Of a DNA stretch of 33,214 nucleotides, positions 1 through 33,214 are shown one piece after another. The stretch comes from an uncultured Saprospiraceae bacterium. GTDB taxonomy: Bacteria > Bacteroidota > Bacteroidia > Chitinophagales > Saprospiraceae. The notes beneath the pieces were generated by a model, which saw nothing but the letters and a program-made list of their open reading frames with translations, was not told where the DNA came from and searched no databases. A program made the position numbers and the translations under genes. The stretch spans positions 1 to 33,214 of the forward strand of contig CAKZSH010000278.1 in the NCBI GenBank assembly GCA_937918905.1. The letters are read 5' to 3'. How positions within the stretch are numbered: the stretch's first letter is position 1; each line of letters begins with the position of its first letter.

Positions 1-134
1 CATCTGATTATCAGTAAATTACAAAAAGGAATTAATTAGTTGATCGGATTTTTATTATTTTTTAAAGGTAAAGATTACCTATCATAATTCAAATTGCAAA
101 TTGTTATTTTTTTGTTTAATAAAAAAGAAATCAG

Positions 135-214
135 AGGTGTCCCGTCCTAAAATAGTGATTCACAAAAAGTACCACTATTATGAAAAGTGAAGAAAATCAA
201 TTTGTTGAACACCT
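135..214. repeat. Nested inverted repeat upstream of the R-M operon
   Basis: An outer pair AGGTGT/ACACCT (135-140 and 209-214) encloses a perfect 7-bp pair AATAGTG/CACTATT (151-157 and 173-179). A 21-codon open frame (180-245) overlaps it, and I do not recognise its product. The segment could be the edge of the R-M island or a remnant of an insertion sequence, but nothing here decides that. No gene is supported in positions 1-250 otherwise. Confidence 0.35.
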
Positions 215-250
215 GCCAAAAATCATAAAAAAATCCCTCACCTAAAACTT

Positions 251-279
251 TTTGAATCCAAAAAGATACAGTAAATTTG
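251..279 (+). promoter_or_regulatory. Candidate Bacteroidota-type promoter of the R-M operon
   Basis: TTTG at 251-254 is followed, after a 17-bp spacer, by TAAATTTG at 272-279. This fits the Bacteroidota -33/-7 consensus (TTTG, TAnnTTTG). Transcription would start near 286, which is downstream of the alternative TTG codon at 252 and about 23 bases before the ATG at 309. This favours 309 as the start of the controller gene. The assignment is by motif match only. Confidence 0.5.
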
Positions 280-299
280 ACCATTATAGTCAAGTCAAA
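276..299. promoter_or_regulatory. Candidate C-box operator of the R-M controller protein
   Basis: TTGAC (277-281) and GTCAA (289-293) form an inverted repeat, and a further GTCAAA follows at 294-299, so TTTGAC/GTCAAA can also pair. The sites overlap the -7 element and lie just before the ATG of the HTH controller. C proteins of R-M systems typically bind paired GAC/GTC-containing half-sites at their own promoter. The binding role is inferred from position and symmetry. Confidence 0.45.
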
Positions 300-308
300 A
301 ATTGTACT

Positions 309-605
309 ATGGAATCATTTGGTAATAAAATCAGAAAACTCCGAGAAGCTAAAGGGTTATACCTTAGGCAACTTGCTGCATTTCTTGAAATTGACCAAGC
401 CTTGCTTTCTAAAATTGAAAGAAATGAAAGAAGGGCACAAAGAGGTCAAGTGGAGCAAATTGCTCAATTTTTCGATATTCCAAAGAATCAACTTATCACA
501 AGTTGGCTTTCTGATAAAGTCTTTTATGAGATAAAAGATGAAGAATTTGCAATTGATGTACTGAAAGAAGCAGAAAAAAAAATCAAATACGGATTAACTA
601 AATAA
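309..605 (+). CDS. XRE/Cro-type controller (C) protein of the R-M system
   Basis: A 98-residue protein that is almost entirely one HTH_XRE domain. It opens MESFGNKIRKLREAKG, has the recognition helix around ALLSKIERNERR, and ends in a short basic tail. The size, and the position 2 bp before a DNA methyltransferase, match controller proteins that delay endonuclease expression until methylation is complete. The open frame extends back to a TTG at 252, but that stretch contains the candidate promoter and operator, so I start at ATG 309. It probably regulates its own operon through the inverted repeat at 276-299. It could instead be a simple repressor; the family assignment itself is safe. Confidence 0.85.
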   Translation: MESFGNKIRKLREAKGLYLRQLAAFLEIDQALLSKIERNERRAQRGQVEQIAQFFDIPKNQLITSWLSDKVFYEIKDEEFAIDVLKEAEKKIKYGLTK

Positions 606-607
606 CT

Positions 608-1660
608 ATGAGGTACTTTTTATACCAGAAAGCAGGTAGGGAGATTGTTCCTGTTGAAGAAAAAAAGCTTAACAAACAAGCTAAAGAAAAATTAGAATCT
701 TTTCTTAGAGATAAAGATAAATTAAATATCCCTTCAAGATTTTTAGATGAATGGGATAACGTAGCGTTATTTCACTCTAAAGGAGAAATTGATAAAGCAA
801 ATGCAATTTTATTTCCGCAAGAGAAATCTGCCTTTGCTTTAAACAATGCTTTAAATGATTTAACAGCAAAAGAATGGCTTCCAGAAACAGTTTCCGTTTT
901 TAGCCAGAAAGGATTGGGAGCAAATCACAAAAATGCACAAATAGAAAAACAACATCCTGCACCATTCTCTTTTCAAGACGTAGGAAAATTAATGCAATTT
1001 TACACTAAAGAAAATCAGCGAGTATTAGACCCATTTTCAGGGGTAGCTTCTACCGTAAAAGCATGTGCTATAAATAATCGAATTGGTTATGGAATTGAGT
1101 TAAATCCGAAATATCATAAACTTGGTTTGGAAAGGATTCAAACAGAAATTCTTGATTCAAATCCATATAAAGAAAAACAAAATCTTATTAATGGCGATAG
1201 TACTAAAGAAATCAAAAAATTTAAAAAAGACTTTTTTGACTTCATCATTACAAGTCCACCTTATTGGAACATTTTAAATACTGTTGACCATAAAAATGGA
1301 GAAAGAATTCAAAATGGATTAGACCACAAGTATAGTGAAGCAGAAAATGATTTAGCAAATATTGATGAGTACAAAAAATTTTTAAAAGAAATATCAACGT
1401 TTTTCAATAATTGTTCAAAGTATTTAAAGAAAGGAAAATACATGAACATTATTGTTAGTGATTTTAGGAAGAAAGATAAGTATTATGTTTTTCATGCAGA
1501 CCTTGCAAGAGAACTTGAAAAGAAGGGGAATTTCAAATTGAAAGGAATCAGAATATTATATCAAAGGCATAAAAGTATTTATCCTTATGGTTATCCGTTT
1601 TCATTTGTACCTAATCTACACCACCAAAACGTATTAATATTTCAAAACTTAAAGAAATAA
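608..1660 (+). CDS. DNA methyltransferase, gamma-type motif order (amino-methylating)
   Basis: A 350-residue S-adenosylmethionine-dependent methyltransferase that modifies an exocyclic amino group of adenine (N6) or cytosine (N4). Motif X-like HPAPFSFQDV is at about 116-125, the AdoMet-binding motif DPFSG at 141-145, and the catalytic motif IV TSPPYW at 215-220. The order X-I-IV is that of the gamma class. The TSPPYW form is common in N4-cytosine enzymes but does not prove it. The N-terminal 90 residues carry no motif I recognise. The gene starts 2 bp after the controller gene, and its TAA overlaps the ATG of the next gene by one base, so the pair is probably translationally coupled. The target base and site cannot be read from the sequence. 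Confidence 0.9.
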   Translation: MRYFLYQKAGREIVPVEEKKLNKQAKEKLESFLRDKDKLNIPSRFLDEWDNVALFHSKGEIDKANAILFPQEKSAFALNNALNDLTAKEWLPETVSVFSQKGLGANHKNAQIEKQHPAPFSFQDVGKLMQFYTKENQRVLDPFSGVASTVKACAINNRIGYGIELNPKYHKLGLERIQTEILDSNPYKEKQNLINGDSTKEIKKFKKDFFDFIITSPPYWNILNTVDHKNGERIQNGLDHKYSEAENDLANIDEYKKFLKEISTFFNNCSKYLKKGKYMNIIVSDFRKKDKYYVFHADLARELEKKGNFKLKGIRILYQRHKSIYPYGYPFSFVPNLHHQNVLIFQNLKK

Positions 1661-2466
1661 TGAAAAACTTGAATAAAATATATCTTAAAGATTGTATTAA
1701 AGGAATGAAAAAATTAGAGGATGAATCAATAGATTTAATCATTGCTGACCCTCCCTATAATTTAAATAAGAACTTTGGGAAGAGTAGTACAAGGTGGAAT
1801 AACGTAAATGAATGGTTAGAGTGGTCTAAAGAATGGATAGATGTAAGTATTTCAAAATTAAAGCCTTCTGGTTCAATATTCATATATGGAATACATCATT
1901 ATATGTGCTATATCCAATGCCACCTGTATGAACAAGAACTTAAGTATAGGAGGCAGTTTATATGGCACTATGAAAATGGATTTTCAGGCTACCAAAAAGT
2001 ACCTGCCGCTCATTATGAACCTTTATTATGGTTTTCTAAATCGAATAATTTTACTTATCATCAAATTAGAGAACCTTATAAAAGTACAGCAAGACTAAAA
2101 AATAAAATTATTAAGAATGGGAAAGTATGGACACCAAATCCAGCAGGAAAACACGCAGGAGATGTTTGGGCTTTCCCCGTCCTTGCAGGGAAAAGGTTTG
2201 AAAAAGAAAAAGTTAATCATCCGACACAAAAACCATTGAACCTATGCGATAGAATCGTAAACCATTTTTCCAATGAAAATGATTTAATATTAATTCCTTT
2301 TGCTGGTTCTGGAAGCGAGTGTGTAAGTGCAGTTAATAATAACAGAAGATTTATCGCCTTTGAAATGAACAAAGACTATATAAAGATAGCCAATACTCGT
2401 TTAAAAGAATGCAAAAACCTTATTCAGAATAAACCAAACGAAGAAATGGTGTTATCTAAAATCTAA
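1660..2466 (+). CDS. DNA methyltransferase, beta class (probably N6-adenine)
   Basis: A 268-residue methyltransferase. The catalytic motif IV DPPY is at residues 30-33, a target-recognition stretch lies in the middle, motif X HPTQKP is at 187-192, and the AdoMet motif I IPFAGSGSE is at 212-220. The order IV-TRD-X-I is that of the beta class. DPPY and the AGDVW stretch before motif X are typical of N6-adenine enzymes. It overlaps the preceding methyltransferase by one base and lies 10 bp before the endonuclease. Two separate methyltransferases of different classes suggest that each modifies one strand of an asymmetric recognition site. That last point is inference. Confidence 0.9.
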   Translation: MKNLNKIYLKDCIKGMKKLEDESIDLIIADPPYNLNKNFGKSSTRWNNVNEWLEWSKEWIDVSISKLKPSGSIFIYGIHHYMCYIQCHLYEQELKYRRQFIWHYENGFSGYQKVPAAHYEPLLWFSKSNNFTYHQIREPYKSTARLKNKIIKNGKVWTPNPAGKHAGDVWAFPVLAGKRFEKEKVNHPTQKPLNLCDRIVNHFSNENDLILIPFAGSGSECVSAVNNNRRFIAFEMNKDYIKIANTRLKECKNLIQNKPNEEMVLSKI

Positions 2467-2476
2467 ACTCTCGTTA

Positions 2477-3733
2477 ATGAAAAACTTTCCTCATCAATTC
2501 AATAATTTAGGTAAGTTATTTAATGCACTTCTTGCTATCAAGCAATTAATTGAAGAAGAAACAGCGTTAAAAGATGATAATTTTTGTGAATTACTTACTC
2601 GAAATGAAATCTATACATACCGAGATAAGACTTTGTCGATTGACCAGTTCTTAGCACAAGAAGGAACTAAACCAAAAGCCAGCAGAGGTTATTTAACGGT
2701 CGCAAGAGACATAAGACGTCTTTTTCAATTATTAGGTTTTCTAATTGTTTTTGAAGATAAGTCTGGACAATTGAGTCCAGCTGCAATTCAATTAATTGCA
2801 TCTCCTACACCCGAAATAAAAAAAGAACTATGGAAAAACGCATTTATGCAGTTAGGATTAGAGGGAACAGACGGAGAAATCAGTCACCCATATAGAATCT
2901 TACTAAGATTAATTCAGGACAAAGCAGGAATTGAGACTAAAAAATTAATGTTGGCGTTAGATGCAGAGAATGATTCTTTAGAAGAGTACGAAAGGATTAT
3001 TGCTCTATCGGAAAAGACACTTGAAGAAATAATTCAAGATACAGGAACGAGTAATTCAATGGCAAGGAATGCTGTAAAAATTCTTCCTGCAATTGCAGAA
3101 CAACTTGGAGAAATTGTAAGACGAAACAATAGGGCTTACCCAGTTGGAAAAATAATAATTACAGAAGATGAAATTTCAACAGAAGTACCCGAAGAAGCTG
3201 TAAATCAAGAAGGTATTCCTTATTCTCAATATAGACAAGTTACTTCTGATAGTATTGCTAAAGACCCAATTTTTAATGAGGTTTCTGCAGTAAGTATAGA
3301 CTTAACAGAATCTATAAGAATTAGACAAGATAGACTTGCACTTCACCAGCAAATTGTGAGAAAGTTAGGTTTGTTATGCGAAGAAAGAGGCTTTGATTTA
3401 TATGAAGGTAAGTTTGATTGCTTAGCTTCTAAATCAGAAAACACTTTGCTTTTTGAAATTAAGACCATCAAAGACAATATATCCGACCAAGAGAAACAAA
3501 CAGTAAAAGGAGTTGGACAATTGAAATATTATAATTTCTCAATAGTGCATCAACAAATGGGAATTGCTAATAGACAAGAATTTATTGTTTACTCTCAACA
3601 GCCAAAGAATAGTTTAATTGAGTTTTGCCATAATGAAAATATTGATGTTGTTTGGATTGAGAAAGATACATTTAAAATATTAGATAAAAAAACTGGGGAA
3701 ATTTTAGATTTTCAACCAACCGAATATATTTAA
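2477..3733 (+). CDS. Type II restriction endonuclease, PD-(D/E)XK fold
   Basis: A 418-residue protein at the end of the R-M operon. The C-terminal third has the layout of a PD-(D/E)XK nuclease: D314, then E327-I-K329 inside LLFEIKT, then Q348-L-K-Y-Y, the QxxxY element seen in many members. The N-terminal half contains a winged-helix-like stretch (about 70-110, including TVARDIRRLFQLLGFLIVFED) and helical linkers. A DNA-reading N-terminal region separate from a C-terminal nuclease is the plan of many type IIS enzymes, in line with the two methyltransferases upstream. I do not recognise a named isoschizomer family. The nuclease assignment is firm; the type IIS label is inference. Confidence 0.8.
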   Translation: MKNFPHQFNNLGKLFNALLAIKQLIEEETALKDDNFCELLTRNEIYTYRDKTLSIDQFLAQEGTKPKASRGYLTVARDIRRLFQLLGFLIVFEDKSGQLSPAAIQLIASPTPEIKKELWKNAFMQLGLEGTDGEISHPYRILLRLIQDKAGIETKKLMLALDAENDSLEEYERIIALSEKTLEEIIQDTGTSNSMARNAVKILPAIAEQLGEIVRRNNRAYPVGKIIITEDEISTEVPEEAVNQEGIPYSQYRQVTSDSIAKDPIFNEVSAVSIDLTESIRIRQDRLALHQQIVRKLGLLCEERGFDLYEGKFDCLASKSENTLLFEIKTIKDNISDQEKQTVKGVGQLKYYNFSIVHQQMGIANRQEFIVYSQQPKNSLIEFCHNENIDVVWIEKDTFKILDKKTGEILDFQPTEYI

Positions 3734-3767
3734 AAACCAATAAAAAGAAAGCAGCGAGAACACAGCA

Positions 3768-3821
3768 TACAACGACAATAAGCCCTATGCGGGCTTACTA
3801 CCTATATATAAACCCGTTGTA
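3768..3821. repeat. attC-like double palindrome after the R-M operon
   Basis: Outer arms TACAACG (3768-3774) and CGTTGTA (3815-3821) pair perfectly over 7 bp. Inside them TAAGCCC (3779-3785) and GGGCTTA (3791-3797) form a perfect 7-bp hairpin with the loop TATGC. Outer arms containing AAC/GTT plus an inner GCC/GGC hairpin resemble integron attC recombination sites, and the next gene is a lone acetyltransferase of the kind often carried as a cassette. The outer arms fit the RYYYAAC/GTTRRRY consensus only partly. The hairpin could also simply act as a terminator. Confidence 0.4.
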
Positions 3822-3950
3822 AAAAGAAACTTTTTGTTAATCTTTTTGAGGCAAATTTCATTTTAATAACAATATAATTACAGCCAAAAATGCGTAAATA
3901 GTTTTTTAAAATAACCTTTTGCAAAAAAAATGATTTTCAAAGAGTTTAAA

Positions 3951-4412
3951 ATGAATGAAATAAATATTGTAAATCGTGAAATAACATCTGAAGAAATTAA
4001 GCGGGTAAATTTAGGATTTGACGAACTTTCAATTGAGGAAGGAATAGAAATAGAGCGTTCAGACCGATTCAGTTTCGTGGCATTAAAAGGAAACTCTTTT
4101 ATTGGATGTTCATCAGGGTTAGCATACAAGAATGGTGTAAATTATTCAGGCTGGTTTTTTCTGACAGATCTATTTGTGGAGAAAGAATATCGTTCTCAGG
4201 GCTTGGGAACCAAACTATTGAAATCAATAGAAGAACAGATTACATCTGTAGGAGTAAAGCATATTTGGCTTTGGACTTCAGGAGATAAAGCTCTAAAATT
4301 TTATCGAAGACAAGGTTATAAGAAATTTGCGGAAATGGAAAACTGGTATTCTGATGGAAGTAGTCGAGTTGGATTAAGAAAAAAATTAAGGAAATCAAAG
4401 AGTGATGTATAG
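3951..4412 (+). CDS. GNAT-family N-acetyltransferase
   Basis: A 153-residue GNAT protein that would transfer an acetyl group from acetyl-CoA to an amine substrate not identifiable from sequence. The central strand and acetyl-CoA-binding motif A read LTDLFVEKEYRSQGLGTKLL, with the R-x-x-G-x-G/A pyrophosphate loop as RSQGLGT. The C-terminal KALKFYRRQGYKKF is the usual motif B region. I start at ATG 3951 rather than the in-frame ATG at 3930, whose extra residues precede the first core strand; both are possible. A TAACCTTTTG stretch at about 3912-3921 is a weak promoter candidate. The gene stands alone and is convergent with the TonB receptor, 8 bp between the two stops. It could be a cassette gene, given the attC-like site upstream. 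Confidence 0.85.
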   Translation: MNEINIVNREITSEEIKRVNLGFDELSIEEGIEIERSDRFSFVALKGNSFIGCSSGLAYKNGVNYSGWFFLTDLFVEKEYRSQGLGTKLLKSIEEQITSVGVKHIWLWTSGDKALKFYRRQGYKKFAEMENWYSDGSSRVGLRKKLRKSKSDV

Positions 4413-4420
4413 TTTTTACA

Positions 4421-6826
4421 TTACTTAAATTTAAAACTATAAGTCAATGAAACTAAAGCAGAATTAAAAATAGACACTTGATAGGCTCCCAAAGCACCTT
4501 GAGTAACACTTGCTAAACCACCTGCTTGTTTAGCTTTAAAATATCGGTTATACGCATTATTTTTTCCATACAAATTATAAACCGTTACGATCCAATCTCC
4601 TTTCCATCGCTTATCTTTTTTGGTCGTAATATTATGAATTCGCCACGAAAAATCTAAACGATGATAATCGGGTAATCTAGAATTATTTCTTTCTAAATAA
4701 ATGGGAACGGCAACATTATTTACTGCAAAAATTCCATTTGGAACGGTGTAAGGTTTTCCCGTTTGATACACAAAATTAAAGCTAAAAGTATTGAACTCAT
4801 TTAATAGAATATTGAGGGTCCCGTTAAATACATGAGGCCGATCAAAGTCGGAATTAAACCAGTTGTTATTATTGATTCTATTTTTAAGTGCTTCTGCTTC
4901 AAATTTCCGAATACTTTTTGACCACGTATAATTAAACCAACCATTGAACTTTCCTTTCGATTTTGCAAAACTAAATTCTAAGCCATACGTTTTTCCTTTT
5001 CCTTGAACTACATCTTTTTCAATAAATTCTTGTAAGAAAAAATCTGCTCCAGGTTTAAAGTCCAATACATTTTCTATGGTTCGATAATACCCTTCTAAAC
5101 TAATTGTAAGTTTATTGTTATTTAGATTTTGATAAACGCCTAAACTATAAGTTTGACCAACTTGAGGAGTGATATATCTGTCCGACATTTTCCATCGAGA
5201 AGTTGGGACAGGAGTAGTACTGTTGTAAATATTTTGTAAATATTGTCGCGTTAAAGAGTAGCTTCCTTTTAGAGAAGTGTTAGCTGCAATTTTCCACCGT
5301 GCTCCAAATCTTGGTTCTAAACCTCCATAAGTTTTGACGACATCTCCTTTTGAAAAAGAATTTATGGAAACTATTTCTTCCGATTCTAAATCATCATATT
5401 GAGCTTCATCATAAGCACCTAGTAGTAAAAAATGAGTGTATCTTAAACCTAACGATATAGATACTTTTTCCGAAGGAGTCCATTCCACATTAGCAAATGA
5501 AGAAAGCTCTAAACCATTTTCTTTTGCTAATTTTATGGCTTCGATTCCTTCCGCAGTACCTGGTAATAATTCTCCAGGAGAAAGTGAAGTATAATCAGCT
5601 TGCAATCCTGCCGAATATTTCCAATCATCATTTATTATTTTAGAAAATTCAGATTGCAGACTTCGATATTGTATTCTGGATTGATATGTAATTACATTGT
5701 TACTACCTTCTTGAGGAAATAATAACTTTGGAGAATAATCACTATTTACCAAAGTCGTTCTCAATGATGTATTGGTTCCTATGGTATGCAACCAATTCAA
5801 TGTTCCATTAATAGTAGCATAGTCATATTGATTGCTTGATGCAGTAATTGAATTAATTTTTGAACTAAAATCTAATTGATAAAAATCATGACTATAAAAT
5901 CCAGTAAAGAAAAAACTATTCTTTTCGTTGGGCAAATATTTTAATTTAATAGTACCATCAATAAAATTGGCTTTTGTATTTTTTAATCTATCAATAGCTG
6001 AAAATAAAAAATCATTATAAAAAAAACGAGTAGAAGCAAGGACGGTTAACTTGTTTTTGACTATCGGTGTTTCTACCGAAATTCGAGTAGAAGCAAATCC
6101 AATTCCACCCGTTAGATTAAATTGTTCGGCATTCGGATCTTTAACTTTGACATCAACTACTGAAGATATTCTACCACCATATCTTGAAGGCATATTGGAG
6201 CGATATAAATCTACACTTCCTACTGCCTCTGGTGTAAATATGGAAAACAATCCAAATAAATGAGTCGGATTAAAAACAGGTGCAAAATCCATCAATACTA
6301 AATTTTGATCTAATGATCCTCCTCTGACGGAAAGTCCATTGCTGGCTTCCCCTGCCGATCCTACTCCTGCCAACATCGATAAACTAGATAAAACATCTAC
6401 CTCTCCTATTGCAGTCGGTAACAACTTCATATTTTCGGAAGACAATTGTTGGAGGCCCATGATGGTTCTACTAATATTTTCTTTCCCTTGCTCACCTGTA
6501 ACCGTAATATTTTCTAATTGATACCCAGTAGAATTTAGTCTGACTTGAATTGATTTGTTTTCATTTAAAAAAATAGTTGTTGTATCATTTTTAAAACCAA
6601 TCATTGAAGTAATGATCGTGTATGGATTCGCTTTTAAATCTATTTTCAATACGCCATCATCGTCTGTCGTTCCTCCACAAGAACAAGGTGTGATAAAAAC
6701 ATTAGCAAACTCCATGACCGTAGAAGTATTGTTATCTCTTACTTCAATGGTAAGTTCGAAAGTCTGTGATTGAACATGAATGGCAACCAACCAACTACAG
6801 ATTAATAAAATAATTTTTTGCTTCAT
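4421..6826 (-). CDS. TonB-dependent outer membrane receptor with carboxypeptidase-regulatory-like N domain
   Basis: An 801-residue outer membrane transporter. A signal peptide (about 1-20, ending SQT) is followed by a CarboxypepD_reg-like beta-sandwich (about 22-108), a plug domain (about 115-225, with LSVRGGSLDQNLVLMDFAPV and the YGGRISSVVDV strand), and a beta-barrel running to a C-terminal aromatic strand (LTYSFKFK). It sits downstream of a DUF4249 lipoprotein in the same direction, a pairing common in Bacteroidota, which suggests a receptor with a surface lipoprotein partner. The substrate is unknown. An unusual PCSCGG insert in the first domain (about residue 47) echoes the cysteine clusters of the neighbour. 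No SusD-type partner is present, so this is not a classical Sus locus. Confidence 0.92.
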   Translation of the reverse strand: MKQKIILLICSWLVAIHVQSQTFELTIEVRDNNTSTVMEFANVFITPCSCGGTTDDDGVLKIDLKANPYTIITSMIGFKNDTTTIFLNENKSIQVRLNSTGYQLENITVTGEQGKENISRTIMGLQQLSSENMKLLPTAIGEVDVLSSLSMLAGVGSAGEASNGLSVRGGSLDQNLVLMDFAPVFNPTHLFGLFSIFTPEAVGSVDLYRSNMPSRYGGRISSVVDVKVKDPNAEQFNLTGGIGFASTRISVETPIVKNKLTVLASTRFFYNDFLFSAIDRLKNTKANFIDGTIKLKYLPNEKNSFFFTGFYSHDFYQLDFSSKINSITASSNQYDYATINGTLNWLHTIGTNTSLRTTLVNSDYSPKLLFPQEGSNNVITYQSRIQYRSLQSEFSKIINDDWKYSAGLQADYTSLSPGELLPGTAEGIEAIKLAKENGLELSSFANVEWTPSEKVSISLGLRYTHFLLLGAYDEAQYDDLESEEIVSINSFSKGDVVKTYGGLEPRFGARWKIAANTSLKGSYSLTRQYLQNIYNSTTPVPTSRWKMSDRYITPQVGQTYSLGVYQNLNNNKLTISLEGYYRTIENVLDFKPGADFFLQEFIEKDVVQGKGKTYGLEFSFAKSKGKFNGWFNYTWSKSIRKFEAEALKNRINNNNWFNSDFDRPHVFNGTLNILLNEFNTFSFNFVYQTGKPYTVPNGIFAVNNVAVPIYLERNNSRLPDYHRLDFSWRIHNITTKKDKRWKGDWIVTVYNLYGKNNAYNRYFKAKQAGGLASVTQGALGAYQVSIFNSALVSLTYSFKFK

Positions 6827-6847
6827 GATTTTTTTAAAATAAAACTG

Positions 6848-6940
6848 GTGACTAGTGATTGGTTATTAGGTTATTCCGAATACTAAGAAAATACGTTATT
6901 TTGAAGTAACTCAATAACCAATAACTTAGTAACTTAATAA
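6848..6940. repeat. Long imperfect palindrome between DUF4249 and TonB receptor genes
   Basis: The left arm (6848-6877, with ATTGGTTATTAGGTTATT) pairs with the right arm (about 6904-6936, with CTCAATAACCAATAACTTAG). The spacer contains CCGAATACTAAG. It lies about 13 bp after the DUF4249 stop (minus strand) and before the receptor start. In shape it matches the other 3'-end palindromes of this window. It may attenuate readthrough within the pair. Confidence 0.7.
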
Positions 6941-6953
6941 CAATAAAATTACA

Positions 6954-8084
6954 TCAAGGCCAACCATCAGGTTTTACTGGAGTTCTAGAAAAACTTTCTT
7001 CACATGGATAAGAAGTCGGACATGTCGGACATGTCTCTAAAATAATAGGATCATTTTGTGTAAGTGGACTTTCCATTATTTGAGAACGGTCGATAAATAA
7101 TCTTTTGGTTGAGATTCCAGCTGCAGTAAAATTGCCTAAGATCAAATCAGAGGCATCATCTGGATTAGATAAATTTCCCAGCAATGCCGCAGGTGGAGGA
7201 GCATTCAATCCTCCACTTTCACTTACTTGACTATTGATTACTTTAAAATATTCGTAAGCCGATTCATTCAAAGAAAACTGTTGAATCTCAATCAAAATAC
7301 TTGGGTTTCGATAATAAGGAAGGATAGCAATCTCTCTATCTGTAATCGTTGCGCCATCCTCAAGACGATCATGAAAAACAGGTAATTCTGTTCCTAAATT
7401 TTTCTGCCAACAATCGGGAAGACATACATAATTATAATAAGCTGGCCCCCAGTTTAATCCAGTAGGTTCGCATTCACCATTTCGAAGGACTCCTCTTTTA
7501 CAAGTTTTACAAACAAAGAGTGGCTCAAATGCCCGATACTTCCAAAGGTAAAAATTTTCTTCTCCAGCAGGATCTTGAAAATCTATACTCAATCGATGCC
7601 CTGGTACCAACCTATCATATTGAGCATTAAATTCAATTTCAGGAGAGTACTCCGCTCGAACATTATCAATTGATATTGGCGAGGTAATAGTTTGAGATGT
7701 AGACTCTATTTTTTTTCCATCTTCTAGCTCGATATTCAATTTCCACTCCTCCCCTGTTGATGCTGCAAAGTTGGATGGGCATCCATAAGTTCCTAAAACA
7801 TCTTCTGTGAATGCTATAATTTCACCTGTATTAAGGTTTTCTATTTTAACACTTGCGTTGGATATATTTTCCACTTTATAAGTGGTTTGATTTACGAAAG
7901 TGGATTTTGAAATGGTAACTGAAGAGGTCCCTGGTTCTGTCAAAACATAACCATCAATAAAAATAATATCTGCTTGCAAATCAAATTCTGCATCAACTTG
8001 TTCCACACAACTTTGATAAATTAAACTTAAAAATAACGCAACCGATAAGGTCAATACAAAAGAAATTATTTTTGACATTTTCAT
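6954..8084 (-). CDS. DUF4249 domain-containing lipoprotein
   Basis: A 376-residue protein with a hydrophobic leader ending in YQSC, a likely lipoprotein signal (Cys about 26), followed by a beta-rich N-terminal region (IIFIDGYVLTEPGTSSVTISKS) typical of DUF4249 and a C-terminal end PVKPDGWP that resembles the family's PDxW ending. Cysteines cluster mid-protein (FVCKTCKRGV, then CLPDCW) and near the end (ETCPTCPTSYPC), suggesting disulfides or metal ligands. It is probably anchored in the outer membrane and works with the TonB receptor encoded next. The biochemical function of DUF4249 is not established. The start at 8084 and the Met two codons later are both possible. Confidence 0.85.
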   Translation of the reverse strand: MKMSKIISFVLTLSVALFLSLIYQSCVEQVDAEFDLQADIIFIDGYVLTEPGTSSVTISKSTFVNQTTYKVENISNASVKIENLNTGEIIAFTEDVLGTYGCPSNFAASTGEEWKLNIELEDGKKIESTSQTITSPISIDNVRAEYSPEIEFNAQYDRLVPGHRLSIDFQDPAGEENFYLWKYRAFEPLFVCKTCKRGVLRNGECEPTGLNWGPAYYNYVCLPDCWQKNLGTELPVFHDRLEDGATITDREIAILPYYRNPSILIEIQQFSLNESAYEYFKVINSQVSESGGLNAPPPAALLGNLSNPDDASDLILGNFTAAGISTKRLFIDRSQIMESPLTQNDPIILETCPTCPTSYPCEESFSRTPVKPDGWP

Positions 8085-8142
8085 AACGAAAAAATTATTT
8101 TGATTTTATTGATTCGATCAATGGCTAGATTTTCATAAAAGT

Positions 8143-8313
8143 ACTTAGAAACTGTTTAAACTTTTTTAATCGGACTGCAAAAGCTGTATTTTTTCATCAC
8201 TCTGCGACTTTTTATCGAGCAATAGTTTAGGCTATTCTTCTCCAAAAACCCTTCGATTGATAAAAAAACTAGCTTTTTCGCCTCGAAGAAAAAAATCTAA
8301 ACAGGTTCTAAGT
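8143..8313. mobile_element. MITE-like full-length palindrome abutting the LRR gene
   Basis: Termini ACTTAGAAACTGTTTA (from 8143) and, on the other strand, ACTTAGAACCTGTTTA (from 8313) are inverted repeats. Pairing continues imperfectly to the centre, AATAG...CTATT at 8221-8236, so the whole 171 bp can fold as one hairpin. No coding capacity. It ends 5 bp before the LRR stop codon. I could not define a target-site duplication. It may be a non-autonomous mobile element or a large 3'-end hairpin. Confidence 0.6.
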
Positions 8314-8318
8314 AACGG

Positions 8319-10844
8319 TCAAATACTAGTTTCATCCTTTGAAATAAAATAATTTAAAACAGCTATCCTCCCCATTTGCACCACATCTGGCGTAGGTGAA
8401 GTCAGCGGATTATTTCCTACTACAAATCCATCCCCTTCATCCCCCCAAATAATCGGAATCTCTTTTTCCAAATAAGGAACTAAATATTCCAAATCCGTAA
8501 TTTGATTGTTAGAAAAATTACAACTTCTTAATTGACGAGGTAAATTCTCTATTTCTACAATTTGATTTCCCATTATATTTAAATTCAAAATGGTCTCAGG
8601 TAAATTTTCAAGTTTTGGAATTCGACAATTACTCATTGACAAACTAAACACACTATTTTTAAACCCTTCCAATTTCTCAATAGGATTATGAGAAATATTT
8701 AAATGGTACAATCGCTCCGATAAGTTTTCCAATTTCTGAATTTGATTGGCAGCAATTCCTAAATTATATAAAAAATAAGGAAGGTTTTCAAGTACCGCAA
8801 TTCGATTCTGATTTAGGTTTAAAACATTTAAACTTGAGGGTAAATTTTCGATTTTAAAAATTTGATTACTTCCCAAATTCAATTGTTCAAGTTCCTCAGG
8901 AAGATTTTCTATCAGATGAATTTGATTTCCCCTCAAAAATATTTTCTTTAAATGCGGTGGAAAATTTTCAAGTCTTTTAATTCGATTTTCACTCAAATTC
9001 AATTCCTCCAAATCCTCTGGTAAATTTTCAATAACTTCAATTCTACATTTTTCAGCATTTAAATTTTCTAAGCCCTCTGGTAGATTTTCCAAATACGAAA
9101 CCCCTGAATTGCTAACATCCAAATACCGAATAGTGTCAGGCATATTTTCTAAATACTCAATTGAATTATAACCCACCTCTAGTCGTTTAAGTTGATAAGG
9201 CAAGTTTTCAATTTTTCGAACCAGCGTCCCTCGAATATCCAAGTGCTTTAAATTATAAGGCAAATTTTCAATTACGGCAATAGGATTAGAAAGAATTAAT
9301 AATGTACTCAAACTTAAAGGCAACCCTTCAATTTTTCGGATTTGATTTTGAGCAATACTTAACACCTCCAAACCACTAGGCAAATTTTCCAACACTTGAA
9401 TCTCATTGACACTTATTTCTAATTGCACCAATTGAGAAGGTAAGTTTTCAAGTTTTTGAATTTGATTATTGGCTATCGCAAAAAATTCTAACTCTTTCGG
9501 TAAATTTTCCAAAACAGTTATTTCATTAACATTGATAAAAAGATAGGCTATACCATTTGGTAAGTTTTCCAACACTTGAATCTCATTATCCGATATTTCT
9601 AAATAAGTCAATCCCAATGGCAAATTTTCAAGTTTTGAAATTTCATTTCCACTAATCATCAAAGAAGATAAACTTCGAGGAAGGTTTTCAAGTTTTGAAA
9701 TACTATTACCACCTATACTTAACGAACTTAATCCATCAGGCAAATTTTCAAGTTGAGACACTTGACAACCTTGAATACCTAAAGTAGTCAGTCGCTCAGG
9801 AAGGTTTTCGATTTTAGAAATTGCATTGCTACTAACCGATAGAGAAGTTAAACTTTCAGGGAGATTTTCGATTTTTGTAATCTCATTGCCTGTGATAGAA
9901 AATGTTTCTAATTGCTGTGGCAAATTTTCCAAAAGTTCAATAGCATTATTATTGATACTTAATGTTATCAAACTTTTGGGCAAGTTCTCTAGTTTTGTAA
10001 TTCTATTGTTAGAAATATCAAAATAAATTAATCCCGCTTCTTGTTCGTCCAATAGTTGAGATTGCACCATCTTAGCGTCCGTAGGTAAAAGGTGCTTGGG
10101 AAATAAACCAGAACCAATTACTTTATTAGATCGAATATTAAAACCTGATAAGGAAATCGGGATGTTCTCTTGGCTCTTAATATCTTTCTCTCTTTGAATA
10201 GATTTGGAAAAATCTTTTGGAAAACTATCTACTCCTAATATTTCTTCTGATTGAACATCAAAAGCAGTAAAGCCTTTGGGTAGGTTTTCAATTTTATCGA
10301 TACGATTTTCACTAATGTCAAAATACTCTAAATACGCAGGTATATTTTTCAAACTCCTCACCTCATTTTTACTTATATCTAATGCGATTAATTCTTCTGG
10401 AAAATTTTCTAATTTCGTTACCCAATTCGATTCCATATTCAAAACCGCCAACGATTCAGGCAAGTTTTCAATCTGCTCAATTCGATTGTAACCAATATTT
10501 AGGTTTTGTAAATAAGGTGGAAGGTTTTCAATTTTTTTAATTTTCCAAATATGATCGTAAGCACCTGAGATAGTAAGGTTTTTCAAATTTTCCAATGCCT
10601 TCATCTCCTCAGGAATTTCCGATAACTCATTGCGTTGACCTTTATTAATGCTTTCAATCCATTTACTTTTTTGAAAACCATCTTCATCTCCCAAAGTATA
10701 TTTATTACTCAAGATCAATTCTTCCAACCAAACCAAGTCAAATAACTCCTCTGGCAATTCAGATAATCCACATTTACCTAAATCTAATTTTCCGTTTCTT
10801 TCGCGCTTCTCTTTTCTAATTAATCGTAGTGCTAATTTTGACAT
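8319..10844 (-). CDS. Leucine-rich repeat protein with ROCO-like ends but no ROC-COR module
   Basis: An 841-residue protein made mostly of about 33 leucine-rich repeats of exactly 20 residues (consensus LENLPxxLxxLxIxxNxIxK), so the DNA has a 60-bp period. Repeats 5-8 are degenerate. The N-terminal part (RLIRKEKRERNGKLDLGKCGLSELP by pattern) and the C-terminal NNPLTSPTPDVVQMG...VLNYF match the segments that flank LRRs in bacterial ROCO GTPases, but the protein stops 10 residues later with no GTPase domain. It is probably a cytoplasmic protein-binding scaffold, as no signal peptide is visible. I start at ATG 10844. The open frame reaches a TTG at 10916, but that extension is encoded by a REP-like hairpin. 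The partner and role are unknown. Confidence 0.85.
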   Translation of the reverse strand: MSKLALRLIRKEKRERNGKLDLGKCGLSELPEELFDLVWLEELILSNKYTLGDEDGFQKSKWIESINKGQRNELSEIPEEMKALENLKNLTISGAYDHIWKIKKIENLPPYLQNLNIGYNRIEQIENLPESLAVLNMESNWVTKLENFPEELIALDISKNEVRSLKNIPAYLEYFDISENRIDKIENLPKGFTAFDVQSEEILGVDSFPKDFSKSIQREKDIKSQENIPISLSGFNIRSNKVIGSGLFPKHLLPTDAKMVQSQLLDEQEAGLIYFDISNNRITKLENLPKSLITLSINNNAIELLENLPQQLETFSITGNEITKIENLPESLTSLSVSSNAISKIENLPERLTTLGIQGCQVSQLENLPDGLSSLSIGGNSISKLENLPRSLSSLMISGNEISKLENLPLGLTYLEISDNEIQVLENLPNGIAYLFINVNEITVLENLPKELEFFAIANNQIQKLENLPSQLVQLEISVNEIQVLENLPSGLEVLSIAQNQIRKIEGLPLSLSTLLILSNPIAVIENLPYNLKHLDIRGTLVRKIENLPYQLKRLEVGYNSIEYLENMPDTIRYLDVSNSGVSYLENLPEGLENLNAEKCRIEVIENLPEDLEELNLSENRIKRLENFPPHLKKIFLRGNQIHLIENLPEELEQLNLGSNQIFKIENLPSSLNVLNLNQNRIAVLENLPYFLYNLGIAANQIQKLENLSERLYHLNISHNPIEKLEGFKNSVFSLSMSNCRIPKLENLPETILNLNIMGNQIVEIENLPRQLRSCNFSNNQITDLEYLVPYLEKEIPIIWGDEGDGFVVGNNPLTSPTPDVVQMGRIAVLNYFISKDETSI

Positions 10845-10872
10845 GAGTGTTTTTTTAGAATTTCCTACTGTG

Positions 10873-10890
10873 TCACGGTCAAAACCGTGA
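10873..10890. repeat. REP-like hairpin
   Basis: TCACGGT (10873-10879) and ACCGTGA (10884-10890) are a perfect 7-bp inverted repeat with the loop CAAA. It lies 29 bp upstream of the LRR gene's ATG and inside the spurious 5' extension of that frame. Short GC-rich palindromes of this kind recur between Bacteroidota genes. Confidence 0.6.
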
Positions 10891-11014
10891 TACAAGGCGT
10901 AGTCGTTTTTTTTCAAACAAAATACTAGTTGACAAAATTCCCATTATTATTCAACTTTACTCAACATTATCTCATTTATTTAGTAAAAAATAACGAATTT
11001 TAAAAATTAAAAAA

Positions 11015-11069
11015 GAGACCGCTTCGCTGTCAGAGGCAAAGATTTAACCTCTGACAGCAAAGCGGTCTC
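11015..11069. repeat. 22-bp-stem hairpin in the leader of the LuxR-type gene
   Basis: GAGACCGCTTCGCTGTCAGA (from 11015) pairs with the arm ending GCGGTCTC at 11069: 22 bp with one mismatch and an 11-nt loop. A-tracts lie on both sides on the plus strand, so on the minus strand the hairpin is followed by T6 like a terminator. It ends 14 bp before the ATG at 11084, so it could also limit ribosome access to that start. Confidence 0.7.
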
Positions 11070-11083
11070 AAAAAAATATATCT

Positions 11084-12169
11084 ATGTCGCTACGAACTAC
11101 TTTAATTTTTATTTTACTTTTCTTCACTACTTCCCTTCTTGCCGAATATTCCATCAAAGGCAAAGTCAATATCAATGAGGAATGGCAACCTAAAATATTT
11201 TTAGCGGCAGTAAAAAAATTAAGCGATTACTATCGTACCAGTCCAGATATGATTTTAGAAACTGCACCCATCAATAGTGATGGCAGTTTTGAATTAAAAG
11301 GAAATAACTTACCTAAGGAAAAACGATACTACCGTTTGTATTTGATGAAAAAACAAAACGATGAATATGATGCGTGTTTGTATGTAGGAGGTGAAGATCA
11401 TAATTTTGTACATGTATTGTTACAAGAAGGCGATCATATTACAATTAATGCTGACAACAATTCTTCTGCCCCATTTGGTTCTTATCAAATCCAAGGAAAT
11501 AAAGACAATCATTTAATGCATAATTTGGCGGGAATTGTTTTTCCTAGTTTTTATTTTCATCGAATCAAATTTCCAACTGAACTTAAATTTACCGAAGATA
11601 AATTTCATACCGATTTAAAAAATTTCACGGATACATGTAGTAGTACATTGGTGGCATTGGCAGCTATTAATAATACTGATTTTGATGAATATTTTGATCG
11701 CAATCCTGAGTTTTATGAAAACTTTGGTAAACGTTTAAAATCCGAATTACCTAATTCTATTTACACTAAAAATTATCTGCTTAAAATTAGATATTATGCC
11801 AATGAGGAAGCCTCTGCTCCTTCTTGGATGAAAGCACTTTTAGCTTTAATGGCTTTCAGCATTTTGGGGTTACTATGGAAATTAACTCAAGTCACTCAAA
11901 AGCTCCAAGCCCTTCAAAATCAACCTATCAAAACTCCTCCTTCTTCTGCTCCAAAAGCACTTCCTTTGACCGATCTTTTGACTCAAAAAGAAACTGAGAT
12001 TCTACAGTTAATCAGCGAAGGAAAATCTAATAAAGAGATTGCCAGTTCTCTATTTGTAGAATTGAGCACCGTCAAAACTCACATCAATAAAATATATTCA
12101 AAAATTGGAGCTTCTAATCGAAAAGAAGCACAAACCCTTGCAAAACGGGCATTTCAAGAAGGGGTCTAG
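11084..12169 (+). CDS. Membrane-anchored LuxR-type transcriptional regulator
   Basis: A 361-residue protein with an unusual layout. An N-terminal signal or anchor (about 1-20) and a periplasmic region of about 215 residues start with a beta-rich stretch like the DUF4369 domains of Bacteroidota thioredoxin-like proteins. A transmembrane helix (about 242-262, within SWMKALLALMAFSILGLLWK) is followed by a short coiled-coil linker and a C-terminal LuxR HTH (about 297-358; LTQKETEILQLISEGKSNKE by pattern, then TVKTHINKIYSKI). The protein could sense an envelope signal and act on DNA from the membrane or after proteolytic release. Targets are unknown; the LRR gene is divergent from it. Its stop codon lies inside the palindrome that follows. 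Confidence 0.85.
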   Translation: MSLRTTLIFILLFFTTSLLAEYSIKGKVNINEEWQPKIFLAAVKKLSDYYRTSPDMILETAPINSDGSFELKGNNLPKEKRYYRLYLMKKQNDEYDACLYVGGEDHNFVHVLLQEGDHITINADNNSSAPFGSYQIQGNKDNHLMHNLAGIVFPSFYFHRIKFPTELKFTEDKFHTDLKNFTDTCSSTLVALAAINNTDFDEYFDRNPEFYENFGKRLKSELPNSIYTKNYLLKIRYYANEEASAPSWMKALLALMAFSILGLLWKLTQVTQKLQALQNQPIKTPPSSAPKALPLTDLLTQKETEILQLISEGKSNKEIASSLFVELSTVKTHINKIYSKIGASNRKEAQTLAKRAFQEGV

Positions 12170-12312
12170 TCCCGGTGGGAATATCGAATACTGAACAAGG
12201 AATTTCGAAGTCTTTCGAATACTTGTGATAAGTAAAATCAATGTTATTCGACAAACTTCAACATTCCTTGTTCGGTATTCGATATTCGATATTCCCTTCC
12301 GGGCCTAGTCCC
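12162..12312. repeat. Long palindrome E1 beginning in the LuxR gene's last codons
   Basis: The left arm reads GGGAATATCGAA then TACTGAACAAGGAAT from 12178. The right arm, read on the other strand, gives the same words with one 7-bp insertion (TATCGAA duplicated). Outer segments around CTAGTCCCGG and CCGGGCCTAG also pair roughly. The core holds GAAGTCTTTCGAATA and TTCGACAAACTTC, which again are mutually complementary. The structure starts within the last codons of the regulator gene and probably ends its transcript. Confidence 0.8.
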
Positions 12313-12377
12313 TTTTTCAACTCCATTCTACCTCTTTTATCCATCCCATTTTTCTTTTAACTCGTAGTTTTTGCCTC

Positions 12378-12385
12378 TACTTTTG
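12378..12385 (+). promoter_or_regulatory. Candidate -7 element for the thioredoxin-fold gene
   Basis: TACTTTTG matches TAnnTTTG. No convincing TTTG is seen at the matching upstream distance (TTTC at 12351 is the nearest). Transcription would give a leader of about 115 bases before the ATG at 12508. Confidence 0.4.
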
Positions 12386-12507
12386 TATCGTACAACATTG
12401 GATATGAGACGAGTGCATTAAATTATTAAGGTTTTCAAAAGATGTTGAAAATCTCAATACTCACAATCTCAAATCAAATTTTTCCTTCACTCAAAAAATA
12501 TTTTATC

Positions 12508-13002
12508 ATGAAAAAAATTATCCTTTTTACATTTTCAAGTCTGCTAGCTTTATCCATAGTTGCCTTTAATTATTCACCTAACGAAGTTGAAATCAGTAGT
12601 ACTGAAATCAAATGGTACACACTTGAAGAAGCAATCCAAGCGAACCAAAAATCAGAGAAAAAATTCTTCATTGATTTTTACACAGACTGGTGTGGTTGGT
12701 GCAAAGTAATGGATCAAAAAACTTTTACAAATCCTGAAGTGATTAAATATATGAATGAAAATTTCTACGCTGTAAAGTTTAATGCCGAACAACGAGCACC
12801 AATGACTTTTAAAGGAAAGAAATATGAATTTATACCGAGTGGCAGACGTGGCATTCATGGACTTGCTTATAAGTTGTTAAATCAAAATGCTAGTTACCCT
12901 TCATTCGTCGTTTTAGATACTAATTTAAACCGACAAAATATCATCAAAGGATATAAAGCTCCACAACCATTTTTAGAAATTTTAAACAAGCAATCGTTTT
13001 AA
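12508..13002 (+). CDS. Exported thioredoxin-fold protein (thiol:disulfide oxidoreductase-like)
   Basis: A 164-residue protein with a signal peptide (MKKIILFTFSSLLALSIVAF) and a thioredoxin fold carrying the active-site motif WCGWC within FIDFYTDWCGWCKVMDQKTF, followed by the cis-proline strand ASYPSFVVLD. It belongs to the periplasmic thioredoxin_7/DsbD-gamma-like group, which reduces or isomerises disulfides outside the cytoplasm. The frame extends upstream to 12442, but those residues are not signal-peptide-like, while the chosen Met opens a clean signal peptide. It stands alone and is convergent with the MATE gene, sharing a terminator hairpin. Substrates are unknown. Confidence 0.88.
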   Translation: MKKIILFTFSSLLALSIVAFNYSPNEVEISSTEIKWYTLEEAIQANQKSEKKFFIDFYTDWCGWCKVMDQKTFTNPEVIKYMNENFYAVKFNAEQRAPMTFKGKKYEFIPSGRRGIHGLAYKLLNQNASYPSFVVLDTNLNRQNIIKGYKAPQPFLEILNKQSF

Positions 13003-13102
13003 TTTCAAAATTATTCGACACGTTCGACACGTAACACGTAGCTGCGGGTTTTAACCGCAAGAAAAATAACTTCTAAAGATAATCACTAACAATGGCAGGT
13101 AA

Positions 13103-13145
13103 ACAGGCATTTCTTTTTATTAAGAAATAGCCTGTCCCTTTTTTA
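13103..13145 (+). terminator. Terminator between convergent thioredoxin and MATE genes
   Basis: ACAGGC plus TTTCTT (13103-13115) pairs with AAGAAAT plus GCCTGT (ending 13135), with one bulged base, and CCCTTTTTT follows on the plus strand. The hairpin contains the last codons and stop of the MATE gene, so it serves the plus-strand gene best as an intrinsic terminator. A smaller hairpin around TGCGG/CCGCA at about 13043-13059 lies just upstream. Confidence 0.65.
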
Positions 13146-14421
13146 TTTTCCAATTAAAATAAAACCATTGTATCAATCCACGAGCCACCATAAAAATTAA
13201 TAATGCAGCCCACAGTCCATGATTTCCATATTTATTTTCCAATAAAAAATAAAACAATAAATATACGGTGAGCGCAAGAAGCATGGTGTCTCGCATAGCT
13301 TTAGAGGCAGTCATCCCTATATAAATCCCATCCCAAATATAACATGGTGTGCTCAACAAAGGAAACAAAACCATCCAAAACAAAAACGGTAAACTCATCG
13401 CAATCACTTCTTCTTGATCTGTAAACATTTCTAACAATACTCCTCCAAATCCCCAATAAATCAGACTAAACCCAACAGCTAAAATCATTCCCCACACAAA
13501 TGACAAACGAATCGCTTTATTTAAATTTAACTTATCTTTCGCACCATAATATTTCCCTACCAAACTTTCACTCGCATATGCAAATCCATCTACACCATAC
13601 GACATCCAATTTAAAAATTGTAGTAAAATAACATTCGCAGCCAATACCGTTTCTCCTGCATTGGAGGATTGACTGTAAAAAAATCCAAAGGCAAATGTGA
13701 GGCAAAACGTTCGTATAAAAATATCTCGATTGATTGTTAAATATTGTTTTAACGCCTGCATTTCCATCATTGCCTTTTGATTAAAATGAGTGAGATACGT
13801 TTTGTATTTTCTATAAAATAAAACAAAGGCTAACACGATACCTGCATATTGTGAAATCACCGTTCCCCAAGCTACACCAGCAACATCAAAGTGATATACT
13901 TTTACCAAAATATAGCTTAACAATATATTTACAAGATTCACAAAAACGGTGATAATCAAAGGAAAGATGGCATTTTGCATTCCAAAAAACCATCCCATCA
14001 TCGCAAACAACCCCAAGGTTGCAGGTGCTGCCCAAATACGGATATAAAAATATTCTTCAACCAAATGGTATTGTCCTTCGGAAATATTCATGAGGTAAAA
14101 ACTCATTTCGCCAAAAGGAACTTGAAGGAACATAATTCCAATTGCAATTATGATCGCAATTAATATTGCTCGACTCAAAGTTTGCATGATATCATGTTCA
14201 TCTTTTTTCCCAAAAGCCTGAGCAGTAATTCCTGTTGTCCCCATTCTCAAAAATCCAAAATTCCAATAGATAAAATTAAAAATCATAGCGCCCACTCCAA
14301 CTGCTCCAATATGCATTTCAGACAGCCTTCCCATTAGCATCGTATCCACAGTACTTAACAATGGGATGGAAATATTACTTATAATATTGGGAATGGCAAG
14401 TCGGAGGATTTCTTTATTCAC
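13120..14421 (-). CDS. MATE-family efflux transporter (DinF-like)
   Basis: A 433-residue multidrug and toxic compound extrusion protein with about twelve hydrophobic helices. The opening NKEILRLAIPNIISNISIP and the helix containing STVDTMLMGRLSEM are typical of DinF-type MATE proteins, and the second half repeats the pattern. It would export organic cations or other compounds using a sodium or proton gradient; the substrate cannot be told. The open frame reaches an ATG at 14511, but the extra 30 residues are encoded by repeat sequence and do not look like protein. I start at the GTG at 14421, which places N-K-E-I directly after the initiator as in relatives. Divergent from the PASTA gene. Confidence 0.88.
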   Translation of the reverse strand: MNKEILRLAIPNIISNISIPLLSTVDTMLMGRLSEMHIGAVGVGAMIFNFIYWNFGFLRMGTTGITAQAFGKKDEHDIMQTLSRAILIAIIIAIGIMFLQVPFGEMSFYLMNISEGQYHLVEEYFYIRIWAAPATLGLFAMMGWFFGMQNAIFPLIITVFVNLVNILLSYILVKVYHFDVAGVAWGTVISQYAGIVLAFVLFYRKYKTYLTHFNQKAMMEMQALKQYLTINRDIFIRTFCLTFAFGFFYSQSSNAGETVLAANVILLQFLNWMSYGVDGFAYASESLVGKYYGAKDKLNLNKAIRLSFVWGMILAVGFSLIYWGFGGVLLEMFTDQEEVIAMSLPFLFWMVLFPLLSTPCYIWDGIYIGMTASKAMRDTMLLALTVYLLFYFLLENKYGNHGLWAALLIFMVARGLIQWFYFNWKIKKGQAIS

Positions 14422-14430
14422 GAGTTTTTT

Positions 14431-14630
14431 TTGATGATGAATTATGAGTTTTAAGCGAGGAGTTTTTTTCGAATAATTGTAATTTTTCGAACCTGAATAA
14501 TACAATATCAATTCACGAATACTCTATAATCACTTACAAATACTCGAATTGAAGGTTAAATGTAGTCTGTATTTTCTATTTTTAAATAAAAAACCAATAA
14601 AGAACCTAGAAAACTCATCACTCATCACTT
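14431..14630. repeat. Long degenerate palindrome in the MATE/PASTA divergent region
   Basis: TGATGA...TTATGAGTTTT (14432-14452) pairs with AAAACTCATCACTCATCA (14610-14627). The interior carries TTTCGAATAATTG and ACGAATACTC words resembling the core of the palindromes at 12162, 19944 and 25935. No gene is visible in 14422-14705. It is the exception to the 3'-end rule, since it lies upstream of both flanking genes. Confidence 0.5.
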
Positions 14631-14670
14631 AGTTTTTAGCACTAAAAAACATTTTCTCCGTTCAAAAACT

Positions 14671-14678
14671 TAAATTTG
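14671..14678 (+). promoter_or_regulatory. Candidate -7 element of the PASTA gene
   Basis: TAAATTTG matches TAnnTTTG exactly and lies 27 bp before the ATG at 14706. It overlaps the alternative TTG start at 14676, which argues for the ATG. No clear -33 TTTG is visible. Confidence 0.5.
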
Positions 14679-14705
14679 CGGCGAATTAAAAGAATCCAAT
14701 TAATT

Positions 14706-15632
14706 ATGGAAAGCACCTTCAGTAAAATATGGTCAAAAATCAAACACTTCGCACTCGAAGTATTCTCCTTTGGTTCAAGTAAAATTTTTCTTAAAAATTT
14801 TGCAGGTATCATGGGTATGCTATTCCTTTTATTTTTGATGACTACCACTTGGCTCAAGTGCTATACCGATCATGGCGAAGCATTGCACATGCCTAATTAT
14901 GTAGGAAAAAATCTATTGGAAATAAAGGATATTGCTAAGAAAAAAGGATTTGTAATCGTCGTAGATTCTGCCTACCAACAAGGATTAGCTCCACTCACTA
15001 TTACTGACCAACATCCTGTGGCTGAAAGTTTAATCAAGGAAAAAAGAACGGTATACCTTACTGTTATTCGTAAAGGAATTCAAATGGTACAGTTACCTGA
15101 ATTTAATGATGAAGCTAAGCTGTTCATTAAAAATTTAAAAAGCCTGGATGTTGTTTATAACCATAGACTGGAGATGGATACCAGAGTAGCAGAAGGAACA
15201 TTGTTAGATATTAACTATAAAGAAAAATCCATCTTAGATCAATTAAAAGATGGAAGTATGGAGAAGGTGCCAGCTGGAAGTAAATTGACATTAATTATTT
15301 CTGAAAAAGGTTACGGTCAAACTAAAGTTCCTAATTTGGTTTGTAAAACAACTTCTGAAGCACAATTGATTCTTGAAAATTTAAGTCTCAATGAGAATAT
15401 TATTAGAGATGCTACTACCTCTGATAAAAGTACTGCATACGTTTGGTGGCAAGATCCTGCTGCGGGTTCTTCTATTCGATTTGGGAGTCAAGTAAAAATT
15501 AAGATCATGCAAAATATACCTGACGGTTGTGAGGAAAATGAACTAGAAGCCCCAAGAGATGATGCTCCTGAAAAGCCACAAGAGGAAGAAGAAAATGAAG
15601 AAAATGAAGAGGAAGAAAATGAAGAATTTTAA
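14706..15632 (+). CDS. Membrane-anchored PASTA-domain protein
   Basis: A 308-residue protein with a short cytoplasmic N-terminus, one transmembrane helix (about 31-50, IMGMLFLLFLMTTTWL) and three PASTA-type repeats outside the membrane: MPNYVGKNLLEIKDIAKKKG, then LPEFNDEAKLFIKNL, then VPNLVCKTTSEAQLILENL. The tail is very acidic, almost only Glu and Asn. PASTA domains bind peptidoglycan-related ligands. No kinase or transpeptidase domain is present, so it resembles the stand-alone PASTA proteins found in Bacteroidota. The ATG at 14706 is chosen because the -7 promoter element overlaps the earlier TTG. A palindrome follows immediately after the stop. The exact role is not known. Confidence 0.85.
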   Translation: MESTFSKIWSKIKHFALEVFSFGSSKIFLKNFAGIMGMLFLLFLMTTTWLKCYTDHGEALHMPNYVGKNLLEIKDIAKKKGFVIVVDSAYQQGLAPLTITDQHPVAESLIKEKRTVYLTVIRKGIQMVQLPEFNDEAKLFIKNLKSLDVVYNHRLEMDTRVAEGTLLDINYKEKSILDQLKDGSMEKVPAGSKLTLIISEKGYGQTKVPNLVCKTTSEAQLILENLSLNENIIRDATTSDKSTAYVWWQDPAAGSSIRFGSQVKIKIMQNIPDGCEENELEAPRDDAPEKPQEEEENEENEEEENEEF

Positions 15633-15710
15633 TGATTCAAGACTATGGATTAAGGATTATGGATGTGGACGAAAAATCCTGAATCCTTAATCCATAATCT
15701 TGAATCTTAA
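15633..15710. repeat. Palindrome directly after the PASTA gene
   Basis: The left arm (15633-15665; GATTCAAGACTATGGATTAA) pairs with the right arm (15676-15710; TTAATCCATAATCTTGAATC) with very few mismatches. The loop contains GTGGACGAAAAATCC. It starts at the first base after the stop codon and has no long T-run after it. It probably acts as a transcript end. Confidence 0.8.
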
Positions 15711-15905
15711 ATCCACCTACCTTTTTGTCAAAAAGCTAACATTTTGCGAATCAAATAAACACAACTCCTTTAAATCAACGACCACAGCAACAAAGCCATA
15801 AATTATACGTTTTTCCAAAAGAAAATCATCAATATATTGAGTTAGTATTGATAAAAATAAAACCTTAATACTTAAAGTTTTTTTAAGTTTTTGGCTAAAT
15901 AAAAA

Positions 15906-18428
15906 ATGACTATGCAACGAATTTACGCGATTGTAATTTTTATTATTACAGCAACCTTTTCGCAGGCACAAATCAACGAAGTACCGCTTACCCATAATCC
16001 AATTCTTCAAAAGCTCCACGCAGAAAAGCAACAACAGATCCAAAAGATGTTGCAAAAGCGAATGGCCAACCTCAACTTGAGTGCTGTGACTAGAGATCCT
16101 TTTGTTCAATTAGGTAATTGTGTAGAGGAAACTAACTCTTTTGAAATCTGTAGTGATACTACTGGTTTGGGTGCTAACGGTAGTATCAATATTTTAAATC
16201 AAGGAAACATCGCCTTCGGTACAGCTACTTTGGATTCTACTTGTATGACTTATGTGGCCAATGCTGCAGTAGGATTTGGGATTGATAGTATCTATATCGA
16301 AATATGCAACGGTAGTACTCCTCCTGTTTGTGATACAACGATTTATCCATTTTATGTTCATCGACCTAACAATACAATTACATTAACTCCAACAACCATC
16401 AATGCTGAAGACACCATCACCGTTTGTGTAGATGCAACCACTTTACCTGGTGACTTTATTAGTGCTACTGTTTTGGGAAATAATCCTCAGCTAGGTACTG
16501 CTTTTCCTTTTGGAGATTGTATTTTTTATGAAGCAACGAGATTTGGAGGAACCGATGTAGTGACCTTTGAAATATGTGATGATTTCTGTGTGTGCGATAC
16601 TTATGAAATTCCTATAGTGATTAGTCAAGATACTATTGACATTCCATTTATGGATGACTTTTCATATGAAGGGCCACGACCAAATAACAACTGGCTCAAT
16701 GAAGATGTTTTTGTAAATAATACTATGGCAATTGATCCTGTATCTGTTGGAGTAGCTACATTTGATGGATTAAATCGAGTAGGTGCGCCACATGGTGGAG
16801 GCTTCGGAGCGTCGGATGATTTGACTTCTGCTTATTTGGATTTGAGTGGATTTACTTCAGCTAGCAATGTTTATTTGAGTTTTTATGTACAACCAGAAGG
16901 ACTCGGCGAAGCACCTGCAGGAAATGATTCTTTGGTATTAGAATTTAAAAATTTTAATAACGAATGGGTATTGATGGATACTTTCAAATATGAAAATCTT
17001 CCTTCCGATGAGTTTACATTTTTCTCTTACCATATTAATCTAAGTCAATATCTATTTAAAGGATTCCAATTTAGGTTTAGAAACTTTTCTAATCGAAGTG
17101 GTAATGTTGATCATTGGCATTTGGATTATGTACGGTTGAGTGATAATATTACGGGCAGTCCTTTTCTTCCCGATGGAGCATTTACACAAGTCCCTAATCC
17201 TATATTGAAAAATTATACGAGTATGCCTTGGTGGCATTTTACAGCAGATATAAATAGAGAGATTCCTGAAGATGCTACATTTAATGAAGTCCATCTTTTC
17301 AGTCATGATAATGTGGACAGGGCACTTTCCAATACAGAAGTTGAACTTATTGAATTAGAGACGGGTACTGTATTAATGGATGATATTAAAATATTTGCAA
17401 GCGCAGGAAACCTTTCCCCAGGTCGGCTTCAAGATATTTTTCCAGTAAAACCAGCAGATTCATATCCTACTTTTGAAAATGGAATAAGTGGATTTTCTTC
17501 CAATTTAAAATACCTAGAATTTGAAAAAACTTACTCGATCACAGTAAGTGGCGAAAATCCCAATATCAATCCTATTGTCGGAGATAACAATGTAGTTACA
17601 CGTTCTACTATTTTTGATAATTATTTTGCTTACGATGATGGTACTGCCGAAGGAGGATTTGAAGCGACTAAAAATAATGTGCAGATCGCAATGGAATTTC
17701 ATTCCAATGTACCAGATACACTTAAAGCGGTACAACTTCATTTTCCACATATCAAAGTCAACACAGATAATCAATTATTTAATTTGAGAGTTTGGGTTGG
17801 AGAATTGGACGACACTCCTGAGTATGATGGAATTTTACAAAAACCATTGTACATTGATAGCTATCGAGATTCGTTAAATGGTTTTACAACATATGTTTTA
17901 AAGGATATCATTTCAGGAGAGCGAACGCCTTTGGCTATCCCTGTAGGAAAATTTTATGTAGGCTGGCAACAAGTTTCTCAATGTAACTTGAATGAATGTA
18001 TTGCGATAGGTGTTGATAAAAATAACCCGAATGGAATGGCCAATGTATCTTTTGATGCATTTGGTTCAGGAGCACAATGGACTGAAGTTTTATCGGTCAA
18101 TCCGTCCTTGATTGGCTCTTTGATGATTCGCCCTGTTGTAGGTGAGGGCCTACCCGAAGAGAGTTCTTCTACAAAAGATGTCGCTGCTCAAACTCATTTT
18201 AAAATTTATCCAAATCCTTCTTATGGATTCGTGAATATTGAAATCGAAAATGGCAATTATAGTCAATTTAATTATACTATTTTTGATGCAGTTGGAAGAT
18301 CTATGGGCACGCAAACTCTTTCTAATCAACTGAATATGAGTAACTTAGATAACGGAATTTATTTTTTAAAAATCGTAAATAATAAAACTAAGGAAGTTTT
18401 TAATCATAAACTTATTTTAGTAAAATAG
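15906..18428 (+). CDS. Large secreted protein with T9SS type A sorting domain
   Basis: An 840-residue exported protein. The signal peptide (1-21) ends FSQAQ. A cysteine-bearing region (about 70-240) holds two or three Ig- or cadherin-like beta repeats with paired cysteines. The middle (about 245-410) looks like a jelly-roll or MAM-like beta domain (FMDDFSYEGP, ending HWHLDYVRLSD). The C-terminal 75 residues are a type A sorting domain (FKIYPNPSYGFVNIEIENG, then FDAVGRSMG, then LDNGIYFLKI). The protein should cross the outer membrane through the type IX system and be attached to the surface or released. No catalytic motif is recognised. It may start at the ATG two codons later. The 190-bp leader (15717-15905) shows no clear promoter or gene. 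Confidence 0.88.
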   Translation: MTMQRIYAIVIFIITATFSQAQINEVPLTHNPILQKLHAEKQQQIQKMLQKRMANLNLSAVTRDPFVQLGNCVEETNSFEICSDTTGLGANGSINILNQGNIAFGTATLDSTCMTYVANAAVGFGIDSIYIEICNGSTPPVCDTTIYPFYVHRPNNTITLTPTTINAEDTITVCVDATTLPGDFISATVLGNNPQLGTAFPFGDCIFYEATRFGGTDVVTFEICDDFCVCDTYEIPIVISQDTIDIPFMDDFSYEGPRPNNNWLNEDVFVNNTMAIDPVSVGVATFDGLNRVGAPHGGGFGASDDLTSAYLDLSGFTSASNVYLSFYVQPEGLGEAPAGNDSLVLEFKNFNNEWVLMDTFKYENLPSDEFTFFSYHINLSQYLFKGFQFRFRNFSNRSGNVDHWHLDYVRLSDNITGSPFLPDGAFTQVPNPILKNYTSMPWWHFTADINREIPEDATFNEVHLFSHDNVDRALSNTEVELIELETGTVLMDDIKIFASAGNLSPGRLQDIFPVKPADSYPTFENGISGFSSNLKYLEFEKTYSITVSGENPNINPIVGDNNVVTRSTIFDNYFAYDDGTAEGGFEATKNNVQIAMEFHSNVPDTLKAVQLHFPHIKVNTDNQLFNLRVWVGELDDTPEYDGILQKPLYIDSYRDSLNGFTTYVLKDIISGERTPLAIPVGKFYVGWQQVSQCNLNECIAIGVDKNNPNGMANVSFDAFGSGAQWTEVLSVNPSLIGSLMIRPVVGEGLPEESSSTKDVAAQTHFKIYPNPSYGFVNIEIENGNYSQFNYTIFDAVGRSMGTQTLSNQLNMSNLDNGIYFLKIVNNKTKEVFNHKLILVK

Positions 18429-18440
18429 ATATTTGACGTG

Positions 18441-18511
18441 GGTATTGAGTATTGGGATTTTCTATAATTTTGAAAACAAGGATTTAAATATTTTCGAAAT
18501 ACTCAATACTC
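18441..18511. repeat. Palindrome after the T9SS protein gene
   Basis: GGTATTGAGTATT (from 18441) pairs with AATACTCAATACTC (18498-18511). The inner part contains GGATTTTC and TTTCGAAATACTC words. It begins 12 bp after the stop codon. The arms are short (13 bp) but exact. Confidence 0.6.
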
Positions 18512-18547
18512 AAATCTCACTTCCTAAATTTAAATAAAAAACATAAT

Positions 18548-18847
18548 ATGGATATTACAGTAACCGAACTTAAAGAAAAATTAGATAAGGGAGAAGAATT
18601 TATCTTTATCGATGTAAGAGAACCACACGAGTATGAAGAGTTTAACTTAGGTGCAAAACTTCTTCCTGTGGGCAATGTGATGAATGCCATTCCTGATTTC
18701 GAAGATCATAAAGAGGATGAAATTATTATTCATTGTCGATCAGGGGCACGTAGTGGAATGGCTCAACAGTTGTTCCAAGCAGCTGGATTTAAGAATGTAA
18801 GAAATGTCTTGGGTGGAGTTTTGGCTTGGCGTGAAAATTTCAGTTAA
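18548..18847 (+). CDS. Rhodanese-like domain protein
   Basis: A 99-residue single-domain rhodanese. The typical opening FIDVREPHEYEEFNLGA and the active-site loop HCRSGARS with Cys63 as the likely persulfide-carrying residue are intact, and the C-terminal GFKNVRNVLGGVLAW is the usual final element. Such small cytoplasmic proteins carry sulfane sulfur or act in sulfur relay; the partner is not indicated by the neighbours. No signal peptide. Start ATG 18548 fits the family. A weak palindrome and then a clear intrinsic terminator follow. Confidence 0.93.
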   Translation: MDITVTELKEKLDKGEEFIFIDVREPHEYEEFNLGAKLLPVGNVMNAIPDFEDHKEDEIIIHCRSGARSGMAQQLFQAAGFKNVRNVLGGVLAWRENFS

Positions 18848-18856
18848 AGAAAATTC

Positions 18857-18912
18857 TTGACTAGTGATTTGTAATTCGTGATTAGATCAACTAATTAGGA
18901 ATCAATAGTTCA
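18857..18912. repeat. Degenerate palindrome after the rhodanese gene
   Basis: TTGACTAGTGATTTGTAATT pairs imperfectly with AATTAGGAATCAATAGTTCA. It uses the same words as the palindrome at 6848 (GACTAGTGATT). It begins 10 bp after the stop and sits just before the terminator at 18921. Confidence 0.45.
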
Positions 18913-18920
18913 TAAAATAT

Positions 18921-18952
18921 AAACGTTTCACATAACCGTGAAGCGTTTTTTT
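18921..18952 (+). terminator. Intrinsic terminator of the rhodanese gene
   Basis: AAACGTTTCAC (18921-18931) pairs with GTGAAGCGTTT (18938-18948), with a 6-nt loop and one G-T wobble, followed by T7 and further T-rich sequence. This is a textbook hairpin plus T-tract. It overlaps the spurious GTG start at 18938 of the acylphosphatase frame. Confidence 0.8.
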
Positions 18953-18973
18953 GTTTTTGTAAAAAATAAAAAA

Positions 18974-19243
18974 ATGAAATGTCTAAAAATAAAAATAAGT
19001 GGAAAAGTTCAAGGCGTATGGTTTCGAGCGAGTACTCAACGAAAAGCGAATGAACTAGGCATCAAAGGTATCGTTAAAAATCTTCCAAGTGGAGAAGTGT
19101 ACGTAGAAGCAGAAGGTGATGAAAAAATATTAAACCTTTTTGTCAAATGGTGTCATCAAGGTTCTGAACTTTCAAGAGTGGATCAAGTAGAAATTTCTGA
19201 GATGGAGAATAAAAATTTTGAAGATTTCAAAATTGTTCGATAA
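18974..19243 (+). CDS. acyP: Acylphosphatase
   Basis: An 89-residue enzyme that hydrolyses acyl phosphates such as acetyl phosphate or carbamoyl phosphate to the acid and phosphate in the cytoplasm. The first signature, GKVQGVWFRA, contains the phosphate-binding Arg18. The second, GIVKNLPSGEV, contains the catalytic Asn36, with the family's 18-residue spacing. The length is normal for the family. The frame opens at a GTG at 18938, but that lies in the terminator hairpin, so ATG 18974 is the start. There is no obvious operon partner. A hairpin with a 9-bp stem follows 10 bp after the stop. Confidence 0.95.
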   Translation: MKCLKIKISGKVQGVWFRASTQRKANELGIKGIVKNLPSGEVYVEAEGDEKILNLFVKWCHQGSELSRVDQVEISEMENKNFEDFKIVR

Positions 19244-19253
19244 GAAAAAAAAC

Positions 19254-19283
19254 AGGTAGGAGCACGCTCAAACACTCCTACCT
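19254..19283. terminator. Hairpin after acylphosphatase, possibly bidirectional
   Basis: AGGTAGGAG (19254-19262) and CTCCTACCT (19275-19283) pair perfectly. A run of eight A residues lies just before it, so the minus-strand reading is a strong hairpin plus T8. On the plus strand only TTT follows. It probably ends the acylphosphatase transcript and blocks antisense readthrough. Confidence 0.6.
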
Positions 19284-19519
19284 TTAGCTATGAAAAAACC
19301 TAATGTATTACTCTTTATAACAAATCATTTACATTTCCTTTCTTCCTCTTTCTCCATTTGTTTTCGATATTATAACGTTCTCTGTTTGGTCGTTGTTTTT
19401 GTAAATCTATTTTTGATTGTCCGCCTCAAGATGTTTAGTGGCGAAATTAATTACTTACATTTTCACTTTATTGATGCTGAAAAAGAGTTCAAAGTTGCCT
19501 TACTTTTATTTTTTAAAAC
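19284..19519. other. Gap without a supported gene
   Basis: An open frame starting at 19290 (98 codons) is rich in Phe, Leu and Ser and has no recognisable domain. It runs into the palindromic repeat at 19520, so I do not call it a gene. I see nothing else here. Confidence 0.5.
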
Positions 19520-19552
19520 ACACGAGTCAGGGTTTGACTTGAAAAGTCAAGC

Positions 19553-19618
19553 CCTGACTTATGAGAACTCAACACCTGACTTATGAGAACTCAACACCTG
19601 ACTTATGAAAACTCAACA
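19553..19618 (+). repeat. Three tandem copies of a 22-bp unit
   Basis: Units at 19553-19574, 19575-19596 and 19597-19618 begin CCTGACTTATGAGAACTCAA. The first two are identical, and the third differs at one base (GAG to GAA). The first copy overlaps the left palindrome arm, so the array appears to have grown from the arm edge. Confidence 0.9.
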
Positions 19619-19653
19619 GAAGTCAAGGCTTGACTTATATTGATGTTCTTATA

Positions 19654-19811
19654 ATACCGAATTTAATAAGAGGTGTCGTGTATATTGAATTAGATTTTGT
19701 CGATAATCGAGGCAAAAAACGCAGGGATAGCCTAGCTATCACGAGGCTTTTTCGAAGAGTATCGGCGAAAGATAATTCAATATACACGACATATTTTATT
19801 AAATTCGGTAT
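19654..19811. mobile_element. MITE-like 158-bp palindromic element with ATACCG ends
   Basis: The ends ATACCGAATTTAATAA are perfect 16-bp inverted repeats. After a few mismatches, TGTCGTGTATATTGAATTA is repeated inverted as well (arms about 19654-19692 and 19773-19811). Pairing continues weakly to the centre GATAGC/GCTATC near 19733. It carries no gene and is inserted inside the larger palindrome at 19520-19852. A 21-bp copy of one end occurs at 26046. Confidence 0.7.
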
Positions 19812-19943
19812 AAGTCAAGGCTTGACTTGAGAAGTCAAACCTTGACTCGTGTACAGCCAATGTGAATAATTACTTTTTATAAAAAATAAAATATCCAGAT
19901 AGTGGTAAGATGACTTTAAAAGAATAAACTTGTGAAAGGTTAA

Positions 19944-20068
19944 AGGAAGGGAAAAAGGGAAGACGGATTTACGATTTGAGAAGTGTATCGAATAATTTTG
20001 ATGAAATAATCACAAATCTTCGACAAATCTCAAATCTTAAATCCGTCTTCCCTTTTTCTCTTCTTCCC
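19944..20068. repeat. Long palindrome E2 after the deacylase-family gene
   Basis: The left arm (19944-19980; GAAAAAGGGAAGACGGATTT then A(C/A)GATTTGAG) and the right arm (about 20022-20068) are inverted copies over more than 35 bp with one or two differences. The core has GAAGTGTATCGAATA and CTTCGACAAATCTC, matching the cores at 12162 and 25935. It starts 5 bp downstream of the stop of the minus-strand gene. The rest of 19853-20073 shows nothing. Confidence 0.85.
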
Positions 20069-20073
20069 AATAA

Positions 20074-21033
20074 TTAAAGCTCTTTTGCGAGATAGCCGAT
20101 ATGAAAAAGTGCGTCACCCGCACTTACGACTGGAGCGTTATTATGACCAATGATGTAGCCATCTTGGTTAGCAATAACAGTTGCTTTATTTTCGCCATAA
20201 GGATCATTGAGAAATCCTAGCGGTTCACCTTTACTGACCTTTGCCCCTGAATGTTGGATCCATCGAAACAGTCCAGAATGTGCAGCTCGTACCCAACTTG
20301 ATTTTTGAAAAACAATAGTTTTACGAGTAGGCTCAGGAGCATCTTTTATCATTCCGAGATGCTTCATGATTCGTTTAGTCCCTGCTATTCCGTTTTCGAT
20401 TGAGAAGCCGTCATAGCGAAGTGATTCTCCTCCTTCAAAAACTAAAAGAGGTTTATCTTGATTGACCATCACTTTTCGAAGTGACTTATCAATATCAGGT
20501 TTTTCCACTAAATATGGAGGCGCAAATGCTCTTGCTAATTCTACGCTTTCAGCATGTCTTTTAGAATATCGTACTTGTGGAAAATTATATCTTGCGCTCC
20601 CTCCTGTATGAAAATCTAATCCAATATCGACAAGAGGTAAGACATTTTTGGTCAATGCAGAGGCCACTCTTGAAGCAAGCGATCCTTTTGTCGAACCAGG
20701 GAAAGTTCGATTGACATCTTTACCTTCTGAGGCATCCCGTGAGAAGTTGATAAAACCATAAACATTTAACAATGGAATTGCGATGACACTCCCCTTTTCC
20801 AAATTATGAAAAAGTTTTTGTTCCACCATTCGACGTACGATTTCTACACCATTGATTTCATCACCGTGTACTCCTCCCATGACCAATAAGGTAGGGCCTG
20901 GATTTTTACTTCGAAAAACTTGTAGCCTTAAATTAATGACTGTTCCTGAAGGTAGGCGGGCAACATGAAGTTGAACATTGTCATTTTGCCCGAGGTTGAT
21001 TTTCTTTTTGTTTAAAATAAAATTATCGTCCAT
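20074..21033 (-). CDS. Succinylglutamate desuccinylase/aspartoacylase-family zinc hydrolase
   Basis: A 319-residue member of the AstE/aspartoacylase branch of the M14 zinc hydrolases. GGVHGDE supplies His56 and Glu59 as zinc ligands, DFHTGG supplies His142, DVNRTFPG (106-113) is the usual substrate loop, and VFEGGE holds the likely catalytic Glu200. The C-terminal part is the beta-domain with a lipoyl-like fold (SGLFRWIQHSGAKVSKGEPLG by pattern). It lies downstream of rimK on the same strand, a common pairing, so it may process glutamyl or N-acyl amino acid adducts made by RimK; that is inference. The frame extends to 21075, but the extra residues come from the palindrome upstream. ATG 21033 is the start. 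Confidence 0.85.
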   Translation of the reverse strand: MDDNFILNKKKINLGQNDNVQLHVARLPSGTVINLRLQVFRSKNPGPTLLVMGGVHGDEINGVEIVRRMVEQKLFHNLEKGSVIAIPLLNVYGFINFSRDASEGKDVNRTFPGSTKGSLASRVASALTKNVLPLVDIGLDFHTGGSARYNFPQVRYSKRHAESVELARAFAPPYLVEKPDIDKSLRKVMVNQDKPLLVFEGGESLRYDGFSIENGIAGTKRIMKHLGMIKDAPEPTRKTIVFQKSSWVRAAHSGLFRWIQHSGAKVSKGEPLGFLNDPYGENKATVIANQDGYIIGHNNAPVVSAGDALFHIGYLAKEL

Positions 21034-21048
21034 AATTAATTTTGAATA

Positions 21049-21133
21049 AATAATTTTGAATTTTGAATGTGCCAAAAAAATGGTGATTCAAAATTTTTCA
21101 TTCATTCAAAATTCACCATTCAAAATTCAAAAT
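21049..21133. repeat. Palindrome between rimK and the deacylase-family gene
   Basis: Outer arms ATTTTGAATTTTGAATG (21052-21068) and CATTCAAAATTCAAAAT (21116-21132) are complementary. Inside, ATGGTGATTCAAAATTTTTC can pair with the following TTCAAAATTCACCAT. It begins 4 bp downstream of the rimK stop and forms the leader of the next gene. It could reduce expression of that gene relative to rimK. Confidence 0.75.
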
Positions 21134-21136
21134 TTA

Positions 21137-22039
21137 CTATACAGCTATATTCGTGGAGGTTTCCCCTCCCAAATCTTTCTCAATTGATTCTATAATTTTT
21201 GCAGCAACATTGACACCAGTTGTTTTTGAAATCCCTTCTAGACCAGGAGAAGGATTCACTTCCAAAACCAAAGGTCCTCGATCAGATGGCAGCATATCAA
21301 CACCAGCTACTTTTAAACCTAAAATTCTTGCTGCTTCCAATGCAGTTCTTTCTTCTTCTGCAGTTAATTTAATTGCAATTGCAGTTGCCCCTCGATGTAG
21401 GTTAGATCGAAATTCGCCAGGCTGTGCCCGTCGTTTCATGGCTGCTACCACTTGGCCGTCAACAACAAACGCACGTATATCTGTACCACTTGCTTCTTTG
21501 ATAAATTCTTGAACCATCACCCGTTCTTTCAAACTACTGAATGCATCAATTACTGAAACCGCCTCTTGTTTTGTCGCTGCCAAAACTACTCCCATTCCAT
21601 GAGTACCTGATAATAATTTTATAACAATCGGACATCCTCCTACTGCTCTAATCAAATCCTCTGAACTTCCTGAGTGATCTGAAAATGCAGTTTTGGGCAT
21701 TCCCAAACCTGCAGTTGATAATAATTGCAAACATCGTAATTTATCACGGGAACGCAAAAGCGCATCTGAATTAGTTGCCGTATAAACGCCCATCAACTCA
21801 AACTGTCTAATAATTGCAGTTCCATAAAATGTAACAGAAGCCCCTATTCGAGGAATGATAGCATCAATATTTGTCAAAACTTGATTTCCATAATAAATGA
21901 TTGGAGTATCTTTTTCAATGACAATATTGCAACGCATATGATCCAACACCCTAACATGATGTCCTCTACGCAAACCTGTATGCAATAAACTTTGGGTAGA
22001 ATATAACCCTGGGCCTCGAGAAAGAATGGCAATATTCAT
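21137..22039 (-). CDS. rimK: RimK-type ATP-grasp glutamate ligase
   Basis: A 300-residue ATP-grasp ligase that in characterised RimK adds glutamate residues to the C-terminus of ribosomal protein S6. The N-terminal domain (MNIAILSRGPGLYSTQSL), the dinucleotide-like centre, and the ATP-grasp region (IVIKLLSGTHGMGVVLA; RMRAQPGEFRSNL-like stretch RAQPGEFRSNLHRG; LEVNPSPGLEGI with the metal-binding Glu and Asn) are complete and of normal length. The partner gene downstream is an AstE-like zinc hydrolase. The PF05618 zinc protease that often precedes rimK is not in this position; the next gene upstream is a divergent transporter. The substrate of the enzyme in this organism is inferred. Confidence 0.92.
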   Translation of the reverse strand: MNIAILSRGPGLYSTQSLLHTGLRRGHHVRVLDHMRCNIVIEKDTPIIYYGNQVLTNIDAIIPRIGASVTFYGTAIIRQFELMGVYTATNSDALLRSRDKLRCLQLLSTAGLGMPKTAFSDHSGSSEDLIRAVGGCPIVIKLLSGTHGMGVVLAATKQEAVSVIDAFSSLKERVMVQEFIKEASGTDIRAFVVDGQVVAAMKRRAQPGEFRSNLHRGATAIAIKLTAEEERTALEAARILGLKVAGVDMLPSDRGPLVLEVNPSPGLEGISKTTGVNVAAKIIESIEKDLGGETSTNIAV

Positions 22040-22166
22040 TTTATTAATTTTTGGTTAGTATAAATTATTAATGTCGCTAATTATGACGTACATTTTCTCA
22101 AAGTGTTACATAAAATTTCCCTCCCACAATAAAGATAATAATTTCTAGTAATTTGAGATATTTCTC

Positions 22167-22174
22167 TATCTTGG
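22167..22174 (+). promoter_or_regulatory. Candidate -7 element of the UMF1-like transporter gene
   Basis: TATCTTGG differs from TAnnTTTG at one position and lies 25 bp before the ATG at 22199. The divergent rimK promoter must be in the same 159-bp gap (22040-22198), but I see no clear match for it. Confidence 0.35.
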
Positions 22175-22198
22175 ACGAAAGAAATAAACGAAAAAACC

Positions 22199-23566
22199 AT
22201 GAGTAAGACAGAAGAAATTTTAGATAGCCCTTTAGACGATAACTCACCCCTTGAAAATTTTCCTATTGATGATAAAAAAATCATAAATGGCTGGGCCATG
22301 TTTGACTGGGCCAATTCTGCATATGCGTTAGTAATTACGGCTGCTATTTTTCCAGCTTACTTTAATGGAGTGACCAATACCTACGATCCTGATACGGGAG
22401 AATTAATTTCTAAAAATATTCAGTTTTTAGGAATGACTTTAAAAAACTCAACCCTCTTTTCTTACTGTGTTTCGTTTGGATATTTAATGATTGCTTCGGC
22501 ACTTCCCTTGCTTACAGGTGTAGCTGATTATACTGGGCGAAAAATGTACTTCATGAAACGATTTACATTATTAGGTTCCTTGTCATGTATGGCATTGTAT
22601 TTTTTTACAGGTACTTCTACTTTAATGATTGGGGTTATTGGATTTATTTTAGCATTGATCGGATTTGCAGGAGGTCAAGTATTTTATAATTCCTACTTAC
22701 CACTTATTGCTTCTGAAAAAAATGTGGATAGTGTAAGTGCCAAAGGATTCTCGATGGGGTACATTGGAAGTGTATTGTTATTAGCTGCTAACCTTGCTGT
22801 TATTTTAAATGAAGAAGCACTTGGTTTTTCTCCAGGATTTGGTTCTCAATTAGCATTTGTTTCAGTAGGAATTTGGTGGATTGGTTTTGCTCAAATTCCT
22901 TTTAACCGATTGCCTAAAGATCGACCACGACCTGTTACTTCAGGCGTTTTGAAAAAAGGATATTTAGAAATTCAAAAAGTATGGGGCGAACTAAAACATA
23001 TGCCGAATACAAAACGATTTTTAACTTCCTACTTTTTTTATATTTCAGGAGTAATGACGGTGATGATGTTGGCAACTATTTTTGCAGAAGATGAATTAAA
23101 AATGGATACAGGAAAATTAATCGCAACAGTTTTAATCATTCAACTGATTGGAATTGTAGGAGCTTATTTCTTTGCAAAACTTTCAGGTTGGTTGGGAAAT
23201 AAATTTTCTATTTTAATTATGCTTTTTATTTGGATTGGCATTTGCGTAGCAGCATATTTTGTAACAAAAGAAACACAATTTTTTGTTTTGGCTGGAGTGG
23301 TAGGTTTAGTGATGGGTGGAATTCAATCACTTTCAAGATCAACTTACTCTAAATTAATTCCAGAAGACACTCCTGATACCGCTTCTTTCTTTAGCTTCTT
23401 TGATGTTTTAGAAAAAACTGGAATCGTACTAGGGACTTTTATTTTTGGTTTTTTAGGGGAAATGTACGGGATGAGAATTAGCGTATTATTTTTGATCCTC
23501 TATTTTGTAATCGGAATTGGAATACTCTCCACCGTAAAAATCGAAAGACCTGTGGTTAATGAATAA
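22199..23566 (+). CDS. MFS transporter, UMF1/Atg22-like family
   Basis: A 455-residue membrane protein with about 12 transmembrane helices. The signature INGWAMFDWANSAYALVITA just after a short acidic cytoplasmic N-terminus is diagnostic of the UMF1 group, relatives of the fungal vacuolar amino acid exporter Atg22. Also typical are GVADYTGRKMYFMKRF between helices 2 and 3 and GGIQSLSRSTYSKLIPEDTP in the second half. It probably moves amino acids or small metabolites across the inner membrane; the substrate is not established for bacterial members. Start ATG 22199 is supported by the nearby -7 candidate. A 321-bp palindrome follows the stop. Confidence 0.9.
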   Translation: MSKTEEILDSPLDDNSPLENFPIDDKKIINGWAMFDWANSAYALVITAAIFPAYFNGVTNTYDPDTGELISKNIQFLGMTLKNSTLFSYCVSFGYLMIASALPLLTGVADYTGRKMYFMKRFTLLGSLSCMALYFFTGTSTLMIGVIGFILALIGFAGGQVFYNSYLPLIASEKNVDSVSAKGFSMGYIGSVLLLAANLAVILNEEALGFSPGFGSQLAFVSVGIWWIGFAQIPFNRLPKDRPRPVTSGVLKKGYLEIQKVWGELKHMPNTKRFLTSYFFYISGVMTVMMLATIFAEDELKMDTGKLIATVLIIQLIGIVGAYFFAKLSGWLGNKFSILIMLFIWIGICVAAYFVTKETQFFVLAGVVGLVMGGIQSLSRSTYSKLIPEDTPDTASFFSFFDVLEKTGIVLGTFIFGFLGEMYGMRISVLFLILYFVIGIGILSTVKIERPVVNE

Positions 23567-23587
23567 TTAAGAAGAAATAATTATTCA

Positions 23588-23908
23588 TTAACTGATGTTA
23601 CGCAAAAAATATAATAATCTAGTTTCGAAAATATATTGAGTATTGAACGCTGAGTCGCTGAGACACAGAGTTGGTCGAATAACTTATTGAGGTCGCAGAG
23701 GATTTTTATTAAAATAAAAATGAGCTGAGATGCAGAGATTCAAAGTGTTCTTGATAAAAAGGCTTTGCGAACTCTGCTTCTATTTTTCAAACCTGCCTGC
23801 CGCAGCGGGGAAAAATACTCTGCGGCTCCTATTTATTATTCAACCAACTCTGTGTCTCAGCCACTCAGCGTTCAATACTCAATATATTTTGTGCGTAACT
23901 TCAGTTAA
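23588..23908. repeat. 321-bp two-tier palindrome after the UMF1-like gene
   Basis: Outer ends TTAACTGATGTTACGCA (23588) and, inverted, TTAACTGAAGTTACGCA (ending 23908) differ at one base. The second tier, about 55 bp (23628-23684 with 23833-23889; AATATATTGAGTATTGAACG, CGCTGAGTCGCTGAGACACA), is nearly perfect. The centre is looser and contains CGCAGAG words like those at 28013 and 28594. No protein-coding potential is apparent; short frames inside are repeat readings. Possibly a MITE. Confidence 0.8.
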
Positions 23909-24408
23909 TAACTATTTGAATAAACCACATCAATTCACCTTGAACCTTTTTTATGAATTCCTTCGAATCTTAGATACCTGTTCAAAATTAGTGTTGTCGT
24001 TCGAAGTATAAAGGCTATGATAGATTTTTTTTATGAGAAGCCCCTTTAATCTTAAACTGGTTAAACAACTTTTCTTTTTTGAAAAAATATTAAAAAAATT
24101 AGAATCTGTTAAATTTGATTCGGCAGTTTATAGTTCGGCATTTGGGGATTTTTTTAATTTTAAATTTTAAAATGTTTCATTTTATCTATTTTTTACAAAT
24201 TTATATTTGTTTTTGAGAAATATGGAAAATTGAAAAAAATGGAATTTGGTTAAGAAATAACCTACTTTTGTCTCTTGTTTTTAGAAACAGCTTATAATCA
24301 ACTTACCTAGACTTTATACTAAGTAAAATCAAAGCATCCTATATTTTTTATTTCTCGTTTTGGAAATAATACTTTCCAAAGCGAATTACCTATTTATGTC
24401 AGATTACA
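23909..24408. other. AT-rich gap with a candidate SulP promoter
   Basis: Five hundred bases without a supported gene. TACTTTTG at 24263-24270 matches the -7 consensus and a TTTG lies at 24245-24248, but the 14-bp spacing is short. If used, it gives a leader of about 130 bases before the SulP ATG. I see nothing else here. Confidence 0.4.
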
Positions 24409-25932
24409 ATGAAAAAGTATTTTAACCTATTTGATTTATCACAAAAAGTAGACTACAAAACCGAGATTTTGTCAGGACTAACTGTAGCTCTTGCTTTGAT
24501 ACCCGAGGCAGTAGCATTTGCAATGATTGCAGGACTTGATCCTTTGATTGGGTTGTACGCCGCATTTATGATGGGCTTAGTGACTTCGATTTTAGGAGGA
24601 CGACCTGGAATGATTTCGGGAGCGACAGGAGCGGTTGCAGTTGTAATTGCAGCATTGGCACTTTCGCATGGAGCAGAGTATATTTTTGCAACTGTAGTGT
24701 TAGCTGGAATCCTTCAGATGACTGCTGGATTTTTGAAACTAGGAAAATTGATGAGGTTGGTGCCGCATCCTGTGATTTTTGGTTTTGTAAATGGATTGGC
24801 GATTGTGATTTTTATGTCGCAGTTGGTTCAGTTTCAAGATGGAAGCGGAAGTTGGTTAGCAGGAACAGATTTATATATGTTTGGAGGATTAGTGTTATTG
24901 ACGATGTTGATTATATGGGGATTGCCAAAGTTGACAAAATTGGTTCCGTCTTCTTTAGTTGCGATTTTAACCATTTTTGGAATTGTATTGTTTTTTGGAT
25001 TAGAAACAAAGTCAGTAGGAGATATTGCAAAAATCTCTGGCGGGTTTCCACCATTCCATATTCCGATGGTGCCATTTACTTTAGAGACCTTTGTTTTGAT
25101 TTTTCCATATGCAGCAATCATGGCTGGGGTAGGATTGATTGAAAGTTTGTTGACATTGAATATCATTGATGAGATTACAGAAACACGAGGCCAGGGAAAT
25201 AGAGAAGCAGTAGCACAAGGTATTGCTAATGTTTTGTCTGGATTATTTTCTGGAATGGGAGGTTGTGCAATGATCGGTCAGAGTTTGATTAATATCTCTT
25301 CAGGAGCACGGGCACGATTATCTGGAATTGTGGCTGCGGTGATGTTGTTAATGTTTATCATGTTTGGTGCAAGTTTGATTGAGCAAATGCCAATGGCTGC
25401 ATTGACAGGGTTGATGATTATGGTTGCGATAGGAACATTCGAATGGGCGAGTTTAAAGACATTTAACAAAATGCCTAAGTCGGATATTTTAGTGATGGTT
25501 TTGGTAACACTTGTAACAGCAGTTTTACATAATTTAGCTTTGGCGGTAATTATTGGAGTTATTATTTCAGCATTGGTTTTTGCTTGGGATAATGCTAAGA
25601 GAATTCGTGCAAGAAAAAGAATTGATGAAAATGGTGTGAAACATTATGAAATCTATGGCCCGTTATTTTTTGGATCGGTTACCGTTTTTAATGAAAAATT
25701 TGATGTACTAAATGACCCTGATGAAATCGTAATTGACTTTGTGGAAAGTAGGGTAGTGGATATGTCTGCAATAGAAGCTTTGAATAGAATTACAGAACGT
25801 TATCAAAAAGTAGGAAAGAAAGTTCACTTAAAACATTTGAGTAAAGATTGTCAAAGACTATTGCAAAATGCTGAGGCAATTATTGATGTAAATGTTTTGG
25901 ATGATCCTAGTTATAAATTGGTTTTAGATTAA
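24409..25932 (+). CDS. SulP-family anion transporter with C-terminal STAS domain
   Basis: A 507-residue inner membrane protein. The first helices carry the SulP signature (LSGLTVALALIPEAVAFAMI), a stretch GLYAAFMMGLVTSILGGRPG and then SGATGAVAVVIAAL, the substrate-binding core of the fold. About 12-14 hydrophobic segments end near residue 395, followed by a STAS domain (about 410-507; VIDFVESRVVDMSAIEALNR). Bacterial SulP proteins carry sulfate, bicarbonate or dicarboxylates; this relatively short type is often near carbonic anhydrase, which is not seen here, so the substrate is left open. Single gene, with a truncated palindrome starting 2 bp after its stop. Confidence 0.93.
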   Translation: MKKYFNLFDLSQKVDYKTEILSGLTVALALIPEAVAFAMIAGLDPLIGLYAAFMMGLVTSILGGRPGMISGATGAVAVVIAALALSHGAEYIFATVVLAGILQMTAGFLKLGKLMRLVPHPVIFGFVNGLAIVIFMSQLVQFQDGSGSWLAGTDLYMFGGLVLLTMLIIWGLPKLTKLVPSSLVAILTIFGIVLFFGLETKSVGDIAKISGGFPPFHIPMVPFTLETFVLIFPYAAIMAGVGLIESLLTLNIIDEITETRGQGNREAVAQGIANVLSGLFSGMGGCAMIGQSLINISSGARARLSGIVAAVMLLMFIMFGASLIEQMPMAALTGLMIMVAIGTFEWASLKTFNKMPKSDILVMVLVTLVTAVLHNLALAVIIGVIISALVFAWDNAKRIRARKRIDENGVKHYEIYGPLFFGSVTVFNEKFDVLNDPDEIVIDFVESRVVDMSAIEALNRITERYQKVGKKVHLKHLSKDCQRLLQNAEAIIDVNVLDDPSYKLVLD

Positions 25933-25934
25933 TC

Positions 25935-26045
25935 GGAAGGGATTTGAAAAAGGGAAAAAGGGAAGATGGATTTAAGATTTGTGAAGTATGTCGAATACTA
26001 GTGAAAGGTCGAGTTACCGATTTTTCGAAAAACTTCTTAAATCTT
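25935..26045. repeat. Truncated palindrome E3 after the SulP gene
   Basis: The left arm (GAAAAAGGGAAGATGGATTT, then AAGATTTG) is a close copy of the left arm of E2 at 19944. The core GAAGTATGTCGAATA and TTTCGAAAAACTTC matches E1 and E2. The right arm runs only as far as TTAAATCTTA and then stops where an ATACCG-type end begins, so about 20 bp of right arm is missing. This is a palindrome broken by insertion or deletion. Confidence 0.75.
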
Positions 26046-26066
26046 ATACCGAATTTAATAAGAGGT
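26046..26066 (+). mobile_element. Solo end of the ATACCG element
   Basis: These 21 bp (ATACCGAATTTAATAAGA and GGT) are identical to 19654-19674, the left end of the 158-bp element. No matching opposite end is found before pfaD. It abuts the broken arm of palindrome E3. This may be a remnant of an inserted and partly deleted copy; the AT-rich sequence in 26067-26220 has no recognisable gene. Confidence 0.65.
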
Positions 26067-26226
26067 TTTAAAATTCCAGAAGATGATGTCAAAATAATGA
26101 TGTAAATATATTGTTATAAAATTAAACGAATATGGATAAAGTATAAAAGAATTTAATAATGTTAGAAAGTAAAAAAAGAATTGTAGTATTCGTTGAAGGT
26201 GCCCCAAACGTAAGGCTATCTTAATT

Positions 26227-26268
26227 TTTGCCACAAAGCTACAAAGAAGGTTAAGACTTTGTGGCAAA
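26227..26268. repeat. Perfect 12-bp hairpin
   Basis: TTTGCCACAAAG (26227-26238) and CTTTGTGGCAAA (26257-26268) pair exactly around an 18-nt loop. It lies between the convergent SulP and pfaD genes and may help end transcription from either side. Confidence 0.7.
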
Positions 26269-26287
26269 TCATCTGAATCTGTGGATT

Positions 26288-26329
26288 TTTTTCTTAGCCA
26301 TCGGATTTACATCCGACGGCTAAGAAAAA
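26288..26329. terminator. Strong hairpin downstream of pfaD
   Basis: TTTTTCTTAGCC (26288-26299) and GGCTAAGAAAAA (26318-26329) pair perfectly, and after one mismatch TCGGAT/ATCCGA extends the stem to 19 positions with the loop TTAC. The stem foot is T5/A5, so on either strand the hairpin ends in T residues, a bidirectional terminator pattern. It lies 52 bp after the pfaD stop. Confidence 0.65.
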
Positions 26330-26380
26330 CAAGATCAAAGACACACATTCATGAACACTCCCTAATGCACTTCCAATTTG

Positions 26381-27994
26381 TTAAACGAGTATTCCTTTTC
26401 CTTTTAACGCAAAGTTCTCCACCTCAATCGGAAACTCCACTCCTTGCATTTTCAATGCCTGCACCCGATACAAATAAGCCGCACCCTGCATAATCTGCTC
26501 CGCCACATCCGCCGCATGTCTATTGTTATAATCTTCGAGGTAACTACCTTTCACCCAATCATTAAATGCACCCATCGAAGGGCCACACCAAATTTGATAA
26601 TCTTGAGCACGACCTTCCGTACCTGCATTTGCCCAGTTAGAAGACAATCCTAAGTACCATCGGAAAATCAAAGCCATCTTACGTTTTGGATTTCCTTGCG
26701 CACGTTCAATTTGTTCAGGATCTCTTTTTTCGAAAAACTCAATACAACCTTGCCAGATTTCTTCTAATGGTTTTTTGAAAATTTGCTTTTCTAATTTTGC
26801 CCGTTCGTCTGCAGGGATTTCGTCAATGGAATTATAATGTTTATAATATTCGTATAATTTTTTGGCACGAGGAGCAAAGAGAGTCCCTCTTTTTAGTACT
26901 TGTAATTCTACGCCCATTTCAAACATATCGGAAGCTGGAGCCATCATCACATCGGTAGAGGCAACAGTTTGTAACAATTTACGCACGTGTTCCGAGGTTC
27001 CTGCTTCTGTACAAGCCTGATTCACAGAACCAGTCACTACAAATGCTGCACCCATCATAAATGCACCCAACGCAGAGGCAGGTGTTGAAATTCCTCCTGC
27101 TGCACCAACTCTGATTTTTTTCTCAAAATTATACTTCGCTTGATATTCATCTCGCAACTGAATAATGGTAGATAATAATGCGACCAATGGTCGATTATCC
27201 GTATGCCCTCCTGAATCAGCTTCTACCGTAATATCATCTGCCATCGAAACTCGGGATGCTAATTGCGCTTGCGCTGCTGTAATTTTTCCTTTTTCTAAAA
27301 GTGCATTTAAAAATCGCTCAGGTGCTGGTTGCATAAAATGTGCAGCAACTTCCTTTCGAGATATTTTTGCAATAACTTTGTTTTTAGTAATGACATTTCC
27401 TTCTGCATCTTGACTTAATCCTGCGACTCTATAATGAACGATATTTTCTGTCAATGCTAAAAATGCAGATGCTTCCACGACATGAACTCCTTTTTCCAAA
27501 AATAATTTTACTGCTCCTTCTTCAAGCGCAGGTTCGTTTGGACTATGGATTAAATTGAATGCATACGACTGTGTTGGTAATGCTCCTTGTATTTTTTCTA
27601 TGGCTTGTAAAACTCTTGTTGGAACTAAACCTGCTGCTCCGAACGAACCTAAGAATCCTGCTTTTCCAATTGCGATGACCAATTCTTCGGATGCGATTCC
27701 GTTGGCCATTGCTCCTGTTTTGTAGGAGTATTTGAGGTTGTAGTCTTCTTGGAAGGTTGGGTCGCCGAGTTGGGAAGCGGTCATGGGATTCGCCATGGCT
27801 AAGACTTGGAGTCCTCTTCCTTGTGAGACTAATTCGCCGTCGTTACTTGCGCCGATTCTTCCTCGGAAGTCTTGCATGATGTAACAAGGCTTTTCCGTAT
27901 TGGAAAGTTTTTCTTGAATTTCTTCTGGGGTGAAGACGATGTCTCTTGGGGAACCTTTCCAGAAAAGTTGTTGTGGTGTACCGTTGTATTTCAT
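26381..27994 (-). CDS. pfaD: PfaD, enoyl reductase component of PUFA synthase
   Basis: A 537-residue FMN-dependent enzyme of the nitronate monooxygenase-like TIM-barrel family. In the PfaABCDE polyunsaturated fatty acid synthases this protein acts as the trans-enoyl reductase. Supporting features are the N-terminal PCYIMQDFRGRIG region specific to PfaD, FLGSFGAAGLVPTRV (114-128), the FMN-site motif EADSGGHTDNRPLV (259-271), VGAAGGISTP (296-305), GAAFVVTGSVNQ (315-326) and the long PfaD-specific C-terminal region (about 380-537) absent from simple nitronate monooxygenases. It lies downstream of pfaC on the same strand but three genes away. A 137-bp palindrome starts 18 bp before its ATG, so it needs its own promoter or readthrough. 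Confidence 0.93.
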   Translation of the reverse strand: MKYNGTPQQLFWKGSPRDIVFTPEEIQEKLSNTEKPCYIMQDFRGRIGASNDGELVSQGRGLQVLAMANPMTASQLGDPTFQEDYNLKYSYKTGAMANGIASEELVIAIGKAGFLGSFGAAGLVPTRVLQAIEKIQGALPTQSYAFNLIHSPNEPALEEGAVKLFLEKGVHVVEASAFLALTENIVHYRVAGLSQDAEGNVITKNKVIAKISRKEVAAHFMQPAPERFLNALLEKGKITAAQAQLASRVSMADDITVEADSGGHTDNRPLVALLSTIIQLRDEYQAKYNFEKKIRVGAAGGISTPASALGAFMMGAAFVVTGSVNQACTEAGTSEHVRKLLQTVASTDVMMAPASDMFEMGVELQVLKRGTLFAPRAKKLYEYYKHYNSIDEIPADERAKLEKQIFKKPLEEIWQGCIEFFEKRDPEQIERAQGNPKRKMALIFRWYLGLSSNWANAGTEGRAQDYQIWCGPSMGAFNDWVKGSYLEDYNNRHAADVAEQIMQGAAYLYRVQALKMQGVEFPIEVENFALKGKGILV

Positions 27995-28012
27995 GTTTGT
28001 ATTTTTTACTAA

Positions 28013-28149
28013 CGTGAATATTTTTAAACGCAGAGGCGCGGAGGCGCAGAGTTTTTTACATTAATGTGTATGTTTTTTTATAAAAAACAAAATACGTATG
28101 CAAAAAAAAACTCAGCGTCTCCCCGCCTCTGCGTTGAAAAATATTCACG
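28013..28149. repeat. 137-bp palindrome, copy A, between GxxExxY and pfaD
   Basis: CGTGAATATTTTT...AACGCAGAGGCG at the left pairs with the mirror arm ending AAAAATATTCACG over about 45 bp, and the centre is TTTTTTTATAAAAAA. It lies 11 bp after the GxxExxY stop and 18 bp before the pfaD start. It is the same length and orientation as the copy at 28594. Differences between left and right arms within the copy lie mainly in the GCGCGGAGGCGCAGAG segment. Confidence 0.9.
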
Positions 28150-28160
28150 CCAAAAGATTT

Positions 28161-28553
28161 TCAAAAGTTATTGACTTTTCGTTTGACACCCCGAAGCATT
28201 TGAGTGACATTAAAATTCATTAAGTAACCGAGTCGCTTATTTCCTAATTTTAAATAAGTAACAACTTGTGCTTCATGAATAGGAAATATTTCTTGTATAC
28301 ATTTTAATTCAAGAATTATTTCATCTTCTACAAGTATATCGACTATGTAATATTTTTCTAATTTCTTTCCTTTATAAAAAATTGGTAGTTTCACTTGTTG
28401 CTCCGCTTTTAATCCTCTCATCCTTAATTCTTCCATCAAGCAAGCTTCATAAACGGATTCTAATAATCCTGGTCCCGTTAGTTTATGAACTTCGATTGCT
28501 GCACCTATAATTATAGATGCAAGGTCGTTTAATTCGTCTTGTGTAGGTTTCAT
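28161..28553 (-). CDS. GxxExxY protein (PD-(D/E)XK nuclease-like fold)
   Basis: A 130-residue protein of the GxxExxY family. The name motif is present as G29-L-L-E32-S-V-Y35 in TGPGLLESVYEACLMEEL. It is followed by a nuclease-like arrangement: D72 in YYIVDILVED, E82-L-K84 in ILELKC, and Q96-V-V-T-Y100, the QxxxY element. These suggest an intact PD-(D/E)XK core, but the family's function is not established. The gene is bracketed by two 137-bp palindromes in direct orientation (28013-28149 and 28594-28730), which suggests the gene and palindromes form one unit. It lies between two PUFA synthase genes with no metabolic link to them. Confidence 0.88.
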   Translation of the reverse strand: MKPTQDELNDLASIIIGAAIEVHKLTGPGLLESVYEACLMEELRMRGLKAEQQVKLPIFYKGKKLEKYYIVDILVEDEIILELKCIQEIFPIHEAQVVTYLKLGNKRLGYLMNFNVTQMLRGVKRKVNNF

Positions 28554-28593
28554 TTTATAGTATGTTTAATTATTGAGAAATCGTTTTTTGTTG

Positions 28594-28730
28594 CGTGTTT
28601 ATTTTTCAACGCAGAGGCGGGGAGACGCTGAGTTTTTTACACTAACGTGTATGTTTTTTTTATAAAAAAACAAAACACGGATACGAAAAAACTCTGCGCT
28701 TCCCCGTCTCTACGTTGAAAAATAAACACG
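28594..28730. repeat. 137-bp palindrome, copy B, upstream of GxxExxY
   Basis: CGTGTTTATTTTTCAACGCA begins the left arm and TGAAAAATAAACACG ends the right. The centre is T8 ATA A7. It is the same size as copy A and in the same orientation, with a 31-bp stretch (AACGCAGAGGCGGGGAGACG onwards) identical to the inverted right arm of copy A. It starts 40 bp upstream of the GxxExxY ATG and ends 15 bp after the lipoprotein stop, so it may serve as that gene's transcript end. Confidence 0.9.
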
Positions 28731-28745
28731 TCAAATCGTAGAAAC

Positions 28746-29591
28746 TTACTCAATCACCCCCTTCAAAAAACCAATCTTCCCCCTCATATTACTCTCCTCC
28801 GTATCCTCATAATCATCTTCCATATTAAAATTTCTACCATTATAAATAATCTTCAAAACAAACGATTCATCATCCACCCAAGCCATTTTCTGAATCATCC
28901 AATCCTCTTGCGCACTATAATCAGTATAATCTTTTAAAGTATAGATTCCATCTTGCTGTTCAACTTTTTTAATTAAAATATAACTATCATCAGCAAATAA
29001 ATTATCTAAGCTTAGAAAAATATATTTCTGATTAGGAGATACTTCAAAACGATTAAACCCAAAATCAGAATTAGCGTTAAGTGGATATTTATCTCCATTG
29101 ATACCATTCATTAAAATAGTTTCGGAATAGTGAGCACCACCATAATAATTGGTATTAATAATGTGGTAATCAATCGCTCTAAGCCATCCTAAGTAAGATG
29201 AAACTTCACTTTCATCTTTTGGATTTGTTTTAAAAGCAATATGCTCTTCTTCAATTCTAATTAAGAAAGAAGTATCCGTTCGGGAAACCATTGTTTTAAC
29301 TGTATCAACACTTTCTGTTTTTTGAGAAAAATATTTTAGAAACTCTTCCTTTTTAATTTCTTCAAAAGAAATTTTTGTATGTACATCTTCAATTAAGCCG
29401 ATTGAAGATTCTTCGTGTACAGTATCTATATTGATTACGGTAACTGAAATATGTTCATTTGCTACAACATCTAAATTTTTTTCAATGGCTTTCGTATTAT
29501 AAGAATCGCTCTTTTGCGTAACTCCTTGACAAGATTGAAAAAGTAGAGATATGAAAAAAAATATATTAAAAATGAGTTTGATTTTTTTCAT
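28746..29591 (-). CDS. Lipoprotein of unknown function
   Basis: A 281-residue protein with a lipoprotein signal: MKKIKLIFNIFFFISLLFQS followed by Cys21. The rest is charged and mostly beta-like, with GINGDKYPLNANSDFGFNRFEVSPNQ and YIFLSLDNLFADDSYILIKK suggesting a beta-propeller or lipocalin-like repeat, but I recognise no family. The C-terminal part is acidic (DDYEDTEESN). It lies 20 bp downstream of the Fic gene on the same strand and is probably co-transcribed with it. That arrangement hints at one insertion unit rather than a shared function. Confidence 0.75.
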   Translation of the reverse strand: MKKIKLIFNIFFFISLLFQSCQGVTQKSDSYNTKAIEKNLDVVANEHISVTVINIDTVHEESSIGLIEDVHTKISFEEIKKEEFLKYFSQKTESVDTVKTMVSRTDTSFLIRIEEEHIAFKTNPKDESEVSSYLGWLRAIDYHIINTNYYGGAHYSETILMNGINGDKYPLNANSDFGFNRFEVSPNQKYIFLSLDNLFADDSYILIKKVEQQDGIYTLKDYTDYSAQEDWMIQKMAWVDDESFVLKIIYNGRNFNMEDDYEDTEESNMRGKIGFLKGVIE

Positions 29592-29611
29592 AATGTATTT
29601 CTAAATTAAAC

Positions 29612-30691
29612 TTACCGCCTGCTCAATAAATCAAATAAAGGACGATTGATGTAATAATTTGTTTTATGAATCCTTTCTTTTTCCAATAAACCATCTTCCG
29701 CAAGTTGATTTAAATAACCTGAAGCAGTTGGTCTAGAAACACCTAAATCATCTATTACAAAATCAATTTTTGTATAAGGATGTTTAAATAAATTATTCAG
29801 TAAATCCTGACTATAAAATTTATAATTACTACGTAAATTATTTTTGGTTTCTAACATCAATACTTTTATAGAGGTGATAAGTTGGATGGTTTCTTTCGAT
29901 GTTTCTTCCACCCCTTTTATCATATATAAAATCCAATCCTCGTATTCATTCGTATCTCTTACCTTTTGCAAAAGTTGATAATAATCAGATTTGTGTCGGA
30001 TGATATAACTACTCAAATATAAAATTGGTAAATCCAACAAACCATTTACAATCAAATAAAGAATATTTATAATTCTTCCAGTTCTTCCATTTCCATCATA
30101 GAAAGGATGGATACTTTCAAACTGAAAATGGATGATTGCCATTTTTACCAAAGGGTCAAAATCACTCAATTCAGGATTGTTGATGTACTGTTCCAAGTTT
30201 GACATCAAAGCAACAATCTCATCATTATGCTGAGGTGGAGTGTAAATGACTTCTCCTGTACTTGAATTTTTCAAAGCAGTACCAGCTACTTTTCTAAATC
30301 CTGCTTTGTTCTTTTCCAATTGTTCCTGAATTTCCAATATCATATTATTGGTCAAAATTTCTCTTTCAGAAATCAATGCGAAACCTCTTTTAAGCGCAGT
30401 AATATAATTTTGAACTTCTTTGGTTTCCAGCGATTTTATCGTAGAAAAATCAATCTCTGATTTGTATAACTCATCGTGCGTAGTGACAATATTTTCAATA
30501 GCAGAACTATCTTTTGCCTCTTGCAAACCAAGGGTATTGATTAAAATATTTTGATTTGGAATAGTTGAAGCCACTCCTTTTAATTCAGCCAAAGCTTTGT
30601 GGGCTTTGAGCAAACTTCTAAGAATTACTTTATTTTCCACATCAAACTTGATAGGTAAATTTTCTAACCTCCATTTTGTATTTTGATTCAT
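29612..30691 (-). CDS. Fic-domain AMP-transferase-type protein with intramolecular inhibitory helix and C-terminal HTH
   Basis: A 359-residue Fic protein of the large class that carries its own inhibitor. The N-terminal region has the inhibitory motif S62-S-A-I-E66-N67, matching (S/T)xxxE(G/N). The Fic core has the complete active-site motif H195-PFYDGNGRTGR206. The C-terminal 70 residues are a winged-helix/HTH (DFVIDDLGVSRPTASGYLNQ by pattern), common in this type. Known relatives transfer AMP from ATP to a hydroxyl side chain of a target protein; the target here is unknown. The HTH suggests autoregulation, and repeated boxes lie 41-118 bp upstream. It shares a transcript with the lipoprotein gene downstream. 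Confidence 0.92.
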   Translation of the reverse strand: MNQNTKWRLENLPIKFDVENKVILRSLLKAHKALAELKGVASTIPNQNILINTLGLQEAKDSSAIENIVTTHDELYKSEIDFSTIKSLETKEVQNYITALKRGFALISEREILTNNMILEIQEQLEKNKAGFRKVAGTALKNSSTGEVIYTPPQHNDEIVALMSNLEQYINNPELSDFDPLVKMAIIHFQFESIHPFYDGNGRTGRIINILYLIVNGLLDLPILYLSSYIIRHKSDYYQLLQKVRDTNEYEDWILYMIKGVEETSKETIQLITSIKVLMLETKNNLRSNYKFYSQDLLNNLFKHPYTKIDFVIDDLGVSRPTASGYLNQLAEDGLLEKERIHKTNYYINRPLFDLLSRR

Positions 30692-30731
30692 GTGCTAAAA
30701 ATTGAATAAAATTTATCTTTGAATGAGTTAT

Positions 30732-30809
30732 TCTCATGTAAAGAAAACCCTGTTTTCCATACATGAAACAACTCTCATGTAAAGAAAATTCAATTTTATT
30801 TACACGAGA
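30732..30809. promoter_or_regulatory. Repeated operator-like boxes upstream of the Fic gene
   Basis: TCTCATGTAAAGAAAA occurs twice in direct orientation (30732-30747 and 30773-30788), 41 bp apart or about four helical turns. TTTACACGAGA (30799-30809) is an inverted, one-mismatch copy of the TCTCATGTAAA half. A related TATCTAAAGAAAACTCAATT follows at about 30817. They could be sites for the HTH of the Fic protein; this is inferred from position and spacing. I see nothing else in the 30692-30925 gap. Confidence 0.45.
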
Positions 30810-30925
30810 AACACAATATCTAAAGAAAACTCAATTATTTATGCACATAATTGTTTTAAAAACATCTTTTTGTTTTAAAAATAAAAATTATTAAAATATG
30901 ATATTTCCTTTCTTTTAATTCATTT

Positions 30926-33214
30926 TTACGCCTCCTCAATCCCCAATGCCAAATCCGTCAACTGATAAATCCTCACCTCATCATTCCACAAACTCGCATC
31001 CCCAATCACCTGTAACTGCCCACCATGCATCTCAACCGATTTAATATGAATCTCCAATTGCATCTCTCGAACATGCGTCAAAATCTGTCCACGATATTTC
31101 CATACCGTCTCATGATTCGCCAACTGAACAAATTTTGGATTAGAAAAATCTTTACCCAAATCTTGCTGCAAAGCAAAAACTTGCATCGCTTGCAAAATCG
31201 CTTCTACACCTAACGAACCAGGCATCACAGGGTCTTGATAAAAATGACAAGTATAAAACCACTCATAAGGCATCACAAATTTTGTAGCATGCACATAGCC
31301 TTTGCCATGCTCACCCGCATCTTTTGCAATAATCAAATTGTCAATTAAATTCAACTGATTCTCAGCCAAACGATAATGTGGTTTGTTAGCAGGAGCTTTG
31401 TAAAGTTTCATTTTTCCATACAAAGAATCCAATTTGATTTGCATGTATTGTTGCGGTTGTAATTGTTTTGTTAGGTACCATGGTTGAACCATTTTGCCAC
31501 CATCCAATCCAACTTGAGTTGCCAAGGCTTCCGCAGGGAAAAATCCAAATGAAGATTTTCCTTTATAAAAAACATGTCCGTCAATCGAACATTCAAAAGT
31601 GTAGTTTTGTAAAATCGTACCACCTAATGCAACGGATGAAGTCAACACCGCATGATTTGTAATTGTCTTACCTCTAAAATCTGTTCCATTCGGTAAGTCA
31701 AACATTTCACCATTTCCATCCAGGTTTCGGAAGTATAAATTCTTATCTGCAAATTGCAATGTACTTCCCAAATACGCACCCAACAATCCACAAGGCTGCA
31801 ATGCAATTTCCATCAAAATAGAGTAGGGCATCGTCGTCGCAGAATTTTGTTCGTAGTACCAAGCGTTTACAGGTACATCATATTCTGCATGGATTTTTGA
31901 AGACTTGGAAAAATCTCCACGCGTACCATCCACACTTATAATTCTTGAAATAACTTGTAAATCTGTATTTGGCTGACGTGAAACTTTACGACCATCATAT
32001 ACCGCAAAATCATCCCCAAAACATTTTGACAAATCATCCAATGCAAAAGTCGTAATATCCAACTCATTTAACAATGCTCCTTCAGAACGAGGAGAAATCT
32101 CAACGCCAGACGTTGTCTCTAAATATTTAGGATTTGTTTTTTCTCTTAATTGTAAACCTAAGTTTTCAAAATGAACGGTCACCACATCATTTGAAATAAT
32201 TTCCAAATCACCAATCACATATGGATTAGGAATCAAACCAATTTCTTTGATTTCTAATTTGTAAATCAACTTTGTATCCTTTGAAGGAGTAACTTGTTTT
32301 CGGCAACGTACTTTTTGTGGTAAATCAAAAATCGGTTGGTAACGAGCATCTTTTGTCAACCGTTGAAGTCCCAACATCAACATAAAGAATCGTAATAAAT
32401 TTCCACCACCTTCTGCTTGAAGTGAACCTGCCAAAACTTCATCATCTCGGAAGTGACAAGGGAAATACCAATCGTCAGGATGCAAATCTTTTTCTGCAAC
32501 AATGTACCCCAAGCCATATGCACCACCTGTCAAATCAACAGATGTAATTCTGTCAATCATCAATATTTTTTCAGGAGGCAAACATAAAGAAGGATTGCGA
32601 CCATTGGCATAATAGGAAATGTCGTCGAAACATTTTTCCATATCGCCATTTATCAAATGTTGTAAATCTTCTTTGGTGAAAGTCGTTTTAGTGGTATTTA
32701 ATAAAGGAGTGAAATATCGTTTTTTCGCATTTCGTTTGACTTCTAATTCCTTATCGGTATAAACAACTCCTGCACCATTTTCCAATTCTTCATCTCTAAA
32801 ATATCCAGCACAACCGCCATCCATTTTTAAAACCAATCTATCCTCTACATAACATCGGTAGCTAAAAAAGAATAATAAGTTATCGCCATTTTTCACAAAA
32901 GAATTAATGGAAATATCATATCGTAAAGTTTGTCCTTCGAAAGGTAAGTCATCCACAAATGTCAATGTGCAATCCAATAAACGATAAACTAAATTTCCTT
33001 TATTGGTAAAATCAATTCCTAAATATGAAATCAACAATAAATCACATTGACCTGATTCTACCGATACCGCCCAAGGAATTTGTCGGTCAGTTGTAAACCA
33101 TGCACCGTAGGGAATATCATATTCCGTTTGCATTGTAGAAGGTCTGAAATTACCTCGTTCCGCATTTAACCCAGTAACTCGACTTACCAATAAATAGGGA
33201 TACATCGGTAACAT
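30926..33214 (-). CDS. pfaC: PfaC C-terminal part: tandem FabA-like dehydratase units of PUFA synthase (partial)
   Basis: The 762 residues visible are the C-terminal end of a larger protein cut by the window edge; the Met at 33214 is not its start. The fragment holds two double-hotdog dehydratase units. Unit 1 has a degenerate hotdog at about 5-150 and a FabA-like hotdog at about 210-355, with CHFRDDEVLAGSLQAEG giving His254 and Glu268. Unit 2 has a degenerate hotdog at about 418-560 and a FabA-like hotdog at about 618-760, with CHFYQDPVMPGSLGVEA giving His657 and Glu671. In Pfa synthases these domains remove water and set double bonds. The ketosynthase and chain-length-factor domains of PfaC should lie beyond 33214. 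The stop is followed by the Fic gene rather than by pfaD. Confidence 0.9.
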   Translation of the reverse strand: MLPMYPYLLVSRVTGLNAERGNFRPSTMQTEYDIPYGAWFTTDRQIPWAVSVESGQCDLLLISYLGIDFTNKGNLVYRLLDCTLTFVDDLPFEGQTLRYDISINSFVKNGDNLLFFFSYRCYVEDRLVLKMDGGCAGYFRDEELENGAGVVYTDKELEVKRNAKKRYFTPLLNTTKTTFTKEDLQHLINGDMEKCFDDISYYANGRNPSLCLPPEKILMIDRITSVDLTGGAYGLGYIVAEKDLHPDDWYFPCHFRDDEVLAGSLQAEGGGNLLRFFMLMLGLQRLTKDARYQPIFDLPQKVRCRKQVTPSKDTKLIYKLEIKEIGLIPNPYVIGDLEIISNDVVTVHFENLGLQLREKTNPKYLETTSGVEISPRSEGALLNELDITTFALDDLSKCFGDDFAVYDGRKVSRQPNTDLQVISRIISVDGTRGDFSKSSKIHAEYDVPVNAWYYEQNSATTMPYSILMEIALQPCGLLGAYLGSTLQFADKNLYFRNLDGNGEMFDLPNGTDFRGKTITNHAVLTSSVALGGTILQNYTFECSIDGHVFYKGKSSFGFFPAEALATQVGLDGGKMVQPWYLTKQLQPQQYMQIKLDSLYGKMKLYKAPANKPHYRLAENQLNLIDNLIIAKDAGEHGKGYVHATKFVMPYEWFYTCHFYQDPVMPGSLGVEAILQAMQVFALQQDLGKDFSNPKFVQLANHETVWKYRGQILTHVREMQLEIHIKSVEMHGGQLQVIGDASLWNDEVRIYQLTDLALGIEEA

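Follow-up and report, generated by a model that had tools for sequence, protein, structure and literature searches.

GxxExxY genes and their flanking repeats as a candidate minimal mobile element of bacteria and archaea

We found that genes of the GxxExxY family, which encode a small protein with a PD-(D/E)XK nuclease fold, usually lie in a palindrome that is split around the gene, so that its two halves form terminal inverted repeats. The arms consist of short tandem units whose type follows the protein tree, and copies of gene and arms occur at several places with unrelated flanks. These features suggest a tiny mobile element made up of the gene and its repeats. With a probability of roughly 0.64, we regard it as a RAYT-like, self-mobilising element with the PD-(D/E)XK enzyme as its sole protein.

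The window locus and its protein

The window (a stretch of 33,214 nucleotides from an uncultured Saprospiraceae bacterium) contains a GxxExxY gene (28161..28553, minus strand, 130 aa), which is the sole ORF of at least 80 aa located wholly between two palindromes. These have no assigned strand: palindrome A (28013-28149; arms 28013-28057 and 28105-28149) lies on the downstream side of the gene, and palindrome B (28594-28730; arms 28594-28638 and 28686-28730) on its upstream side. The 45-nt arms of A are 91% complementary and those of B 89%, with 47 nt between the arms in either case; each palindrome is 137 bp long, and the two lie in one orientation, 581 bp apart from start to start. The initial annotation had described two such same-orientation palindromes enclosing only the GxxExxY gene, as well as a paired change near their outer ends. 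Both statements were confirmed: the palindromes could be read directly and were also found as repeats, and the outer ends (CGTGAATATTTTT...AAAAATATTCACG in copy A, CGTGTTTATTTTT...AAAAATAAACACG in copy B) bear out the paired change in each of the two arms.

The arm units of palindrome B read CGCAGAGG/CGGGGAGA/CGCTGAG. Folding of the DNA strand gave -47.1 kcal/mol for A and -51.2 for B (shuffle means -13.8 and -14.4; z -12.90 and -14.65), and for each palindrome none of 200 shuffles was as good. Palindromes as such are common in the window genome, and with our ORF caller the window shows seven other intergenic stems with scores of 36-70, compared with 70 and 71 for A and B. A gene-less inverted repeat at 23660..23858 (no strand assigned; CACAGAG/CGCAGAG/CTCTGCG units; stem score 51) probably belongs, in diverged form, to the class of A and B. 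Another gene-less palindrome (15634-15706), with units like ATTAAGGATTATGGAT, resembles the arms of IVP type described below, and further long palindromes that differ in sequence, with stem scores of 36-70, lie between genes at 19654-19811, 12179-12287, 11015-11069, 8142-8314 and 21052-21134. Rfam yielded no matches in the window at the gathering threshold.

The neighbouring genes provide context and lie outside the element. Downstream and co-directional is a pfaD-like gene (26381..27994, minus strand; TIGR02814, 663 bits), and upstream, also co-directional, is a 281-aa ORF (28746..29591, minus strand) that matched no family in NCBIfam, Pfam or PADLOC. A gene for a Fic/SoFic-like protein adenylyltransferase (29612-30691) belongs to the same accessory stretch upstream of pfaD. 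By reading, the large gene at 30926-33214 of the window is situated about 0.3-0.8 kb upstream of pfaD in G001, G002, G007 and G013, and in the window the Fic, 281-aa and GxxExxY genes lie between the two. Inspection of about 1.25 kb upstream of the pfaD homologue in five relatives revealed no GxxExxY gene, and in G004 other repeats were read upstream of pfaD. The insertions at this place can therefore not be told apart, and these relatives yielded no clean empty site for the window element.

The assignment of the encoded protein to the PD-(D/E)XK GxxExxY family, made in the initial annotation, was upheld by matches to TIGR04256 (144.2 bits, cut-off 35) and PF13366 PDDEXK_3 (144.1 bits, cut-off 22; the single Pfam match), and the fold resembles that of Cas4 and lambda exonuclease. 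Residues G27, G29, E32, Y35, D72, E82, K84 and Y100 are invariant among 65 aligned sequences (the window protein being row 1), and Q96 is present in at least 90% of them. The resulting order E-D-ExK-QxxxY is that of the Cas4/RecB-type motifs. With the AF2 model of the window protein (pLDDT 96.6, pTM 0.89), Foldseek returned nothing at E <=0.001, its top matches being SSO0001 (0.0029) and lambda exonuclease. In a second structural comparison, SSO0001 (which we take to be a Cas4) was the best solved-structure match (Z 9.6, rmsd 3.1, 99 aligned), and Hjc reached Z 7.0, in the range below about 8 that may reflect a common arrangement only. The structural similarities are thus modest; searched by sequence, the PDB gave no match to the window protein below E 1, and PHROGs gave none. 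As E, D, ExK and Y are invariant and Q nearly so, the protein is most likely an active Cas4/RecB-like nuclease. Moreover, dN/dS is about 0.03-0.11 in four GxxExxY gene pairs, which indicates strong purifying selection on the protein; a fifth pair has almost no changes, and L331/L343 was left out of this set.

A nuclease of this fold might also be taken for a defence or toxin-antitoxin protein with repeats beside its gene by chance, and in two loci, L041 and L058 (other-branch GxxExxY with TTGTCTGAAT/AGGAT arms), the gene indeed has a type I specificity-subunit gene on one side and an HsdR_N-containing gene on the other. PADLOC had no match for the window protein, and no constant partner gene was noticed in the flanks that were read, the GxxExxY gene being placed between ordinary co-directional genes. 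These observations make a defence role extremely unlikely.

Split arms around GxxExxY genes

The layout was examined more broadly in the best 80 of 586 confirmed GxxExxY loci in genome contigs, which provided 74 ORF rows (ORFs were taken from a greedy caller, and one row that was left in, L133, had been wrongly assigned to a 602-aa ORF of the opposite strand). The check proposed in the initial annotation, for palindromes beside GxxExxY genes elsewhere, failed, and complete palindromes are not a general feature of GxxExxY flanks: stems scoring at least 30 were present beside 8 of the 74 ORFs versus 116 of 844 control ORFs in these best 80 of 586 loci. This test, which showed no enrichment, was replaced by one for split arms. 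Reading of the flanks had disclosed such arms among the loci listed, e.g. TTAACCGCAAAGNNCGCAAAG upstream and CTTTGCGNNCTTTGCGGTTAA downstream.

In the motif-free split-arm test, the 200 nt upstream of an ORF were compared with the reverse-complemented 200 nt downstream (TIR score, threshold 14), for 70 testable GxxExxY rows and, as controls, 775 testable ORFs that lie in these loci more than 1 kb from the gene. Among these best 80 of 586 loci, the threshold was reached by 44 of the 70 GxxExxY ORFs (26 were below it) and by 19 of the 775 controls (Fisher p 5e-40), and this difference rules out chance or the genome-wide background of palindromes as the whole explanation of the split arms. Inward CRCRRAG arrays on both sides accompanied 25/70 GxxExxY ORFs vs 3/775 controls in the same sample, and outward arrays were found upstream in 10/70 and downstream in 5/70 (controls 25/775 and 26/775). 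Direct repeats across the gene (17/70 vs 16/775, again for the best 80 of 586) were enriched, although less than inverted arms. The usual layout is therefore one palindrome split around the gene, and the palindrome-gene-palindrome form of the window is a minority form.

The arms are widespread. At least three CRCRRAG units within 220+220 nt were present at 59 of 79 named GxxExxY ORFs: 29/40 in Bacteroidota, 5/6 in Chloroflexota, 4/6 each in Cyanobacteriota and Planctomycetota, 4/4 in Ignavibacteriota, 3/3 each in Acidobacteriota and the archaeal Methanobacteriota, 2/2 in Pseudomonadota, 1/2 in Chlorobiota, 0/2 in Verrucomicrobiota, 0/1 in Elusimicrobiota and 4/4 in four single rows. GxxExxY loci originated from 14 named phyla, and some small MAG contigs among them may be mis-binned. 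The one archaeal contig that was checked (L120) is archaeal by its genes, which include those for an archaeal pilin and formylmethanofuran formyltransferase. One of the two Pseudomonadota rows, L088 (named Rhizobium), has flanks like those of the Flavobacterium hemW site and is probably mis-binned. Extra hairpins (e.g. GACCGATCGG...CGATCGGTC) were observed just inside the GxxExxY arms of L130 and L139.

Another feature of the arms concerns their relation to the protein. Simple motif rules assigned unit labels to 106 of 139 ORFs (CRCRRAG 86, CRCNRAT 13, small classes 4 and 3) and none to 33. The two small classes add little, as they were defined after the flanks concerned had been read. On the protein tree, 6 label changes sufficed for the 106 labelled rows; with "none" as a state there were 26 vs 48.5 after shuffling (0/200), and the CRCNRAT class alone required 4 vs 12.5 (0/500). 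When the labelled rows are sorted by nearest query, group A comprises 84 CRCRRAG rows alongside 5 CRCNRAT, and group F 5 CRCNRAT alongside 1 CRCRRAG. In group E, 4 rows carry the class particular to that group and 1 is CRCRRAG; all labelled rows are CRCNRAT in groups B and D, and in group C all are of that group's own class. Unit type thus follows the protein tree. Host phylum, mapped for 78 named rows, required 28 changes (minimum 14, shuffled 37.3, 0/200 as low); phyla cluster in part and are otherwise much mixed, a pattern in keeping with transfer, as far as few alignment columns can tell.

The two arms of an element also co-evolve. For 56 named CRCRRAG elements, an element's own left and right arms scored 16.0 vs 9.8 in cross-pairings, and for the 13 CRCNRAT elements 22.0 vs 9.8 (0/5000 permutations in each case); the own partner was best or tied among right arms in 13/56 and 8/13, respectively. 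Co-variation in the arms, which the initial annotation had proposed to check, was seen in 17 orthologous Flavobacterium elements (four others with both arms were left out for length shifts), in which 92.4% of arm positions were complementary vs 87.4% after shuffling (0/500) and 7 positions co-varied vs 4.0.

Both neighbours were co-directional with the gene in 46 of 51 GxxExxY cases vs 348 of 592 controls (p 3.5e-6), a contrast to which spurious control ORFs of the greedy caller may contribute by lowering the control value. Since the element usually lies between co-directional genes, its gene may be read by host-operon transcription. Such a position would also suit an RNA or host device whose arms fold in mRNA and are trimmed by RNase III, the role of the nuclease being unrelated, and a similar layout is reported for the Coxiella 23S intervening sequence (IVS) (PMC4990558). 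This explanation leaves unaccounted for the correspondence between unit type and protein tree, and equally the arm-only copies at many other sites, and we judge it improbable.

Two other kinds of small ORF presented a comparable layout. Seven controls of the split-arm test reached a TIR score of at least 20; six of them encode four-helix IVP proteins (three were checked as PF05635) and the seventh adjoins such an ORF. As the four-helix seeds were chosen for their arms, the 9 of 11 that reached 14 are a biased figure; in an independent set (L381-L410), 19 of 29 IVP ORFs (PF05635) outside rRNA did so, relative to the split-arm controls, which come from other loci. Small GIY-YIG ORFs (L411-L440) attained 14 in 16/29 cases, and stems of at least 30 in their own flanks were present for 10/29 GIY-YIG and 2/29 IVP ORFs. 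The arms of the IVP ORFs (L381-L410, L062-L141) are inverted, with short tandem units unlike those of GxxExxY (e.g. AGTATTGAGTATTTAG). GIY-YIG ORFs of about 94 aa (L411-L440, L150, L177, L198, L203, L204) are often accompanied by GTCAT... and TTCAGCAT hairpin repeats, often direct copies, and G129:C9:906043-910392 contains ten tandem matches to the GIY-YIG query with a regular 457-bp step. We treat both layouts as leads outside the main claim. It is possible, if rather doubtful, that GxxExxY, IVP and GIY-YIG represent one broad class of minimal, single-ORF mobile elements, each bound to its own kind of palindromic or tandem-unit repeat. Such elements would have given rise to many short repeats between the genes of bacteria and archaea and would move without known transposase chemistry.

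Copies, gene-less relatives and a route of movement

The window genome (G000) has seven TIGR04256 matches, of which the one in the window is L002. By reading, inverted or palindromic sequence is present near each of the six others, with mostly different units: CACAGAG at L001, weak CGCAGATT/ACGCTGATT halves at L003, split arms at L004, CACGAATT at L005, ACGGAGG at L006 and a downstream palindrome at L007 (a partial TIGR04256 match). Arm scores were 27.5-83.5 for L001, L002, L004, L005 and L006, and just 9.0 for L003. Two unit types thus coexist in this genome, with CRCRRAG arms at L001, L002 and L006 and CRCNRAT arms at L004 and L005.

Arms of the window's own family were also found on at least 16 further G000 contigs (a lower bound, 40 of 170 first-look candidates having been scored), none of which is among the six other GxxExxY contigs. 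The initial annotation had named palindromes of this family beside other genes as evidence against a link with GxxExxY; such palindromes do exist, but we read them as gene-less derivatives of the element. Several solo relatives of the window palindromes (L012-L031) have a small hairpin at their borders, either ATTCAGC...GCTGAAT or ATTGGC...GCCAAT.

Gene-less relatives are also abundant in the class to which the window belongs, 246 of whose 396 sampled genomes contain GxxExxY. The arm pattern ACCRCRRAGRNCRCRRAG, which also matches gene-bearing elements, had 948 matches in 143 of the 396 genomes, compared with 11 when it was reversed. Among genomes with GxxExxY, 122 of 250 contained the pattern, and among those without the gene 21 of 146 (odds ratio 5.7, p 1.6e-12, uncorrected for phylogeny). 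Arm motifs without a GxxExxY gene reached up to 36 copies in G233, and the window genome has 0 matches because its units differ from the pattern.

Copies within genomes were compared for 70 loci of 8 multi-copy genomes. Three same-genome pairs with unrelated flanks were identified: L331/L343 (89.6% over 483 bp), L324/L338 (84.8%, 513 bp) and L379/L380 (98.3%, 349 bp). In L331/L343 the edges of the shared block coincide with the arm ends or lie no more than about 12 bp from them; in L324/L338 the block runs from inside the left arm to some 45 bp beyond the right one, where it enters a further repeat; and in L379/L380 it ends at a contig end. The remaining pairs were near 70-79% or short, and L315/L328 (100%) is one overlapping region that was not counted. 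At identities of 84.8-98.3%, the copies of one genome may have been acquired separately. L324, L338 and L344, all from G036, have an additional repeat just outside their arms, CCTGAACAGTAACAA along with its complement. Moreover, the closest of 64 other aligned homologues of the window protein (L045, 63% identity), from the same-genus genome G003, lies between other genes in the same palindrome-gene-palindrome form (stems 36 and 47, different loops), and the arm core of palindrome A is identical to the corresponding arm of L045 at 31 of 33 bases. The initial idea of a self-contained unit is hence supported by terminal inverted repeats, unit type on the tree, arm co-evolution, same-genome copies and L045.

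The states of a single site could be followed in the hemW-cyclase spacer of Flavobacterium, in 105 rows (97 plus 8 loci taken because they bear the gene, two of the latter being duplicated among the 97). According to simple motif rules, 25 rows were full (17 of them in the 97-row set), 24 had a gene-less CRCRRAG palindrome (including L155, in which by reading the left arm only is present), 13 had a palindrome of other units, 12 were empty (<=30 bp), 21 were classed as other and 10 could not be scored. One site is thus full, gene-less or empty in different species, and its empty forms are too diverged for boundaries to be placed at the base level. L111 (full) and L220 (gene-less, with other arms), whose hemW genes are 95.2% identical, differ in arm sequence as well as gene, and the gene-less copies are therefore not simply products of deletion.

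The coexistence of full, gene-less and empty states at one site is compatible with a homing endonuclease, and homing into existing palindromes is the main rival of our reading. Palindromes would then spread by other means, the nuclease would cut the cruciform tip of a gene-less copy, and repair from a gene-bearing copy through the shared arms would insert the gene in the middle, so that it colonises palindromes already present. This would agree with the placement of the gene between two arms (44/70 among the best 80 of 586 loci), with gene-less and gene-bearing forms at the same Flavobacterium spot, and with the lack of a target-site duplication in those 44 of 139 ORFs whose elements could be delimited at either end (the insertions are old). 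Nevertheless, close species at one site differ in their arms as well as in the gene, and same-genome copies share the arm sequence too; homing thus appears unlikely. Palindromes of other types were also seen at the hemW site, and five of its rows have a GIY-YIG ORF. Unrelated repeats and non-essential genes might therefore simply share tolerant intergenic sites, a view that the arm motifs without a gene would fit. We disfavour this artefact as very improbable, given the inward orientation on both sides (25/70 vs 3/775, best 80 of 586), the match of unit type with protein branch and the co-evolution of an element's own arms.

Self-mobilisation by the GxxExxY element, the reading that we prefer, could proceed as follows. 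The element is a palindrome with the gene in or beside its middle and a few units per arm pointing towards the gene, CRCRRAG in the largest protein group and CRCNRAT or others elsewhere. The protein may bind its own units and cut the arm hairpin or cruciform, most likely in single-stranded form at replication, and host repair would then place a copy in intergenic DNA, leaving no target duplication that could be recognised. Palindromes that have these units but no gene would be non-autonomous derivatives. Action of the nuclease on the hairpins, as the initial annotation suggested, is plausible. The weakest steps are the cutting of the arms by the protein and the insertion; a PD-(D/E)XK nuclease on its own is not known to carry out strand transfer. 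Movement is inferred, transposition not having been seen in the genome comparisons. One consensus-like query found GxxExxY in 8 of 72,556 plasmid records and in 0 of 50,697 phage records, which indicates that neither phages nor plasmids are its usual carriers.

On this account, GxxExxY proteins gain a concrete and testable role, and the common intergenic palindromes of tandem units gain an origin. If a lone PD-(D/E)XK nuclease moves DNA, it would constitute a new enzyme class among DNA mobilisers. The code linking protein branch and unit (CRCRRAG, CRCNRAT and others) supplies cognate and non-cognate pairs for an assay.

Comparison with known systems

Searches of the open-licence PMC library found no description of such an element, and the two papers there that name GxxExxY deal with neither its function nor its flanks. 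The protein shares its fold with Cas4, lambda exonuclease and RecB-type nucleases (SSO0001, Z 9.6) and with the Hjc resolvase (Z 7.0, a value that may reflect arrangement only), but it differs from them in being a stand-alone protein of 130 aa that is tied to palindromes and has no detectable sequence relation in the PDB. Like MITEs and insertion sequences, GxxExxY elements have terminal inverted repeats and gene-less derivatives, and copies were found at several places with unrelated flanks (three same-genome pairs and the same-genus pair). Unlike these, they have no DDE, HUH, serine or tyrosine enzyme. No target-site duplication was found in 44 elements, but these are old insertions.

The element also recalls the 23S rRNA IVS with S23p/IVP (PF05635), which likewise encloses one small ORF between inverted terminal repeats and bears short tandem units. 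The Coxiella 23S IVS is reported to have a small ORF, a terminal stem and tandem heptamers and to be excised by RNase III (PMC4990558). The GxxExxY protein is unrelated and its unit sequences differ; moreover, the published case lies inside rRNA, whereas the window element is intergenic and encodes a PDDEXK_3 protein.

The closest parallel is offered by the RAYT/REP system. It is reported to consist of one small ORF flanked by inverted palindromic repeats; protein and repeats co-evolve, gene-less repeats are abundant and the presence of the gene correlates with repeat abundance. RAYTs are related to the IS200/IS605 (HUH/Y1) transposases, whose members generate no larger target-site duplications, and their genes are reported to evolve rapidly (PMC2817692). 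The window protein belongs to PDDEXK_3 and not to the HUH/Y1 transposases, and the arms of its relatives are arrays of units of the 7-nt class split around the gene. Four GxxExxY pairs are under strong purifying selection, unlike the RAYT genes as reported. By analogy rather than by membership, GxxExxY can nevertheless be considered a small ORF between co-evolving inverted repeats, which has many gene-less copies and whose repeats are commoner where the gene is present (122/250 vs 21/146 genomes, uncorrected for phylogeny).
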